A stretch of 64,000 bases of DNA. Source: Mesonia hippocampi. GTDB taxonomy: Bacteria > Bacteroidota > Bacteroidia > Flavobacteriales > Flavobacteriaceae. Location of the stretch: contig NZ_JACIFO010000001.1 in the NCBI RefSeq assembly GCF_014197445.1, forward strand, positions 62,001 to 126,000, written 5' to 3'. Shown here one piece after another: positions 1 to 64,000 of this stretch. The notes beneath the pieces were generated by a model. That model saw nothing but the letters and a program-made list of their open reading frames with translations, ran no database searches and had not been told where the DNA came from. Each line of letters opens with the position of its first letter. Within the stretch, counting starts at the first letter, position 1. Position numbers and translations under genes: made by a program.

Positions 1-1
1 T

Positions 2-2170
2 GTAGTTATTATCTGTACGATAGAAAATATGGATCCAATGGGAATCCATACAGGAGATTCTATTACCGTAGCGCCAGCAATGACACTTAGCGATTCAACT
101 TTCCAGCGCATGCGAGATATGGCTATAAAAATGATGCGAAGCATCGGAGATTTTGCTGGAGGTTGTAACGTGCAATTTGCAGTAAGCCCAGATGAAAAAG
201 AAGATATTATAGCGATAGAAATTAACCCACGTGTTTCTCGTTCATCAGCCTTGGCTTCTAAAGCTACAGGATACCCTATCGCTAAAATTGCTACAAAACT
301 AGCAATAGGTTATACATTAGATGAGTTGGATAACCAAATTACAAAAACAACATCGGCTTTATTTGAGCCAACTTTAGATTATGTAATTGTAAAGATACCA
401 CGTTGGAATTTTGATAAATTTGAAGGTTCTGAAAGAACTTTAGGACTACAAATGAAATCTGTAGGCGAGGTAATGGGGATAGGACGTTCGTTCCAAGAAG
501 CTCTACATAAAGCAACACAATCGTTAGAAATTAAACGTAACGGATTAGGAGCCGATGGTAAAGGATATACCGATTACGATACCATTATAGAAAAGCTTAA
601 AAACCCAAGTTGGGATCGCGTTTTTGTACTTTACGATGCTATCCAGTTAGGAATTCCTTTAAGCAGAATCCATGAGATTACAAAAATAGATATGTGGTTC
701 TTAAAACAGTATGAAGAGTTATATAGGTTAGAAAAAGAAATTTCTAGCAATTATACTATTGATACTATTCCTCACGATATTCTATTAGAAGCCAAACAAA
801 AAGGCTATGGAGATCGCCAAATAGCACACATGCTAAATTGCTTAGAAAGCGAAGTTTATAAAAAACGAGAAGAATTAAACATTAACCGTGTTTATAAATT
901 GGTAGATACTTGTGCAGCCGAGTTTGAAGCACAAACACCTTATTACTATTCTACCTTTGAAAACGAAATAGAAACCCCAGATGGTAAGCGTTATACCGAT
1001 AACGAAAGTAAAGTTTCTGATAAAAAGAAAATTATAGTATTAGGTTCTGGACCAAACCGAATTGGACAAGGGATAGAATTTGATTATTGCTGTGTGCACG
1101 GAGTTTTGGCCGCTGCAGAAGAAGGCTACGAAACCATCATGATAAACTGTAACCCAGAAACAGTTTCGACAGATTTTGATACAGCCGATAAACTTTATTT
1201 TGAACCTGTATTTTGGGAACATATCTATGATATAATTCGTCATGAAAAACCAGAAGGCGTAATTGTTCAGCTAGGAGGGCAAACCGCACTAAAACTTGCC
1301 GAAAAATTAGATAGATACGGTATAAAAATTATGGGCACAAGCTATCGTGCTTTAGATCTAGCAGAAGATAGAGGTAGTTTTTCTACCTTGCTAAAAGAAA
1401 ACGATATTCCTTATCCAGATTTTGGAACAGCCGAAAATGCCGATGAAGCACTTGCCTTAGCTAAAGAATTAGATTTCCCAATATTAGTAAGACCATCTTA
1501 TGTATTAGGAGGACAAGGAATGAAAATTGTTATCAACGAGCGAGAATTAGAAGCACATGTGGTAGATTTATTAAATAAAATACCAAACAATAAACTCCTG
1601 TTAGACCATTACCTAGATGGAGCTATCGAAGCTGAAGCCGATGCTATTTGCGATGGAGAAAATGTATATATTATAGGAATTATGGAGCATATAGAACCTT
1701 GTGGAATACACTCGGGCGACTCTAATGCTTTATTACCACCGTTTAATTTAGGTGATTTGGTACTTCAGCAAATAAAAGACCATACCAAAAAAATAGCCTT
1801 AGCTTTAGAAACAGTAGGTTTAATAAACATTCAGTTTGCTATAAAAGATGATAAAGTATACATTATCGAAGCAAACCCAAGGGCTTCAAGAACGGTTCCG
1901 TTTATCGCAAAAGCTTATGGCGAACCTTATGTGAATTACGCAACAAAAGTAATGTTAGGGAAAAAGGTTACCGATTTTGATTTTAACCCAAAATTAGAAG
2001 GGTATGCAATTAAACAACCAGTATTCTCATTTAATAAATTCCCGAAAGTAAATAAACAATTAGGACCTGAAATGAAAAGTACAGGCGAAAGTATTTTATT
2101 TATTAAAGATTTAAAAGATGATGATTTTTACGATTTATATGCTCGTCGTAAAATGTACTTAACACAATAA
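2..2170 (+). CDS. carB: Carbamoyl-phosphate synthase large subunit, 3' part (5' end outside window)
   Basis: Makes carbamoyl phosphate from bicarbonate, ATP and glutamine-derived ammonia for pyrimidine and arginine synthesis. The frame is open from base 2, so the start lies upstream; 722 residues are visible. They cover the end of the first ATP-grasp unit (MDPMGIHTGDS, EINPRVSRSSALASKATG), the linker (GSGPNRIGQGIEFDYC) and the second ATP-grasp unit (RPSYVLGGQGM, EANPRASRTVPF). The protein stops about 25 residues after GPEMKSTGE. E. coli CarB continues for roughly 130 more residues as the MGS-like domain that binds UMP and ornithine, so that domain is missing here. This short form is, as far as I recall, usual in Flavobacteriia. 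A hairpin terminator follows the stop. Confidence 0.97.
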   Translation, partial: VVIICTIENMDPMGIHTGDSITVAPAMTLSDSTFQRMRDMAIKMMRSIGDFAGGCNVQFAVSPDEKEDIIAIEINPRVSRSSALASKATGYPIAKIATKLAIGYTLDELDNQITKTTSALFEPTLDYVIVKIPRWNFDKFEGSERTLGLQMKSVGEVMGIGRSFQEALHKATQSLEIKRNGLGADGKGYTDYDTIIEKLKNPSWDRVFVLYDAIQLGIPLSRIHEITKIDMWFLKQYEELYRLEKEISSNYTIDTIPHDILLEAKQKGYGDRQIAHMLNCLESEVYKKREELNINRVYKLVDTCAAEFEAQTPYYYSTFENEIETPDGKRYTDNESKVSDKKKIIVLGSGPNRIGQGIEFDYCCVHGVLAAAEEGYETIMINCNPETVSTDFDTADKLYFEPVFWEHIYDIIRHEKPEGVIVQLGGQTALKLAEKLDRYGIKIMGTSYRALDLAEDRGSFSTLLKENDIPYPDFGTAENADEALALAKELDFPILVRPSYVLGGQGMKIVINERELEAHVVDLLNKIPNNKLLLDHYLDGAIEAEADAICDGENVYIIGIMEHIEPCGIHSGDSNALLPPFNLGDLVLQQIKDHTKKIALALETVGLINIQFAIKDDKVYIIEANPRASRTVPFIAKAYGEPYVNYATKVMLGKKVTDFDFNPKLEGYAIKQPVFSFNKFPKVNKQLGPEMKSTGESILFIKDLKDDDFYDLYARRKMYLTQ

Positions 2171-2190
2171 GTCGCTTAAAATTTAAGCAT

Positions 2191-2227
2191 AAAAAGCCGC
2201 TTCGTTTTTTTATGAAGCGGCTTTTTT
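2191..2227 (+). terminator. Rho-independent terminator after carB
   Basis: Stem AAGCCGCTTC / GAAGCGGCTT with a T-rich loop, followed by a T run. It lies 20 bases after the carB stop, between carB and the convergent thioesterase gene, so it may serve both. Confidence 0.85.
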
Positions 2228-2248
2228 AATTTATTAAGGCTCTAGGAA

Positions 2249-2797
2249 TTACGTTAAAAAAATCTCTACACGGTATTTTTTAAGTTTGTCTATATGATCT
2301 TTGGCAGTAAAATCTAATTCATGAAACTCTTCGCGCCTGTGGTGTTTCATCTCAATGCGTTTGAGGCTTTTTACAAACCTTCTTATTTCATTTTCACTGG
2401 TAAGGTAAAGCCCAGGTATTTTTACAGGTTTTCCTGTTTCGTTTACCGCAACCATGGTAATGTAGGAGGAGTTACAGTGTTTTACTTTTCCTGTTCTAAT
2501 ATTTTCAGATTCAACCCTAATCCCAATAACCATAGAACTGTTTCCTACATAATTTACCGAAGCTTTTAAGGTAAGCAGTTCTCCAATTTCTATCGGATTT
2601 AAAAAATCTACCGTATCTACACTGGCAGTAACACAGTATTCACCGCTGTGTTTTGAGGCGCATGCAAAAGCAATTTGGTCTAGTAAAGAAAGCAGGTAAC
2701 CCCCGTGAATTTTATTGTTAAAATTAGCGTGAGAAGGCAACATTAATTCTGATAAAGTTACTTCAGAATCTGCAACATACTTAAGTTTGGTTGTCAT
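2249..2797 (-). CDS. Acyl-CoA thioesterase, hotdog fold (YciA/BFIT type)
   Basis: Likely hydrolyses acyl-CoA to free fatty acid and CoA in the cytoplasm. The 182-residue protein shows one hotdog domain: the HGGYLLSLLDQIAF segment (about residues 31-44) matches the central helix of this family, followed by strands TASVDTVDF and LTLKASVNYVG. No signal peptide is visible. The gene is convergent with carB and lies 2 bases downstream of a small membrane-protein gene on the same strand, so the two are probably co-transcribed. The substrate chain length cannot be read from the sequence. Confidence 0.85.
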   Translation of the reverse strand: MTTKLKYVADSEVTLSELMLPSHANFNNKIHGGYLLSLLDQIAFACASKHSGEYCVTASVDTVDFLNPIEIGELLTLKASVNYVGNSSMVIGIRVESENIRTGKVKHCNSSYITMVAVNETGKPVKIPGLYLTSENEIRRFVKSLKRIEMKHHRREEFHELDFTAKDHIDKLKKYRVEIFLT

Positions 2798-2799
2798 AA

Positions 2800-3165
2800 T
2801 TATTTTTTAAAATGAGGGGAACGAGATTTTTTTACATCGGTAACAAAATAATGAGAATCTCCCCAAAAAACAAAAGTTCCGAAGCGTTCTATATACGTAA
2901 GTTCTACATATTCGCCTTGTAGTTCTTTTAGTTTTTCAATTACATTTTTATCCTTATCAAGTACAGAAAAGTTAAACATGTGTGCTCCACTTATTCCTTG
3001 GCTTATTTGCCCTTCCCAAGTTTTTATAACAGCACCTTTATGGCTAAATTTTATCAATTCGCCTGCACGATTTCCTTCACTATAAGGAATAAAATATATA
3101 AAAGAATAATAAGCAATGGCAAGAATGGCAATGCAGCTTATAATAACCAAAAGTATTTTTTTCAT
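2800..3165 (-). CDS. Small membrane-anchored protein of unknown function
   Basis: 121 residues. An N-terminal hydrophobic segment (about residues 3-25, KILLVIISCIAILAIAYYSF) would act as a signal anchor; the rest is a soluble domain, probably periplasmic, with GELIKFSHKGAVIKTWEGQ and a basic tail ending HFKK. Similar flavobacterial proteins are sometimes labelled 6-phosphogluconate dehydrogenase by automated pipelines, but there is no nucleotide-binding fold or enzyme motif here, so I do not use that name. It directly precedes the thioesterase gene. Confidence 0.75.
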   Translation of the reverse strand: MKKILLVIISCIAILAIAYYSFIYFIPYSEGNRAGELIKFSHKGAVIKTWEGQISQGISGAHMFNFSVLDKDKNVIEKLKELQGEYVELTYIERFGTFVFWGDSHYFVTDVKKSRSPHFKK

Positions 3166-3240
3166 TTTTTTGCTGTTTTGTCTGTAACTAAAATACAGAA
3201 ACTAATTTAAGTACCCAAGAGAGTGAGGTAAGATTCTATT

Positions 3241-4593
3241 TTAAATGTCTTCTTCTGCTTGTTTTAATAATTTTTCATCGAGTTCTTTACTGGCTTTTGC
3301 TCCTAGTTTTTTTAATTCTTGCACACGTTTTATTAAGTTTCCTCGTCCGGTAAGTTTTTTCATCGCGGTATCATAAGTGTTTTGTACCGTTCCTAATTGT
3401 TTTCCTATTTTTAATAATTCGTTGGTAAGGTTGGTAAATGAGTCGTATAAGGAACCTGCTTGTTGGGCAATATTAATGGCATTTTGTTTTTGCTTTTCGT
3501 TTTGCCACATACTGTCTATAGTTTTTAGTACAGCTAAAAGTGTAGTTGGGGTTACGAGGATGATGTTTTTTTCGAAAGCATCGTTGTACAACTGCGGATG
3601 TTGGTTTGAAGCTACGGCAAAAGCGGCTTCTATAGGAATAAATAATAGCACAAAATCTGGGCTTTCGGTGTCGTAAAGCTGATGGTAATTTTTTTTACTA
3701 AGTTCTTCGACATGTTTTTTTATCGCAAAAAGGTGATTTTTAAGATGGATTGCTTTTTCTTCTGGGTTTTCTTCATTTACATAGCGTTCATAAGCGTTTA
3801 AAGATACTTTAGCATCGATAATCATTACTTTTTTGGCCGGCATTTTTATAATAACGTCTGGCATAAGTCGTTTTCCAGTTGTTGTAGTAAAGTTTTGCTG
3901 TACAAAGTATTCGGTGTCTTTTTGTAAGCCGCTACGTTCTAATACGCGCTCTAGAACCATCTCGCCCCAATTTCCTTGTATTTTACTGTTTCCTTTTAAG
4001 GCTTTGGTAAGGTTGGTGGCTTCTTGCGATATTTTGATATTTTGTTGGTTAAGAAACTCTAATTGCTTGCCTAATTCGGCATGTTGGCGGATGGCATTGT
4101 GGTTGTTTTTTTCTACTTTTTCTTCAAAAACCTTTATTTTTTCATGTAAGGGTTTTAAAATACTTTCTATGTTTTCTTTATTTTGAAGCGTAAATTTTTC
4201 TGATTTTTTTTCTAAAATATTGTTTGCGAGGTTTTCAAATTCTGTATTAAATTTTTCTTGAAGTTTTTCTATCTCAGCATATTGTGCTTCGTTTTTTTCT
4301 AAGATATTTTTGTATTCGGCTTCTTTTATAGCTAGTTGTGTAAGAAGTTGTTCTTTTTCTGAACGTATTTTTTCTTTCTCTTGTTCTGCTTGTAATAAGT
4401 TTGCTTTGTTCTCAGCTTTTATATTTTCTATTTGCAACTCGGTGTTTTTTTGTAATATTTCTTGGCTAGTAAGTTTGGTTTCAAGCTCTTTGATAGAAGT
4501 TTTAAGTTGAAGTTTACCTATATAAATCCCAAGAAGGCTACCTATAGCTAGGCAGATTGCTGCAATTCCAATAAAAATAAGAGTTTCTGGCAT
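3241..4593 (-). CDS. rmuC: DNA recombination protein RmuC
   Basis: RmuC proteins limit DNA rearrangement at inverted repeats; the biochemical role is not settled, but the family carries a restriction-endonuclease-like core. The 450-residue protein has one N-terminal membrane segment (about residues 3-25), a long Lys/Glu/Gln-rich coiled coil (about 30-190), and then the RmuC core (GNWGEMVLERVLERSGL; MPDVIIKMPAKKVMIIDAK; FIPIEAAFA; ILVTPTTLLAVLKTI). Length and domain order fit the family. It stands alone, with divergent neighbours upstream. Confidence 0.95.
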   Translation of the reverse strand: MPETLIFIGIAAICLAIGSLLGIYIGKLQLKTSIKELETKLTSQEILQKNTELQIENIKAENKANLLQAEQEKEKIRSEKEQLLTQLAIKEAEYKNILEKNEAQYAEIEKLQEKFNTEFENLANNILEKKSEKFTLQNKENIESILKPLHEKIKVFEEKVEKNNHNAIRQHAELGKQLEFLNQQNIKISQEATNLTKALKGNSKIQGNWGEMVLERVLERSGLQKDTEYFVQQNFTTTTGKRLMPDVIIKMPAKKVMIIDAKVSLNAYERYVNEENPEEKAIHLKNHLFAIKKHVEELSKKNYHQLYDTESPDFVLLFIPIEAAFAVASNQHPQLYNDAFEKNIILVTPTTLLAVLKTIDSMWQNEKQKQNAINIAQQAGSLYDSFTNLTNELLKIGKQLGTVQNTYDTAMKKLTGRGNLIKRVQELKKLGAKASKELDEKLLKQAEEDI

Positions 4594-4826
4594 TACTTTT
4601 TTATCAAAGATACTAAGAAACTTAGGTCTATTTAAATTCGATTAGAAAATATAATTAATTTGGAGAGGAAAAGAGCGGAGGAGGTAGAGTTGCTCAGATG
4701 AGGAACGAATTCATGAACACTTATATAAAAATAAATATGTGTGAGTAAAAAACTAAAAGAGCTGTTTCTTGCCAACGCACGAAAGAGAATAATCCTTAAA
4801 TAGAATATAAATTTATTTGAATTTCT

Positions 4827-4834
4827 TAACTTTG
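4827..4834 (+). promoter_or_regulatory. TAnnTTTG -7 box directly before the AraC gene
   Basis: TAACTTTG matches the Bacteroidota -7 consensus TAnnTTTG. Its last base is 4 bases before the ATG at 4839, leaving almost no room for a 5' leader. No clear -33 TTG is seen. The rest of the 4594-4838 gap holds no gene; bases about 4709-4770 resemble part of the repeats at 11174 and 11470 (shared TTCATGAACACT followed by an A-rich stretch and GTGAGTAAAAAA). Confidence 0.6.
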
Positions 4835-4838
4835 TCTT

Positions 4839-5696
4839 ATGTCAAGAATATTATCTACATACAATACCGAGTTAAAACTAAAAGGCTTCAATGTCTTTCA
4901 GATTGAAAAAGATGGCAACGCCACCAAGGCATACAGCCGGAAGGATTTTTATAAAATCTGTTTGACTACAGGTAAAAGCCGTATTCATTATGCTGACAGA
5001 AGTTTTGATGCCGAAGGAACTATTTTGTTTTTCGGAAATCCGAACATTCCCTACTCTTGGGAAACACTTTCTACCCAATATGTGGGTTACACTATTTTGT
5101 TTTCGGAAGACTTTTACACCTCGGGGAAACATTCGGAAACCTTGCAAAAATCGCCTTTGTTCAGAATGGGCGGAACTCCGATTTTAGAGATTTCGGAAGA
5201 ACAACGACAGTTTCTAAACAGCATTTTCCAAAAAATGATTGAAGAACAACAATCTGATTATGAACATAAAGACGACCTGATTCGCAATTATATCGATTTG
5301 ATTTTGCACGAATCCTTAAAATTAAAACCGTCCGAAAACTACAATCAGAACAAAAACGGAGCTGAGCGATTGACCACCATTTTTATGGAGCTTTTGGAAA
5401 GGCAATTTCCTGTAGAAAGCCCCGACAGACCTCTTTTATTAAGAACCGCCAAGGACTACGCAAATAACCTTTCGGTACACGTAAATTACCTGAACCGCGC
5501 CGTAAAGGAAGTTACGGGAAAAACCACCACAACCCACATTTCAGAACGCATTACTAATGAAGCCAAAGCCATTTTACAAAACACCGATTGGAATGTTTCG
5601 GAAATCGCTTATGCTTTGGGGTTTGAATACCCAACGTACTTCAATAACTTCTTTAAAAAACAAACTGGAACTAGCCCTTCTTCTGTTCGAGTGTAA
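4839..5696 (+). CDS. AraC-family transcriptional regulator
   Basis: 285 residues. The N-terminal part (about 1-150) is a cupin-like sensor domain; the C-terminal part (about 185-285) is the double helix-turn-helix domain, with LSVHVNYLNRAVKEVTGKT as the first HTH and WNVSEIAYALGFEYPTYFNNFFKKQTGTSP as the second (quoted here in parts: WNVSEIAYALGF, then NNFFKKQTGTSP). It opens a same-strand run of acetyltransferase, cyclophilin-like, cupin and hydrolase genes and probably controls them. The effector is unknown. Confidence 0.92.
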   Translation: MSRILSTYNTELKLKGFNVFQIEKDGNATKAYSRKDFYKICLTTGKSRIHYADRSFDAEGTILFFGNPNIPYSWETLSTQYVGYTILFSEDFYTSGKHSETLQKSPLFRMGGTPILEISEEQRQFLNSIFQKMIEEQQSDYEHKDDLIRNYIDLILHESLKLKPSENYNQNKNGAERLTTIFMELLERQFPVESPDRPLLLRTAKDYANNLSVHVNYLNRAVKEVTGKTTTTHISERITNEAKAILQNTDWNVSEIAYALGFEYPTYFNNFFKKQTGTSPSSVRV

Positions 5697-5782
5697 AAAG
5701 TTTGAAAATCATAATCATTGGTTTGAAAATCTTTAACAGCACCTATTAAAATCGATCGACCTTTGTATCAAAGTATACAAAG

Positions 5783-6346
5783 ATGGATAAGTCAAATATT
5801 TTTGAGCGATTAAGAAACGGAGAAGTTATTCCGCCCAGCGACAGTCAGCGAACGGAATTAAGAAATGCCTCGTACAACACGAAAAAACTACTCGTGCAAA
5901 TGAACAATTCGACTGATTCAAATGAAGTCAGAAGTTTGTTGGGTCAAATTACAAATACTGAAATTGATGAAAGTACAGCCGTATTTACACCGTTTTATAT
6001 CAATTACGGCAAGCATACCAAAATCGGTAAAAATGTATTCATCAATTTCGATTGTGTGTTTTTGGATTTAGGTGGCATTACCATTGAAGATAATGTGTTG
6101 ATTGCTCCAAAAGTCAGTTTGTTGTCCGAAGGACATCCTCTTTCGCCCGAAGAAAGACATGCGCTTGTTCCAAAACCCATCCACATTAAAAAGAACGCTT
6201 GGATTGGCGCCAACGCCACGATTTTACAAGGCGTAACCATTGGCGAAAATTCGGTGGTAGCAGCAGGTTCGGTGGTTTCTAATGATGTGCCTGACAATGT
6301 GATTGTAGGCGGTATCCCTGCGAAAATCATTAAAAACATTGAATAA
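5783..6346 (+). CDS. Sugar O-acetyltransferase, left-handed beta-helix (Maa/NodL/LacA type)
   Basis: Transfers acetyl from acetyl-CoA to a sugar hydroxyl or a similar acceptor. The 187-residue protein has an N-terminal helical cap (SYNTKKLLVQMN) and hexapeptide repeats: HTKIGKNVFINFDC, GGITIEDNVLIAPKV, AWIGANATILQGVTIG, VVAAGSVVSNDVP, ending IVGGIPAKIIK. The catalytic histidine is expected in LLSEGHPLS. It follows the AraC gene by 86 bases and is 2 bases before the next gene, so they form one unit. The acceptor is not predictable. Confidence 0.92.
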   Translation: MDKSNIFERLRNGEVIPPSDSQRTELRNASYNTKKLLVQMNNSTDSNEVRSLLGQITNTEIDESTAVFTPFYINYGKHTKIGKNVFINFDCVFLDLGGITIEDNVLIAPKVSLLSEGHPLSPEERHALVPKPIHIKKNAWIGANATILQGVTIGENSVVAAGSVVSNDVPDNVIVGGIPAKIIKNIE

Positions 6347-6348
6347 GT

Positions 6349-6774
6349 ATGAAGCAGCTGATTTATACACTGATTATTTTGTTGAGTTGGACACAACTGC
6401 ACGCTTGTAATAATGACAAGGAATTAAACATGCCCAAACAGGAAAGAATGAAACTAAAAATAACCATAGGAGAAAATACGGTTTCGGCAATTTTGTACGA
6501 CAATCCTACAAGTAGAGATTTTGCTGCAATGCTTCCGCTTACCGTAGAAATGGATGATTATGCCAACACGGAAAAGATATTTTATCCGTCCAAAAAACTT
6601 TCTACTAAAGACGCCCCCAAAGGTTTCAAACCGTCTGAAGGCGATATTACGTTGTATGCTCCTTGGGGAAATATCGCGCTGTTTTATAAGGATTTCAGCT
6701 ATTCCAACGGATTGATTTCTATGGGAAAAATCACAAGTGGCATAGAACATTTCAAAACAGAGAAAAAATTATAG
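6349..6774 (+). CDS. Cyclophilin-like fold lipoprotein
   Basis: 141 residues. The N-terminus is a lipoprotein signal with its lipobox at LHAC (Cys20). The mature part (about 35-141) matches the small cyclophilin-like domain found in stand-alone bacterial proteins: ITIGENTVSAILYDNPT, AAMLPLTVEMDDY, YAPWGNIALFYKDF. Members of this family are not proven prolyl isomerases. It begins 2 bases after the acetyltransferase stop. An inner ATG at 6430 would give a cytoplasmic form without the lipobox; I prefer the full start because the signal is clear. Confidence 0.8.
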   Translation: MKQLIYTLIILLSWTQLHACNNDKELNMPKQERMKLKITIGENTVSAILYDNPTSRDFAAMLPLTVEMDDYANTEKIFYPSKKLSTKDAPKGFKPSEGDITLYAPWGNIALFYKDFSYSNGLISMGKITSGIEHFKTEKKL

Positions 6775-6814
6775 TAACCATTACACTGGAAGAATAACTC
6801 AAAAAACAATAAAT

Positions 6815-7318
6815 ATGAACAGATATATCAAAACAATTGCAATTCTTGCGGGAAGTCTCTTTCTAATAACCGCGTGCAATTCAAATACTGAAAAAAGACA
6901 AGAAATTATGAAAACGGACAATAACGAATTGGATGCCATTTTCCCAAAAGGCGAAAAGGGTTCAGCAGAATTTTTTACGGGAAATGCCTATAACATCGGG
7001 TTGGTGGCACCAGATTCTATCTATACCACAGCAGTAGGGAACGTGTATTTTGAACCCGGAGCAAGAAGCAATTGGCATACGCATCCAGCGGGTCAAATTT
7101 TGATTATTACAGATGGCGTTGGTTACCATCAAATTGAAGGACAACCCGTTGAAGTCATCAAAAAAGGTGATGTGGTAAAATGTCCGCCAAATGTAAGGCA
7201 TTGGCACGGAGCAAGTCCTGATGTGGGGTTACAACAACTGTACATTGTACCCAACACAGAGAAAGGCATCGTAGATTGGCAGGAAGCCGTAACCGATGAA
7301 CAGTATAAAAACGAATAA
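6815..7318 (+). CDS. Cupin-domain lipoprotein
   Basis: 167 residues. Lipoprotein signal with lipobox ITAC (Cys21). The mature part is a single cupin: motif 1 SNWHTHPAGQILIITDGVG carries two metal-binding His and motif 2 KGDVVKCPPNVRHWHGASP the later His. Homologues annotated as cupins or hydroxynitrile-lyase-like proteins often sit beside carboxymuconolactone decarboxylases and alpha/beta hydrolases in Bacteroidota, as it does here. It probably binds a divalent metal in the periplasm; the reaction is unknown. Confidence 0.85.
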   Translation: MNRYIKTIAILAGSLFLITACNSNTEKRQEIMKTDNNELDAIFPKGEKGSAEFFTGNAYNIGLVAPDSIYTTAVGNVYFEPGARSNWHTHPAGQILIITDGVGYHQIEGQPVEVIKKGDVVKCPPNVRHWHGASPDVGLQQLYIVPNTEKGIVDWQEAVTDEQYKNE

Positions 7319-7319
7319 A

Positions 7320-8408
7320 ATGAAAAAGAGAAAAATGAAAATACAAGTAGTAGCAATGACTTTTTCTCTGTTACTATTGGGAGCTTGTCAGCAAAAAACA
7401 GAAGAAAAACAGGAAAAACAAGAAGAGCAAACACAAAAAACAGAAACCATGAGCAATACAGCAGAACATTATACTTTTGAGTTGAGTGATAACGTAACAA
7501 GAAAAAAAGTAACCTTTAAAAACCGCTATGGTATTGAACTTACAGGCGATTTGTATATTCCGAAGAATGGTGGGAGTAATTTACCTGCATTAGCAATCAG
7601 CGGACCTTTCGGGGCGGTAAAAGAGCAATCTTCCGGGCTTTATGCCAACCAAATGGCAGAACGTGGTTTTGTAACCTTGGCATTCGATCCGTCCTACACA
7701 GGCGAAAGCAGTGGCGAACCGCGCAACGTGGCATCTCCCGACATCAACACTGAAGATTTCAGTGCAGCCATTGACTTTCTTGGTTTGCAGGAAAACGTTG
7801 ATCGAGACAAATTGGGTATCATCGGAATTTGCGGTTTTGGCGGTTTTGCCTTGAATGCCACAGCCGTTGATAAACGTGTAAAAGCAGTTGCTACTACCAG
7901 TATGTACGATATGTCCAGAGTAAATGCCGAAGGTTATTTTGGTTCAACCACACCAGAACAACGCACCAAAATGTTAGAACAAATGAGTTTGCAACGTTGG
8001 GAAGATGCCAAAAACGGAACGCCTGCTTACCCTACAGAACACCTTCCAGAAAAACTAACAGGAGATGAGCCTCAATTTGTGCAAGAGTATTATGATTATT
8101 ACAAAACCGAACGAGGGTATCACGAACGCTCTTTAAACTCAAACAACGGTTGGACAACAACGAATTCCATTTCGTTTATGAATATGCCGATTTTGACTTA
8201 CATTAAAGAGATTTCGCCAAGACCAATGTTGATAATCGCTGGTGAGAATGCACACTCTAAATATTTCAGTGAAGATGCCTATAAAAATGCTTCCGAGCCA
8301 AAAGAATTGATGATTATTCCAAATGGCGTGCATACGGATTTATATGATCAAACGGACGTTATTCCTTTTGACAAGTTGCAAGCATATTTTAAGGAAAACT
8401 TGAAATAA
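7320..8408 (+). CDS. Alpha/beta hydrolase lipoprotein (dienelactone-hydrolase/YcjY-like)
   Basis: Likely a periplasm-facing hydrolase. I use the ATG at 7320, one base after the cupin stop, giving 362 residues; an earlier in-frame ATG at 7296 would lie inside the cupin gene. An ATG at 7335 is also possible. Lipobox LLLGAC lies near residue 22, followed by a Lys/Glu/Gln linker. The fold is supported by LTGDLYIPKNG, LAFDPSYTGESSGEPR and the nucleophile-elbow region IIGICGFGGFAL, where Cys stands at the usual Ser place; a catalytic His is expected in PNGVHTDLYD. Cys nucleophiles occur in dienelactone hydrolases. Substrate unknown. Confidence 0.88.
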   Translation: MKKRKMKIQVVAMTFSLLLLGACQQKTEEKQEKQEEQTQKTETMSNTAEHYTFELSDNVTRKKVTFKNRYGIELTGDLYIPKNGGSNLPALAISGPFGAVKEQSSGLYANQMAERGFVTLAFDPSYTGESSGEPRNVASPDINTEDFSAAIDFLGLQENVDRDKLGIIGICGFGGFALNATAVDKRVKAVATTSMYDMSRVNAEGYFGSTTPEQRTKMLEQMSLQRWEDAKNGTPAYPTEHLPEKLTGDEPQFVQEYYDYYKTERGYHERSLNSNNGWTTTNSISFMNMPILTYIKEISPRPMLIIAGENAHSKYFSEDAYKNASEPKELMIIPNGVHTDLYDQTDVIPFDKLQAYFKENLK

Positions 8409-8427
8409 GAAAAAGGGTATAGTCAAC

Positions 8428-8571
8428 GCTAACCCATACGCTGATGGATGACCGAAAGAAAGCCAGTGTGTACCGTGTGTTTATGTTTATTGTAAGGAGT
8501 TTTCTGCAGAGAATTCCTTACAATTTGCTATTTTAGCTTTACTCCAAAACTATTGAAATTTAGGGGTTAGC
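8428..8571. repeat. Nested palindrome between hydrolase and second AraC gene
   Basis: Outer arms GCTAACCC (8428-8435) and GGGTTAGC (8564-8571) are perfect inverted repeats. An inner perfect stem TTGTAAGGA (8490-8498) / TCCTTACAA (8515-8523) sits between them. The gap 8409-8642 holds no gene. The nested shape with AAC on the left and GTT on the right recurs at 12137 and, in part, at 14906 and 15912. Confidence 0.7.
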
Positions 8572-8642
8572 AGATTTTAATGTAATTGTAAACATAGCCA
8601 AACCCATAGTTAACACCTTAAAAGCAACGAATAGCATACCAA

Positions 8643-9476
8643 ATGAACAAACTTTTCCATATATTCAAAGTTGACGAAGAAGAAGCAAAAAAAATTTCTT
8701 CCCAACCTGACGAACCCCACAATCACGAGTTTGAAGAGTTATTAATTGGCATTGAAGGTGAATTGGAGCATTTCATTGATTTTAACACGACCAAAATCCA
8801 ATCTCCTTTTGTGAGTTTCGTAACCAAAGGAAAATTACACAGAGTAGTTCCAAAGGTATATAATGGCAAGTGCGATATTTGGGCAATTCGTTTTAAAAGC
8901 GAATTTATTCCAGAAACCACATTTCAACTCTATTCCTTTTATCACACTCAAGCAAATTTAGAACTTGAAAAAGGACATTGTTTTCAGAGACTGGTTACCC
9001 TTTGTGAAATGATGTATGCCGAAGCACAACAAGAAACAACAGACCTTTCCATAATAAGGCAACTATTGGGTGTCCTGTTCACGATGATAGAAGCCGAACG
9101 AAAAAAGTTAGAGCCACAAGACGAGCCTATTCAAAAAACGCAGCATATATCCTTCGGAAACTTCCTGACGATTCTTGAAGAAAATTACCGAAGACCAGTT
9201 GGTGTGGAATTCTATGCAGAAAAACTTTTTATGTCGTCAAGGAATTTGAACATCATCTGCCAAAATATTTTAGCACAGAGTGTTTCAGAAATAATCGAAA
9301 CCCGAAAATTAATTGAAGCTAAAAACCTATTGATCTCTACAGAAAAAACCATATCTGAAATAGCTTATGAACTGGGCTACAATGAGAATTCTTATTTTTC
9401 TAACGTCTTTAAAAAAAAGGCAGGGCAATCGCCAGGTAAGTTCCGTGAAGAGATGAAAAATAGGTTGATTTCCTAA
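8643..9476 (+). CDS. AraC-family transcriptional regulator
   Basis: 277 residues. The N-terminal cupin-like sensor region contains HNHEFEELLIGIEGELEHFI, typical of AraC sensors. The C-terminal double HTH spans about residues 175-275: PVGVEFYAEKLFMSSRNLN in the first and TISEIAYELGYNENSYFSNV in the second, ending KKKAGQSPGKFRE. It precedes the YceI and dioxygenase genes on the same strand and is the likely local regulator. Its sensor domain is unlike that of the AraC protein at 4839, so they are not recent duplicates. Confidence 0.92.
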   Translation: MNKLFHIFKVDEEEAKKISSQPDEPHNHEFEELLIGIEGELEHFIDFNTTKIQSPFVSFVTKGKLHRVVPKVYNGKCDIWAIRFKSEFIPETTFQLYSFYHTQANLELEKGHCFQRLVTLCEMMYAEAQQETTDLSIIRQLLGVLFTMIEAERKKLEPQDEPIQKTQHISFGNFLTILEENYRRPVGVEFYAEKLFMSSRNLNIICQNILAQSVSEIIETRKLIEAKNLLISTEKTISEIAYELGYNENSYFSNVFKKKAGQSPGKFREEMKNRLIS

Positions 9477-9567
9477 ATCTACACTCCTCTTACCGAAAAG
9501 TGTAATTCGCTTCATCGTAAGTGCTACTATCTTTGTAATCAAAATATTATTAACAATTAAATTTTAT

Positions 9568-10143
9568 ATGATTATGAAAAAAGTACTGATTTTACTAGCA
9601 ATTACATTTTTGAATGTAAACGTATTCGCACAAGCAAACTGGAAGGTAGACCCTTACCATTCGTCCTTAAATTTCAATATTTCACATTCCGGAATTAGTA
9701 TCGTGAATGGGAAATTTATGGAATATACCGGAAACCTTACTACAAATGGGGAAGCTTTAGAAGGGGTAAATGTTGATTTTACTGTTAAAGTAACAAGTAT
9801 CAATACCAATGTAGAAAACAGGGACAACCACTTGAGAAGTGCTGATTTTTTTGAAGTTGAAAAATATCCGGAAATGACTTTTAAAAGCACGAAAATCTTA
9901 GCTACTGGAAAACCTGAGCAATATCTATTATATGGCGACCTAACCATAAAAGATGTAACCAAACCCGTGATTTTTGATGTGTACTATGGCGGAACCGCCA
10001 AAAGTGACCAGGGCGAAAAATTGGGATTGAAAGCCAAAACTACCATTAACAGATTTGACTACAATATTAATTACGATCCTACCGCAGCAGGTATTGGTAA
10101 AGATGTAAACATCGTGGTGCACTTACAGTTTGCCAAGCAGTAA
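9568..10143 (+). CDS. YceI-family periplasmic lipid-binding protein
   Basis: YceI proteins form a lipocalin-like barrel that binds isoprenoid or other apolar ligands in the periplasm. The 191-residue protein has a signal peptide (cleavage near VFAQA) and the family core: WKVDPYHSSLNFNISHSG, DNHLRSADFFEVEKYPEMTF, GDLTIKDVTKPVIFDV and ending VNIVVHLQFAKQ. Two in-frame ATGs, 9568 and 9574, are possible; the second gives the more standard MKK signal start. It lies 91 bases after the AraC regulator. Confidence 0.93.
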   Translation: MIMKKVLILLAITFLNVNVFAQANWKVDPYHSSLNFNISHSGISIVNGKFMEYTGNLTTNGEALEGVNVDFTVKVTSINTNVENRDNHLRSADFFEVEKYPEMTFKSTKILATGKPEQYLLYGDLTIKDVTKPVIFDVYYGGTAKSDQGEKLGLKAKTTINRFDYNINYDPTAAGIGKDVNIVVHLQFAKQ

Positions 10144-10230
10144 TACGTTTAAAAATTATCCAATAACGTTAAAAGAAAATGAAAACCAGAAAAATGGTTA
10201 GTAAAAACAAAATTCATAACTTAGTATGAA

Positions 10231-11118
10231 ATGAATAGAAAACAATTTTTAAAATCAATAGCTTTATTGCCTTTAATACCTTACAGTATGACTTTAAAAG
10301 ATTTAAACAAAATGACTTCAACAATGAGTAACACAGGCAAAATGCCTGTGCTATTCTTAGGTCACGGCAGCCCTATGAATGCCATTGAAGAAAACGAATT
10401 TGTTTCGGCATTCAGAAAATTAGGTCAAGAAATTATAAGACCAAATGCGATTCTTTGTATTTCTGCACATTGGGAAACTAAAGGAACATTTGTAACAGCG
10501 ATGCAAAATCCACCAACCATTCACGATTTTGGTGGTTTTCCACAAGCATTGTTTGACGTTCAATACCCAGCAAAAGGAAGCCCAGAACTTGCACAAGAAA
10601 CCAAAAGTATTATTACCAAAACAGAAGTTGGATTAGACGATAAATGGGGACTTGACCACGGTGCGTGGAGTGTTATAAAACACCTGTACCCCAATGCCGA
10701 CATTCCGGTCATACAAATGAGTATTGATTATACGAAACCGGCAAGGTATCATTACGAATTGGCTCAAGAGCTAAACAGCCTTCGCCATAAAGGCGTTTTA
10801 ATTATTGGAAGTGGTAATATGGTGCATAATCTACGTATGGTGGCTTGGAAAAAATTAAACGAAGAATTTGCTTTCGATTGGGCTACCGAAGCAAACGAAA
10901 AAATGAAGAGCCATATTTTAAGTGGAGATTTTCAGCCTTTAATCGACTTTAAATCACAAGGAAAAGCCTTTGATTTGGCCATTCCGACTCCTGAACATTA
11001 TCTGCCTTTACTTTATACATTGGCATTAAAAGAAGAAAATGAGAAAATAACATTATTCAACGATAAAGCAGTTGGAGGCTCGCTAACAATGACTTCTGTA
11101 AAAATCGAATCTGTATAA
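10231..11118 (+). CDS. Extradiol ring-cleavage dioxygenase, class III (DODA/YgiD type)
   Basis: Member of the non-haem metal family that opens catechol rings next to the hydroxyls; E. coli YgiD acts on DOPA in vitro. 295 residues. Metal-binding and catalytic regions are visible: FLGHGSPMNAI, ISAHWETKG, PPTIHDFGGFP, LDHGAWSVIKHLYP and GSGNMVHNLR, with PTPEHYLPLLY near the end. An N-terminal extension (about residues 1-35) with a hydrophobic stretch may be an export signal or anchor; inner ATGs at 10288, 10309 or 10324 would remove it. It ends the accessory block. The true substrate is not predictable. Confidence 0.9.
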   Translation: MNRKQFLKSIALLPLIPYSMTLKDLNKMTSTMSNTGKMPVLFLGHGSPMNAIEENEFVSAFRKLGQEIIRPNAILCISAHWETKGTFVTAMQNPPTIHDFGGFPQALFDVQYPAKGSPELAQETKSIITKTEVGLDDKWGLDHGAWSVIKHLYPNADIPVIQMSIDYTKPARYHYELAQELNSLRHKGVLIIGSGNMVHNLRMVAWKKLNEEFAFDWATEANEKMKSHILSGDFQPLIDFKSQGKAFDLAIPTPEHYLPLLYTLALKEENEKITLFNDKAVGGSLTMTSVKIESV

Positions 11119-11173
11119 AAAACAGAAAAATGTCTCTAAAATTAAGCTTCCGAGTAATAAATTTAAGACAAGA

Positions 11174-11321
11174 TTCGGTAGCATAGATTTTTTTGATTCG
11201 TTTTACGACAATGAAATCAACTATGTTGATTCATGAACACTATTAACAAAAAAAAGGTTTGTGAATTAAAAAAGTAAATAACTAAAGCTAATTATCAGTT
11301 CATTTTGTCTTGACACAAAAC
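11174..11321. repeat. Intergenic repeat, copy 1
   Basis: About 148 bases shared with 11470-11620. It starts TTCGGTAGCATAGATTTTTT, contains the small palindrome AATCAAC..GTTGATT, then TTCATGAACAC, and ends with TTTTGTCTTGACACAAAA. In this copy the end continues into a perfect hairpin GTCTTGAC (11307-11314) / GTCAAGAC (11332-11339). No coding potential is seen. Between the copies (about 11340-11469) are further small palindromes, e.g. TTTACAG..CTGTAAA. Confidence 0.75.
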
Positions 11322-11469
11322 GAACCAAAAAGTCAAGACCGTTTTAAGGAAATTTTTAAAACCGCTGCTAAATCTGGCGTTTCATGCTTTGTCTTTACTG
11401 AGCAAAGACGCACTTCCACTGGATTTACAGCTATTTCTGTAAAACTGTCGGTTGGGTTGAAGCATTTTT

Positions 11470-11620
11470 TTCGGTAGCATAGATTTTTTTGATTCGTTTT
11501 TTTATCGATAAAATCAACTTTGTTGATTCATGAACACCACTAGCAAGTAAAAGATTCGTGAACTAAAAAAAGTAAATACAATAAAGTTTATTATCCGTTC
11601 ATTTTGTCTTGACACAAAAC
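11470..11620. repeat. Intergenic repeat, copy 2
   Basis: Second copy of the repeat at 11174-11321 in the same orientation. The first ~30 bases are almost identical; identity falls in the middle A/T-rich part and rises again at the GTCTTGACACAAAAC end. The partner arm GTCAAGAC of copy 1 is missing here. The stretch 11621-12060 that follows holds no gene; apart from the tandem repeat at 11761 I see nothing in it. Confidence 0.75.
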
Positions 11621-11760
11621 AGATTAAAAACAGACGATAAAACCACTATTTTTTAGATAAAAACAAGCCTGTACTGACAATAAAATCTACAGGTTATTTA
11701 TACTATTATTTTACGAAAAACCAGCCTTTAGTTTTAGCCATGTTTTTCCCCTATCAAAGC

Positions 11761-11793
11761 CATACCTAGTCCACACCTAGTCCATACCTAGTC
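11761..11793. repeat. Triple tandem 11-bp repeat containing CTAG
   Basis: Exactly three units of CAYACCTAGTC, back to back and followed by TAGGG. Each unit contains CTAG, a tetramer that is usually rare in bacterial DNA. There is no gene around it. Three units without spacers do not make a CRISPR. Confidence 0.85.
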
Positions 11794-12060
11794 TAGGGTG
11801 AGACCACAAATTGTCCACTAAAAAATGGGCTGATTTTAGTTTAGCTGTGGTTTAAATATGGTGTAAAAAAGACTTATTTATAAGCTATAAAAAGCTATTA
11901 AAAATAGAGCCCCTAACAGAAATATTCTTAGCCTGTTTTTTTTGAGGGTTTTTATTAAAAAACAAGTAAATTTTATAGATTTTAACTGAAAACCCTTTTA
12001 GGTTTTTACACTCCTCTTGTTTTAACATAAAAAGTTGTATATATTTGAGGATATATAGAA

Positions 12061-12139
12061 GTTGTTCGAGAATACCCTATGGGTCGCTCAAGTCATGTCG
12101 CCTGCGGCAACATTTTCTCTTGAGCTATTCTCGAACAAC
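12061..12139. repeat. 79-bp imperfect palindrome
   Basis: Outer arms GTTGTTCGAGAATA (12061-12074) and TATTCTCGAACAAC (12126-12139) match perfectly over 14 bases; an inner pair GCTCAAG (12086-12092) / CTTGAGC (12119-12125) adds 7 more. The centre has GCC-TGC-GGC. Its right arm overlaps the left arm of the next element. There is no T run, so it is not an ordinary terminator. Confidence 0.8.
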
Positions 12140-12317
12140 GCCCTGACAGTACGACTGTAATTCGCTATATTTGTAGTATATTATTAATATTTTGACTTGA
12201 GACGCCTACATAGGTGAACTCTCGACAACAAACGGATATAGCGAATTACGTCTAATGGCTCTCTTTGCTCTTGAAGTTAACACTTCAACGCAAATCGCCA
12301 TATCCGTCAGGGCGTTG
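12137..12317. repeat. Nested palindrome before the restriction-modification genes (attC-like shape)
   Basis: Perfect outer arms AACGCCCTGAC (12137-12147) / GTCAGGGCGTT (12306-12316), extended by C at 12136 and G at 12317. Perfect inner arms GTAATTCGCTATAT (12157-12170) / ATATAGCGAATTAC (12236-12249). A further small hairpin GAAGT-TAAC-ACTTC lies near 12272-12286. The right arm region 12283-12325 resembles 16025-16066, upstream of another cargo gene. The restriction-enzyme ORF opens 20 bases later. Confidence 0.8.
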
Positions 12318-12336
12318 GCGTTCATACTGAAAAAAC

Positions 12337-13263
12337 GTGCTAAAATTGAACTTTACTCAATTCTTCAAAAATCTCGCAGATAAAATTGTAAATTTGTTTT
12401 CTAAATTTTTCACAAAAGAAATGACTAAAAAAGAAGAACATAAAATAAACGAAGGTATAAAAACAGTTGTATCGGAATTAATGGATAGAGTAATGAACAA
12501 AGTTTTAATTACAGACCCATTTATTAAAGAAAAACACCATTCAAGTAAACCTCTTTATGCAGCACTTGTACCTGACGAAATTTTTAAAGGTTCTCATTTT
12601 GAAAGGCGTTTTGTTACACCTTTTGGTGGTGTTTGGGAAAAGTTAGCACTTGTCGTTGGAGAAATTTATCACGGACATTGTGAACAAGGTAAAACAATTA
12701 CTGGCGAAATTGGAGCTGAAAGATTAAGAAGAATTCAGGAAGTTTTAAATAAATTAGAACACAAGAAAAAAGGGAAAGACAAACAAAAACCAGATTGGGA
12801 TGTTGAACTAAAGTATATTTTAGAAGGTGGTGGAAAGCCTATTCCAACAAGTGTCGTTTGTGATATTTTTATTGATAGTAAAAAGACTAATAAAAAGTAT
12901 GCATTTGAAATAAAAGCACCATTACCGAACAGCGACCAAACTAAAGTAAGCAAAGAAAAAATGTTTAAACTTTTAGCAATGAATCCTGCTAAAGTTGATT
13001 TTGCTTTTTACGCACTTGCATATAATCCTTATGGAAAAAGAGAAGATTATAATTGGACTTTTCCAATGAGATGGTTTGATATGCACAATGATGAGTCTGT
13101 TCTAATAGGTAATGAGTTTTGGGAATTAATTGGTGGAAAAGGAACTTACAAAAACTTTATTAATGAAATAAATAGTCTTGGTTTAGAATATAGAGAAAGA
13201 ATATATAAAGAGTTTTTAGGAATTGAACCACCTGAAGGCTACAAGGACATTAAACTACAGTAA
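12337..13263 (+). CDS. Type II restriction endonuclease, TdeIII family (probable)
   Basis: 308 residues from a GTG at 12337. An ATG at 12421 (MTKKEEHKINEG, 280 residues) may be the real start, since the extra 28 residues are a low-complexity amphipathic stretch. The protein resembles the TdeIII family, whose founding member I recall as cutting GGNCC. A PD-(D/E)xK-like site is visible: Asp176 in VVCDIFID and Glu191/Lys193 in AFEIKAP. The gene is 12 bases before a C5-cytosine methyltransferase, as expected for a type II pair. It lies directly after a large palindromic element, suggesting that it came in as a mobile cassette. Confidence 0.82.
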   Translation: MLKLNFTQFFKNLADKIVNLFSKFFTKEMTKKEEHKINEGIKTVVSELMDRVMNKVLITDPFIKEKHHSSKPLYAALVPDEIFKGSHFERRFVTPFGGVWEKLALVVGEIYHGHCEQGKTITGEIGAERLRRIQEVLNKLEHKKKGKDKQKPDWDVELKYILEGGGKPIPTSVVCDIFIDSKKTNKKYAFEIKAPLPNSDQTKVSKEKMFKLLAMNPAKVDFAFYALAYNPYGKREDYNWTFPMRWFDMHNDESVLIGNEFWELIGGKGTYKNFINEINSLGLEYRERIYKEFLGIEPPEGYKDIKLQ

Positions 13264-13275
13264 AAGTAAAGGAAT

Positions 13276-14841
13276 ATGAGAAAAACAGAATTTACTTTTA
13301 TTGATTTGTTCGCTGGCATTGGAGGTTTCAAAATGGCTCTTTCTGATAACGGAGGAGAGTGCATTAATTTTAGTGAAATAAACAAAGATGCGATAGAAGC
13401 CTATTGTGAAAACTACAAAATACCAAAAGAGGAGAATTTAGGAGATATTACCAAAATTAAGGAACTGCCAAAACACGACATTTTAACGGCAGGTGTTCCT
13501 TGTCAAAGTTGGTCTATCGCAGGGAAAAATTTAGGCTTTGATGATGACAGAGGTCAATTATGGAATGACACTATTTACTTACTCAAACAATCTAAACCTA
13601 AAGCATTCATATTTGAAAATGTTAAAGGATTGGTTGACCCTAGAAACAAAGAGGCGTTAAAGTATATTTTAGAAAGAATCAAACAAGCTGGTTATTTCGC
13701 TAATTATTATGTTATTAACTCATTTGATTATGGTGTTCCGCAAAATAGAGTTAGAATTTATATTATAGGCTTCAAAGAAAAAGAGCATTTTGATAACTTC
13801 AACTTACCCAAACCACTTGAAAATAAAATAAAGTTAGCAGACATTTTAGGGATAAAAATTCAGAATGAGGAAAAAAACATACCCGAACAAAAAGACTTAT
13901 TTGGCAACCTAATTGCAACTAAACAAATGAGTTTATCTAGTAAAAACGGGTTTAATGACTACTTTTTGTTTAACGATTTAAGAAATGGTCATACAACAAT
14001 ACATTCTTGGGATATAATAGATACTACTCAAAGACAAAAAGAAATTTGTCTATTGCTTTTAAAAAATAGAAGGAAAAGTCAATTCGGACCATTAGATGGA
14101 AACCCTCTTTCTTTAAATCAATTTAAACAGTTAGATTCAAGTATAACAAAAAAGGAATTAAGCGAATTAGTAAAACTTGAAATTTTAAAGAAAGTCGATT
14201 ATAGTTTCGAAATACTAGATTTTGAAGAATCAACATTAAACGAGAATGAACTTGAAATTCTAAATCTGTGTTCAAGTAATATTTTAGTTACTGATAGACT
14301 AAAAACAGAAAGAATTTTAAAAGTTAAAAAGATTTCAATTTCAGACACTATAAATTCATTATTAGAAAAAGAAATAATAAAATGTAATGAAGAGCGATAC
14401 GACTTTAAAAACACTAAAATAAGTAGTGGTTTGAATGGTGTAAACAGAGTTTTTATGCCTACTTCTGACCTTTTCCCTACTCTAGTTGCTAGTGATACAA
14501 ATGATTATGTTTCTTTAAAAAGCTTAAATCCAATTGACCACGAAGACTATAGAAATAAATTTTTAAAAGAAGTATATTTTTCTGAAAACTATCGAAAAAT
14601 AACAAAGGAAGAAGCTTGTCAAATTCAAGGTTTTCCAAAAGACTTCATTCTTCCTGAATCAAGAGCAAGATGGATGAAACTAATTGGAAATAGTGTTTCT
14701 GTTCCTGTAATTGATATTCTAATCAAAGGAATAATAAAAACAGGAGTATTTGAAAATGAAAAAACTGAACGAATAAAAAAGTACGAAACGCCAACAATGT
14801 ATATAAAAAATAGCGGTTTAAGTGCTCAAGCCAAAGTTTAA
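13276..14841 (+). CDS. DNA (cytosine-5) methyltransferase of the type II system
   Basis: Methylates C5 of cytosine in the recognition site, protecting host DNA from the adjacent endonuclease. 521 residues with the C5 motifs in order: I FIDLFAGIGGFKMAL (about 8-22), IV with the catalytic Cys in AGVPCQSWSIAG (about 73-84), VI FENVKGL, VIII QNRVRIYIIG (about 156), then a long variable region (about 200-430) and IX/X ITKEEACQIQGFPKDF and LIGNSVSVPV. The variable region carries the target recognition domain and is larger than in minimal enzymes such as HhaI. All catalytic motifs look intact. Confidence 0.95.
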   Translation: MRKTEFTFIDLFAGIGGFKMALSDNGGECINFSEINKDAIEAYCENYKIPKEENLGDITKIKELPKHDILTAGVPCQSWSIAGKNLGFDDDRGQLWNDTIYLLKQSKPKAFIFENVKGLVDPRNKEALKYILERIKQAGYFANYYVINSFDYGVPQNRVRIYIIGFKEKEHFDNFNLPKPLENKIKLADILGIKIQNEEKNIPEQKDLFGNLIATKQMSLSSKNGFNDYFLFNDLRNGHTTIHSWDIIDTTQRQKEICLLLLKNRRKSQFGPLDGNPLSLNQFKQLDSSITKKELSELVKLEILKKVDYSFEILDFEESTLNENELEILNLCSSNILVTDRLKTERILKVKKISISDTINSLLEKEIIKCNEERYDFKNTKISSGLNGVNRVFMPTSDLFPTLVASDTNDYVSLKSLNPIDHEDYRNKFLKEVYFSENYRKITKEEACQIQGFPKDFILPESRARWMKLIGNSVSVPVIDILIKGIIKTGVFENEKTERIKKYETPTMYIKNSGLSAQAKV

Positions 14842-14905
14842 ATATAAAACAAAATTAGTACTTTACTGAAAAATTAGTGCCTAAAACCCGCTACTTTTCA
14901 TATAA

Positions 14906-14919
14906 GACCGTTAGCAATT
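14906..14919. repeat. Left member of an inverted repeat pair around the Mrr-like gene
   Basis: GACCGTTAGCAATT at 14906-14919. Its last ten bases are the exact reverse complement of AATTGCTAAC at 15912-15921, just after the stop of the Mrr-like gene; the outer GACC is matched by GGTC at 15925-15928 after a 3-base insertion. The pair brackets one gene. The 91-base gap 14842-14932 holds nothing else. Confidence 0.7.
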
Positions 14920-14932
14920 ATTAAAAACGACA

Positions 14933-15910
14933 TTGAGTAAAATTATTTTTTCAACAAGAGATTTTTATGATTCCACAACTGAATACATTGGGATAAAATC
15001 TGGAATTCTTTTAAATAGAATAAAGGTAAAAGATATTTTGACAGAACAATTTAAAGACGATTTCCTAATCAAAGATGACTTGAATTCTGGTTTTAAAATA
15101 TATGTTGATGATTATGAAGATATGCTTGTTTACATAAGAAAAAGAATAGGCAACTTACCCAAAATATCAATCTATAAAAATGATTTAGAAAAAGTCATTA
15201 ATTATGTTCATAGAACTAGAAACATAGATTTATTTGCAAAGTCGACATCTATTTGTAATTATTATTTAAATCAAACCCCAACTTTATCTAATCAAGAATT
15301 AGCACAAATTCTAGAAGAAAAGGAAAACTACCCAAAAGAGATTTCATTAGAAATCGCAAATATTGGCATTGAAAGAATAGACCAAAGTTGTGTTTTACCT
15401 ACACCATCAAAAAATTGGGACGGGATAAAAAAACTTTCAGATTTATTCGATTGCGAATTGGTTGCTGAAAATGAAAATGAGTTTTTAGACCAAAGATTTA
15501 TTGATTATCTAGCAACTAATGGCAATGAAGTTGAATTAATTCATTGGAGAAACTTTGAAAGGTTTTGTGCAGAGTATTTTAATAAGCTTGGACAAAAAGT
15601 AATTCTTGGTTCCGGAACAAATGATGGAGGAGTCGACATAAGAGTTTTTGACCCTGAAAATAGCTCAAAACCTTTAATTTTAATTCAATGTAAGAGATAT
15701 AAAAAAGAAAATAAAATATCCATAGAAACAGTAAAATCTTTCTATACAGATGTTTTATTTGAAAATGCTGAAAAAGGTTTGATTGCAACATCAAGTTATA
15801 TAGCACCTGGTGGAAAAAAGGTAAGGAATAGTAGAGGATACAACATAGATTTCGCCGAATTTGAAAATGTGAAAAAATGGGCGAAAGAAATGTGGAAATA
15901 TAAAAAATAA
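14933..15910 (+). CDS. Mrr-like restriction endonuclease domain protein
   Basis: 325 residues from a TTG start; no ATG fits better at the 5' end. The C-terminal ~120 residues are an Mrr-type PD-(D/E)xK nuclease: WRNFERFCAEYFNKLG (helix), DGGVDIRVFD with Asp235, IQCKRYKKEN with Gln252-x-Lys254, and ETVKSFYTDVLFENAEKGLIATSSY after it (cited in part: TVKSFYTDVL, GLIATSSY). The N-terminal ~200 residues match no family I recognise and may sense the target or bind DNA. It could be a modification-dependent (type IV-like) enzyme or an accessory to the preceding system. It is bracketed by inverted GTTAGCAATT repeats, so it may have been acquired on its own. Confidence 0.82.
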   Translation: MSKIIFSTRDFYDSTTEYIGIKSGILLNRIKVKDILTEQFKDDFLIKDDLNSGFKIYVDDYEDMLVYIRKRIGNLPKISIYKNDLEKVINYVHRTRNIDLFAKSTSICNYYLNQTPTLSNQELAQILEEKENYPKEISLEIANIGIERIDQSCVLPTPSKNWDGIKKLSDLFDCELVAENENEFLDQRFIDYLATNGNEVELIHWRNFERFCAEYFNKLGQKVILGSGTNDGGVDIRVFDPENSSKPLILIQCKRYKKENKISIETVKSFYTDVLFENAEKGLIATSSYIAPGGKKVRNSRGYNIDFAEFENVKKWAKEMWKYKK

Positions 15911-15911
15911 C

Positions 15912-16064
15912 AATTGCTAACAATGGTCGTCGTTGCACAAGCCTATAATTTTGCCTAAATTGATATTATATAAGTCGTTTTAAGCGGCTTTATTCCTTCT
16001 TGTTTATATATCTTTGTGAGATAACTTCAACGTAAATGCTATATCTTTCAGGACGTTGTAGTGC
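15912..16064. repeat. Palindrome-type element between Mrr-like and deoxyribosyltransferase genes
   Basis: Left edge AATTGCTAAC (15912-15921). Right part CTTCAACG (16025-16032) ... ATATC ... TCAGGACGTTG (16048-16058) closely parallels the right part of the element at 12137-12317: CTTCAACG, AAAT, ATATC, TCAGG and CGTTG occur in the same order and spacing. An AAGCGGC-type hairpin lies near 15972-15990. No gene is seen within 15911-16089; an ORF extension into it (from 16036) overlaps the element and is not credited. Confidence 0.65.
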
Positions 16065-16089
16065 ATTTGTGAAAATTGAAGAAAATAAA

Positions 16090-16554
16090 ATGCTGAAAAA
16101 TAAAATTTATTTTGCTGGACCACTATTCAGCCAAGCCGAAAGAAATTTCAATATTGAACTTACCGAAAGAATTGAAAAATTAAATTTTGAAATATTTCTT
16201 CCCCAAAGAGATGGCGCTGAATTAGATAAGCCTCCATTCATAAATATGACTCAAGAGGAAAGAAATAAAGCCATTTTTAAATTAGATGTAAACCAAGTGT
16301 CACAATGTGATATATTTTTATTTATTCTTGATGGGAGAGTTCCAGATGAAGGTGCATGCTTTGAATTGGGTTTAGCTTATAACCAGAAAAAAATGATAAT
16401 TGGACTTCATACAGACATGAGGGCTTCTTTTATTGATTCAAAACTAAATGCTATGCTAGAAGGAGCATTTGATGAATTATTTACCTCAGCGGAAGCCTTA
16501 ATAAATTATTTAAAAGGCTTACAAGAAATTAAAATTGAACCAAATAATACTTGA
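16090..16554 (+). CDS. Nucleoside 2-deoxyribosyltransferase family protein
   Basis: Family members move or hydrolyse the deoxyribosyl group of (deoxy)nucleosides or nucleotides. I use the ATG at 16090 (154 residues, MLKNKIYFAGPLF); an upstream start at 16036 would run inside the repeat element. Family signs: IYFAGPLFSQAERNFN at the start, DVNQVSQCDIFLFILDGR and VPDEGACFELGLAYN, where the Glu of FELG is the expected nucleophile. Such genes are frequent in phage and accessory DNA. It sits alone between two palindromic elements, which fits a single-gene cassette. Substrate unknown. Confidence 0.9.
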   Translation: MLKNKIYFAGPLFSQAERNFNIELTERIEKLNFEIFLPQRDGAELDKPPFINMTQEERNKAIFKLDVNQVSQCDIFLFILDGRVPDEGACFELGLAYNQKKMIIGLHTDMRASFIDSKLNAMLEGAFDELFTSAEALINYLKGLQEIKIEPNNT

Positions 16555-16576
16555 TTTTAGCAGGAGAAAATCAAGT
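16549..16576. repeat. Perfect 10-bp inverted repeat across the deoxyribosyltransferase stop
   Basis: ACTTGATTTT (16549-16558) / AAAATCAAGT (16567-16576) with an 8-base loop. The TGA stop lies in the left arm. No T run follows, so it is a weak terminator at best. It could mark the end of the cargo segment. Confidence 0.6.
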
Positions 16577-16643
16577 AAACACAGTACCTCGTTACTTAAA
16601 TTCACAATTTTACAAAGCCAAATCTTAAAAGTGTTTTTAAAGC

Positions 16644-17198
16644 TTAATGACTAGTACCTTGCTTTTCTATTTCGATAGCTTTTTTGTAGAAGGCAGTAAA
16701 CTTTTTATCGTTGTATTTAGCGCGCATAGCAGAAAGCACATCTGCAAGCCCTAAGCTACACCATTCCCAAAGTAGGCTGTTGTATTTATACATTTGGCTC
16801 GCTATTTCTGTTCTGATTTCTTGTATTTTAGTTTCCGAAAAACCGTTTGCTAATAGTTTTTGGGTTGTTTTTTGTGTGTTAATCGTAGTAAATTCGGTAT
16901 CAAGGTAAGGTTCTAGTAGCCAATCCCAATTCCAACTATGCGGAATAAGCTTGATGTTGTTTTCTAACGAAAACTTTTTTAAGCGCTCTTTATTTTCTGC
17001 CGATACAAATATAATGTCATTTTGGGTTAAGATTTTGCAAGTGCCAAAATCTATGCTAATGGCATCTATTTCAGAAGCTTTTATGTTTTTATTAGGAAAG
17101 GCTATAGAAGGTTTGAAGGGGTAACCTGTTATGCAAATTTCATGCTGATTAATTTCAGATTTTCCTATTCCGCAGTATAGTTTTTTAAAAGAAATCAT
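16644..17198 (-). CDS. Conserved-looking protein of unknown function
   Basis: 184 residues, no signal peptide and no membrane segment. I do not recognise the family. Visible features are an N-terminal beta-rich part (LYCGIGKSEIN, ICITGYPF), a segment with three Trp (HSWNWDWLLEPYLDTE) and a C-terminal helical part (WEWCSLGLADVLSAMRAKYNDK). The start is 10 bases downstream of the pentapeptide-repeat stop on the same strand, so the two are probably co-transcribed. Codon use looks native rather than imported. Confidence 0.7.
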   Translation of the reverse strand: MISFKKLYCGIGKSEINQHEICITGYPFKPSIAFPNKNIKASEIDAISIDFGTCKILTQNDIIFVSAENKERLKKFSLENNIKLIPHSWNWDWLLEPYLDTEFTTINTQKTTQKLLANGFSETKIQEIRTEIASQMYKYNSLLWEWCSLGLADVLSAMRAKYNDKKFTAFYKKAIEIEKQGTSH

Positions 17199-17208
17199 AA
17201 AGATTTTA

Positions 17209-17787
17209 TTAGTAAATTTCTAACCCATATTTGTGCAATAAGCCTTCTAGCTGATAGGTAGAAAATTTTGCTTTTTTTAATTTATTTTCTTCAGGGTTAA
17301 TACTAATATTTTGCGCTTCTCTAAAGTCTGCTTTTTCAAGGATGCTGCTCGAGAAAACAGCTCCCATTAAATCGGAATTTCTAAAAATAGCAGCTGTCAA
17401 ATCACTTTCGCTAAAATCTACTTCTTTAAGTGAGCAATTTAAAAAATTGGTATTCTTAAGTTTTGTTTGGTAAAATGACGAATAATCTAATATGCAGTGA
17501 TCAAAAGCAAGCGAAAAAGCAAATTTATTGCATTGGGTAAAGTCTATCCCTAGTAATTTACAATCTTTAAATTTACAATCCCTAAGACTTACCCCTTTTA
17601 TTTCTGTCATTGAAAAGTTGCAATTCTCAAAAGTACAATCCTCAAAATGGTTTCCTTTTAAGTCACTTTTTATAAAAGAGCAAGCTATAAATCTACATTG
17701 AAAAAACTCTCTATCGCGTAATTTTTTCTCGTTATAGTCTATTTGTTTGAATTCTTTATTTTCGTGATTGATGATATTTTTATTCAT
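17209..17787 (-). CDS. Pentapeptide-repeat protein, Qnr-like
   Basis: 192 residues built of A(D/N)LXX-type repeats giving a right-handed quadrilateral beta-helix: FIACSFIKSDLKGNHFEDC, CTFENCNFSMTEI, CKFKDCKLLGIDF, TNFLNCSLKEVDFSESDL, ADFREAQ. The tail FSTYQLEGLLHKYGLEIY matches the C-terminal helix by which Qnr/MfpA-type proteins dimerise. Those proteins mimic DNA and bind gyrase, protecting it from quinolones. Whether this one does is inference. gyrA is about 2.9 kb away, beyond clpC. Confidence 0.85.
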   Translation of the reverse strand: MNKNIINHENKEFKQIDYNEKKLRDREFFQCRFIACSFIKSDLKGNHFEDCTFENCNFSMTEIKGVSLRDCKFKDCKLLGIDFTQCNKFAFSLAFDHCILDYSSFYQTKLKNTNFLNCSLKEVDFSESDLTAAIFRNSDLMGAVFSSSILEKADFREAQNISINPEENKLKKAKFSTYQLEGLLHKYGLEIY

Positions 17788-17865
17788 ATTAAATTATGAA
17801 GGGAAGTTTTTTTTGATGGTGTAAAATTAATAGAGAAGTTATTAAACGAAAAACTTAATGTAAAT

Positions 17866-17895
17866 AAAAGGCTTAACAAATTTGTTAAGCCTTTT
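17866..17895 (-). terminator. Terminator after clpC
   Basis: AAAAGGCTTAACAAA / TTTGTTAAGCCTTTT is a perfect 15-bp inverted repeat with essentially no loop beyond the A/T centre and T runs on both sides. It lies 22 bases after the clpC stop. It separates clpC from the pentapeptide gene. Confidence 0.85.
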
Positions 17896-17916
17896 ATTGG
17901 TTATGAATTAAAGCGT

Positions 17917-20478
17917 TTAGCTTTCGTTTTCTTTTGTGTTTTCTTTTTCTCGAGAAATACTTATTTTTAAATTATCGCTATCGGTTTTATCCATTATAAT
18001 ATGGTCGCCTTCTTCTATTTTTGCGGTAATAATTTCTTCGGCCAAGGCGTCTTCTATATATTTTTGGATAGCACGTTTTAGCGGTCTAGCTCCATATTCT
18101 TGATCGAAACCTTTATCTACAATAAAATCTTTTGCGTTTTCGGTAAGCTCTAGGTGATAGCCTAGTTCTTTTACACGTGCATAAAGTTTATTGAGCTCTA
18201 TGTCTATAATTTTATGGATATGTTCTCTTGTTAAAGCATTAAAAATAACCACATCGTCTATTCGGTTTAAAAATTCAGGAGCAAAAGCTTTTTTTAAGGC
18301 GTTTTCAATAACGCTTTTGCTGTATTGGTCGGCTTGGTCTTTTTTTGCTTGTGTGCCAAAACCAACTCCTGTACCAAAGTCCTTAAGTTTTCTTGCTCCG
18401 ATGTTTGATGTCATGATGATAATGGTATTCCTAAAGTCTATTTTTCTGCCTAGACTATCGGTAATATATCCGTCATCTAATACTTGTAACAGCATGTTAA
18501 AAACATCGGGATGGGCTTTTTCAACTTCATCTAAAAGCACTACTGCATAAGGTTTTCTACGAACTTTTTCGGTAAGTTGTCCACCTTCTTCATAACCTAC
18601 ATAGCCAGGAGGTGCTCCAATTAAGCGAGATACAGCAAACTTTTCCATGTATTCACTCATGTCTATACGGATTAAGCTGTCTTCGTTATCGAAAAGTTGT
18701 TTTGCAAGCACTTTGGCAAGTTGAGTTTTTCCTACTCCTGTTTGCCCTAGAAAAATAAATGATCCAATAGGTTTATTAGGGTCTTTTAACCCAGCACGGT
18801 TTCGCTGAATGGCTTTTACAACTTTAGAAACGGCCTCGTCTTGCCCAATTACTTTTCCTTTGATAAGTTTAGGGAGCTCAGCAAGTTTATTGCTTTCGGT
18901 CTTGGCAATTCTATTTACAGGAATCCCTGTCATCATAGAGACTACATCGGCAACATTGTCTTCTGTAACGGTTACTTTATGCAGTTTAGACTCTTCTTCC
19001 CATTGTTCTTGTGCAATAGCGAGCTCTTTTTCGAGCTTTTTTTCGTCATCGCGAAGCTTTGCAGCCTCTTCGTATTTTTGTTTTTTTACAACGGCATTTT
19101 TAGTAGCTCTTACTTCCTCTAGTTGTTTTTCTAAGTCTAAAATACGTTGTGGCACATGGATGTTGGTGATGTGTACACGAGATCCTGCCTCATCTAAAGC
19201 ATCTATGGCTTTATCGGGTAAGAACCTATCTGTCATATACCTGTTGGTAAGTTTTACACAAGCCTCGATAGCCTCTGTTGTGTACGAAACATTGTGGTGT
19301 ATCTCGTATTTTTCTTTAATGTTGTTTAGGATTTCTATAGTTTCGTCGATAGAAGTAGGTTCTACAATAACTTTTTGAAATCTTCTTTCTAAAGCGCCAT
19401 CTTTTTCTATGTGTTGTCTGTATTCATCGAGTGTAGTAGCGCCTATGCATTGTAGTTCTCCACGAGCCAATGCTGGTTTAAACATGTTGCTTGCATCTAA
19501 GCTTCCTGTTGCTCCCCCTGCGCCTACAATGGTGTGTATTTCATCGATAAACAGGATAATATCGTCGTTTTTTTCAAGCTCGTTCATCACAGCTTTCATA
19601 CGTTCTTCAAACTGTCCTCGGTATTTAGTTCCTGCAACAAGGCTAGCTAAATCTAAGGTAACAACGCGTTTGTCGAATAAAATTCGAGAAACTTTACGTT
19701 TTACAATACGCAGAGCTAAGCCTTCTGCGATGGCACTTTTACCAACGCCAGGTTCACCAATAAGCAAGGGGTTGTTTTTCTTTCTTCGGCTTAAAATTTG
19801 AGAAACTCTTTCTATCTCTTTTTCTCTTCCTACAACAGGGTCTAATTTTCCTTCTTCGGCCATGGCCGTGAGGTCTCTACCAAAGTTGTCTAAAACAGGG
19901 GTTTTAGATTTTTTATTTCCGGCTTTACTGGTACTTCCGCTGCTTGTTGGGTTGCGTTTAGATGCTCCGCTTTCGGCGGGGTCATCGTCAGGAAAAGTCT
20001 CTGCTTTTGGAGATTCTATATAATTATCATCTTCGGCAAGCATTAATTTAAACTCTTCTTTTACGTTATCGTACTCGATTTTTAATTTGTTAAGCAACTT
20101 TGTTGTCGGGTCGTTTTCATTTCTAAGAATACAAAGCAGTAAATGTGCTGTGTTTATGTTAGAACTTTGAAAAAGCTTTGCTTCTAAAAAAGTAGTTTTT
20201 AAAGCTCTTTCTGCCTGTCGGGTTAGGTGTAAGTTCTTTTTAGAATTAGGGGTGATTTGTGTGGTAGAATTAGCAGGACTTAATATTTCTACTTTGCGAC
20301 GCAGATGATCTAAATCTATATCTAAAGCATCTAAAATATCTATGGCTTTACCATTTCCGTCTCTAATCAATCCTAAAATAAGATGCTCTGTACCAATAAA
20401 GTCGTGTCCTAAGCGTAGAGCTTCTTCTTTACTGTAGGTAATCACATCTTTTACGCGTGGTGAAAAATTATCGTCCAT
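17917..20478 (-). CDS. clpC: ATP-dependent Clp protease ATP-binding subunit ClpC
   Basis: AAA+ unfoldase that feeds proteins to ClpP. 853 residues: N-domain with two Clp repeats (about 1-145), a Ser/Pro-rich linker, D1 with Walker A GEPGVGKSAIAEG (about 240) and Walker B LFIDEIH, a UVR-type coiled linker (KYEEAAKLRDDEKKLEKEL), D2 with Walker A GQTGVGKTQLAK (about 580) and Walker B VVLLDEVEKAH, and the D2 small domain with QEYGARPLKRAIQKYIEDAL. The UVR region and length make it ClpC rather than ClpA or ClpB. It is divergent from gyrA across a 230-base gap. Confidence 0.97.
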   Translation of the reverse strand: MDDNFSPRVKDVITYSKEEALRLGHDFIGTEHLILGLIRDGNGKAIDILDALDIDLDHLRRKVEILSPANSTTQITPNSKKNLHLTRQAERALKTTFLEAKLFQSSNINTAHLLLCILRNENDPTTKLLNKLKIEYDNVKEEFKLMLAEDDNYIESPKAETFPDDDPAESGASKRNPTSSGSTSKAGNKKSKTPVLDNFGRDLTAMAEEGKLDPVVGREKEIERVSQILSRRKKNNPLLIGEPGVGKSAIAEGLALRIVKRKVSRILFDKRVVTLDLASLVAGTKYRGQFEERMKAVMNELEKNDDIILFIDEIHTIVGAGGATGSLDASNMFKPALARGELQCIGATTLDEYRQHIEKDGALERRFQKVIVEPTSIDETIEILNNIKEKYEIHHNVSYTTEAIEACVKLTNRYMTDRFLPDKAIDALDEAGSRVHITNIHVPQRILDLEKQLEEVRATKNAVVKKQKYEEAAKLRDDEKKLEKELAIAQEQWEEESKLHKVTVTEDNVADVVSMMTGIPVNRIAKTESNKLAELPKLIKGKVIGQDEAVSKVVKAIQRNRAGLKDPNKPIGSFIFLGQTGVGKTQLAKVLAKQLFDNEDSLIRIDMSEYMEKFAVSRLIGAPPGYVGYEEGGQLTEKVRRKPYAVVLLDEVEKAHPDVFNMLLQVLDDGYITDSLGRKIDFRNTIIIMTSNIGARKLKDFGTGVGFGTQAKKDQADQYSKSVIENALKKAFAPEFLNRIDDVVIFNALTREHIHKIIDIELNKLYARVKELGYHLELTENAKDFIVDKGFDQEYGARPLKRAIQKYIEDALAEEIITAKIEEGDHIIMDKTDSDNLKISISREKENTKENES

Positions 20479-20708
20479 ATTATCTATCTATTAAATTCAG
20501 GTAGGGTAAGTCAAAAAGCATACCCAAAATTAGATTTCTAGCTAATATGGGAAAAATCTGTCAGAAAATCAAAAGTAAGCGTCAATATACTTATCAACGA
20601 GCTTCCTGTTAATAAAAACTAGGTATTTGTAGCCTAAAACCTCTTAAATGAGTGTTTTTTTGTTTAAATTGCCGCGTTAGAAATTTAAGTTAATAAAACT
20701 ATTAGAAT

Positions 20709-23255
20709 ATGACGGAAGGAGAAAAGTTAATTCCGATTAATATTGAAGATGAAATGAAATCGGCATACATTGATTACTCAATGTCTGTCATTGTGTCACG
20801 TGCTTTACCAGATGTTCGCGATGGTTTAAAACCTGTACATCGTAGGGTTTTATTTGGGATGTATGAACTAGGCGTACTCTCTAATCGTGCCTATAAAAAA
20901 TCGGCAAGAATTGTAGGGGAAGTATTAGGTAAATATCACCCACACGGAGATTCTTCGGTATATGATACCATGGTACGTATGGCTCAGGAATGGAGTTTGC
21001 GTTATATGCTTGTAGATGGGCAAGGGAACTTCGGGTCTGTAGATGGCGATAGTCCTGCAGCAATGCGTTATACAGAAGCACGTATGCGTAAGGTTAGTGA
21101 GGAAATGCTTTCTGATATCGATAAAGAAACTGTAGACCATCAATTAAACTTTGATGATACTTTAAAAGAACCTACCGTTTTACCAACTAGAATCCCTAAC
21201 TTATTGGTGAATGGTGCTAGTGGAATTGCCGTAGGAATGGCAACCAACATGCCGCCGCATAACCTTTCTGAAACTATTGATGGAATAACAGCTTATATCG
21301 ATAATCCAGATATTGAGATAGATGAGTTAATTACCCATATTAAAGCTCCCGATTTTCCTACCGGAGGTATTATTTATGGATACGATGGCGTAAGAGAAGC
21401 CTTTAAAACTGGACGCGGTCGTATTGTAATACGCGCTAAAGCAACTGTAGAGGAAGTAAAAGGAAGAGAATGCATTATCGTAACTGAAATTCCTTACCAG
21501 GTTAATAAGGCAGATATGATTAAGAAAACTGCCGATTTAATTAACGATAAGAAAATAGAGGGTATTGCAAATATTAGAGATGAGTCTGACCGTAAAGGAA
21601 TGCGTATTGTATATATGCTAAAACGCGATGCTATCCCTAACATTGTACTCAATACACTTTATAAACATACAGCTTTACAAACTTCTTTTAGTGTAAACAA
21701 CATTGCGCTGGTAAATGGAAGACCAGAAATGCTTAACCTAAAAGATATGATACATCACTTCGTAGAACACCGTCACGAAGTGGTTACGCGTCGTACCGAA
21801 TTTGAGCTTCGAAAAGCAGAAGAACGCGCGCATATCTTAGAAGGGTTGATTATAGCTTCTGATAATATAGACGAAGTAATCGCACTTATACGTAGTTCGA
21901 GCAATGCAGAGGAAGCCCGTAATAAGCTTATCGAGCGTTTTGAATTATCTGAAATTCAGTCGAAAGCCATTGTTGAAATGCGTTTACGCCAGTTAACAGG
22001 TTTAGAGCAAGATAAACTACGAGCAGAATATGATGAACTGATGGAAACCATCAAGGATCTTAAAGAAATTCTGGCAAGTTTAGAGCGACGTATGCAGATT
22101 ATTAAAGATGAATTGGCAGAAATAAAAGCCAAATATGGCGATGAAAGACGCTCAGAAATAAACTATGCAGGAGGAGATTTAAGTATCGAAGATATGATTC
22201 CAGATGAGCAAGTAGTAATTTCTATCTCGCACGCAGGATATATCAAGAGAACACCACTTTCAGAATATAAAAAACAAAATAGAGGAGGAGTAGGCTCTAA
22301 AGCATCCACCACCAGAAATGAAGATTTCTTAGAGTACCTTTTTGTAGGAACAAACCACCAATATATGTTGTTCTTTACACAAGCAGGAAAATGTTTCTGG
22401 ATGCGGGTGTACGAAATCCCAGAAGGAAGTAAAGCTTCTAAAGGGCGAGCCATCCAAAACCTTATTAATATAGACCCAGACGATAGCGTAAAAGCCTCTA
22501 TTTGTACGCAAGACCTAAAAGACGAAGAGTATATTAATAGCCATTATGTAATTATGGCTACTAAGAAAGGAAAAGTAAAGAAAACCTCTTTAGAACAATA
22601 TTCACGTCCTAGAAGCAACGGTATTAATGCCATAACCATTAAAGAAGATGACGAGCTTTTAGAAGCAAAACTAACAACCGGAGAAAGCCAAGTAATGCTG
22701 GCGCTAAAATCAGGTAAAGCCATTAGGTTTGAAGAAGCAAAAACACGCCCAATGGGTCGTAGCGCATCTGGTGTTAGAGGAATAACACTTGCACATGAAA
22801 ACGATGAGGTGGTAGGAATGATTGCCGTAGAAAACCCCGCAGAAGAAACCGTATTGGTAGTGTCTGAAAATGGTTACGGAAAACGTACTTATATCACCGA
22901 TCCGGAAACAGGCGAAGATATCTATCGTATTACCAACCGTGGAGGAAAAGGAGTAAAAACCATATCGATTACCGAAAAAACAGGAGAGTTAGTTGCTATT
23001 AAAAATGTGAACGATGCCGATGGATTAATGATTATTAATAAATCTGGAATTGCTATTCGTATTTCTGTAGAAGACCTTCGCGTAATGGGGCGTGCCACAC
23101 AAGGCGTTAGGCTTATTAACCTACGTGATGATGATACCATTGCAGCAGTAGCCAAAATTATTAATGAAGATGAGGAAGAAGAAAATGAAGATTTAACGGC
23201 TGATGATGCTATAAATGGCACAACAATTGAGGATAACACTAACGAAGAAGAATAA
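20709..23255 (+). CDS. gyrA: DNA gyrase subunit A
   Basis: Breaks and rejoins DNA in the supercoiling reaction with GyrB. 848 residues. The catalytic tyrosine is Tyr121 in [10 protein letters not shown]. The quinolone-determining region reads [19 protein letters not shown]; the positions matching E. coli Ser83 and Asp87 are Ser82 and Asp86, so the classic resistance changes are absent. The C-terminal beta-pinwheel (about 505-820) contains the GyrA-box-like segment [13 protein letters not shown], and the tail is acidic ([11 protein letters not shown]). It is followed 30 bases later by a TPR-protein gene. Confidence 0.98.
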
Positions 23256-23285
23256 ACCGACACTAACAAAATAAACCATTATTAA

Positions 23286-24515
23286 ATGAAAACCAAAGTT
23301 TTAAGTATAGCTTTAGCCTTTGCTAGTATTACGGCTATTGCTCAGAAAAAAGAAATAAGAAGTGCTCAAAAAGCCATAGAGGCAGGAAACTATACAGAAG
23401 CAAAAAAACTATTAGCATCGGTAGAGTCAATTATCGGTAATGAAAGCAATAGTAGACAAGCAGATTTTTACTTAGCACAAGGTAAAGCATTTGCATTAGA
23501 TAAAAACAACCAAGGTTTAGAGGAATTATTAAAAGCTTCAAAAGCACTAAATAAAGCAAAAGATTTAGGCGAAGCAGACGAAGCAACCAAACAACTTCTT
23601 GAGCTTAAAAACAATGTAGTAAACTCTGCGATAGAAGACCAAAATAACCAAAAATATAAGTCTGCCGCAGAAAAATTATACTCGGCATATAAACTTAATC
23701 CTACCGATACCGTTTACTTGTATTATGCCGCTTCAAACTACGTTAACCAAAAAGAGTTTGATAAAGCAATTACTTACTATGAAGAGTTACGCGATTTAGG
23801 CTTTACAGGAAAAGGTACCGAATATACCGCTGTTAATAAGGAAACAGGACAAAGAGAAACTTTCCAGTCTGAAAAACAACGTGATTTGTTTGTAAAATCG
23901 GGGCAATATAGCGACCCAGCTTCAGAAAAACTTCCTTCAAAGCGTGGTGAAATCACCAAGAATTTAGCTTTAATCTATCTTGAGAAAAATCAAGAAGATA
24001 AAGCCATCAATGCAATAGAAGATGCGAAAAAAGAAAACCCTAACGATACGCAATTACTTTTAGCAGAAGCTAACGTGTACAACCAAATGGGGAAAACCGA
24101 TAAATATGCAGAAGTAATAGAAAAGGTGATTAAGTTAGACCCAAATAATGCGACATTGTATTATAACTTAGGGGTAACATCAACACAGATGAATCAACCA
24201 GAAAAGGCTATCACATATTATAAAAAAGCTATAGAGATAGACCCAGATATGAATGAAGCTTATATAAACATGGCTTCTACTATTCTTACAAAAGAAAAGC
24301 CTTTAATTGATGAAATGAACAACTTAGGAATGTCTGCTGCAGATAATAAACGTTATGATGTGTTATCTAAACAACGTAAAGATATTTATCGTGAAGCAAT
24401 ACCTTATTTAGAAAAAGTTGTAGAGAAAAACCCTACACACACACAAGCAAAACAAACTTTAAAGAGTATTTACTTACAATTAGGAGAAGAAGCTAAAGCC
24501 AAAGCCTTAAACTAA
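23286..24515 (+). CDS. Secreted tetratricopeptide-repeat protein
   Basis: 409 residues with a signal peptide (MKTKVLSIALAFASITAIAQ). TPR units are visible throughout: IEAGNYTEAKKLLASVE near 32, AAEKLYSAYKLNPTDTVYLYY near 127, YNQMGKTDKYAEVIEKVIKLDPNN near 263 (cited in part), YNLGVTSTQMNQPEKAITYYK and NMASTIL after it. Such proteins act as periplasmic or outer-membrane scaffolds; no enzymatic domain is present. It follows gyrA by 30 bases and ends at a clear terminator, so it is probably co-transcribed with gyrA. Confidence 0.88.
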   Translation: MKTKVLSIALAFASITAIAQKKEIRSAQKAIEAGNYTEAKKLLASVESIIGNESNSRQADFYLAQGKAFALDKNNQGLEELLKASKALNKAKDLGEADEATKQLLELKNNVVNSAIEDQNNQKYKSAAEKLYSAYKLNPTDTVYLYYAASNYVNQKEFDKAITYYEELRDLGFTGKGTEYTAVNKETGQRETFQSEKQRDLFVKSGQYSDPASEKLPSKRGEITKNLALIYLEKNQEDKAINAIEDAKKENPNDTQLLLAEANVYNQMGKTDKYAEVIEKVIKLDPNNATLYYNLGVTSTQMNQPEKAITYYKKAIEIDPDMNEAYINMASTILTKEKPLIDEMNNLGMSAADNKRYDVLSKQRKDIYREAIPYLEKVVEKNPTHTQAKQTLKSIYLQLGEEAKAKALN

Positions 24516-24540
24516 TTGCCGAAAATATAATAGTGAAGAA

Positions 24541-24570
24541 AAAGCTACCGAATATCAGGTAGCTTTTTTA
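24541..24570 (+). terminator. Terminator after the gyrA-TPR unit
   Basis: AAAGCTACC / GGTAGCTTT stem with an 8-base loop and a run of T. It separates the gyrA-TPR unit from menB. Confidence 0.9.
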
Positions 24571-24600
24571 GTTTTACAACAGAATAAAAATTAAATTATA

Positions 24601-25440
24601 ATGAGTGAAATAAAGTGGGAAACCGTTAAGGAATACGACGATATTACGTACAAAAAGTATAATGGAGTTGCACGTATAGCATTTAATAGACCAGACATTA
24701 GAAATGCTTTTAGACCAAAAACAACCAGCGAGCTTTTAGATGCATTTCATAACGCACAAGAAGATACTTCTGTTGGTGTTGTTTTACTTTCTGCCGAAGG
24801 TCCTTCATCAAAAGACGGAGTTTGGTCTTTTTGTAGCGGAGGCGATCAAAAAGCAAGAGGGAAGGAAGGCTATGTAGGAGAAGATGGTTACCATCGCTTA
24901 AATATTCTAGAAGTACAACGTTTAATACGCTTTATGCCTAAAGCTGTAATTTGCGTAGTTCCGGGTTGGGCTGTAGGCGGAGGCCATAGTTTACATGTAG
25001 TTTGCGATATTACATTAGCCAGTAAAGAACACGCTATTTTTAAACAAACCGATGCCGATGTAACAAGCTTTGATGGCGGGTATGGCTCTGCATATTTAGC
25101 AAAAATGGTAGGACAAAAGAAAGCAAGAGAGATATTCTTTTTAGGCAGAAATTACTCGGCACAAGAAGCTTATGAAATGGGAATGGTAAATGCCGTAATA
25201 CCACATGACGAATTAGAAGCTACTGCTTACCAATGGGCGCAAGAGATTTTAGCAAAATCACCTATTTCGATAAAAATGCTGAAGTTTGCGATGAACTTAA
25301 CCGATGACGGTATGGTAGGACAACAAGTTTTTGCAGGAGAAGCTACACGATTGGCTTATATGACCGATGAAGCAAAAGAGGGTAGAGATGCTTTTCTAGA
25401 AAAAAGAGCTCCAAATTTTGATAAAAAATGGATTCCGTAA
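24601..25440 (+). CDS. menB: 1,4-dihydroxy-2-naphthoyl-CoA synthase
   Basis: Closes the second ring in menaquinone synthesis, converting o-succinylbenzoyl-CoA. 279 residues of crotonase fold: VARIAFNRPDIRNAFRP near the start, the oxyanion-hole region WSFCSGGDQKARG, the second glycine loop PGWAVGGGHSLHVVCD, and the MenB-type QTDADVTSFDGGYGSAYLA and FLGRNYSAQEAYEMGMVN. The stop overlaps the next start by 13 bases, so translation of menB and the PH-domain genes is probably coupled. Confidence 0.97.
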   Translation: MSEIKWETVKEYDDITYKKYNGVARIAFNRPDIRNAFRPKTTSELLDAFHNAQEDTSVGVVLLSAEGPSSKDGVWSFCSGGDQKARGKEGYVGEDGYHRLNILEVQRLIRFMPKAVICVVPGWAVGGGHSLHVVCDITLASKEHAIFKQTDADVTSFDGGYGSAYLAKMVGQKKAREIFFLGRNYSAQEAYEMGMVNAVIPHDELEATAYQWAQEILAKSPISIKMLKFAMNLTDDGMVGQQVFAGEATRLAYMTDEAKEGRDAFLEKRAPNFDKKWIP

Positions 25441-25955
25441 ATAAATCGTTCTCTAATCAACAAGTAGAAATAAATCTATTGCCAGATTATCAGGCAATAG
25501 ATTTTTCTAAAATTTCTATAAAAAAACAACAAAAAAGTATTCTTCAACTCAGCACACTTTTAGTAATATTCTGTATTGTTTTTTTAGTGCTTTATATTCA
25601 AACTCAATTTATAGGAACCTTTTATATAGCAGGTTTTTTACTTCTCATATTTATTCTTAGTTATATTAATATTTTTTTGCAGCAACCCGTATATGCTTAT
25701 GCAATTAGAGAAAAAGATATAGCTTACCGGCGTGGTTATTGGGTTACAAAAACAACTTTAATTCCGTTTAATAGGGTACAACATGTTTCGATTGTTCAGG
25801 GAGTATTTGATAAGCTTTTAGGAATTTCTACCTTAAAAATATTTACTGCTGGAGGGCAGGGGAGCGATATTAGTATACCAGGATTAGACCTTGCTTTGGC
25901 AGTAAAATTAAAAGAAGCTGTAGCAATAAGGATAAGCGTAGAAGAAGATGAATAA
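25428..25955 (+). CDS. Bacterial PH-domain membrane protein (YdbS-like)
   Basis: 175 residues with two membrane helices (about 38-58 and 62-83: LVIFCIVFLVLYIQ, IAGFLLLIFILSYINIFL) followed by one bPH2 domain: IAYRRGYWVTKTTLIPFNRVQ (in part: RRGYWVTKTTLIPFNRVQHV) and FTAGGQGSDISIPGL. It begins inside the last codons of menB and overlaps the next gene by 8 bases. Such proteins occur in pairs like B. subtilis YdbS/YdbT; their role is unknown. Confidence 0.88.
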   Translation: MDSVNKSFSNQQVEINLLPDYQAIDFSKISIKKQQKSILQLSTLLVIFCIVFLVLYIQTQFIGTFYIAGFLLLIFILSYINIFLQQPVYAYAIREKDIAYRRGYWVTKTTLIPFNRVQHVSIVQGVFDKLLGISTLKIFTAGGQGSDISIPGLDLALAVKLKEAVAIRISVEEDE

Positions 25956-27465
25956 ACAATTTTCAACTCCGCAGCGACAATCTAAAATAGGAGTGTTGCT
26001 TATTTTTTTAGAATCATTATTTAAAATTTTAAAAGGTTTATGGGTTTTAGGTGTATACTTACTTGTAAAAAAACCTTCTTTAGAAATGTTATCCTATGGA
26101 CTGATAGGCCTGCTAGGGCTAGGCATAGTAACGCTTTTTTTTAGTGTTTTAAGGTATAAAAATTTTAAGTTTTATATAGATTACACTAAAGAAGAGTTTA
26201 TTTTACAAAAAGGAATTTTTACAAGAGAACAACTCAATATACCTTTCGATAAAATACAGCAAGTTTATTTGAAACGTTCTCTATTACAACGCATTATTGA
26301 TGTTTATGAGGTAGTAATAGATACCGCAGGGAGTAGTGATAAGGAAGTAAATATCAAAGCATTATCGGCAATCGAGGCAAATAGCCTAAAGGATATTTTA
26401 ATAGGATTATCTTTAGAATCTTCTTTTACAGATAGCTCTATTGTACAAGCAAATAACCAGAAGGTAAAGTGGCGACATACATTAACACCTAATACATTAC
26501 TGAAATTAGGGGTAACTTCCAATTATTTAAGAGGAGTAGGCCTTATTTTTGCTTTCTTAGCTACAGTGATTACAGAGTTGAATAGATTTACTACTACAAA
26601 TAACAGCTTTTATCATGAAGTAATTACTTATGTAGAAACTAACTTTACTTCTGTAAATGCAATTGTATTAATTCTATTTATTGCCTTCATTTTTACAATT
26701 ATATTGGGTTTTATTATTTCTACCGTAGAGGTTTTTATAAAATACTTTAATTTGACTTTGGTACAAACGGAAACAAGTATGGAAGTAGAAATGGGATTAA
26801 AAACCAATACAAAAACAATATTGAAGCCAAGACGTGTTCAGATGCTAATATTTAGTGTAACCCCTATCCATAAGTACTTTAATTTACATAAGGTCAGGGT
26901 TGTTTTAGCAGGAAGCTCAGATCAATTTAAGCAACAAAAAAATAATTTAACAATTCCAGGTTTACCTATAGATAAACTAGCTAAAATAAAAGCTTTTTTA
27001 TATAAAAAAGATACAGAAACAACCGATGTAAGAATAAAACCCCATCGGATATTAATATTTAGAAATATATTAATGGCATCGATTCCTCTATTAATATTTG
27101 TAGTGTTTGTTTATCTATTTTTGGGATGGTCTTGGCCGTTTATAATACCTTTTATTTTACTATACGGAATAGTAATGTACTTTTTTGTAAAAAAATATTA
27201 TCAAGGCTTAGAATTGAAAATAACAGAAAGTTTTATAATCAAAAAACAAGGGGTTTGGCAGCAAAAGCTTAAAATAATAGAGGCTTATAAATTACAATCT
27301 ATAAGTATTAAGCAGGCCATTTGGCTAAAAAAACGAGGTTTATATAGGGTTACTTTTCATACCGCAGGAGGAGATTTATCTTTTCCGTTAGTGCCTCAAA
27401 AAGCTTTAACTTCTATTAATAAAATACTTTATAAAATAGAAACCTCTCATAAGGTTTGGATGTAA
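25948..27465 (+). CDS. Bacterial PH-domain membrane protein (YdbT-like)
   Basis: 505 residues, larger partner of the preceding protein. At least three bPH2 units are visible (LQKGIFTREQLNIPFDKIQQ region; KTNTKTILKPRRVQMLIF region; IIKKQGVWQQKLKIIEAYKL region) separated by pairs of membrane helices (about 18-65, 190-260, 375-415). No enzyme motif is present. It overlaps the YdbS-like gene by 8 bases. The arrangement fits a two-subunit membrane complex. Confidence 0.88.
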   Translation: MNKQFSTPQRQSKIGVLLIFLESLFKILKGLWVLGVYLLVKKPSLEMLSYGLIGLLGLGIVTLFFSVLRYKNFKFYIDYTKEEFILQKGIFTREQLNIPFDKIQQVYLKRSLLQRIIDVYEVVIDTAGSSDKEVNIKALSAIEANSLKDILIGLSLESSFTDSSIVQANNQKVKWRHTLTPNTLLKLGVTSNYLRGVGLIFAFLATVITELNRFTTTNNSFYHEVITYVETNFTSVNAIVLILFIAFIFTIILGFIISTVEVFIKYFNLTLVQTETSMEVEMGLKTNTKTILKPRRVQMLIFSVTPIHKYFNLHKVRVVLAGSSDQFKQQKNNLTIPGLPIDKLAKIKAFLYKKDTETTDVRIKPHRILIFRNILMASIPLLIFVVFVYLFLGWSWPFIIPFILLYGIVMYFFVKKYYQGLELKITESFIIKKQGVWQQKLKIIEAYKLQSISIKQAIWLKKRGLYRVTFHTAGGDLSFPLVPQKALTSINKILYKIETSHKVWM

Positions 27466-27469
27466 AACA

Positions 27470-27500
27470 AAAAACTCGCTGTTATTATTAGCGAGTTTTT
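27470..27500. terminator. Bidirectional terminator
   Basis: AAAAACTCGCT (27470-27480) / AGCGAGTTTTT (27490-27500), perfect 11-bp stem with a 9-base loop. It lies between two convergent genes and has A and T runs on either side, so it can stop both. Confidence 0.9.
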
Positions 27501-27522
27501 TGTTTTTATGATAAAAAGCGTA

Positions 27523-29937
27523 TTATCTTAACTTAGGAAAATCTGTAGGATTTACCTCATTAAAAATCTCATATACTTTTTCAAAAATATCTTCGGCAGA
27601 AGGTTTAGAGAAATAATCTCCATCGGTACCGTATGCAGGGCGGTGCGCTTTTGCGGTTAAACATGCTGGTTTGCTATCTAAATAACGATAAGCGTTTTGC
27701 TTGTCTAATATTTCTGATAAGATATATGAAGAAGCTCCGCCTGGTACATCTTCATCTATTACAAGTAAACGGTTTGTTTTTTGTATACTCTTTGTAATGT
27801 CTTGGTGGATATCGAATGGTAATAAAGATTGTACATCGATAACTTCTGCATTAATACCTACTTCCATTAATTCTTTTGCCGCTTCTTCTACAATACGTAG
27901 GGTAGAGCCGTAAGAAACAAGTGTGATGTCGTTTCCTTCTCGTATGGTTTCTGTAACACCAATAGGCGTTTTAAATTCACCTAAGTTGGTAGGTAGTTTT
28001 TCTTTTAAGCGGTATCCGTTTAAGCATTCTACAACCAATGCTGGCTCGTCACTTTCTAATAAGGTATTGTAAAAGCCTGCGGCTTTGGTCATGTTACGAG
28101 GTACCAAAACATGCATACCTCTTATTAGATGGATGATTCCGCCCATAGGTGAACCACTATGCCATATACCTTCTAGACGGTGACCACGTGTACGTACAAT
28201 AAGTGGTGCTTTTTGTTTTCCTTTGGTACGGTAGTGTAATGTGGCTAAATCATCGCTCATAATTTGCAATGCATACAAAATATAATCAAGGTACTGAATT
28301 TCGGCTATTGGGCGTAATCCTCGCATGGCCATTCCTATTCCTTGTCCAAGAATAGTAGCTTCTCGTATACCTGTGTCAGCAACACGAAGTTCTCCGTACT
28401 TGGCTTGCATGCCTTCTAAACCTTGGTTTACATCTCCAATATTCCCTGTGTCTTCTCCAAAAATTAAGCTTTCTGGGTATTTTTCAAAAATCTTATCAAA
28501 ATTATCTCTTAATACAATACGTGCGTCTACTTCTTCGGTATTTTCATCATAAGTAGGTAATACCTCTTCTACCTGATAGGCAGACCATTTGCTTTGGCTA
28601 TACAGGTGGCTGCTGTAGTCGGGTTGGTTTTCTTCGAAGTAGTTGGTTATCCAATTTAATACATTGGTTTTGGCTTCTGTATTTTCGTGGCGTACATAAC
28701 GCAATGCTTTGCGAGCAGTGCGTAACACTTCATGTTTTTGTACGGTTTGGATAGCGGTAAGCTCTTCGAGTAGTGGAGTAATAAAGTTTTTATTGCTGCT
28801 GCTTTCTGCAAGTTTGCTAAGTAAAGCAATTGCTTCTTTTTGTGCTTTTTTCGGTGCTTGATTTACGGCTTTCCAAGCTTCTTTTTTACCGTTGCTTACT
28901 TCTTTTTTTGCAGCTTTTTCAATCTCGCTTAATTCCTCTTCTGTAGCTATATTGTTTGTAAGTATCCAGGTACGCATTTGTGCATTACAATCGTATTCTT
29001 TTTCCCAAGCTAAGCGATCTTTGGATTTGTATCTTTCGTGAGACCCAGAGGTTGAGTGCCCCTGCGGTTGTGTAAGCTCGGTAACATGTATAAGTACTGG
29101 TACGTGCTCTTCGCGAGAAATTTTACTTGCTTTTTGGTAAGCTTCTATAAGTTCGGCATAGTCCCAACCTTTTACTACTAGAATTTCATATCCGTTATTT
29201 TCTTTATCACGTTGGAAACCTTTTACGATTTCAGAAATGTTTTCTTTAGTAGTTTGGTATTTAGCAGGAACCGAAATTCCGTATTTATCATCCCAAACGC
29301 TAATTACCATAGGTACTTGCATTACACCAGCGGCATTTAGGGTTTCCCAAAATAAACCTTCGCTAGTACTAGCGTTACCAATAGTACCCCATGCAATCTC
29401 GTTTCCTTCGATAGAGAAGTGCTCTGCATTTGTGATATCTTTTACGTTTCTGTATATTTTAGAAGCCTGTGCAAGCCCTAATAAACGTGGCATTTGTCCT
29501 GCTGTAGGAGAGATGTCTGCACTGGAGTTTGGTTGGTCTGTAAGTTTTTTCCAACTGCCGTCTTCATGTAAACTATGTGTGCCAAAATGCCCACCCATTT
29601 GTCTACCAGCAGCCATAGGCTCGTCCTCAATATTTGTATTTGCATAAAGCCCTGCAAAAAACTCTTGTGGTGTTAACAGGCCTAAGGCCATCATAAAAGT
29701 TTGGTCTCTGTAATACCCTGAGCGAAAATCTCCGTTTTTAAAGGCTTTTGCCATGGCAAGTTGAGGCACTTCTTTCCCGTCGCCAAAAATTCCGAATTTA
29801 GCTTTTCCTGTAAGTACTTCTCTTCTTCCAAGTAAACTACATTCTCTACTAACTACGGCTAATTTATAATCTTCTAAGATTTGTTTTTGAAACTCTTCGA
29901 AAGAAATATCTTTATTTTTTAATAAGGTATCTTGCAT
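27523..29937 (-). CDS. 2-oxoacid dehydrogenase E1, fused alpha and beta subunits (branched-chain type)
   Basis: Thiamine diphosphate-dependent decarboxylase of a 2-oxoacid dehydrogenase complex. 804 residues: the E1-alpha half (about 1-400) has FRSGYYRDQTFMMALGL, RQMGGHFGTHS and a ThDP-binding region IGNASTSEGLFWETLNAAG; the E1-beta half (about 475-804) has FGEDTGNIGDVNQGLEG, IREATILGQGIGMAMRGL and LLVIDEDVPGGASSYIL. Fused E1 of this size is common in Bacteroidota and usually assigned to branched-chain substrates; pyruvate cannot be excluded. No E2 or E3 gene is nearby. Confidence 0.92.
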   Translation of the reverse strand: MQDTLLKNKDISFEEFQKQILEDYKLAVVSRECSLLGRREVLTGKAKFGIFGDGKEVPQLAMAKAFKNGDFRSGYYRDQTFMMALGLLTPQEFFAGLYANTNIEDEPMAAGRQMGGHFGTHSLHEDGSWKKLTDQPNSSADISPTAGQMPRLLGLAQASKIYRNVKDITNAEHFSIEGNEIAWGTIGNASTSEGLFWETLNAAGVMQVPMVISVWDDKYGISVPAKYQTTKENISEIVKGFQRDKENNGYEILVVKGWDYAELIEAYQKASKISREEHVPVLIHVTELTQPQGHSTSGSHERYKSKDRLAWEKEYDCNAQMRTWILTNNIATEEELSEIEKAAKKEVSNGKKEAWKAVNQAPKKAQKEAIALLSKLAESSSNKNFITPLLEELTAIQTVQKHEVLRTARKALRYVRHENTEAKTNVLNWITNYFEENQPDYSSHLYSQSKWSAYQVEEVLPTYDENTEEVDARIVLRDNFDKIFEKYPESLIFGEDTGNIGDVNQGLEGMQAKYGELRVADTGIREATILGQGIGMAMRGLRPIAEIQYLDYILYALQIMSDDLATLHYRTKGKQKAPLIVRTRGHRLEGIWHSGSPMGGIIHLIRGMHVLVPRNMTKAAGFYNTLLESDEPALVVECLNGYRLKEKLPTNLGEFKTPIGVTETIREGNDITLVSYGSTLRIVEEAAKELMEVGINAEVIDVQSLLPFDIHQDITKSIQKTNRLLVIDEDVPGGASSYILSEILDKQNAYRYLDSKPACLTAKAHRPAYGTDGDYFSKPSAEDIFEKVYEIFNEVNPTDFPKLR

Positions 29938-30108
29938 GGTTATTAACTTTTTATGATGCTTGCGAAGATAATAAAAAAGAGTATAAATGTCAATCGATTT
30001 TTGCAGATAATATACCTATATGTTTATATGTTGAATATTTTTTAATAAAAACGGCTTTTTGGAAATAAATGTATAAAAAATGTTATTTTTTCCTTGAAGT
30101 AAAGCGGC

Positions 30109-32949
30109 TTAATACCATTTTCTGGTGAATAATTTAATGAGTGTATTAAAATCTAACGAAATAATAAAACGTATTTTTTGGTCGTAATTGTTTTGTTCTG
30201 GTTCCCAGCCTAAGGATGAATATAGCGGGAGGTAGATTTCAAAATAATCTTGTACTAAGTTTAAACGAATTCCAGAGTCGTATAGAAATTCTGCTTTTTG
30301 TGTTCTGTTTTTTACGATGCCAACATCGGCATATAGCATAATCCAATTCCAAAGGGTAAAACTGGTGTTTGCCGTTAGCATATATTGGTTTGCAAATGCG
30401 GGTTCGAGTTTAGATTTAAAACCACCTTCGGCAGCGATATACTGCTGACTAAATAATCCGCTACTTTCACTTCTTCCGTAATAATTATAATCAAACATAT
30501 AATCTGAAGGACGATCTAATGCAAAGCTAAAATAGTTGGAGTTTGTACTTTCATTAAACAAAAAAGCGCCAGCAAATAAGCGGAGTTCTATTTGCCTGTT
30601 GTTAAGAAAAAGTTTTCGCCATTTGGCAGTTGCAGAAATTTTGCTAAACTTTTTAGCAACTTGATAATCTAATGTGGTCGCAAAATAGTTAATAAAGTTT
30701 CGGTTGCTATAAGTGTATTGAATGTTTGCAATGCTATAATCAGGTTCTTCTGTAGGGTTTAATATACTCCCGTCTCTAAGCACATTTACACTTCTTAGAC
30801 TAAGTATTTGGCGTTTGTTGTTGCGTAAATCGGGTTCTCTGAAATAAATGTTTAAATACGGGGAAAACCGGTAATAAAATAAATTTTTAGCATAGGAGTT
30901 TCGTGTGCCACTAAAACCATAAGTTACCTGGTATATTGGCTGTTCTTGGTATTGGTGGGTGTTGCTTAGGGTTGCCGAACCTACCAAGGCATTACTTCGT
31001 AAACCGTATTTGGGAGAGATTTTATAATTAAAGGTTTTTCTTAAAAAACTTCGGTTAGATAACCTAGGTCCAAGGCTTAACCCGTCGTATAAATTGTAGG
31101 AAAACTCGGGCATAAGAAAACTTTGCTGATACCGTGGGTCTTCGATATCTTTAAGGAGGCGTATTTGTGGAGGTCTATTAAATATACCTGTAACTTTTTT
31201 GTAATTGTTCCGCTGATTAAATTCGGGTAAAATTCCTTCGTAGTTTACCGCTATACGTGTTACGTTTTTTTTAGGGATTTTTGCCGTATAGTTTCCGTTT
31301 TGTGGACTAACCCATGTTTTATAGACAATCTTATTTTTTGATAAGCCATAAACAGGAACTGGAATTTGATTAGAAGATTTGTTTTTGATATGAACAATCA
31401 ACGAGTCGGTTTCTTTTTCTACCGCCTGAATTTTAAAATCTATTTTTTTGCTGCTATTTATATAATCGTTTTTAAACCAATTGATGTTTTTGTTGCTATA
31501 TTTTTGTAAACTTTCGTAAAAATCATCTGCGGTTACTTCGCTTAATTGATAGGTGTTAAAAAAATACTTGATGGCATTAGGAATTTTATTTTCTTTTAAA
31601 TAATCGTCTAATACCTCCAAACCAACCCCAGCTTTAAAAGGGATGGCTATGTTTTTATTAAACTTTAGAAGGGAGTCGGTTTGGCTATTTACAGGTTGGT
31701 CTAAATTCATCCGAGCCATATTGAGGTATAAAAAGGCATAGCGGTAATTAAAATTTACATCGGCAAGATGAAACCAGCGTACGCCTATAATGCTAGATAA
31801 ATTACCCAGCAGCTTCATGTCTTTATAGTACGTATTTACATAATCTATCATTAATTTTGTGGTGATAGCGTCGTAAACCCATTTTTCTGTCCGAGGATTA
31901 AGCGTTAAGGAATTTGCAAGATACTGCCGTGTAATGCTTTTAAGCATTTTAATCTCGTATTGAAACCCATCGGGAAAGGGTTGTATAAATTTAGGAAGTT
32001 GATTAAGTCCATATACAGGATTATTTAAATAATCTTCTTGTGTAAGCAACATTTTATCTTGGGGGAAATTCCCTAAATGCTGCTGAAGGTAATCTGCAAT
32101 TCGGTTAATAATGATGCTTTGCATGCCTTCTTGCATTGTATTATTATCGATATTGCTAATTAAGGTAAAGTAACGTGTGTTGAAACTTTTAAACTCAGCT
32201 TCTTTTAGCAGGTATAGCTTTGTGTTAAGAAGCTTATGTCCTGTTAAGGTAATTTGCGTATCTTCTATTTGTTGGTGTAGCGATGAAAATACCGAATAGT
32301 TTTTAGGAAGTAATAAATTTAAGGAGAGGTTAAATTTATTAAAATACATATCGTCTAAATTTTTATGGCTGTAGGTTTGCCAAGAATTTTTATAGACGCT
32401 AGGGGTTATAAGCCAGTAATTAAGCTTATAGCCTTTATCATCATAACCAAAACGTGTAAAACTACTGCTAGGAATTTTTACGGTATAAACAAGCGATAGC
32501 TTAAGGCTTTGTTGTGGTAATAAGACTTTATTGAGTTTAACTCTAATAATATCGGGTTGGTTTTCTGGGCGCTCCCAAATTAGATTTTCTTCATTATTGG
32601 TAAGTTTAAGCAATAAGGTACTTCCTCGTTCTTCTTCGTTAGCGTAATAGAATTTACGTTCGTAATCTTCGGTAAATTTTTTTCCTAAAGGGGTAAGCTT
32701 ATGGCTAAAAGCATTTGCCCAATCGTTTAGGAAAATTTCGGTTAATGTTTTGGTAGAAGTGTTTGTATATTCAATCTCCTGGGTAATGCTCAAGCTATTG
32801 GCTTCCTCAAGTAATTCTACCGAAGCGGTGATAGTGGTGTTTTGAGCAAAGCTTATGGCAATACATAGAAATAAAAATAAAAGACAACTATAAAGCTTCA
32901 AGCGAATGGAGATTAAATGGTTTTTATATAAATAAAGAAAGAAATTCAA
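30109..32949 (-). CDS. Degenerate M1-peptidase-like protein with C-terminal outer-membrane barrel
   Basis: 946 residues. A signal peptide ends near ISFAQN (residue 36). About residues 40-520 resemble M1/gluzincin aminopeptidases in layout: N-terminal beta-domain, then SITRQYLANSLTLN and WVYDAITTKLMIDY at the places where HExxH and the NEG-type Glu would be. Neither motif exists, and no HExxH is found anywhere, so zinc catalysis is unlikely. The rest, to the terminal LFTRKWY, is a series of aromatic-rich beta strands typical of an outer-membrane barrel. It follows the LOG and uvrA genes on the same strand. Function unknown; the peptidase relationship is inferred from layout. Confidence 0.78.
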   Translation of the reverse strand: MNFFLYLYKNHLISIRLKLYSCLLFLFLCIAISFAQNTTITASVELLEEANSLSITQEIEYTNTSTKTLTEIFLNDWANAFSHKLTPLGKKFTEDYERKFYYANEEERGSTLLLKLTNNEENLIWERPENQPDIIRVKLNKVLLPQQSLKLSLVYTVKIPSSSFTRFGYDDKGYKLNYWLITPSVYKNSWQTYSHKNLDDMYFNKFNLSLNLLLPKNYSVFSSLHQQIEDTQITLTGHKLLNTKLYLLKEAEFKSFNTRYFTLISNIDNNTMQEGMQSIIINRIADYLQQHLGNFPQDKMLLTQEDYLNNPVYGLNQLPKFIQPFPDGFQYEIKMLKSITRQYLANSLTLNPRTEKWVYDAITTKLMIDYVNTYYKDMKLLGNLSSIIGVRWFHLADVNFNYRYAFLYLNMARMNLDQPVNSQTDSLLKFNKNIAIPFKAGVGLEVLDDYLKENKIPNAIKYFFNTYQLSEVTADDFYESLQKYSNKNINWFKNDYINSSKKIDFKIQAVEKETDSLIVHIKNKSSNQIPVPVYGLSKNKIVYKTWVSPQNGNYTAKIPKKNVTRIAVNYEGILPEFNQRNNYKKVTGIFNRPPQIRLLKDIEDPRYQQSFLMPEFSYNLYDGLSLGPRLSNRSFLRKTFNYKISPKYGLRSNALVGSATLSNTHQYQEQPIYQVTYGFSGTRNSYAKNLFYYRFSPYLNIYFREPDLRNNKRQILSLRSVNVLRDGSILNPTEEPDYSIANIQYTYSNRNFINYFATTLDYQVAKKFSKISATAKWRKLFLNNRQIELRLFAGAFLFNESTNSNYFSFALDRPSDYMFDYNYYGRSESSGLFSQQYIAAEGGFKSKLEPAFANQYMLTANTSFTLWNWIMLYADVGIVKNRTQKAEFLYDSGIRLNLVQDYFEIYLPLYSSLGWEPEQNNYDQKIRFIISLDFNTLIKLFTRKWY

Positions 32950-33002
32950 CTACTTGAAAATATAAGCAGTTGAATTTTACATATTTTTGAGGTGTGAAAT
33001 CC

Positions 33003-33695
33003 TTAGAAATTAGGACTTAAATTATATTTAGTGTAGAAGTTATCTAATATTTCAAGAACTTCTTCTGGCGTGTCTACCAATTGTATTAAATCTAAATCTT
33101 CTGGGCTAATGTTGCTAAACTTATCTAAGAGCACATTTTTTACCCATTCAAACAACCCTCCCCAAAATTCGGTACCTACTAGAATAATAGGAAATTTATC
33201 TATTTTATGAGTTTGTATAAGTGTAATTGCTTCAAAAAGTTCGTCTAACGTACCAAAGCCTCCTGGCATTACTACAAAGCCTTGTGAGTATTTTACAAAC
33301 ATTACTTTACGAACAAAAAAGTAATCGAAATTTAAATTTTTGTCATGGTCTATGTATTTATTATCGAATTGCTCGAAAGGTAAATCGATGTTTAAACCTA
33401 CCGATGTTCCTCCTGCAATATTGGCGCCTTTATTTCCTGCTTCCATAATTCCAGGACCACCACCGGTAATTACACCGTAACCATGATCTACAATTTTTTC
33501 TGCTACCTCACAGGCTATTTGGTAATATTTATCTTCGGGTTTTGTTCTGGCAGAACCAAATATAGATACACAAGGACCTATTTGGCTCATACGTTCGTAA
33601 CCATGAACAAATTCTCCCATAATTTTAAAAAGTGCCCAGCTATCGTTAGTTTTTATTTCATTCCAGGCTTTTGAATGTTTTTGTTTAAAGCTCAT
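33003..33695 (-). CDS. LOG-family protein (TIGR00730-type Rossmann fold)
   Basis: 230 residues. The family includes nucleoside-monophosphate phosphoribohydrolases of the cytokinin LOG group. The signature PGGFGTLDELFEA (about 141-153) and the nucleotide-binding loop GGGPGIMEAGNKGA (about 77-90) are both present, with VSIFGSARTKPED near the start. Whether this member hydrolyses AMP is not shown. The gene starts 27 bases after uvrA on the same strand and is probably co-transcribed with it. Confidence 0.9.
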   Translation of the reverse strand: MSFKQKHSKAWNEIKTNDSWALFKIMGEFVHGYERMSQIGPCVSIFGSARTKPEDKYYQIACEVAEKIVDHGYGVITGGGPGIMEAGNKGANIAGGTSVGLNIDLPFEQFDNKYIDHDKNLNFDYFFVRKVMFVKYSQGFVVMPGGFGTLDELFEAITLIQTHKIDKFPIILVGTEFWGGLFEWVKNVLLDKFSNISPEDLDLIQLVDTPEEVLEILDNFYTKYNLSPNF

Positions 33696-33722
33696 ATTGT
33701 TTTTTCTTTACTCTATAATAGG

Positions 33723-36554
33723 TTAATTTAATTCTTTACGAAGAAATTTAGCGGTATAACTTTTCTTCTTTTTTATAATTTCTTCTGGTGTTCCTTTAGC
33801 AATAACCTCGCCACCTTTTTCGCCACCTTCATACCCAATATCAATAATGTAGTCGGCAAGTTTTATAACATCCATATTATGCTCGATGATAAGTACGGTG
33901 TTGCCTTTATCGGTTAAGGTATTTAATACATTCATTAGTACGTTGATATCTTCAAAATGTAAACCTGTAGTAGGTTCATCTAGAATATAAAATGTATTTC
34001 CTGTATCGCGTTTAGAAAGTTCGGTAGCTAATTTTATGCGTTGCGCCTCTCCACCAGAAAGGGTTGTGCTTTGTTGCCCTAGCGTGATATAGCCTAAGCC
34101 AACATCGGCTAAGGTTTTCAATTTACGATATATTTTTGGAATATGTTCAAAAAATTGGGTGGCTTCTGTAATGGTCATTTCCAAAACATCACTTATCGAT
34201 TTTCCTTTATACCTAATCTCTAGGGTTTCTCTGTTAAAGCGTTTTCCTTGGCAGGTTTCACAATCTACATAAACATCTGGCAGAAAATTCATTTCGATTA
34301 CACGTAATCCAGCACCTTTACAGGTTTCACAACGTCCGCCTTTTACATTAAAACTAAAACGACCAGGTTTATAACCGCGTATCATGGCTTCTGGGGTTTT
34401 TGTAAAAAGATTTCTAATTTCAGAAAACACGCCAGTATATGTAGCGGGATTAGACCTTGGTGTACGCCCAATGGGGGTTTGATTGATATCGATTACTTTA
34501 TCGATATGTTCTAAGCCTTTAATTTTTTTGTAGGGTTTAGGCTCTTTTACGCCATTAAAGTAATGAGCGTTCATGATAGGGTAGAGGGTCTCGTTAATAA
34601 GGGTAGATTTTCCGCTTCCTGAAACCCCTGTAACCAAAATCATTTTTCCTAAAGGCAATTTGACCGAAACATTTTTTAGGTTATTTCCTGTAGCTCCGGT
34701 TAATTCAATATAATTTCCATTTCCTTCTCGGCGTTTTTTAGGAATTTCAATTTTCTTTTTTCCGTTAAGGTATTGGGCGGTAAGTGTGTTGTGTTTTAAA
34801 ATTTCTTTGGGAGTGCCTTGGCTAATAATTTCGCCACCGTATTTTCCTGCAAAAGGACCTATGTCTATCACATAATCGGCACGTTCAATCATGTCTTTAT
34901 CATGCTCTACAACAATGACGGAATTACCTATTTGCTTTAGTGCTGCTAACGAATTGATTAACTTCTCATTATCTCGTTGATGTAAACCAATGCTAGGCTC
35001 GTCTAATATATAAAGTACGCCGACCAATTGCGAACCAATTTGTGTTGCTAAGCGAATGCGTTGTGCTTCGCCTCCTGATAGGCTTTTAGAACTTCTATTA
35101 AGCGATAAGTAAGTAAGGCCAACATCTACTAAAAATTGTAAGCGGGTAGAAATTTCTTTTACAATTTCTTCGGCTATTTTTAGTTGATTTTTGGTAAGTT
35201 CATTAGGGAGGTTTTTAAACCATAAACTTAGGCTTGCGATATCTTTTTCAGCTAACTGAGCAATGTTTTTATCATTTATTTTAAAGTAAAGTGCCTCTTG
35301 TTGTAATCTTGAACCATTGCAAGTTGGGCAGTTTACTTTATTCATGTACTTTTTTGCCCATCGGCGTAAGCTAGAGGAATCGGACTGTTGGTAAGTGTTT
35401 TCGATAAAAGGTACAATGCCTTCAAAATCTATCTTAAAATTACGGGTTATACCAACTTCTGCAGAGGTTTGCTTAAAGGTTTCTTTTCCTCCGTATAAAA
35501 TCATTTCAAGCGCTTCTTCTGGGATGCTATTTATCGCATCGGTAAGTTTGAAATCGAAGCGTTTTGCGATGAGTTCTAATTGTTTGAAAAACCAATTTTT
35601 TTTGTATTCCCCTTGCGGGTCAATTCCTCCGTTTTTTATAGATTTTTTTGGGTTAGGAATAATTTTATCGATAACCGCTTTTTGCAAGCTTCCTATTCCG
35701 TTACAAGTAGGGCAAGCTCCTTTGGGCGAGTTGAACGAAAAATTATTAGGCTCGGGTACGGGGTAAGAAATCCCAGTTGAAGGGCACATTAAATCTCTAC
35801 TAAAATAACGAAGCTTTTCTTCCTTATGAGGAATAAGCATCATGATATTATCACCTTGGTTTAAAGCTGTTTTTATACTTTGGTTAAGGCGTGCGTTTGT
35901 GGCTTTGTTATCTTCTACAAGTAGTCTGTCTATTACAACTTCAATATCATGTGTTTTATATCGGTCAAGCTTCATTCCTTTTTCAATATCTAGAATTTCA
36001 CCATCTACACGTACTTTAAGGAATCCTTTTTTAGCAATTTGTTCAAATAGTTCGCGGTAATGCCCTTTTCTTGCTCGTATGATAGGAGCAAGGATATTGA
36101 TGCGTTTACCGAGGTAATCTTTCTTGATAAGCTCTTGGATTTGCTCATCAGAGTAACTTACCATTTTTTCTCCTGTTTTATAGCTATACGCATCGCCAGC
36201 TCTAGCAAATAGCAAGCGCATAAAATCGTAAATCTCGGTAATGGTACCTACGGTACTTCTTGGGTTTTTACTGGTGGTTTTTTGTTCGATGGCTATTACG
36301 GGAGATAGTCCTTCTATTTTATCTACATCGGGACGTTCTAGACCGCCTAAAAATTGACGAGCATAAGCAGAAAAAGTTTCGATATACCTGCGTTGACCTT
36401 CGGCATAAATGGTATCGAAGGCCAAGGATGATTTCCCAGAACCAGATAACCCGGTTATAACAACCAGTTTATCTCTTGGTATTTTTATGTCTATATTTTT
36501 TAGGTTGTGCTCTCGGGCACCTATTACCTCTATATATTCGTTTGTGTTTTTCAT
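33723..36554 (-). CDS. uvrA: Excinuclease ABC subunit A
   Basis: Damage-recognition ATPase of nucleotide excision repair. I place the start at 36554 ([18 protein letters not shown], 943 residues) because the 17 residues from an upstream ATG at 36605 are unrelated to the family. Two ABC modules: Walker [15 protein letters not shown] and [14 protein letters not shown], signatures [13 protein letters not shown] and [13 protein letters not shown]. Zinc-binding pairs [24 protein letters not shown] and CETCQGKR are all present. First gene of a minus-strand run with the LOG-family gene. Confidence 0.98.
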
Positions 36555-36708
36555 GGTCGTATTCCAAGCGGCTAATTTACTAAATATCGTATTGATAATA
36601 CACAAATCTGTGTTCTTCCTGCTTCCTCATTATTTCAAAAAAACGGCAATGTGTATTTTTTCTTAAGAAAAAGTTATCAAAATATTTTATAAATCAAGTT
36701 TTCATTTC

Positions 36709-36716
36709 TATGTTTG
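36709..36716 (+). promoter_or_regulatory. TAnnTTTG -7 box for the first propeller gene
   Basis: TATGTTTG, a perfect match to the Bacteroidota -7 consensus, 33 bases before the ATG at 36750. The same box stands 31 bases before the paralogous gene at 38838, and both are followed by a shared TTTAGATT stretch. Confidence 0.65.
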
Positions 36717-36749
36717 CAATATTAATTTAGATTGAATAAAAATAAGAAC

Positions 36750-38504
36750 ATGAGAAAAATTACATTTTTATTAATGGGTTTTATTACCGCTACAAGTTTT
36801 GCCCAAACCTTTACAGAAGTAACAGGAGCGATGACCAAGAATTTTTATTTTTCGGGGAGCGATGTTGGAGATTTTGATGGCGATGGCGATTTAGATTTAA
36901 TAATTTGCGGAGCAACAGATACTTCGGGAAATGAAAGTCCTGATACTTCTACTTGTGTTTTGTATGAAAATGTAAATGGGAGTTTCCAAGAAAATACAGC
37001 ATACAATTTAAGTTATAGCATACATTTAGGCGATGTGAAATTTATAGATATTAATCAGGACGGGTTACTAGATTTAACCCTTACAGGATTAAGTTATGCA
37101 AATATTGTAGATTATCAGCACTATACCTATTTAAATACCGGTAGTGGTTACCAATTATTAGAGACCTTGCCAGGTAAAATATATGGGTCTGTAGTTGTAA
37201 CAGATTTTGATCATAATGGTTTACAGGATTATGTGCTAAACGGAACTCGTTATGATAATGAATTACAAGGTTTTGTAAATAAGGCTGAGCTATATAAAAA
37301 CAAATCAACTGGTTTTGAGCGTTCATTGTTAGTAGAAGGCTCTAGCATGGGAAGCATTCAAATTGCCGATTTTAATAACGATATGGAGATGGATGTATTA
37401 ATTATGGGCTATGATACCGATTATGCTCCATTTTTTAAATTCTATTTGAATAACGGACAAGGAAGCTTAACAGAACATATAGTTTTTGATGGTTATTCTA
37501 GTGGAACCATGGCTGTGGCAGATTTTAATGCCGATGGGTATTTAGATTTTGTTCTTCATGGGTATGATGTAAATCACGATTTGCACTTAAAAGTATTTTT
37601 TAATAACCAAGATGAAACCTTTACAGAAGTAGCTATTCCTAATGAAGGATTAACAATAGCTAGTGGATCAAAATCAATCACTACAGGAGATTTAAATCAT
37701 GATGGGTATTCAGATTTTATTTTAGCAGGTTCAGACGATAATTATGATGATAAAGTAAAAATATTCACTTATAATCCAGCTACAGGAGCGTTTGATAAAC
37801 ATATAAATCCGAGCGGAATTTTAGATGTAGGAGGACCTTCTAATGTTCAGTTATTTGATTATAATGCAGACAATAAATTAGACCTATTAATCTCAGGATT
37901 TACTTATGTAAATGATGATTATTTAACCCTAACAAGTTTGTATGAAAATGCCGATACCACAACCACCAATCAAGCACCTAATGCACCAAGCAATTTGCAT
38001 GCAGAAACTACAGGAAACAGAATAGATTTTAGCTGGGATTTAGCTACCGATGATAAAACCCCAAGCGAAGCACTTCAGTACGAAATTAAGGTAGGAACAA
38101 CTGATGGAGGTGCCGAGTTAGCACAATATGTAGTAACAACGCCGTTTTGGTACTTAACTTTCGATGAGTTGCCAGAAGACATCTACTGGACGGTAAGAAG
38201 CATCGATGCTTCACATGCAAAATCAGGTTTTGCACCAACTTCAGGCGTATTAAGCACTACCAACTATACAAAAACACCAGCACTAGCTATATACCCAAAC
38301 CCAACCCGAGCACATTTTTATGTAACCGAAGCAGCCCAACGCATAAGCATATATACTACCTCAGGACAATTAGTGCAAAGCTTAGAAAATGTGTATGAAA
38401 ATACGCCTATAAATACTTCGGCATTAACCACAGGCGTATATATTGTACAGATAAAAACATTAACCAACAAAACACAAACTAAAAAAATAATCATACAAAG
38501 GTAA
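36750..38504 (+). CDS. Secreted FG-GAP/VCBS beta-propeller protein with FnIII-like and T9SS sorting domains (paralogue 1)
   Basis: 584 residues from the ATG at 36750; a TTG 18 bases earlier only lengthens the signal peptide. Signal peptide ends TSFAQ. Seven Ca-binding-loop repeats follow, enough for a seven-bladed propeller: DFDGDGDLDL, DINQDGLLDL, DFDHNGLQDY, DFNNDMEMDV, DFNADGYLDF, DLNHDGYSDF, DYNADNKLDL. Then a fibronectin-III-like domain (about 412-500) and a type A T9SS C-terminal domain (AIYPNPTRAHFYV ... TGVYIVQI). It should be exported and anchored at or released from the cell surface by T9SS. Ligand unknown. See the paralogue at 38838. Confidence 0.9.
   Translation: MRKITFLLMGFITATSFAQTFTEVTGAMTKNFYFSGSDVGDFDGDGDLDLIICGATDTSGNESPDTSTCVLYENVNGSFQENTAYNLSYSIHLGDVKFIDINQDGLLDLTLTGLSYANIVDYQHYTYLNTGSGYQLLETLPGKIYGSVVVTDFDHNGLQDYVLNGTRYDNELQGFVNKAELYKNKSTGFERSLLVEGSSMGSIQIADFNNDMEMDVLIMGYDTDYAPFFKFYLNNGQGSLTEHIVFDGYSSGTMAVADFNADGYLDFVLHGYDVNHDLHLKVFFNNQDETFTEVAIPNEGLTIASGSKSITTGDLNHDGYSDFILAGSDDNYDDKVKIFTYNPATGAFDKHINPSGILDVGGPSNVQLFDYNADNKLDLLISGFTYVNDDYLTLTSLYENADTTTTNQAPNAPSNLHAETTGNRIDFSWDLATDDKTPSEALQYEIKVGTTDGGAELAQYVVTTPFWYLTFDELPEDIYWTVRSIDASHAKSGFAPTSGVLSTTNYTKTPALAIYPNPTRAHFYVTEAAQRISIYTTSGQLVQSLENVYENTPINTSALTTGVYIVQIKTLTNKTQTKKIIIQR
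37941..38504 (+). repeat. 564-bp near-identical gene end, copy 1
   Basis: Matches 40035-40598 with about nine differences that I could count over 564 bases. It codes for the FnIII-like and T9SS domains. The upstream parts of the two genes are much more diverged. Confidence 0.9.
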
Positions 38505-38541
38505 CTCTCTCTAACCAGTCTGTTATGTTTTTTTTAGTGGT

Positions 38542-38570
38542 AAGGGCTGTCCGAAAGGACAGCCTTTTAT
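38542..38570 (+). terminator. Terminator after paralogue 1
   Basis: GGCTGTCC (38545-38552), a GAAA tetraloop, GGACAGCC (38557-38564) and TTTT. The remaining part of the 38505-38837 gap holds the promoter of the next gene and no ORF that I credit. Confidence 0.9.
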
Positions 38571-38774
38571 GGTTAAACAGATAGCGAAGTTGCTATTTGG
38601 AATAAAAAAATACAGAAATATTTTTATTCCTGTATTTATCTTAAAAAGAAACGGAGTGTATAACAATTCTTTTAACAACTGTCAATTTAGAATAATTCTA
38701 TATAAGATATTGTTAAATACATAATTTTCTAGAATAGGTGTAGTCTTTTCAAGGGTTAAAAAGCTTTGTTATTA

Positions 38775-38806
38775 TTTGTCCATTCCATTTTTTGAGTATA
38801 TGTTTG
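38775..38806 (+). promoter_or_regulatory. Promoter of the second propeller gene
   Basis: TTTG (38775-38778), 20 bases, then TATGTTTG (38799-38806): a good fit to the Bacteroidota -33/-7 pattern. The ATG is 31 bases further on. Confidence 0.65.
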
Positions 38807-38837
38807 TCTTTAATTTAGATTAATTAAAAATAATAAA

Positions 38838-40598
38838 ATGAAAAGAATTACATTATTTATGGCAAGCTTTTTTACCATTACAAGCTTTGCTCAAACCTTT
38901 ACAGAAGTTGTAGATGGCGTTTCTAGAGATTTTTTCTACTCTAGTAGTAGCGTTGGAGATTTTGATGGCGATGGCGATGCAGATTTGGTTATTTGCGGAG
39001 CTGTAGATCCAGAAAATAGTGGCGAATTTGCCAATACCACAATTTGTGCTGTATATGAAAATGTAAACGGAACACTGCAAGAAAATACAGACTATGCTTT
39101 AAGTAACGGAATTCATTTAGGCGATGTGAAATTTATCGATGTTAATCAGGACGGACTTTTAGATTTGGTACTTACCGGCTTAAGCTATTTAGATATTGTA
39201 AATTATAAAAACTATATCTATATAAATACAGGCAGTAGCTACCAATTACAAGAAACCATACAAGGTAAAATAATGGGTTCTATAGCCGTGGCAGACTACA
39301 ACCATAATGGGTTGCAGGATTATGTTATTAACGGCTTGTATTTTGATCAAGCAGCAAATAAAGTAACAAACAAAGTAGATTTGTATACCAACGCAAATGG
39401 GACATTTACTAAATCATTTTTAGTGCCAGGCTCACAAATGGGCGATGTACAAATTGCCGATTTTAATAACGATATGGAGTTGGATGTTGCTGTAATGGGC
39501 TTTGATACAGATACAGGAAATCGTATATTAAATGTTTATATGAATGATGGACAAGGAAACTTAATTGAAAAACAAAACTTTACAGGTATTTCTGGCGGTA
39601 CGATTGCTGTAGCAGACTTTAACGTCGATGGGTATTTAGATTTTGTTACACATGGAGTAGAGGGAGAAAACCTATACAGTTTAAAAGTATACCTAAACAA
39701 CCAAGATGAAACCTTTACAGAAACCGAGATTCCAAACGAAGGTATAGGAGTATCTAACGGTTCTAAAAGTATTGCAGCAGGCGATTTTAACAACGATGGT
39801 TATTATGATTTTGTGCTAATGGGCGATGATGCTAACTATAATTCTGCAGTAAAAATATTCACCTATAATTCGGCTACGGGAGGTTTTGATAAGTATACAA
39901 ACCCAACCGAAATTATTAACGCAGGAGGACCAAGCAGTTTAAATGTTATCGATTATAATTCAGATAATAAGTTAGATCTATTAGTATCAGGTTTTACCGA
40001 TGTAAATGGGGAATACCTTACCATAACCCGATTATATGAAAATGCCGATACCACAACCACCAATCAAGCACCTAATGCACCAAGCAATTTGCATGCAGAA
40101 ACTATAGGAAACAGAATAGATTTTAGCTGGGATTTAGCTACCGATGATAAAACCCCAAGCGAAGCACTTCAGTACGAAATTAAGGTAGGAACAACCGATG
40201 GAGGTGCCGAGTTAGCACAATATGTAGTAACAACGCCGTTTTGGTACTTAACTTTTGATGAGTTGCCAGAAGATATCTACTGGACGGTAAGAAGTATCGA
40301 TGCTTCGCAAGCAAAATCAGGTTTTGCACCAACTTCAGGCGTATTAAGCACTACCAACTATACAAAAACACCAGCACTAGCTATATACCCAAACCCAACC
40401 CGAGCACATTTTTATGTAACCGAAGCAGCCCAACGCATAAGCATATATACTACCTCAGGACAATTAGTGCAAAGCTTAGAAAATGTGTATGAAAATACGC
40501 CTATAAATACTTCGGCATTAACCACAGGCGTATATATTGTACAGATAAAAACATTAACCAACAAAACACAAACTAAAAAATTAATCATACAAAAGTAA
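38838..40598 (+). CDS. Secreted FG-GAP/VCBS beta-propeller protein with FnIII-like and T9SS sorting domains (paralogue 2)
   Basis: 586 residues, same layout as the protein at 36750: signal peptide ending TSFAQ, seven DxDxDG-like loops (DFDGDGDADL, DVNQDGLLDL, DYNHNGLQDY, DFNNDMELDV, DFNVDGYLDF, DFNNDGYYDF, DYNSDNKLDL), an FnIII-like domain and a type A T9SS domain. The propeller differs clearly from paralogue 1, mostly between the loops, while the last 188 residues are almost the same at DNA level. This suggests gene conversion or selection for a shared secretion/anchor module with variable binding heads. Confidence 0.9.
   Translation: MKRITLFMASFFTITSFAQTFTEVVDGVSRDFFYSSSSVGDFDGDGDADLVICGAVDPENSGEFANTTICAVYENVNGTLQENTDYALSNGIHLGDVKFIDVNQDGLLDLVLTGLSYLDIVNYKNYIYINTGSSYQLQETIQGKIMGSIAVADYNHNGLQDYVINGLYFDQAANKVTNKVDLYTNANGTFTKSFLVPGSQMGDVQIADFNNDMELDVAVMGFDTDTGNRILNVYMNDGQGNLIEKQNFTGISGGTIAVADFNVDGYLDFVTHGVEGENLYSLKVYLNNQDETFTETEIPNEGIGVSNGSKSIAAGDFNNDGYYDFVLMGDDANYNSAVKIFTYNSATGGFDKYTNPTEIINAGGPSSLNVIDYNSDNKLDLLVSGFTDVNGEYLTITRLYENADTTTTNQAPNAPSNLHAETIGNRIDFSWDLATDDKTPSEALQYEIKVGTTDGGAELAQYVVTTPFWYLTFDELPEDIYWTVRSIDASQAKSGFAPTSGVLSTTNYTKTPALAIYPNPTRAHFYVTEAAQRISIYTTSGQLVQSLENVYENTPINTSALTTGVYIVQIKTLTNKTQTKKLIIQK
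40035..40598 (+). repeat. 564-bp near-identical gene end, copy 2
   Basis: Partner of 37941-38504, about 98% identical by eye. The boundary is sharp at the codons for YENADTTT. Confidence 0.9.
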
Positions 40599-40637
40599 AC
40601 CAGTTAAGCTGGTCTTTATGTTTTTTTTTTGAAGTTG

Positions 40638-40665
40638 AAGCCTGATGAAAGTCAGGCTTTTTTTG
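40638..40665 (+). terminator. Terminator after paralogue 2
   Basis: AAGCCTGA (40638-40645), a short loop, TCAGGCTT (40652-40659) and a T run. Confidence 0.9.
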
Positions 40666-40697
40666 TTTTTTAAATTCTTTCATATAAAAAATAGCAG

Positions 40698-40705
40698 TAT
40701 TTTTG
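40698..40705 (+). promoter_or_regulatory. TAnnTTTG -7 box 4 bases before an ATG
   Basis: TATTTTTG ends 4 bases before the ATG at 40710, giving a transcript with almost no leader if it is used. No convincing -33 element. Confidence 0.5.
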
Positions 40706-40709
40706 TAAT

Positions 40710-41093
40710 ATGAAGTACGCTTTTTTCATATTAGCACTTTTAATGCTTTCTAAACCAGTATTACCATTTCTGGAATACGCGTTTAATTATGATTACATAG
40801 CCGAAGTACTTTGTATTAATAAAGATAAGCCTGAATTAGATTGTAACGGAAAATGTTATTTAATGCAGCAGCTTGCAAAATCTTCTACAGATACTGAAAC
40901 AGAAAACTCTCCCGAAAGCAATCGCTCTATAAAAATAGAATTTCAGCTTTTATATTTTGAAGAATTAAAAACACCAACCATAAATTGGGCTTCTTTCACA
41001 GTAACCAAAAAAGAAGATAATTTTTATAAGAATTCTTACAAACATCTTCACACAACATCTATTTTACGTCCTCCTATTTCTTTCATTGTATAA
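40710..41093 (+). CDS. Small exported protein with CNGKC motif, first gene of the copper locus
   Basis: 127 residues. N-terminal signal or anchor (MKYAFFILALLMLSKPVLPF). The conserved-looking core is LCINKDKPELDCNGKCYLMQQLAK, cited in part as LDCNGKCYLMQQL, with three Cys that could bind metal or form a disulfide. From memory, similar proteins precede TonB-receptor genes in flavobacteria. I know no function. It precedes the lipoprotein and receptor genes on the same strand with a 194-base gap (41094-41287) in which I see no gene. Confidence 0.75.
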   Translation: MKYAFFILALLMLSKPVLPFLEYAFNYDYIAEVLCINKDKPELDCNGKCYLMQQLAKSSTDTETENSPESNRSIKIEFQLLYFEELKTPTINWASFTVTKKEDNFYKNSYKHLHTTSILRPPISFIV

Positions 41094-41287
41094 AACAGTG
41101 TAGAAAAGATTTTTAAAACAATAAACCAAATTTAGAACTTGGTTGGCTATACCTATGTTTTTAAACGTGTATGGTTGCCATAAAAGTTAAGCAGTAGGTT
41201 TACTTATAAATCTTCTTTCTAGGCTGTTATGTTTTTTATATAAAAAGCATACTTATATAATCTATTTAATTGATAATTTTTTAAGCA

Positions 41288-42208
41288 ATGAAAGCAATTC
41301 ATTTAGTTTTACCTGCACTATTTTTTGCAGTGACTTCTTGCACCCTAGATAAAACAGATTTTGAGGAAGAAATAGCAGTAGAAATTCCCGAGAATTATAG
41401 TTTTGAAGAAGTTTTTTCTTCTCAAAAAGAAACCTATAAAATAAGCGTAGAAGCATTAAACGGAACTTTTTATAAAGGATATAATGAGGTTCGTGTAAAG
41501 CTAACAAACGTTCAGACAGAGGAATTTTTGGCAAATTCTACCATTACATTTTTTCCTGTTTTAACCGTAGCCGATAAGCAAGAATCGTGTCCGCATGCTT
41601 CTATTTTAGAATACAATTCGGATGAGCAATACTTTGAAGGTTATGTGGTGTTTACTAAGGATAGTAATGTTGGCGATTGGAATATTCAGCTCAATTTCAC
41701 TATTGAAAGTGGCGATTTTCAAGTAGATAAAATTGTTTCTGTAGTACAACAACCCAACAAAAACTTAAACATGACGAGTTTTACAGGGAATGATGAACAA
41801 TACTATATCATAGCTCTTATCGCTCCTCAAAAACCCAAAGTAGCCGAAAACAATTTGGTAGCGGGAATATATAAGTATGTTGGTGATGAAAGCGCTATAA
41901 TTAATAACGAACCTAATGCTTTAGCATCTTCTTTTGCAGTAGTAAATAAGTACACCTTGTTATTAGACCCAAGAATGCCAGAACCCTCTATGGGAAATCA
42001 TTCTTCACCTAATAATCGCGATTTAATACAAGGAGAAGATGGCTTGTATCATGGTGTTGTAAATTATACCATGACGGGTAATTGGACGTTAAATTTCATC
42101 ATGCAAAATCAGAATGGAAAAATTGTAAAAGGAACCGAAGTTTCTACCGATTTTACCCCTGGTGTAGAAGGCGAAAAGAGTGAGCTTTATATAGACATTT
42201 TATTTTAA
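41288..42208 (+). CDS. Lipoprotein with two Ig/YtkA-like beta domains, probable copper-locus periplasmic protein
   Basis: 306 residues with lipobox AVTSC (Cys18). Two repeated beta-sandwich-like units each end in a W-N-x-L-N-F type strand: VGDWNIQLNFTIESGDF and TGNWTLNFIMQNQNGK. Possible metal-binding segment DPRMPEPSMGNHSSPNN combines Met and His, and a CPHA segment lies near residue 97. The layout recalls FixH/YtkA-like domains linked with copper handling. It stops 6 bases before the TonB receptor, so the two are surely co-transcribed. Copper binding is inference. Confidence 0.78.
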   Translation: MKAIHLVLPALFFAVTSCTLDKTDFEEEIAVEIPENYSFEEVFSSQKETYKISVEALNGTFYKGYNEVRVKLTNVQTEEFLANSTITFFPVLTVADKQESCPHASILEYNSDEQYFEGYVVFTKDSNVGDWNIQLNFTIESGDFQVDKIVSVVQQPNKNLNMTSFTGNDEQYYIIALIAPQKPKVAENNLVAGIYKYVGDESAIINNEPNALASSFAVVNKYTLLLDPRMPEPSMGNHSSPNNRDLIQGEDGLYHGVVNYTMTGNWTLNFIMQNQNGKIVKGTEVSTDFTPGVEGEKSELYIDILF

Positions 42209-42214
42209 TTACTT

Positions 42215-44209
42215 ATGAAAACATTTTATTACAGCCTATTAATGTGTTTTTTAAGTAGCCCTTTTTACGCGCAAAAAACACCAATGCTATCAGATACCAC
42301 CCAAGTAAATACCTTGGAGGAAATGCTGATTATTGCCAAAAAGAAAAAGATTGAAACAGAGATGAAAATGGCAGTTTCGGTAGATGAGTATTTGGCATCC
42401 TCAGATCAGATTAGCTTTATTAAACGCGGCGCTTATGCTTGGGAACCTTTGCTAAATAACATGAGTAGCGAACGCTCTAAAATTACTATAGACGGAATGC
42501 ACATTTTTGGCGCTTGTACCGATAAAATGGATCCGATTACAGCTTATGTAGAAAGTAATAACTTGGCTGAAATCGATATCAAATCGGGGCAAGAAGGAAG
42601 CATGCATGGCGCTACAGTTTCTGGAAGTATAAACTTAAAACGGAAAAACACACTGTTTTCAGACTATGGAAGCGAATGGAAAGGTACTTATCAAACAGGT
42701 TATGAATTTAATAACAAACAATTCTTTAACCTTGGTAATCTATCTTTTGCTAGCGATAAATTTGTAGCCGATGCAAGTGTGGCTTACCGTAAAGCCAGCA
42801 ACTATACCGATGGTAAGGATAACGAGGTTAAGCATTCGCAGTATAAAAAGTTTAATACTTCATTAGGGTTGGCCTATAAAACTAGTCCGTTATCCGCTTT
42901 GCGTTTCGATGCTATTTTTGATGTAGCAAAAGATGTAGGTTATCCTGCATTGCCTATGGATTTATGGTTGTCTAGGGCCTTAATTACATCGGTTTCTTAC
43001 AAGAAATTGTTTGAAGAAGGTTTATTAAGAGTGTGGGATACCAAGCTATACTTTAATACCATAGAGCATTATATGGATGATACCACCCGACCAGAAAACC
43101 TTGTACACATGGATATGCCTGGTTGGAGCACCACTTTTGGTTTAACCTCTAAGGCAAATTTACGCAAGGAGAATCTAAGCTCAGAAATTCAGGTAAACGC
43201 ATATCAGAATATTGCTATTGCAGAAATGCGAATGTATCCGCAAGACAGATCAGAACGTACTATGTTTGCCTATAGTTGGCCTTGGGTAACTACGCGTTAT
43301 GCGGGAGTTTCTCTAGGTAATTCTTGGGATATATCGCCCATAAGTCAGTTAAATTTTGGAGGTTCTTTAGGGCTTAATTATAACCACTCAAAGTACATCG
43401 ATTTTAATTGGATTTTTTATCCAGGAGCACCCCAAGAGAAAACAAGGTTCTTGCCTAGTATTTATACCAATTATACACTTTTTGCTAATAAATTTAATGT
43501 TACAATTGGTGGTGGTTATGGGCAAAGAGCTCCTTCGGTTTCAGAAGCTTATGGGTATTATATCTATAACAGCTTTGATCGTTATGATTATGTAGGCAAC
43601 CCTAATTTAAAGAATGAAACTTCATACGAGCTTAATGCAAGCGCAGGTTTTAAGACTGAAAATCTTAACCTAAGTGCCAAAGTAAATTACTTTTATATAA
43701 AAGATTATATTATCGGTGAGATACTAAGCTTAGGAAGCCCTATGAATTATCAATCTGTGGGCGTTAAAGGCTATACCGCTTTAAGCTATGCCGAGATAGT
43801 AAATTTTTCTTTAAATGGAAGCTATAAAATCACCCCAAATTTACAATGGAAAGGAAACTTAACTTATGTAAGAGGGAAAGATGATAAAGGCGGTAACCTA
43901 CCTTTTATTCGTCCGTTGAGTTATCAAACAGCCTTCGTATATAATTATAAAAAACTAAGTGTACAAACCTCGTTAAACGGAGATCTGGAGCAAGTTGATT
44001 ATAGTCCTAAATATGGAGAAGATAATACCCCAGCGTATAAGATATGGAACCTTTCTGCCAATTATGCTTTTTATATAAAAAACAACAAGTTTATTTTCCA
44101 AATTGGAGCAGAGAATGTTTTAAACGAGTATTATAGCACCTATGCCGATTGGGGAAATATTCCGAGAATGGGGCGTAATGTATTTACGTCTTTAAAAATC
44201 GATTTTTAA
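42215..44209 (+). CDS. TonB-dependent outer-membrane receptor, OprC/NosA-type copper receptor
   Basis: 664 residues: signal peptide ending FYAQ, plug (about 30-145, IKSGQEGSMHGATVSGSINL), then a 22-strand-type barrel ending FTSLKIDF. In OprC of Pseudomonas the copper site is made by a CxxxM and an HxM motif about 180 residues apart. Here GACTDKMDP gives Cys101-x3-Met105 and EHYMDD gives His285-x-Met287, 184 residues later. A second Met/His cluster, HMDM, follows at 298-301. No visible carboxypeptidase-like domain. It sits between the lipoprotein and the MbnP-like gene. Copper uptake is well supported by motif and context but not proven. Confidence 0.9.
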   Translation: MKTFYYSLLMCFLSSPFYAQKTPMLSDTTQVNTLEEMLIIAKKKKIETEMKMAVSVDEYLASSDQISFIKRGAYAWEPLLNNMSSERSKITIDGMHIFGACTDKMDPITAYVESNNLAEIDIKSGQEGSMHGATVSGSINLKRKNTLFSDYGSEWKGTYQTGYEFNNKQFFNLGNLSFASDKFVADASVAYRKASNYTDGKDNEVKHSQYKKFNTSLGLAYKTSPLSALRFDAIFDVAKDVGYPALPMDLWLSRALITSVSYKKLFEEGLLRVWDTKLYFNTIEHYMDDTTRPENLVHMDMPGWSTTFGLTSKANLRKENLSSEIQVNAYQNIAIAEMRMYPQDRSERTMFAYSWPWVTTRYAGVSLGNSWDISPISQLNFGGSLGLNYNHSKYIDFNWIFYPGAPQEKTRFLPSIYTNYTLFANKFNVTIGGGYGQRAPSVSEAYGYYIYNSFDRYDYVGNPNLKNETSYELNASAGFKTENLNLSAKVNYFYIKDYIIGEILSLGSPMNYQSVGVKGYTALSYAEIVNFSLNGSYKITPNLQWKGNLTYVRGKDDKGGNLPFIRPLSYQTAFVYNYKKLSVQTSLNGDLEQVDYSPKYGEDNTPAYKIWNLSANYAFYIKNNKFIFQIGAENVLNEYYSTYADWGNIPRMGRNVFTSLKIDF

Positions 44210-44250
44210 ATCAAAAAAACAATTAGTATTACCTTTTAAATTTATTAAAA

Positions 44251-45120
44251 ATGAAAAACATTAAAAAATATATTTTATTAACACTTACCGTATTAGCCAT
44301 TGTTTCATGTAGTGATGATGATAGTGCACCTGTTGCAAATAATGTAACCTTAAGCTTTACAAACACGTTTAACGATACACCTATTGTTTTGGGTGATGCT
44401 ACCGCTACAGAGGCTACAGAAAATACATCGGCAGCAGGACAAGTACATCATTTTGCCGAGTTAAAATATGTAATTAGTAACATTAGGTTAATTGAGACCG
44501 ATGGAAGCGAAATTCCTTACCATATCAATAATTTAGATAAAGGCGCTACTGTAATAAACCAAGCTAAACCACAAAGCCTAAATTATGTGCTAAGTGATAT
44601 TCCTACAGGAGATTACAAGCAAATTAAATTTGGTTTAGGTGTAAGAAGCGACCTTAATGTATTAGACGAAACTAAATTTCCTAACTTCTATGCAGCAGCA
44701 GGTGAAAACGATACCGAAATGATGTGGGAATGGGGAACAGGTTACCGTTTTACCAAAATAGAAGGTTTTTACGATGCAGATCATAAAGAAATGTCTATCC
44801 ATACCGGAAGCACCATAGATGACGATGAAGAAGGCAATTTTATTCAAGGGGTTGATGCTTATAGAGACATTACGCTAGACCTTACCGAAAACGCTATTGT
44901 TGGAAGTAAAGCTCCTAAAATTAACATCAAGGCAGATTTTAATAACTTATTGAGCGGAAAAAGCAATACCATAACATTAACTTCTGGTAGCGGAATGAAT
45001 GATAACGCTACTCCAAACGTACATACAGCTGTACAAATGATGAAGTTTGTAGATAACCTTGGCGGAAATGGGCAAAGCGATACTAAAGGCATGTTCTCTA
45101 TTCAAGGTGTAGAAAACTAA
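44251..45120 (+). CDS. MbnP-like copper-binding lipoprotein
   Basis: 289 residues, lipobox AIVSC (Cys20) followed by SDDD. The MbnP family core is recognisable: LSFTNTFNDTPI, HFAELKYVISNIRLIETDG, YVLSDIPTGDYKQIKFGLG and MMWEWGTGYRFTKIEG, ending VQMMKF. In methanobactin operons MbnP binds copper through a site that needs a Trp oxidised to kynurenine by the diheme partner MbnH. Candidate tryptophans are Trp159 and Trp161. The next gene codes for such a diheme protein, which strongly supports the call. No methanobactin precursor is present in the window. Confidence 0.88.
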   Translation: MKNIKKYILLTLTVLAIVSCSDDDSAPVANNVTLSFTNTFNDTPIVLGDATATEATENTSAAGQVHHFAELKYVISNIRLIETDGSEIPYHINNLDKGATVINQAKPQSLNYVLSDIPTGDYKQIKFGLGVRSDLNVLDETKFPNFYAAAGENDTEMMWEWGTGYRFTKIEGFYDADHKEMSIHTGSTIDDDEEGNFIQGVDAYRDITLDLTENAIVGSKAPKINIKADFNNLLSGKSNTITLTSGSGMNDNATPNVHTAVQMMKFVDNLGGNGQSDTKGMFSIQGVEN

Positions 45121-45125
45121 TCATG

Positions 45126-45167
45126 TTAACTCAAGCCGTTTTGAAACTTTAAAGCGGCTTGAGTTAA
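45126..45167 (+). promoter_or_regulatory. Strong hairpin between the mbnP-like and mbnH-like genes
   Basis: TTAACTCAAGCCG (45126-45138) / CGGCTTGAGTTAA (45155-45167) is a perfect 13-bp stem with a 16-base loop. No proper T run follows (ATTTAAAAAATG), so it is more likely an RNA-stabilising or partial attenuating structure than a full stop. The ATG of the next gene is 10 bases away. Confidence 0.6.
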
Positions 45168-45176
45168 ATTTAAAAA

Positions 45177-46208
45177 ATGATAGTGATGAGAAATATATTT
45201 TATTTATTTATTGGTGTATTGTTTTTTAGCGCATGTAGTAATGATGATTATGAAAAAATACTGCCTAAAAATCCAGCATTAGCCGTACAAATACCCGAAA
45301 ATTTCCCAGCGGTAAATGCTGCCTATTATACCAACACACCAACAGAATTTGGGGTAGCATTAGGAGAAAAACTATTTAACGATAAACGTTTTAGTACAGA
45401 TAATAGCATTTCTTGTGCTAGTTGCCATATACAAAGTCATGCTTTTGCCGATGATAAACCTCGTGCAATAGGCGTAGCGAATAGAGAAGGAATAAGAAAT
45501 ACCCCACCAATACAAAATTTAGCTTTTATGAAATTCTATAATTGGGATGGGAGTAAACTTCAGTTAGAAAAACAAGCGATAGTTCCTATTATAACACATG
45601 AAGAGATGGATTCTTCATTATCTCAAGTAATAGCCAAAATTAGTAAAGATGAGGATTATACAGCGCTATTTATTAAAGCGTTTGGCGATGAAGAAATAAC
45701 TTCAGACAGAATTTATAAGAGCATAGCGCAATACGAATACACCTTGATTTCAGCCAACAGTAAATACGATAAAGTAGTTCGGGATAAAACAGAAACATTT
45801 ACCGAAACAGAGCAGCAAGGTTATGAAGTTTTTCAACAGAAATGTGCCAGTTGTCATGCTACGGCCTTATTTACCGACCAAAGTTTTAGAAACATAGGTT
45901 TCCCGCTAAATACAAACACAAACGAGACAGGAAGAGCAAGAGTTACAGGAAACCTGGAGGATTATATGAGTTTTCGTGTGCCGAGTTTAAGAAACATAGC
46001 TTATACAGCTCCTTACGGAAGTTTTGGGCAGTTTAACACCTTAAAAGAAGTGTTGGATTATTTTGATGAAGGTGTTTTAGAGGCCGATAATTTAGACCCT
46101 ATTTTTAAAGAAAATAACAACAGTATTCCGCTTACCGAGCAAGAAAAAGAACAACTTATTGCTTTTATGCATACTTTGAGTGATGCTAAATTTGTATCTG
46201 GAAAATAA
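45177..46208 (+). CDS. Diheme cytochrome c peroxidase-like protein (MbnH/MauG family)
   Basis: 343 residues with lipobox FFSAC (Cys20); an ATG at 45186 would remove three residues. Two c-type haem sites: CASCH at 80-84 and CASCH at 223-227. Regions around them fit the bacterial diheme peroxidase/MauG group: GEKLFNDKRFSTDNSISC, RNTPPIQNLAFMKFYNWDG, FRVPSLRNIAYTAPYGSFG. MbnH members oxidise a Trp of their MbnP partner to kynurenine. It directly follows the MbnP-like gene, which favours this role over simple hydrogen peroxide removal. Confidence 0.9.
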   Translation: MIVMRNIFYLFIGVLFFSACSNDDYEKILPKNPALAVQIPENFPAVNAAYYTNTPTEFGVALGEKLFNDKRFSTDNSISCASCHIQSHAFADDKPRAIGVANREGIRNTPPIQNLAFMKFYNWDGSKLQLEKQAIVPIITHEEMDSSLSQVIAKISKDEDYTALFIKAFGDEEITSDRIYKSIAQYEYTLISANSKYDKVVRDKTETFTETEQQGYEVFQQKCASCHATALFTDQSFRNIGFPLNTNTNETGRARVTGNLEDYMSFRVPSLRNIAYTAPYGSFGQFNTLKEVLDYFDEGVLEADNLDPIFKENNNSIPLTEQEKEQLIAFMHTLSDAKFVSGK

Positions 46209-46222
46209 GTTTAGGTTTCGGT

Positions 46223-46813
46223 TTATAATTTAAGGAGCTCTGTTTGGGTATAGGTTTTTAGCTCATCAAAAAACAATTTAAATTCATCTTCAAACAAGGT
46301 GTAATTTTCTTCTAAGGTTTTTACGGCATTTTGCAGGGAAATCTCTCTTTTTATGCGTTTGCTCATTTGCGATAAAATATAATGTAAACCTTCTAGAGAA
46401 GCATAACAGGTTAACCAATTTTCTTTTACCATAATAGGGTATAGGTTTTTAATTCTATCAGGAAGAATTTCAAAATTAGTTTTTAAAAGTTGATAAAAAT
46501 CGGCAGCATAAACACCTAAACTCTTATCATGATAAATTTCCCAGTTTTTAGCCAGAAAATGGTCGAAAACCACATCGATAATCACCATATTATAATGCCT
46601 AAATTCATCAAAAAAACGATGAGCACTTTGATAAACCAGCTTATGTGTATCGGTAAAACTATCTATTTTTCGGTGTAAAATAATACCGGTTTGGATTTCG
46701 GGAGGGTAGGCTAAGTAACTTTTTCCTTTAATGCCGTCAGCTATAAAGTTTCCTATCTGAATATTTGTATTAGTACCTGAAAGGTAGATGTGTGCAAGGT
46801 AATTCATGCGCAT
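46223..46813 (-). CDS. Acyl carrier protein phosphodiesterase (AcpH-like)
   Basis: 196 residues. AcpH removes the phosphopantetheine group from ACP. The family N-terminus is clear: MNYLAHIYLSG, IGNFIADGIKGK and GIILHRKIDSFTD, followed by VVFDHFLAKNW. The His/Asp set of these motifs would bind a metal. A second ATG two codons downstream (MNYLAH) is equally good as start. It is convergent with the copper locus. Confidence 0.88.
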   Translation of the reverse strand: MRMNYLAHIYLSGTNTNIQIGNFIADGIKGKSYLAYPPEIQTGIILHRKIDSFTDTHKLVYQSAHRFFDEFRHYNMVIIDVVFDHFLAKNWEIYHDKSLGVYAADFYQLLKTNFEILPDRIKNLYPIMVKENWLTCYASLEGLHYILSQMSKRIKREISLQNAVKTLEENYTLFEDEFKLFFDELKTYTQTELLKL

Positions 46814-46931
46814 AAAAATACTATAAATAAATTAACAAGCTTTATTTTTAGCATTTTAATTGCCATTTTGTAACGATATCTCGTACTTTAGCAGAACACT
46901 AATCTTAAACTATTAAAAGCAGAAAACATTT

Positions 46932-48320
46932 ATGACATTAATAAAATCTATTTCAGGATTTCGCGGAACCATAGGAGGAAGAACAGACGATAACCTAACC
47001 CCCGTAGATGCGGTAAAATTTGCAGCCGCTTATGGTACTTGGGTAAAACAACAATTGCCTAAAGAAAACTATAGAATTGTAGTTGGGAGAGATGCTCGAA
47101 TTTCGGGCGAGATGATACAAGAATTAGTAATGAATACGCTTGTAGGCTTAGGAATTCAGGTAATCGATTTAGGGCTATCTACCACACCAACAGTAGAAGT
47201 TGCTGTGCCTATGGAGCATGCCGATGGCGGAATTATTCTTACCGCTAGCCATAACCCTAAACAATGGAATGCCTTAAAATTGCTAAATAATAAAGGAGAG
47301 TTTATTAATGCAGAAGAAGGAGCTAGAGTTTTAGAAATTGCCGAAAAACAAGATTTTATATTTGCTGAGGTAGATGATTTAGGGAAAATCACTAAAAACG
47401 ATGCTTATATCGATATGCATATCGATGAGATTTTAGACTTAGAATTGGTAAATACCGAGGCCATCAAAAAAGCTAAATTTAGCGTAGTAGTCGATGCAGT
47501 AAATTCTACAGGAGGTATAGCCATCCCATTATTGTTAGAACGATTAGGCGTAGAAACTATAAAATTATATTGTGAGCCTACGGGAGAATTTCCACACAAC
47601 CCAGAACCTTTAAAAGAACACTTAACCGATATTTGTAAAAAAGTACTTCAAGAAAAAGCCAATTTAGGCGTAGTGGTAGATCCAGATGTAGACAGGCTTG
47701 CCATTATAGATGAGAACGGACAAATGTTTGGAGAAGAATATACCTTAGTTGCCGTAGCAGATTATATCTTAGGACATAAAAAAGGAAATACGGTAAGCAA
47801 CTTATCATCATCAAGAGCTTTACGAGATGTTACCGAAAAGCATGGAGGAACTTACAGCGCAAGTGCAGTAGGAGAGGTAAATGTGGTAAAATTAATGAAA
47901 GATACTCAAGCCGTAATAGGAGGAGAAGGAAATGGCGGAATTATTTATCCAGAGTTGCACTATGGTCGAGATAGTTTGGTAGGGATTGCCCTGTTTTTAT
48001 CTTTACTAGCAGAGCGCTCCATCAGTGTTTCTGAGTTAAGAAAAACCTACCCTGCATATTATATGGCAAAAAACAAAATCCAGTTAACACCAAGCTTAGA
48101 TGTAGATACTATTTTGGCTACCATAGCACAGCGTTACCAAAAGGAAGAAATTTCTACCGTAGATGGGGTAAAAATAGATTTTCCAGAAAATTGGGTGCAT
48201 TTACGAAAATCGAATACAGAACCTATTATCAGAATTTATACCGAAGCAAAAACTCAAGAAACTGCCGATATTCTAGCCGAAAAATTTATAGCAGAAATTA
48301 AAGAAATTGCAGGCATATAA
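46932..48320 (+). CDS. glmM: Phosphoglucosamine mutase
   Basis: Converts glucosamine-6-phosphate to glucosamine-1-phosphate for UDP-GlcNAc, hence peptidoglycan and lipid A. 462 residues. Phosphoserine loop TASHNPKQWNALK (Ser near residue 103), metal loop DPDVDRLAI (about 253-261), sugar-binding GEGNGGI (about 335), and the phosphate-binding RKSNTEPIIRIY near the C-terminus. Phosphomannomutase activity cannot be ruled out, but the assignment is usual in Bacteroidota. It abuts the convergent acyltransferase gene with no spacing. Confidence 0.93.
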   Translation: MTLIKSISGFRGTIGGRTDDNLTPVDAVKFAAAYGTWVKQQLPKENYRIVVGRDARISGEMIQELVMNTLVGLGIQVIDLGLSTTPTVEVAVPMEHADGGIILTASHNPKQWNALKLLNNKGEFINAEEGARVLEIAEKQDFIFAEVDDLGKITKNDAYIDMHIDEILDLELVNTEAIKKAKFSVVVDAVNSTGGIAIPLLLERLGVETIKLYCEPTGEFPHNPEPLKEHLTDICKKVLQEKANLGVVVDPDVDRLAIIDENGQMFGEEYTLVAVADYILGHKKGNTVSNLSSSRALRDVTEKHGGTYSASAVGEVNVVKLMKDTQAVIGGEGNGGIIYPELHYGRDSLVGIALFLSLLAERSISVSELRKTYPAYYMAKNKIQLTPSLDVDTILATIAQRYQKEEISTVDGVKIDFPENWVHLRKSNTEPIIRIYTEAKTQETADILAEKFIAEIKEIAGI

Positions 48321-49193
48321 TTACTTGGCGTGTTTCCAGCGTTTATGACTCCATAAATAATATTCGGGTTGCTTGATAATTTGTTTTTCGAGCAACTCGA
48401 AATATTTATCGGTAATTTTATAATCCTCAAAATCTTTAGGATTATCAGTAATAGGGATAAACGTGGCTTGGTAGTAACCGCGTTTTACTTTTTCTATTTG
48501 TAAATAAGTAATGGCATAATCTAAGCGTTTAGCAATTACTTCGCTGCCTATAAAAACAGGTACTTCTCTTCCTAAAAAGTTTCGCCAATATTTTGTATTT
48601 CCCCCTTTTGGCGCTTGGTCGGCTATCATGCCGTAACTCGCTAAAACTTTATCTTGCTTATCTTTAAACATTTGTTTGTGTACTGTTTTAGTATCGAGCA
48701 TGGTGGTATTTTGTCGACTTCTTATTTTTCGAATAAGCTTATCAAAATAAGGGTTTTTTATACGTTTATAAATTCCATAACCTTTATAGTGTAACCCATA
48801 ATAATGCAATGCTGTAACCCATTCGTAACTCGCATAATGCCCCATCATAACAACATGGCTTTTATTTAAGGTTTGTAAACGAGTTAGCTCTTCTGGATTG
48901 GTAATTACAAATCGTTTTTTTAATTCATCATCAGTGATGGTTAAGCTCTTAATCATCTCCAAAAACAAGTCGCAAAAATGCAAGTGAAACTTGGTTTTAA
49001 TTTCCTTTATTTCTTGTTTAGATTTGTTAGGGAAAGCATGAGTTAAGTTGCTGGTAATTACTTTTCGGCGGTAGCCTATTAGGTTAAAAACAATAAAACT
49101 AACAGCGGTAGCTACTAGGTAAATTCCTTTAAAAGGAAGTTTGGAAATAAACCATAATAAAGGGTAGGAAATAATATAGATAAACCGCTGCAT
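48321..49193 (-). CDS. Lipid A biosynthesis acyltransferase (LpxL/HtrB family)
   Basis: 290 residues. Transfers a secondary acyl chain to lipid A at the inner membrane. The catalytic His-x4-Glu box is MGHYASYEW (His118-area), with substrate-binding parts ADQAPKGG and VPVFIGSEVIAKRL. An N-terminal membrane anchor (about 4-38, ISYPLLWFISKLPF) is present. The stop is adjacent to the glmM stop on the other strand. Confidence 0.92.
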   Translation of the reverse strand: MQRFIYIISYPLLWFISKLPFKGIYLVATAVSFIVFNLIGYRRKVITSNLTHAFPNKSKQEIKEIKTKFHLHFCDLFLEMIKSLTITDDELKKRFVITNPEELTRLQTLNKSHVVMMGHYASYEWVTALHYYGLHYKGYGIYKRIKNPYFDKLIRKIRSRQNTTMLDTKTVHKQMFKDKQDKVLASYGMIADQAPKGGNTKYWRNFLGREVPVFIGSEVIAKRLDYAITYLQIEKVKRGYYQATFIPITDNPKDFEDYKITDKYFELLEKQIIKQPEYYLWSHKRWKHAK

Positions 49194-49304
49194 AAATCGT
49201 TCAAGTATTTAGCCTCCAAAGATACAGTATATTTTTAAAAAATTACACTAATCGGTTTTCATCTAAGGCGGTTTATTTATCTTTACCCAAATAAGATTTA
49301 CAAT

Positions 49305-49943
49305 ATGAATATGATAACCTTAACCATTATAGCCATCAATGTTATTCTTTCTATAAAGGGTTTTAATGATGCTGTTTTTTTCGAAAAATATAAATTTAAT
49401 ATCGGGGCTATACAACGAGGAGAAAAAATAAGACTATTAACTTCGGGGTTTTTGCATGTAGATGTTTCTCACTTGTTTTTAAACATGCTAACCTTATACT
49501 TTTTTGCCGATGTTGTTATTCATTATTTAGGGAATATAGGCTTTGTTTTGGTATATTTAGGAAGTTTGATTTTAGGAAATTTAGTTTCGTTATTTTTCCA
49601 TAAAAAAGAATATTATTACAGTGCGGTAGGGGCAAGCGGTGCGGTAATGGGAGTTTTGTATGCTTCTATTTTATTGCAACCCGATATGATGTTAGGACTC
49701 TTTTTTTTAATTCCTATTCCTGCTTATATTTTTGGAATTGGTTACCTGCTTTATTCTATATACGGAATGAAAAATAGGATGGATAATATTGGTCATGATG
49801 CCCATTTTGGTGGTGCAATGGGCGGATATTTTATTACGCTTATAATAAACCCGTGGGTAATTACACAACATACATTAATGACTATTTTATTAGTAATTCC
49901 TATAATAATCTTGTTTGTTTTACAACGAAAAGGTAAACTTTAA
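49305..49943 (+). CDS. Rhomboid-family intramembrane serine protease
   Basis: 212 residues, six membrane helices. Catalytic Ser in GASGAVMG (about residue 107-114) and His in GHDAHFGGAMGG (about 161-172), with the conserved HLFLNMLTLYFFAD in helix 2. All key residues are present, so it should be an active protease. ATGs at 49305 and 49311 are both possible. Substrate unknown. Confidence 0.93.
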   Translation: MNMITLTIIAINVILSIKGFNDAVFFEKYKFNIGAIQRGEKIRLLTSGFLHVDVSHLFLNMLTLYFFADVVIHYLGNIGFVLVYLGSLILGNLVSLFFHKKEYYYSAVGASGAVMGVLYASILLQPDMMLGLFFLIPIPAYIFGIGYLLYSIYGMKNRMDNIGHDAHFGGAMGGYFITLIINPWVITQHTLMTILLVIPIIILFVLQRKGKL

Positions 49944-50000
49944 AAGGTTTGGTATCATTATTGTTTTAAGCTACGTATAAATTAATAAACATTATATTCT

Positions 50001-50678
50001 ATGAAAAAATTAGTTATTGCATTAACCTTAATTACTAGTGGTTTATCTGCACAAAACCAACCACAAGGCGTACACGTTACAGGAGAAGGAGTTGTAAATG
50101 TTGTTCCAGATCAAGTATTGATAGATGTACGTGTAGAGCATGAAGGAGATACTGCCATTGAAGTAAAAAATAAAACCGATCAAGATGTAGATAAGGTTTT
50201 TAAATTTTTAAAGAAAGAAGGAATTGCCGAAAAATATGTGCAAACAGAACGTATAAGTTTAAACAAAAACTACCAATACAATACCAAAACATACAGGTAT
50301 GTAGCTAGCCAAAGTATTTCTATTAAGCTTGTTGATATTAGTAAGTACGAAAACGTTATAGCAGGTTTACTAAATGCAGGAATAAATAGGATAGGAAATG
50401 TAAACTTTACAAGCTCTAAACTAGACGAGTTAACCAAGCAAGCTAGAGTAAAGGCGATAAAAGATGCCAAAGAAAAAGCGAAAGTATTTGCCGATGCTTT
50501 AGGGCAGGATTTAGGAAAAGCAATTTATATCTCAGAAAGCAACAATCATTACCCAGGACCTATGTACAAAACAATGGCAATGGAAAGCAGCGCCAGAGGA
50601 GGTAACGATAAACAAACCATAGCGGTTGGTGAGATGCAAATAAAAGTAGATGTACAAGTAAACTTTGCGTTACATTAA
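50001..50678 (+). CDS. SIMPL-domain periplasmic protein (DUF541)
   Basis: 225 residues, signal peptide ending SAQNQ. The SIMPL domain reads VHVTGEGVVNVVPDQVLIDV, YQYNTKTYRYVASQSISIK, and the closing AIKDAKEKAKVFADALGQ. Members form oligomers of unknown role, some linked to oxidative stress. A terminator follows. Confidence 0.9.
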   Translation: MKKLVIALTLITSGLSAQNQPQGVHVTGEGVVNVVPDQVLIDVRVEHEGDTAIEVKNKTDQDVDKVFKFLKKEGIAEKYVQTERISLNKNYQYNTKTYRYVASQSISIKLVDISKYENVIAGLLNAGINRIGNVNFTSSKLDELTKQARVKAIKDAKEKAKVFADALGQDLGKAIYISESNNHYPGPMYKTMAMESSARGGNDKQTIAVGEMQIKVDVQVNFALH

Positions 50679-50700
50679 GCAATAGACTTATTAAATAAAA

Positions 50701-50735
50701 AAATCCGTTGAAGTTAATTTCAACGGATTTTTTTA
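50701..50735 (+). terminator. Terminator after the SIMPL gene
   Basis: AAATCCGTTGAA (50701-50712) / TTCAACGGATTT (50719-50730) and a T run. Confidence 0.9.
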
Positions 50736-50860
50736 TGGCAGGTAGTAAATACTATTGGTTTCGTAGTATATAATATCTCTACTCGAATTTTATAGCACAG
50801 TCTTATATCAAAACTCGATGATATTATTAAGGAATGGAAGATTTAAAAACCTCTTAATAA

Positions 50861-50900
50861 AAATAAACCAGAATTATTCTTTTATAATTCTGGTTTATTT
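50861..50900. terminator. Second, convergent terminator
   Basis: AAATAAACCAGAATTA (50861-50876) / TAATTCTGGTTTATTT (50885-50900), a perfect 16-bp stem with an 8-base loop, T-rich on the right. It stands between the SIMPL gene and the convergent gene at 50986; the space 50736-50860 holds nothing I recognise. Confidence 0.85.
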
Positions 50901-50985
50901 TTTGTTCTTATCTATTTACGAAGCTTAAGATTCTATCATCGTAATAGGTTTTCAACTTGGCACAAATGATAATAATACTAGCTAT

Positions 50986-51579
50986 TTAACTATGTAGTTT
51001 TCGTTCAGCTTGTTGCATTTTTAGTTTCAACTCTTTAAGCCTAATCTCTTGATCCATTAACTTTAATTGCTCTTTTTGAATTTTTGCAGGAGACATTTTC
51101 CCCTTCAGCTTTTGCTTTTCAAATTTATTTTTAGCTTTCTCTAGTTTAAGCTGCGCTTTGTGATATTTATCGGTAGCCTTTAAATAATTTTTTTCTGCTT
51201 TTTCTGCTTTTTTTATTGCTTTCGCTTCAGCTTTTGCTTTTTTTGCAGCTTGCTTTAGCTCTCGTTCAGCTTGTTTTTGTTGCGCTTTGGCTAATTTTTC
51301 TTCTTCTTTTATTCTTTCGGCCTCAGCTTTTAGTCTTGCTTGCTCTGCATCTACTCTTTTTGTATCAAGTTGAGCTTTTTTTTCAGAGTTTTCATGCGCT
51401 TTTATTTGCAACTTGTTTTCTTTAGCAGTATTGTTAAAATTAGATTTTTCTAAAAGAATTACTTTGGGAGAAACCGCAGTAGAATCTGTGGTAACTTTCT
51501 GTTCTGTTTGAGAATCTTGTGCAAATAAAGTAGCCGAAATAGATAAAAATAAACCTAAAAATACGTTTTTAACTGTCAT
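50986..51579 (-). CDS. Secreted Lys/Ala/Glu-rich coiled-coil protein
   Basis: 197 residues. Signal peptide ending TLFAQD, a Ser/Thr-rich linker, then an almost continuous charged helix from about residue 60 to the end (ARLKAEAERIKEEEKLAKAQ, ELKQAAKKAKAEAKAIKKAE). Heptad spacing supports a coiled coil. No known domain. It could bind peptidoglycan or nucleic acid through its positive charge, but this is only a guess. Confidence 0.75.
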   Translation of the reverse strand: MTVKNVFLGLFLSISATLFAQDSQTEQKVTTDSTAVSPKVILLEKSNFNNTAKENKLQIKAHENSEKKAQLDTKRVDAEQARLKAEAERIKEEEKLAKAQQKQAERELKQAAKKAKAEAKAIKKAEKAEKNYLKATDKYHKAQLKLEKAKNKFEKQKLKGKMSPAKIQKEQLKLMDQEIRLKELKLKMQQAERKLHS

Positions 51580-51760
51580 AATCTTTTTAATATGTTTTTT
51601 ATTTTAGACACGAAAAGTATATAAAAGTCATGTAAAAATAAGCTATTTATAGATAATGTTTGTATATTATTGATAGTAAATAGGTTACATTAAGCGTTTT
51701 GTTGAAAAAAAGAAACCGAAAACACTAAGGTTAAATATCTTTACTAACTATTAGATTTTG

Positions 51761-51768
51761 TATCTTTG
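51761..51768 (+). promoter_or_regulatory. TAnnTTTG -7 box for lipA
   Basis: TATCTTTG, a perfect -7 match, 21 bases before the lipA ATG. A TTG inside this box opens the lipA frame but is part of the promoter, not a start. Confidence 0.65.
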
Positions 51769-51789
51769 AAGTTTAGAAAAAAGACACTT

Positions 51790-52665
51790 ATGGCAGTAGA
51801 AACGCTAACAAAATCAGATAAAGTAATAAAAAAACCAAAATGGTTACGTGTTAAACTTCCTACAGGAAAGAAATATACCAATTTAAGAAACCTAGTAGAT
51901 AAATACGATTTACATACCATTTGTACCTCAGGAAGCTGCCCTAATATGGGAGAATGTTGGAGTGAAGGAACGGCTACTTTTATGATTTTAGGAAATATTT
52001 GTACTCGTTCTTGCGGTTTTTGTGGCGTAAAAACAGGAAGACCAGATACTGTAGAATGGGATGAACCAGAAAAAGTAGCGCGCTCTATAAAACTTATGGG
52101 GATAAAACATGCGGTAATAACAAGCGTAGATAGAGATGACTTGAAAGATATGGGGTCTATTATTTGGGCAGAAACCGTAAAAGCCATAAGAAGAATGAAT
52201 CCTAACACTACATTAGAAACTCTAATCCCAGATTTTCAAGGGAATGAACGTCACATAGACCGTATTGTAGAAGTTGCACCAGAAGTGGTTTCGCATAACA
52301 TGGAAACGGTAAGAAGGTTAACACGAGAAGTACGTATCCAAGCAAAATATGAACGTAGTTTAGGAGTATTGAAATACCTTAAAGATCAAGGAATAAACAG
52401 AACTAAATCTGGTATAATGCTAGGTCTTGGAGAAAAAGAGGAAGAAGTTATTCAAACATTAGAAGATTTAAAAGCAGCAAATGTAGATGTAGTAACTATA
52501 GGGCAATACTTACAACCTAGTAAAAAACATTTGCCTGTTCAGCAATTTATTACACCAGATCAGTTTGAAATTTATAAAAAAATAGGAGAAGAGCTTGGCT
52601 TTAGACACGTAGAAAGTAGTGCCTTAGTACGCTCTTCCTACAAAGCTCAGAAACACATAAATTAA
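51790..52665 (+). CDS. lipA: Lipoyl synthase
   Basis: Radical-SAM enzyme that inserts two sulfurs into octanoyl groups bound to E2 or GcvH. Start ATG at 51790 (291 residues); the longer frame from 51766 runs into the promoter. Auxiliary cluster motif [13 protein letters not shown] (Cx4Cx5C) and radical-SAM motif CTRSCGFC (Cx3Cx2C) are intact; the Ser near the end expected to bind the auxiliary cluster is in RSSYKAQ. It supplies cofactor for 2-oxoacid dehydrogenases such as the E1 at 27523. It is 3 bases ahead of the GAPDH gene. Confidence 0.97.
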
Positions 52666-52668
52666 CCT

Positions 52669-53676
52669 ATGCAAACTACCATAAAAGTAGCTATAAATGG
52701 CTTTGGACGTATAGGCCGAAGCCTTTTTAGATTGTTGCTCAATCATCCCAACATTACAGTGGTTGCTATTAACGATTTGGCCGATGCGAAAACATTAGCA
52801 CACTTATTAAAATACGATAGTATTCATGGGGTATTACCCAATATGGTTTCGCATAATACCCAAGGTATTTTTGTAGATGATGATTTCTATCCGTTATTGC
52901 AGGAAAGTACCCTAGATAAACTTTCGTGGGAAAAATACCAACCAAATTTTGTTGTAGAAGCAACAGGGAAGTTTAAAGAGAGAGCGCAGTTAGAAAAACA
53001 TATAGAAAATGGAGCAGAACAAGTAATTTTGTCGGTTCCACCAGCAGATGATAGCATTAAAACAATTGTATTGGGAGTGAATGATTATTTACTTACCAAA
53101 GAAGATTATATAGTATCCAATGCCTCTTGTACAACTAATAATGCAGCTCCAATGCTTAAACTTGTACATGAAGCCTTTACGGTAGAGCAAGCTTATATTA
53201 CAACGGTTCATTCGTATACATCAGATCAGAGTTTACACGATAAACCACATCGAGATTTACGCAGAGCTAGGGCTGCAGCACAATCTATTATCCCTACAAC
53301 AACAGGAGCCGCTAAAGCCTTAACTAAAATTTTTCCTGATTTAAGCCATGTTATTGGAGGCTGCGGAATTAGAGTTCCCGTGCCTAATGCTTCCTTAACA
53401 GATATGACACTTAATGTAAAGAAAAAAGCAAGTATAGAAAGCATTAATATGCTTTTTAAAGAAGCTGCCGATAACAAAATGAAAGCTATACTTAGTTATA
53501 CCGAGGATCCTATTGTTTCTATAGATATTATAGGAAATCCGTTTTCTTGTATTTTTGATGCTCAAATGACCTCGGTTATCGATGGGCATTTGGTAAAATT
53601 AATCGGTTGGTATGATAATGAGCGCGGGTATAGCAATAGGCTTGTAGATTTAATACTAAAGCTTCATCACCTTTAA
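52669..53676 (+). CDS. gap: Glyceraldehyde-3-phosphate dehydrogenase
   Basis: 335 residues. NAD-binding GFGRIGRSLFR at the start, catalytic Cys in SNASCTTNN (about residue 148-156) and the C-terminal half with GCGIRVPVPNASLTDMT and WYDNERGYSNR. All catalytic parts are intact. It follows lipA by 3 bases. Its 3' end overlaps the convergent lpxK gene by 21 bases. Flavobacteria often have more than one gap gene; which role this copy has is not visible. Confidence 0.95.
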   Translation: MQTTIKVAINGFGRIGRSLFRLLLNHPNITVVAINDLADAKTLAHLLKYDSIHGVLPNMVSHNTQGIFVDDDFYPLLQESTLDKLSWEKYQPNFVVEATGKFKERAQLEKHIENGAEQVILSVPPADDSIKTIVLGVNDYLLTKEDYIVSNASCTTNNAAPMLKLVHEAFTVEQAYITTVHSYTSDQSLHDKPHRDLRRARAAAQSIIPTTTGAAKALTKIFPDLSHVIGGCGIRVPVPNASLTDMTLNVKKKASIESINMLFKEAADNKMKAILSYTEDPIVSIDIIGNPFSCIFDAQMTSVIDGHLVKLIGWYDNERGYSNRLVDLILKLHHL

Positions 53677-54672
53677 AATTCCTTTTTTAAAAATTTCTGT
53701 ATCATCTAAGATTTTAGTCTCTATAGGTAAATAGAATATTTTATTGTTGGGAATTACATTTTTTAAACGCATATAATCTTTTTGTGTTGTGATGATAAGT
53801 TCTTTTTCTTTTAAGAAAGCGAGTTCTTCTTTAGAAAAATTATGGTGATCTGGATACTTTAAGTGTGTATACTTAAGTTTTTTCTCATTTAAGAAATCTA
53901 ATAAGGGCTTGGGTTTGGCAATACCTGTGACTAATGTAAAATTAGGAAGTTGGGCTAGCGGTAATTGATTTGTTTTATTTTTTACCTTTTCTGCGTAAGA
54001 AATACCCGCAAAAAATACTTGTTGATTTTTCGTAGGGTTTAAACAAGCTATAATGTCTTTTTTTTCTTGTAAGCTAAGTGTATCTGGGCACTTGGTAACA
54101 ATAATATAATTAGCGTTGTTTGCCCTGCTTCTGGGTTCTCTAAGGTTACCAGCAGGGAGAAGGTAATCTCTACAGTATAAATTATCGTATGAAGTGAGCA
54201 GCATGTTAAAACCAGCTTTTATTTTTCGATGCTGAAAAGCATCGTCTAGCAAAATTACCGAAGGTTTTACGGGTAATTTTTGAAGGTTTTTAATCCCTAT
54301 ACGCCTATCTTCACAAACAGCAATATTGGCAAGGGGAAAGTTTTGTTTAAACTGTAAAGGTTCATCGCCAACTTCTTGCGCGGTTTCTTTCCCATTTAGT
54401 AATATAAACCCTTTTGTTTTGCGTTTATAGCCTCTGCTTAGAGTGGCTATATTTTTTAAGTTATTGTTTTCTTGGAATATTTTTAAAAGGAGCTCTATCA
54501 TCGGAGATTTTCCTGTGCCACCAACGCTTAAATTCCCTACGCATATAATAGGGAAATTGTATGAGGTTACTTTTTTTATTCCTAAGGAATAGATAAGGAT
54601 ATGAAAATAAACCCCTAATCCGTACAGTAAGGAAAAGGGGTAGAGGAGTATTTTTCTGAGTTTTTTCTGCAT
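53656..54672 (-). CDS. lpxK: Tetraacyldisaccharide 4'-kinase
   Basis: Adds the 4' phosphate in lipid A synthesis at the inner membrane. 338 residues, N-terminal membrane helix (about 8-30), Walker A GNLSVGGTGKSPMIELL (about 47-63), DDAFQHRKI (about 143-151, Walker B region and family signature). Convergent overlap of 21 bases with gap. Second lipid A gene in the window besides the LpxL-like gene at 48321. Confidence 0.96.
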   Translation of the reverse strand: MQKKLRKILLYPFSLLYGLGVYFHILIYSLGIKKVTSYNFPIICVGNLSVGGTGKSPMIELLLKIFQENNNLKNIATLSRGYKRKTKGFILLNGKETAQEVGDEPLQFKQNFPLANIAVCEDRRIGIKNLQKLPVKPSVILLDDAFQHRKIKAGFNMLLTSYDNLYCRDYLLPAGNLREPRSRANNANYIIVTKCPDTLSLQEKKDIIACLNPTKNQQVFFAGISYAEKVKNKTNQLPLAQLPNFTLVTGIAKPKPLLDFLNEKKLKYTHLKYPDHHNFSKEELAFLKEKELIITTQKDYMRLKNVIPNNKIFYLPIETKILDDTEIFKKGILKVMKL

Positions 54673-54699
54673 AATAAGCTTCTCTAATTGAGCCTGCTT

Positions 54700-55557
54700 T
54701 TAGAAAGGAGTATTTACACTTCCTTCAAAGTGGTGTTCGATATGTTTTTTATCGATAAACTTTATTTTATTATGGTTAATAATATAAACCTCTAAGGTAT
54801 CGGTGTATGTAGTTTCTCCGTTATCTGATAGGTGTAAAAATCTCATTTCATGATGCCTAGGTTTGTTTAAAACGTCTTCATCTTTAATTTCTTTCATAAA
54901 GAAAGATCCTTTTTTAGAGTCTGTAGCTTGCCAGTCTACTTGGTCGTATGTTTTTCCTTGGGTATCGGTAGAGGTAAACATGCTGTATGTTGGGGCAAAC
55001 CTTAGGTAATTGTAATGTTTAAATACAGAGTTATTGTTATCAGGGTTTACTTCTTCGGTTTTTACCCACATTTGGTACTCGTTAAAAAGATGAATTATAC
55101 GCGAATAGGTAGCATCGTCTAAATTAAAGTCGTTTGCATTGTAACCCGTCATGTAAAATGCGATATTAGTATCGTAGGAGTCTACTAATTTAAGAGCGTT
55201 ACTTCCTAGGCCATAAACACGGTATTTGCGGTTATCTACATTAATATAAGCTTCACTTCCTTGTTGGTTTATTGTGTAGGTGCTAACGGCGTTTCCCATT
55301 GTTGTGTTATCAAAGCCAATAAGGTTATTTTGTGCGTAAATAACTTCATTTTGAAAGCTTAATGTAATGGCGTTTTTTACAAAATCAACATCGGCAATAT
55401 TTTGTAAATCTGTTGGTTCTATAAACCAGTATGTGTATGATGCTAATAGTTTAGTTATACTATTATTGTTTTCAATAGGGGTGCCATTATCATCATCGTT
55501 CTTACAGGATGTAAGTGCAATGCTTATGCTAATGACTAAAAAGAGTATCTTTTTCAT
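54700..55557 (-). CDS. Lipoprotein of unknown function
   Basis: 285 residues; lipobox ALTSC (Cys18), then an acidic KNDDDN linker usual for surface lipoproteins of Bacteroidota. The mature protein is beta-rich, with paired segments around ANDFNLDDATYSRIIHLFNE and DEDVLNKPRHHEMRFLHLSD. I do not recognise the family. It lies 27 bases upstream of lpxK on the same strand and may be co-transcribed. Confidence 0.75.
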   Translation of the reverse strand: MKKILFLVISISIALTSCKNDDDNGTPIENNNSITKLLASYTYWFIEPTDLQNIADVDFVKNAITLSFQNEVIYAQNNLIGFDNTTMGNAVSTYTINQQGSEAYINVDNRKYRVYGLGSNALKLVDSYDTNIAFYMTGYNANDFNLDDATYSRIIHLFNEYQMWVKTEEVNPDNNNSVFKHYNYLRFAPTYSMFTSTDTQGKTYDQVDWQATDSKKGSFFMKEIKDEDVLNKPRHHEMRFLHLSDNGETTYTDTLEVYIINHNKIKFIDKKHIEHHFEGSVNTPF

Positions 55558-55602
55558 ATAAAAAAATTAAGCGATTAAGGTACAAAAAAAACATTGTGTA
55601 TT

Positions 55603-55971
55603 TTAATGTTCTTCTGCATATTTTACAAAGGCATTGTTGTAATCTCTTAACTCTTCTATATTTAATTTATTGTTGATGTCTCTAATAAGGGTAATAAGGT
55701 AAACCATGCTTTCTGTTGGATCAAAATCTGCTGGGGTAAAATCTATTTCTTCTAGCGGTTCATCTTCGGGGATAGGAATATTAAACGAGTCGTATTCCTC
55801 TATATGTTCAAAAGCCAAACGAAGTGCTTTTGCAATAACAGGTTGCTTTTCTTCTACAGCATAAGGTCTTAGCTTTTTTAAATCGTCCATTAGGGTATTG
55901 GTAATAATACCGGTGTGATTCAAATCGCCTAAAATTTTTCTAATTAATTGCTGTGCTTGTGGATTGTTCAA
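55603..55971 (-). CDS. Small acidic protein of unknown function
   Basis: 122 residues, soluble, no signal. Mostly helical (LIRKILGDLNHTGIITNTLM; AKALRLAFEHIEEYDSF) with a central acidic stretch PIPEDEPLEEIDFTPADFDP. I have seen similar short flavobacterial proteins without any assigned role. It is 46 bases upstream of the lipoprotein gene on the same strand. Confidence 0.7.
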   Translation of the reverse strand: MNNPQAQQLIRKILGDLNHTGIITNTLMDDLKKLRPYAVEEKQPVIAKALRLAFEHIEEYDSFNIPIPEDEPLEEIDFTPADFDPTESMVYLITLIRDINNKLNIEELRDYNNAFVKYAEEH

Positions 55972-56139
55972 AACCTAAGAATTTTAAAGTTAATTTGGCA
56001 CAAAAATAATTTATTCTATTTATTTTAATCAAAAGAAATTAAAAATTTAATTCGCTTTTTTAATTACTTAGAAAATAGGAGTTTATAAATCTATTCTATA
56101 TTTCTTCCTAAAAAATTTCAATTTACTTATAAAATCGTG

Positions 56140-56147
56140 TAATTTTG
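56140..56147 (+). promoter_or_regulatory. TAnnTTTG -7 box for the helicase gene
   Basis: TAATTTTG, perfect -7 match, 45 bases before the ATG. Confidence 0.55.
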
Positions 56148-56192
56148 CATGTTTAAATTTTTAAATCAACGACCAAAAGTATAGGTGTTTTT

Positions 56193-57695
56193 ATGATGCA
56201 AAAAACCGAAGAAAAAGTACTTTACGATTACCAAGAAAAAGACTTAGAAAAGATATTTACTTACCTAAGTGATTATCCCGAAAGCTATAATTTATGTTAC
56301 CAGTTGCCTACAGGAGGAGGAAAAACGGTGATTTTTTCGGAGATTGTTAGACGTTATATCCAGCAAACCCACAAAAAAGTAATTATTTTAACGCATCGTA
56401 TAGAATTGTGTAAACAAACTTCTAAGATGTTGGACGGTTTTAATGTTAAAAATAAAATTATTAACAGTAAAGTAAAAGACCTTCCCGATCAAGATGAATA
56501 CCAGTGCTTTGTAGCCATGGTAGAAACACTTAACAACCGTTTAAATGATGAAAAATTAGAAGTAAAAGATATTGGGCTGGTTATTATAGATGAGGCACAT
56601 TACAACTCGTTTACAAAACTGTTTAAACATTTTGAGAACTCTTTTATTTTAGGCGTAACCGCAACACCGTTAAGTTCTAACATTAAGCTTCCTATGAATG
56701 ATAATTATAAGGAGCTTATTGTAGGAGAATCTATTACCTCGTTAATAGAAAAAAGTTTCTTGGCACGCGCCAATACTTTTAGTTACGATGTAGGTTTAGG
56801 CTCGCTGCAAGTAGGAATAAATGGAGATTATACCGTAAAATCTTCCGAAGATTTATATACCAACCTATCTATGCAAGAAAAACTCTTGCAAGCATACGAG
56901 GAGCGTTGTAAAGGGCAAAAAACACTTATTTTTAATAACGGGATAAATACGTCTTGGTTTGTTTACCAAACCTTTAAAGATGCAGGTTACGAGATAAGAC
57001 ACCTAGATAATACCCATAGTAAAAAGGAACGTAAAGAAATTTTAAAATGGTTTAAAACTAAACCCGATGCAATTTTAACTTCGGTTAGTATTTTAACTAC
57101 AGGATTTGATGAACCTACCGTAAGAAATATAATATTAAATAGAGCAACAAAATCCTTAACCTTGTATTATCAGATGATAGGACGTGGGTCGCGAAAACTT
57201 CCTGGTAAAGATGAGTTTAATGTGATTGATTTAGGAAATAATGCCGCTAGATTTGGTATGTGGGATGCTCCGGTAGATTGGCAACTGATATTTAAAAACC
57301 CAGACTATTTCTTAGATAACATGATATCTGATGAAGAAATAGAGCAGGAATTTACCTATAAAATGCCAGAAGAAACTAGAGCGCTATTTAAGAATACGGA
57401 AAATATTCATTTCGATATTAAGAAAGCTTATGATGAAGCGGTAAATAATGGCGAAAAATCAAAAGCTGTATTGGAGGAATCTATTAATCAGCATGCACGT
57501 ATGTGTGTAGAAAATAGTGAAGATGTTTTTGATGCCCGTATTTTGGCTAGAGAATTGAAGGACGATATCCACGATCGTGTAAAACGCTATTCTTATTGTA
57601 TAATTAATAACACCAAAAACTATAGAGATTGGTTGTTTGAAGATTATAACAGGAAGTTGCGTTCAAAAATAAACACCATGTTTCAAGATGAATAA
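56193..57695 (+). CDS. SF2 DEAD/DEAH-box helicase
   Basis: 500 residues. Motif I PTGGGKTVIFSE (about 40-51), Ia THRIELCKQT, II IIDEAHYNS (about 137-145), III GVTATP, V TGFDEPTVRNI and VI YQMIGRGSR. Two RecA-like domains plus a C-terminal helical part (about 380-500). It resembles the RadD/YejH type more than RecQ or RecG, so a role in DNA repair is plausible. Double ATG at the start; either may be used. Confidence 0.9.
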   Translation: MMQKTEEKVLYDYQEKDLEKIFTYLSDYPESYNLCYQLPTGGGKTVIFSEIVRRYIQQTHKKVIILTHRIELCKQTSKMLDGFNVKNKIINSKVKDLPDQDEYQCFVAMVETLNNRLNDEKLEVKDIGLVIIDEAHYNSFTKLFKHFENSFILGVTATPLSSNIKLPMNDNYKELIVGESITSLIEKSFLARANTFSYDVGLGSLQVGINGDYTVKSSEDLYTNLSMQEKLLQAYEERCKGQKTLIFNNGINTSWFVYQTFKDAGYEIRHLDNTHSKKERKEILKWFKTKPDAILTSVSILTTGFDEPTVRNIILNRATKSLTLYYQMIGRGSRKLPGKDEFNVIDLGNNAARFGMWDAPVDWQLIFKNPDYFLDNMISDEEIEQEFTYKMPEETRALFKNTENIHFDIKKAYDEAVNNGEKSKAVLEESINQHARMCVENSEDVFDARILARELKDDIHDRVKRYSYCIINNTKNYRDWLFEDYNRKLRSKINTMFQDE

Positions 57696-57700
57696 AAATA

Positions 57701-57733
57701 AAAGCTACCTATAAATTTAGGTAGCTTTAGTTT
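57701..57733. terminator. Terminator between helicase and trpA
   Basis: AAAGCTACCT / AGGTAGCTTT stem with an 8-base A/T loop, between convergent genes. Confidence 0.85.
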
Positions 57734-57747
57734 TTATTGGCTGTTTT

Positions 57748-58503
57748 TCAGATGTAAGATTTTATAAAATCGGCAGTTTTTTCAACGGTGTTTTGCGAAA
57801 GGAAATTAACATAAGCATCGCTAATAATCCTACCTTTAAAAAATGATAGAGCAATTTCTACTTGCTTATTATCTGCCATGCCAACATCAATAAGCAGTGG
57901 AGTTTTAAGCTTTAAAGCTTTGAGGTATTTAAAATAAGTTATTTCTTTTTCAGAAAAAGCACTGTTTTCCGCTAAAGGAGCTATAGTATATATAAATCCT
58001 CCTGCAAGATTATCGATTTCTTTTATTCTACTTTCTGATGTTTGCGGACTTATAAAAGGAATATATTTCAGGTTGTTTTCGGTAAAGTATTGCTGGTACT
58101 TGCTTTTAAAAATAGATAGTGGTAAATCAGGAATTATTAAACCATCAATGTCTATTTGAGCACATTTTTTGCAAAAATCTTTTACACCATATTGGTAAAT
58201 AGGATTTAAATATCCCGAGATAAGTATAGGTTTTGTTGTTTGTTTTCTTATATGCTTAAGCTGCTCGAAAAATAGCTTTGTTGTCATACCATTTTGCAGA
58301 GCCACTTTTTCACTTTCTTGTAGTGTGGGTGAGCCTGCAAGGGGATCGCTAAAGGGTAATACCACAATGATAATGTCGGCCTTATTTTCAGACAGCAGTT
58401 GTATGCTTTTAGGCGTGTCGTTTAAATTAGGAAATCCTGCGGTAGTGTATATGGCGTTTAAATTGCTTTTTTGCGCTAGTGTATAATCTATTCTATTCAT
58501 CAT
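57748..58503 (-). CDS. trpA: Tryptophan synthase alpha chain, catalytic residues lost
   Basis: 251 residues, full-length and in frame. The family normally cleaves indole-glycerol phosphate to indole. In active TrpA the catalytic Glu and Asp lie in a stretch like E-x-G-x-PFSDPLADGPT; here the stretch reads IIIVVLPFSDPLAGSPT, so Glu is Ile46 and Asp is Gly57. The phosphate-binding sites also fail: a (A)GVTG loop is replaced by IAPLAENSAF and IIGSA by IISDA. The rest (GYLNPIYQYGVKDFC, DGLIIPDLP, FISPQTSESRI) remains TrpA-like. It begins 2 bases after trpB. The open frame and conserved fold suggest a retained non-catalytic role, for example activating TrpB. Confidence 0.9.
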   Translation of the reverse strand: MMNRIDYTLAQKSNLNAIYTTAGFPNLNDTPKSIQLLSENKADIIIVVLPFSDPLAGSPTLQESEKVALQNGMTTKLFFEQLKHIRKQTTKPILISGYLNPIYQYGVKDFCKKCAQIDIDGLIIPDLPLSIFKSKYQQYFTENNLKYIPFISPQTSESRIKEIDNLAGGFIYTIAPLAENSAFSEKEITYFKYLKALKLKTPLLIDVGMADNKQVEIALSFFKGRIISDAYVNFLSQNTVEKTADFIKSYI

Positions 58504-58505
58504 TT

Positions 58506-59684
58506 TTAGTTAAAGTAATTTGTGTAAGTATTTAAATCTTTATCGCCGCGTCCAGAAAGGTTTACGACAATAATATCAGAGGCTTTAGTGGCTAGTTTGT
58601 CTAAAACTGCCAAGGCATGTGCGCTTTCTACAGCGGGGATAATTCCTTCTAGTTTACAGAGTTCTATTCCAGCAGTAATTGCTTCATCATCGGTTATGGT
58701 AATAAATTCTACGCGTTTTTCTTTGTGTAAATGTGCATAAAGTGGACCAACGCCAGGGTAATCTAAACCAGCAGAAACAGAGTAAGGCTCTATTATTTGT
58801 CCATCTTCTGTTTGCATAACCATGGTTTTGCTTCCGTGAATTATTCCAGGAGTACCAATTACAGAGGTAGCTGCTGTTTTACCAGAGTTAACTCCTTTAC
58901 CTGAAGCTTCTGCTGCAATAAGTTTAACCTCGGGGGTATTTAAGTAATGATAGAAAGCTCCTGTGGCATTACTACCTCCGCCCACACAAGCAACAATATA
59001 ATCTGGGTTAGGTGTTTTTTCTTTTTCAGTTAGTTGCTTTTTTATTTCTTCAGAAATTACACTTTGTAAACGTGCAACAAGATCTGGATAAGGATGAGGA
59101 CCCACAACGCTACCTATAATATAAAAAGTATCTTCAGCGTTTCTTACCCAGTCTTGGATGGCTTCATTGGTGGCATCTTTTAGTGTTTTGCTCCCCGATG
59201 TGGCAGGTTTTACTTCTGCTCCTAATAGTTTCATGCGTTCTACATTAGGTGCTTGCCTTTGGGTATCTATTTCGCCCATGTAAATTACACAATCTATACC
59301 TGCTAAGGCACATACCGTAGCGGTAGCCACCCCATGTTGTCCTGCTCCAGTTTCTGCAATTACACGGGTTTTGCCTAAGTGTTTTGCTAGCAGAATTTGC
59401 CCAATGGTGTTATTTATTTTATGAGCTCCAGTATGGTTTAGATCTTCTCGTTTAAGATAAACTTTAGCCCCTATTTTTTCAGAAAGCCTTTTGGCATGAT
59501 ATAGAGGAGAAGGCCTACCTACATAATCTTGAAGCAAGGAAGAGAACTCTTGTTTAAAGCTTTCTTTTTGCATAATTTCTAGGTAACAGTTTTTTAATTC
59601 TTCGATGTTATGATGAAGCATCTCTGGGATGTAAGCCCCACCAAATTCACCATAGAATCCGTTTTCGTTTACTTGATAATTCAT
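58506..59684 (-). CDS. trpB: Tryptophan synthase beta chain
   Basis: Joins indole and serine to tryptophan with PLP. 392 residues. The PLP Lys is in [10 protein letters not shown] (about residue 90), the catalytic Glu in [12 protein letters not shown], the phosphate cup GGGSNATG and the pyridine-contact Ser in NLSGRGDKD are all present, as is the COMM domain. So TrpB should be active. Together with the altered TrpA it points to use of free indole. It is 142 bases after trpG; in this gap I find neither trpD, trpC or trpF nor traces of them. Confidence 0.97.
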
Positions 59685-59825
59685 GTTTTTTATTGTTTTA
59701 AATTATTGTTTTTTAATTGTTTATAACTGTTTTTTGTGTTTGTTTTTAGGATGTGAGTTTCCTAGGCTAGAATATTTTCCTAGTCCTTATATGGTATTTT
59801 AAAGGTTGTTTTTTAAAATAATTAC

Positions 59826-60392
59826 TTAAAAATCAAGCCAATTTTTTAGCATAGTTTTTCCTGTAGGTGTAAGTATAGATTCTGGATGAAATTGTACTCC
59901 TTTTACGGTATATGTACGGTGCCTTAGGGACATTATTATTCCGTTTTTATCTACCGCAGTAGGCATTAATGAGTCAGGAAGGGGAGAAGTTACCCCCCAA
60001 GAGTGATAACGTCCTACACTTAGTTCTGTTGGCAGGTTTGTGTAAAGCGTTTCTAACGGGTCTATTACTTTAATTGTAGTAGCAATGCCATGATAAACTT
60101 CTGGAAGGTTTGTAATTTTGCCTCCAAAAACCTCTGCAATGGCTTGTTGCCCTAAACAAACGCCAAGTATATTTTTTGTCGAAGCGTATTTCTTTATAAT
60201 TGGTTTTAATAGTCCTGCTTCTTCGGGTATTCCTGGGCCAGGTGATAAGATTAGATTATCAAACTCTTCTAATTCTTCTAGATCTAGCTTATCGTTTTTA
60301 AAAACGGTTACCTTATTACTTAGTTCTTCTAAATAATGTACTAAGTTGTAGGTGAAGCTATCATAGTTGTCAATCATTACTATTTTTTTCAT
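59826..60392 (-). CDS. trpG: Anthranilate/aminodeoxychorismate synthase glutaminase (TrpG/PabA)
   Basis: 188 residues of class I glutamine amidotransferase: IDNYDSFTYNLVHYL at the start, oxyanion loop SPGPGIPEEAG, nucleophile Cys in GVCLGQQAIA (about residue 79), and His/Glu in VQFHPESILT (about 168-177). It supplies ammonia to TrpE or PabB. No trpE is adjacent, so it may serve folate synthesis as PabA. It is the first structural gene after the attenuator, 48 bases from its T run. Confidence 0.95.
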   Translation of the reverse strand: MKKIVMIDNYDSFTYNLVHYLEELSNKVTVFKNDKLDLEELEEFDNLILSPGPGIPEEAGLLKPIIKKYASTKNILGVCLGQQAIAEVFGGKITNLPEVYHGIATTIKVIDPLETLYTNLPTELSVGRYHSWGVTSPLPDSLMPTAVDKNGIIMSLRHRTYTVKGVQFHPESILTPTGKTMLKNWLDF

Positions 60393-60443
60393 GGTATAGA
60401 AGAATAAAAATTAATTTACTGTTTATTTTATTTAAAAATATTC

Positions 60444-60479
60444 AAAAAAAAAGACCTGTCGTGAAATGACAGGTCTTTT
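60444..60479 (-). terminator. Attenuator hairpin of the trp leader
   Basis: On the minus strand AAAAGACCTGTC, loop ATTTCAC, GACAGGTCTTTT and a run of nine T in total. The loop plus two bases (ATTTCACGA) is the exact complement of TCGTGAAAT in the leader (60503-60511), giving a 9-bp antiterminator pairing across the leader stop. This is the normal layout for transcription attenuation. Confidence 0.85.
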
Positions 60480-60500
60480 ACAATAGGGTATATAAAAGTG

Positions 60501-60563
60501 TTATTTCACGAATCGTAATTCCTGAAAGTTCCACCAAAATTTATTTACAAAGTTTAAATTCAA
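60501..60563 (-). CDS. trpL: trp leader peptide with tandem Trp codons
   Basis: Short frame MNLNFVNKFWWNFQELRFVK (20 residues) read from a TTG at 60563; there is no ATG, and an ATT directly before it is another possibility. Two Trp codons (60531-60536) lie in its middle. When Trp-tRNA is low, a ribosome halted there would leave the tail of the leader free to pair with the hairpin loop and let transcription continue. A consensus promoter lies just upstream. Confidence 0.82.
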   Translation of the reverse strand: MNLNFVNKFWWNFQELRFVK

Positions 60564-60586
60564 AATGTTGTTGTTAATTGTTGGGG

Positions 60587-60619
60587 CAAATTTAACTAAT
60601 AAAAAATTAGATATCCAAA
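60587..60619 (-). promoter_or_regulatory. Promoter of the trp leader
   Basis: On the minus strand TTTG (60619-60616), 21 bases, TAAATTTG (60594-60587), a good match to the Bacteroidota -33/-7 pattern. It puts the transcript start about 15-20 bases before the leader TTG. Confidence 0.7.
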
Positions 60620-60634
60620 TTATCTGGGTAAATT

Positions 60635-61255
60635 TTAACTTAACGCATTAAAAATGGCAACTCCGTAGATAGCAAAACGCACAAAACGCAGTAATCCAAA
60701 TAATAAAAAGCTAGGAAAAGGGAACTTTATAATTCCCGCAGCAATACTAGATATAGAGAAAGGTAATGGTAATAAGGCACCAACTACGATAAGAAAACCA
60801 CCCCATTTACGCATGTTTTTAATGTGTTTTTCCATTTTTACTTCAAGGTAAACAAATACAGAAGGGATGCTGGCAATACCTCGCCCTACAAAGTAAGATA
60901 TAACCCCTCCTAAATAGGATAATGTAGCAAGAATGCTTAAAAACACCACAGGATGCTCTGATTTTCCTGACCATGCAATGAACATTTCTGGTGGAATTAA
61001 CCCTAAAAATGATTCGGAGGCGAAGAAAACAGCAAAAACGCCTATTGGCGGAAAGTTTTCTGTAACATAAACAAGAATTGTATTAATGTCTATTACAAAA
61101 AAGTGTACAGCGAGTAAGGCTGCTACAAATAAAATAATAGGAAGTGCAGCCTTTAAAAGACTTTTTCCTACAAATGAATAAAAACCTGTATACGAGTAAT
61201 ATTGGTGAAGAAGTTTCCACCTTGGTTTTTTGTTAGCTGGGTTTTTCTTTGGCAT
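60635..61255 (-). CDS. VTT-domain (YqaA/DedA-like) membrane protein
   Basis: 206 residues with about five membrane segments: LPIILFVAALLAVHFFVI, GVFAVFFASESFLGLIPPE, VFLSILATLSYLGGVISYFVG (in part), GFLIVVGALLPLPFSISSI and SFLLFGLLRFVRFAIYGVAI (in part). The E-x-(5-8)-PPE/GR pattern and the GALLPLPFS loop fit the SNARE-associated/VTT superfamily, which includes lipid scramblases and undecaprenyl-phosphate flippases. The basic N-terminus should face the cytoplasm. It starts 9 bases after the MscS gene and so shares its transcript. Confidence 0.88.
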   Translation of the reverse strand: MPKKNPANKKPRWKLLHQYYSYTGFYSFVGKSLLKAALPIILFVAALLAVHFFVIDINTILVYVTENFPPIGVFAVFFASESFLGLIPPEMFIAWSGKSEHPVVFLSILATLSYLGGVISYFVGRGIASIPSVFVYLEVKMEKHIKNMRKWGGFLIVVGALLPLPFSISSIAAGIIKFPFPSFLLFGLLRFVRFAIYGVAIFNALS

Positions 61256-61263
61256 TTTATAAA

Positions 61264-62538
61264 TTATAATCTAGTGTTATTTTGAGTTATCTTTTGTATG
61301 TCGTGGGTGGTGGGTGGTTCAAAAACCTCAAGTTTAAAGTAAGGAACTGCAGCAAGAAGGTGATCGAAAATATCACTTACAATGTGCTCGTAGTTTTTCC
61401 AAACTTTATCACGGCTAAAAGCATAGATTTCTAGTGGCACGCCATGAGGTGTAGGTGCAAGTTGCCTACTCATCATTAACATATCTTTATTTAGCGCAGA
61501 GTGGTTACTTAAATATTGATCTACATATTTTCTAAACACGCCAAAATTGGTTAAGTTTCTTCCGTTAATAAGCAGGCTTTTATCAATTTCGTTTTTGGTA
61601 TTGTATTTATCAATTTCGGTAGTTCTGGTGTTTAAATAAGCGGTAATTAGCTGGATTTTTTTTAATTCTTCTATTTCTTCACCAGTTAAGTAATGTATAG
61701 AGTTTGCTTTGATGAGAATAGATCTTTTTATTCTTCGCCCATTAGAATTTTGCATACCTCTCCAATTGGTAAATGAATCAGAGTTTAGGTAATAGGTAGG
61801 AATGGTAGTAATGGTGTAATCAAAATTTTTAACTTTTACAGAAGATAAGTTTATTTCAATCACAGTTCCATCGGCACCATATTTTTCCATCGTTATCCAA
61901 TCTCCAATACGTACAGTGTCGTTTACAGAAACCTGAATACTAGCTACAAAGCCTAAAATACTATCTTTAAAAATAAGCAGTAAAACAGCAGAAAGTGCTC
62001 CTATAGCTGTTAGGAAATCTGCGATGGATTTGTTGGTTACAATAGAGGAGATTAAAACAATACCTATCATCCAAGTAATAATCATAAATACTTGAATGTA
62101 ACTTTCTATAGGTTTGTCTTTAAAGTTTTTAAGAGAACGTAAATAATCTTTGAAAGAATGTAGGATGGTACGAATCATCCAAATAAACATAATAATTATA
62201 GCAATATCAACAATGCTTATTATTAAAGCTTTTGGCGAGGAGTAATCAATCAAGAAATCGGTTATAAAGGTACGTCCTACAATAAGTACAATTAAGTTTG
62301 CTAAGTTTACAATAGCTTTATTACTGAATAAATAATCGTCAAATTTTGTTTTTGTTTTTGCCGCAATTTGAGATAAAAAGCCTCTAAAAAACTTAATGAA
62401 AACGTACCTAAGAGCAGAGGCAATAATGATAAAAACAATGATGTTGAGTATAAAATTTACCCATACAGCTATTGGTTTAGACCATCCAGCGCTGATAAAA
62501 AAATCGTAAAAGAAATGAGTAAAATTCTCAAGTTTCAT
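61264..62538 (-). CDS. MscS-family mechanosensitive ion channel
   Basis: 424 residues. Several N-terminal membrane helices (about 20-45, 75-95, 105-130, 150-170), then the pore helix TM3 region AIGALSAVLLLIFKDSILGFVASIQ (in part: SAVLLLIFKDSILGFV) followed by the MscS beta-domain VNDTVRIGDWITMEKYGADG and NFDYTITTIPTYYL. The C-terminal cytoplasmic part has PTPHGVPLEIYAFSRDK. Releases solutes on hypo-osmotic stress. Larger than E. coli MscS (286 residues), like the YbdG/Msc-medium group. Confidence 0.94.
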   Translation of the reverse strand: MKLENFTHFFYDFFISAGWSKPIAVWVNFILNIIVFIIIASALRYVFIKFFRGFLSQIAAKTKTKFDDYLFSNKAIVNLANLIVLIVGRTFITDFLIDYSSPKALIISIVDIAIIIMFIWMIRTILHSFKDYLRSLKNFKDKPIESYIQVFMIITWMIGIVLISSIVTNKSIADFLTAIGALSAVLLLIFKDSILGFVASIQVSVNDTVRIGDWITMEKYGADGTVIEINLSSVKVKNFDYTITTIPTYYLNSDSFTNWRGMQNSNGRRIKRSILIKANSIHYLTGEEIEELKKIQLITAYLNTRTTEIDKYNTKNEIDKSLLINGRNLTNFGVFRKYVDQYLSNHSALNKDMLMMSRQLAPTPHGVPLEIYAFSRDKVWKNYEHIVSDIFDHLLAAVPYFKLEVFEPPTTHDIQKITQNNTRL

Positions 62539-62664
62539 AAGTATTTAACTTTCTTGGGCTACAAGCAACAAAAATAAAAATGATAACATCCAAAACAACT
62601 TAAAATCTAAAAAGTTTTCCCTAAACTATTCTTAAAATGTAGTTTTTTGCATAAATAGTTTAGG

Positions 62665-62672
62665 TACTTTTG
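62665..62672 (+). promoter_or_regulatory. TAnnTTTG -7 box directly before the FUSC gene
   Basis: TACTTTTG ends 5 bases before the ATG at 62678. A TTTG at 62646-62649 could be a -33 element but the 15-base spacing is short. Confidence 0.5.
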
Positions 62673-62677
62673 TATGA

Positions 62678-64000
62678 ATGATGAAACTAGCCAACACAAA
62701 AGGAACTATAATTAGGTATTTCTCTAGTACAGATTTATCCAAAGCTTTAATTTTAGCTATAGCTATTATAATACCCTTGTTGTATGCAACTTTAACTAAC
62801 CAAATGTTGCTAGGTATAGGTTTAACAGTAGGGGTTTTTTTAGTTGCTCCTAGTAATGTTTCTGGGAACCTACGCCATAGGTTTTTAGGAATATTAGCTG
62901 CCACTTTACTGAGTGCATCAATCACTTATACTTTACACCTAGTAATAGGAAATACAGGTTTACAATGGGGGTTAGCAATACTTTATACTTTTATTAGTGC
63001 TTATATTTCTGTTTATGGGTTTCGAGCATCATTGGTTTCTTTCTCAGGATTATTGGCAATAACCTTAAGTTTTTCTAACATTGGTGAAGAAAATTTTCAA
63101 CTACACAGTTTAGGAATACTAATAGGTGGTTTATGGTATATTTTAATAAGTACTATAGTATTATTAATACGCCCTAAAAAACATTCAGATATTGTATTAG
63201 GAGAAACAGTAGAGCTAACGGCTAAATTTCTTAAATATAGAGCCAAATTACTAAAAGATAAAAAACATAGAGCGAAACTAAAAAAAGAACAATTTTTACT
63301 CCAAAGTGCTATAAATGAACATCACGAAACGCTAAGGGAAGCTTTACTAAGTAATCGTTTTACCTCTGGTACGTCAAATTCATCTAGGCGTAAAATATTA
63401 ATTTTAATAGAGTTAATAGATATTTTAGAACTAGGTTTAACGCACCCGATTAATTATAAGACTGTAGATAGGTTAAAGGACTCTTACCCAACCTTGGTTA
63501 GAAGGTATCAAGATTTAAGTTTTGCCATGAGTCAAGAACTTAATAAAGTAGCAAAAAATATTTTAGAAGGTAAGCGTTTTTATTTAGACAATCAACTTCG
63601 AATAAAAATACATGTTATCCATCAGGATATTACAAATCTTTTTAAAAATAATCCAGATCCTAAAGCTCAGGAAATTTTTATTCAATTAAATAATGTACTC
63701 CGTTTTGAACGAAAACAAGCACAAAAAATACGTTATATACAACGTGTAGTTACCAACATAGACAGAAGGAATACTTTTACAATTATCCCTAGAGAATATG
63801 AGCAATTTTTAACTCCAGTAGATTATAGCTTTAAAATTCTTGTAGATAATTTTTCATGGAGCTCACCTATGTTTAAACATGCAATAAGACTAAGTTTATT
63901 AATGTTTATAGGGCTATTGGTTGGATATCTTTTTGAGGTACAAAATGCCTACTGGATTTTACTAACATTAATAGTAATACTTCGCCCTAGTTATGGGCTT
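62678..64000 (+). CDS. FUSC-family membrane protein (YccS/YhfK-like), 3' end outside window
   Basis: Open for 441 codons to the window edge. ATGs at 62678 and 62681 are both possible. N-terminal membrane block of about six helices (SKALILAIAIIIPLLYATL, LLGIGLTVGVFLVAPSNV, LGILAATLLSASITYTLHL, ILYTFISAYISVYGF, SLVSFSGLLAITLSF, IGGLWYILISTIVLLIRP), a long cytoplasmic part (about 170-400), and the beginning of the second membrane block with AYWILLTLIVILRPSYG, the hallmark of the FUSC domain. Such proteins are thought to export aromatic acids or other small molecules. It is divergent from the MscS gene. Confidence 0.9.
   Translation, partial: MMKLANTKGTIIRYFSSTDLSKALILAIAIIIPLLYATLTNQMLLGIGLTVGVFLVAPSNVSGNLRHRFLGILAATLLSASITYTLHLVIGNTGLQWGLAILYTFISAYISVYGFRASLVSFSGLLAITLSFSNIGEENFQLHSLGILIGGLWYILISTIVLLIRPKKHSDIVLGETVELTAKFLKYRAKLLKDKKHRAKLKKEQFLLQSAINEHHETLREALLSNRFTSGTSNSSRRKILILIELIDILELGLTHPINYKTVDRLKDSYPTLVRRYQDLSFAMSQELNKVAKNILEGKRFYLDNQLRIKIHVIHQDITNLFKNNPDPKAQEIFIQLNNVLRFERKQAQKIRYIQRVVTNIDRRNTFTIIPREYEQFLTPVDYSFKILVDNFSWSSPMFKHAIRLSLLMFIGLLVGYLFEVQNAYWILLTLIVILRPSYGL

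Follow-up and report, generated by a model that had tools for sequence, protein, structure and literature searches.

A trp operon of Mesonia hippocampi with intact trpB, a predicted catalytically dead trpA and a candidate tryptophan attenuator

Gene content of the locus

The window analysed here is a stretch of 64,000 nucleotides from Mesonia hippocampi. A sequence-only reading had described a trpG-trpB-trpA locus lacking trpE, trpD, trpC and trpF; coordinates and gene order were correct, with all three genes on the minus strand. trpG/pabA (59826..60392) encodes a glutamine amidotransferase, is the genome's only copy and probably serves PabB. trpB (58506..59684) encodes the tryptophan synthase beta subunit with intact catalytic residues; by E. 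coli numbering, its COMM-domain stretch carries R175Q, 178V, 181A and 185F. trpA (57748..58503) encodes an alpha subunit predicted to be catalytically dead (E49I, D60G, G234S, S235D), in which αL6 is rewritten with a 3-residue deletion and the αL2 β-contact loop is kept. trpB and trpA are 2 nt apart. The gap between trpG and trpB, earlier read as 142 non-coding bases, spans 141 nt; a search of it for trpD, trpC or trpF remnants gave no more than a 15-nt match (E=0.33), and such remnants were rejected. No additional same-strand gene of at least 60 aa was found within trpG-trpB-trpA, and the name TrpR was absent among the six locus proteins scanned by profile.

Loss of de novo tryptophan synthesis

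The absence of trpE, trpD, trpC and trpF extended to the whole genome, in which searches returned no match for indole-glycerol phosphate (IGP) synthase, TrpD or TrpF and one match each for TrpA and TrpB. Two chorismate-binding enzymes were present, one scoring best as PabB (320.2 bits, just below the cut-off of 328.4) and the other as isochorismate synthase (213.9 bits, below 224.75); TrpE identity was ruled out for both on these best, slightly sub-cut-off scores. A second trp gene set was ruled out by the same searches, which support the proposal that de novo synthesis was lost. Of 330 family genomes of good quality, no other combined a strong TrpA with the lack of an IGP synthase. The assembly consists of 26 contigs and is not closed, which favors the reading that an intact pathway lies elsewhere or was missed through incomplete assembly. 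We give that reading almost no credence: four separate activities are missing, genome completeness is 99.5%, the ancestral trp site was located and holds no trp gene, and the TrpA of this locus, as predicted below, could not use the pathway product.

Leader and attenuator upstream of trpG

A trp attenuator directly upstream of trpG, absent from the earlier reading, is newly reported here; all of its elements lie on the minus strand. A candidate promoter (60587..60619; TTTG-N21-TAAATTTG) was assigned by pattern match to the consensus of Bacteroidota promoters; the pattern TTTG-N17-23-TAnnTTTG occurs 6 times in the 64 kb on both strands. The trp leader peptide ORF (60501..60563; TTG start; LNLNFVNKFWWNFQELRFVK, then stop) lies within the covariance-model match and has tandem Trp codons at 60531-60536. 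The 5' strand of a predicted antiterminator (UCGUGAAAU, 60503..60511) overlaps the ORF end and pairs with AUUUCACGA at 60459-60467 over 9 bp (the longest complementary run, taken with no shuffled control). An intrinsic terminator hairpin (60449..60479; AAAAGACCTGTC-ATTTCAC-GACAGGTCTTTT) is followed by a T run and had a fold z-score of -4.6; across the homologous hairpin of 24 relatives, 6 of the 11 pairs had changed on both sides. A covariance model of the leader, built from 24 relatives with the window excluded, detected the window attenuator at 75.5 bits (E=2.4e-19).

This anatomy (tandem-Trp leader peptide, antiterminator, terminator and U run) is that of ribosome-mediated trp attenuators. 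The leader differs from these in that no family of Rfam 15 matched window positions 57000-61300 at gathering score, and in being conserved in 27/27 family relatives examined, in each of which the attenuator lies directly upstream of trpE. No attenuator was found at six lone trpG loci. In literature covered at title and abstract level, with few subscription papers, no flavobacterial trp attenuator was found. Judged by its sequence, the leader appears to sense tryptophan shortage. Uncharged tRNA-Trp would stall the ribosome at the tandem Trp codons, allowing the antiterminator to form and trpG-trpB-trpA to be transcribed; with ample tryptophan, the ribosome would reach the leader stop and cover the antiterminator strand, and the terminator would form.

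Relatives and gene origins

Six species of the genus have lost de novo synthesis; in four of them a TrpB or TrpB2, retained or acquired, follows a seemingly Trp-sensing leader. In three siblings (G001, G006 and G012) the pathway is lost, TrpB2 is present (708.8-712.0 bits; cut-off 366) and TrpA is absent; TrpB2 is preceded by an attenuator of the same kind as at the window trpG, and none was found at their lone trpG. Salvage in general is therefore independent of TrpA. Siblings G007 and G008 have neither TrpB nor TrpB2, which makes salvage dispensable within the genus. TrpG/PabA is retained in 16/16 genus members, and PabB is present alongside the single TrpG copy, all of which fits the suggestion that TrpG was kept for folate synthesis.

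Horizontal gain of the entire locus was considered and found no support for trpG (67% to sibling G013) or for the leader, given its covariance-model match. The window TrpB shared a group (local support 0.90) with G031 and with the divergent copies in the operons of G005 and G010, and PabB with G018, of another genus (support 0.70). TrpA grouped with G027 (support 0.67), which may be a long-branch grouping.

The TrpA alpha site

TrpA is 251 aa long, in a frame free of stops. Its scores exceeded the cut-offs of TIGR00262 (144.8 bits, where 102.35 are required) and of PF00290 (165.3 bits, where 27 are required), but a second TrpA model, NF009621, gave 52.5 bits, below its cut-off of 234. The structural model (pLDDT 81) had a TrpA as best PDB match and a TIM barrel predicted to be intact; curated cut-off and fold together place the protein in the TrpA family.

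Both catalytic acids are replaced, as had been noted, by Ile46 and Gly57 (E. coli E49 and D60), at positions that are E and D in 35/35 flavobacterial TrpA of the alignment, as in E. coli. The phosphate motifs are also lost as described, except that relatives carry S[VTI]TG rather than the GVTG named earlier; the loop motif was lost through the 3-residue deletion, and GSA is replaced by SDA. All of the residues expected of an active TrpA (Glu49, Asp60, Thr183-Gly184 of αL6 and Gly234-Ser235 of the phosphate site) are thus replaced or deleted, and from these residues the protein is predicted to be unable to cleave IGP. Near-invariant columns were changed at 28/85, versus at most 12/87 in any of 35 relatives. 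E. coli TrpA, distant but active, differs at 37/85; the case for a dead site therefore lies in which columns changed and not in their number alone. Among the near-invariant columns, those that PMC6635532 lists around the tunnel were changed at 6 of 7 and the others at 22 of 78 (p=0.0046). β-facing columns, comprising αL2 and five chosen by the analyst, were kept at 10/10 (p=0.027).

New residues in the pocket, Asp206, Asp229, Asp118 and Ser96, occupy conserved positions (G211D, S235D, G122D and L100S). A pocket remodelled with new acids rather than only eroded, in a barrel predicted to be intact, would suit a new catalytic or ligand role, in which TrpA handles another small molecule and may gate TrpB. 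We consider such a role very unlikely, as the αL6 lid is shortened and rewritten, and the pocket changes are known from one sequence and would look the same under drift.

TrpB and the alpha-beta interface

TrpB was found, as claimed, to keep its catalytic residues (14/14 catalytic/PLP positions checked). With 584 bits against TIGR00263 (cut-off 392.45) it belongs to TrpB1, and it scored 182.8 bits against TIGR01415, below 518.85. TrpB enzymes accept other nucleophiles, and no full-strength match to a tryptophanase-type enzyme was found in the genome, from which it follows that indole must come from outside. Both points favor a reading in which TrpB(A) carries out a different beta-replacement or serine reaction in place of indole salvage. 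We regard this as highly improbable, given that the catalytic residues are unchanged and that the operon is linked, through the trp attenuator, to the charging of Trp-tRNA.

At the LBCA-Res6 positions, which define stand-alone TrpB (E, E, T, S, A, M; PMC11917138), TrpB has S, S, S, S, G, S (1/6; positions placed by the spacing of motifs, with a one-residue offset from the third to the fourth). The full set is also missing from relatives with active TrpA, so the test is not specific. Among contact pairs named in PMC6608616, αD56-βK167 is kept on both sides and αD60-βR175 is lost on both; the αL2 loop (P53-L58), which touches TrpB, is retained. Changes in TrpB were not significantly enriched over the whole COMM domain (p=0.27), and a cluster at 175-185 (p=0.0008) was picked after inspection of the data. 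α181 is already Ser in 34/35 relatives and β178 already Ile in 35/35, so the α181-β178 contact was altered earlier. The loss from TrpB of R175 and other TrpA-facing residues could represent loosened coupling. In the simulated complex of plTrpB, a stand-alone TrpB from Pelodictyon luteolum, αL2 communicates with COMM and the direct αL6 link is missing (PMC11917138); an αL2 link without an αL6 link is also predicted for the window pair, whereas plTrpB, unlike the window TrpB, carries LBCA-Res6.

The TrpA:TrpB tree-distance ratio was 3.18, versus 1.68 in relatives, with an ordinary TrpB distance. This fast-evolving TrpA may be decaying, a relic not yet deleted or broken beside a TrpB that salvages indole alone; the loss of αL6 and βR175, and the siblings with TrpB2 and no TrpA, point the same way. 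We nonetheless judge it unlikely. An unbroken 251-codon frame had a simulated pure-drift probability of 0-8% for 40-80 excess changes, calculated as the probability of no stop with frameshifts left out, and at the low end (40 changes) drift left it intact in 4-8%, which is not rare. The selected β-facing positions are all kept, trpA directly adjoins trpB, and TrpB lacks the stand-alone residue set.

Discussion

The reading we favor, and consider quite likely, is that the locus is a Trp-regulated indole-to-tryptophan salvage operon in which TrpA serves as structural and allosteric partner of TrpB. Retained indole salvage had been proposed, and the intact TrpB, the retained trp attenuator and the three siblings with attenuated TrpB2 support it. 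TrpB would join environmental indole and serine; IGP would not be cleaved by TrpA, in a genome without its synthase. TrpA may have been kept because TrpB is built to work with TrpA bound. This is the better of the two options offered earlier, activation of TrpB or a new role, as the αL2 face is intact and the IGP site destroyed, and as the known stand-alone residue set is missing from TrpB. The αL2 loop, with D56 facing βK167, would still dock on the COMM domain, the αL6/D60 arm having been lost from both sides of the interface, and TrpG would be retained as PabA for folate. More tentatively, and with greater doubt than belief, TrpA may be a purely allosteric subunit, a lid-less, ligand-independent TIM barrel that keeps TrpB permanently locked in a working state via αL2 alone, the genus having evolved TrpBA and TrpB2 versions of the attenuated salvage operon.

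The closest comparison is with C. trachomatis trpRBA, in which likewise only the last pathway enzyme is kept and TrpA makes no indole; in Mesonia, trpBA without trpEDCF is combined with a lyase inactivity predicted from residues. According to PMC3937554, PMC9378776 and PMC6635532, C. trachomatis TrpB needs or is raised by its non-indole-making TrpA, exogenous indole is used, and control is Trp-responsive, including a reported attenuator. The Mesonia locus differs in having no trpR among its proteins and in carrying trpG, and C. trachomatis is an obligate intracellular parasite, whereas Mesonia has a Bacteroidota-type genome. Michalska in 2021 reportedly found the catalytic acids of C. trachomatis TrpA conserved; in the Mesonia TrpA both are replaced. 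The TrpB of C. caviae, when isolated, functions in the absence of TrpA (PMC3937554). Stand-alone TrpB2 (TIGR01415/NF009057) is likewise expected to join indole and serine, and the sibling copies lie behind a similar leader, whereas the window TrpB is a TrpB1 with a partner TrpA. Maize BX1, a TrpA paralogue, shares the TrpA fold and a changed role, but is an active lyase with Glu49 and Asp60 kept (PMC11574760), where the window TrpA has Ile46 and Gly57. Literature covered at title and abstract level, with few subscription papers, yielded no TrpA without catalytic residues kept beside TrpB in Bacteroidota.

As a textbook case of an allosteric bienzyme, tryptophan synthase raises the question of what TrpB gains from TrpA beyond the chemistry of TrpA itself. 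Here the α reaction appears to have been lost in evolution along with its substrate and lid, and the two genes have stayed together, which would separate activation from catalysis. By analogy, the Mesonia operon resembles C. trachomatis trpRBA but would go further, in that the catalytic residues themselves are gone, and the retained attenuator may serve as a sequence marker for salvage operons.

The trpGBA locus and tryptophan pathway genes

In the window, trpG (59826-60392), trpB (58506-59684) and trpA (57748-58503) lie in that order on the minus strand, as the sequence-only reading had it, with 141 nt between trpG and trpB and 2 nt between trpB and trpA; the short first gap stands, its earlier length of 142 does not. 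TrpA scored as TIGR00262 and PF00290 and is therefore a genuine TrpA homologue. The genome (2.59 Mb, 26 contigs, 99.5% complete), whose gene content we read as that of a Flavobacteriaceae member, was searched and returned one TrpA, one TrpB and zero matches for IGPS, TrpD or TrpF. Of two chorismate-binding proteins found, one had its highest score, 320.2 bits, with the PabB model (cut-off 328.4), against 291.6 bits with the TrpE model; the other had its highest score, 213.9 bits, with isochorismate synthase (cut-off 224.75). Both were rejected as TrpE, which is therefore absent. The absence of trpE, trpD, trpC and trpF was thus borne out, and the proposed search for a second trpA and for pabB gave a single TrpA and a PabB-type protein. 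TrpG is single-copy, its other match (26% identity, 546-aa frame) resembling GuaA.

TrpA and TrpB alignments

Residues are numbered as in E. coli. TrpA carried E49I, D60G, G61S, L100S, G211D, F212V, G234S and S235D; αL6 was rewritten and residues 182-184 were deleted. E49, D60, T183, G184, G211, F212, G234 and S235 were invariant in 35 aligned flavobacterial TrpA; the earlier claims of replaced catalytic acids (E49I, D60G) and lost phosphate-binding motifs (182-184 deleted, G234S, S235D) both held. Near-invariant columns (one exception at most) were altered at 28/85 in the window and at 12/87 in the next worst relative (G031). The active E. coli TrpA deviates at 37/85, and the count of changed columns is therefore by itself no proof of a dead TrpA; at the 48 columns common to E. 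coli and the relatives, the window was altered at 16. Near-invariant tunnel residues, as named in PMC6635532, were altered at 6/7 vs 22/78 other columns (p=0.0046). By alignment, TrpA looks catalytically dead. TrpB near-invariant columns were altered at 15/189 in the window and at most 13/197 in relatives, an ordinary divergence, and its catalytic residues were intact as claimed (14/14 columns kept).

The β-facing columns of TrpA were unchanged (10/10; p=0.027), namely αL2 53 and 55-58 together with 102, 104, 108, 130 and 132, these last five being of our own choosing. The αL2 contacts were taken from PMC6608616, which also gives the contact pairs αD56-βK167, αD60-βR175 and αG181-β178 (βK167 and βR175 are our conversion from its M. 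tuberculosis numbers). In the window αD56 and βK167 were both retained; αD60 and βR175 were both gone, β175 being R in 35/35 relatives and Q in the window. At the third pair αL6 was altered and β178 was V vs I in 35/35 relatives; α181 is already Ser in 34/35 relatives, and this pair is therefore weak evidence. Within β175-185, a stretch picked after the data were seen, 4/7 near-invariant columns were altered vs 11/182 elsewhere (p=0.0008), and the whole COMM domain of TrpB showed no enrichment of changes (p=0.27).

Drift and predicted fold of TrpA

TrpA:TrpB tree-distance ratios (pairs with TrpB distance <=0.15 excluded) had a median of 3.18 (range 2.60-4.52) for 35 window pairs and 1.68 (maximum 3.28) for 567 other pairs. 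TrpA identity to eight siblings (same genus) was 42-47% for the window, 68-74% for outsider G018 and 62-68% for outsider AG893, with an excess of about 40-80 changed residues in the window vs the outsiders. Neutral drift was simulated on three sibling genes at two base compositions (400 runs each, indels left out), and the frame stayed stop-free in 22-29% of runs at 20 residue changes, 4-8% at 40, 0-2% at 60 and 0-0.75% at 80. The simulation argues against a long-abandoned trpA; a younger abandonment may be compatible with it. The best of five AlphaFold2 models (three-sequence alignment; pLDDT 81, pTM 0.83) has eight predicted strands in barrel order, with pLDDT <50 at αL2 residues 56-58. The Foldseek PDB matches listed were all TrpA/tryptophan-synthase chains, plus BX1 (top match E 2.2e-19, TM 0.82).

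In G031 a broken second TrpA fragment, interrupted by a stop, lies close to the intact TrpA (contig C51, 42862-43296 and 46563-47255). After the window TrpA, this intact copy diverges most within the set, although it retains E49 and D60.

The trp attenuator

A leader ORF with a TTG start (LNLNFVNKFWWNFQELRFVK, then a stop) lies 5' of trpG and is followed by a terminator hairpin and a T run. UCGUGAAAU by the leader stop complements AUUUCACGA of the terminator over 9 bp, forming a candidate antiterminator. A covariance model of the leader/terminator region, built on 24 relatives without the window, matched the trpG leader at 75.5 bits (E=2.4e-19); the runner-up scored 20.6 bits (E=0.0012) and a mirror match on the opposite strand 23.8 bits, E-values being rough because calibration was short. 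The hairpin is commonly GGCTTGTC/GACAAGCC and in the window GACCTGTC/GACAGGTC, two pairs differing on both sides; in relatives both-side changes occur at 6/11 pairs. No family of Rfam 15 reached its gathering score at this locus (57000-61300 searched).

Among 25 of 31 IGPS-positive genomes examined, the arrangement was found by pattern in 24 (WWW in 22, WW in 2), with raw longest complementary runs (possible antiterminators) of 5-9 bp that fall in a different register in G004 and G016. The covariance model picked up the attenuator of the 25th genome, G031 (60.1 bits), and those of two named records (45-48 bits). These attenuators lie directly 5' of trpE (loci L116-L135, L077, L078, L079, L087, L090, L058, L059), which starts <=50 nt downstream in 27/27 relatives examined; in the window trpE is missing between leader and trpG. 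At six of seven known lone trpG loci (G001, G006, G007, G008, G012 and G010 C50; the seventh is G005 C8), no TGGTGG was found 5' of trpG and the model scored <=20 bits. TrpB2 of pathway-less siblings G001, G006 and G012 is preceded by a leader (MRKLTLN[TK]TWWW...) and terminator (48-49 bits; L082:7219-7366, L083:7466-7613, L084:6829-6976). In G001 and G012 TrpB2 adjoins his-operon-like genes, as judged by eye. G010 and G005 have a divergent complete trp operon (L087:2000-2450 and L121) with two leader-terminator units in tandem, WW then WWW, 5' of trpE, and a second trpG elsewhere.

Pathway loss and locus history

Matches for every step were present in 10/16 genus genomes; IGPS was missing in this one, G001, G006, G007, G008 and G012. 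TrpB2 was found in G001 (710.3 bits), G006 (708.8) and G012 (712.0; cut-off 366), a TrpB search of G007 and G008 gave zero matches, and TrpG/PabA matched in 16/16. An evenly drawn family sample of 397 genomes, three of them from the genus, held 28 IGPS-less and 23 TrpA-less genomes, or 14 and 10 among the 330 that were >=90% complete and <=5% contaminated (8 IGPS-negative and 3 TrpA-negative genomes were assigned by inference from list gaps). By list comparison, four of the 330 paired IGPS absence with a TrpA match: this genome (E 8.8e-49) and, weakly, G056, G169 and G220 (8.5e-5 to 8.8e-4). IGPS is likewise missing beside a strong TrpA in G223, but that genome is 77% complete.

G003, G013 and G015 have a rhodanese-like gene close to their trp operon; G003 and G013 also have a nitroreductase-like gene there, and G015 has kynureninase. 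Only trpG is left in G007, G008 and G001, near kynureninase. The corresponding place in this genome (L136), from rhodanese and nitroreductase to kynureninase, held zero trp genes, and trpGBA with its leader is therefore located elsewhere; the order of events is one that we infer. This old site (L136:7914-17954) borders a kynureninase scoring over cut-off, alongside genes of the FAD-oxygenase, hydratase, aldehyde-dehydrogenase and amidohydrolase types; the organism may thus break down tryptophan while being unable to make it.

Proposed indole salvage

Pathway loss, a destroyed α site, an intact β site and attenuator anatomy are evident in the DNA itself. Under tryptophan shortage, ribosomes would stall on the leader Trp codons and open the operon. 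Indole would be supplied from outside, since a PF01212 search of this genome gave no full-strength tryptophanase-type match (best E 4.2e-10). A strong aldolase-type PF01212 protein of about 340-370 aa, which we take to be perhaps a threonine aldolase, is present in 15/15 siblings and absent here. TrpA would dock TrpB via αL2 and keep it active; its present function is the weakest link of this reading.

Published work describes, in C. trachomatis, a full-length, catalytically inactive TrpA required for TrpB function (PMC3937554) and a four-fold TrpB gain with TrpA (PMC9378776), and a C. caviae TrpB that functions alone (PMC3937554); PMC8262981 contributed nothing decisive. The window TrpB has 1/6 residues of the stand-alone set described in PMC11917138, which would fit dependence on TrpA; relatives also lack the full set. 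The locus is not strictly of the C. trachomatis operon type because trpR is absent from it, but its enzyme is predicted to act as the salvage enzyme of C. trachomatis does.
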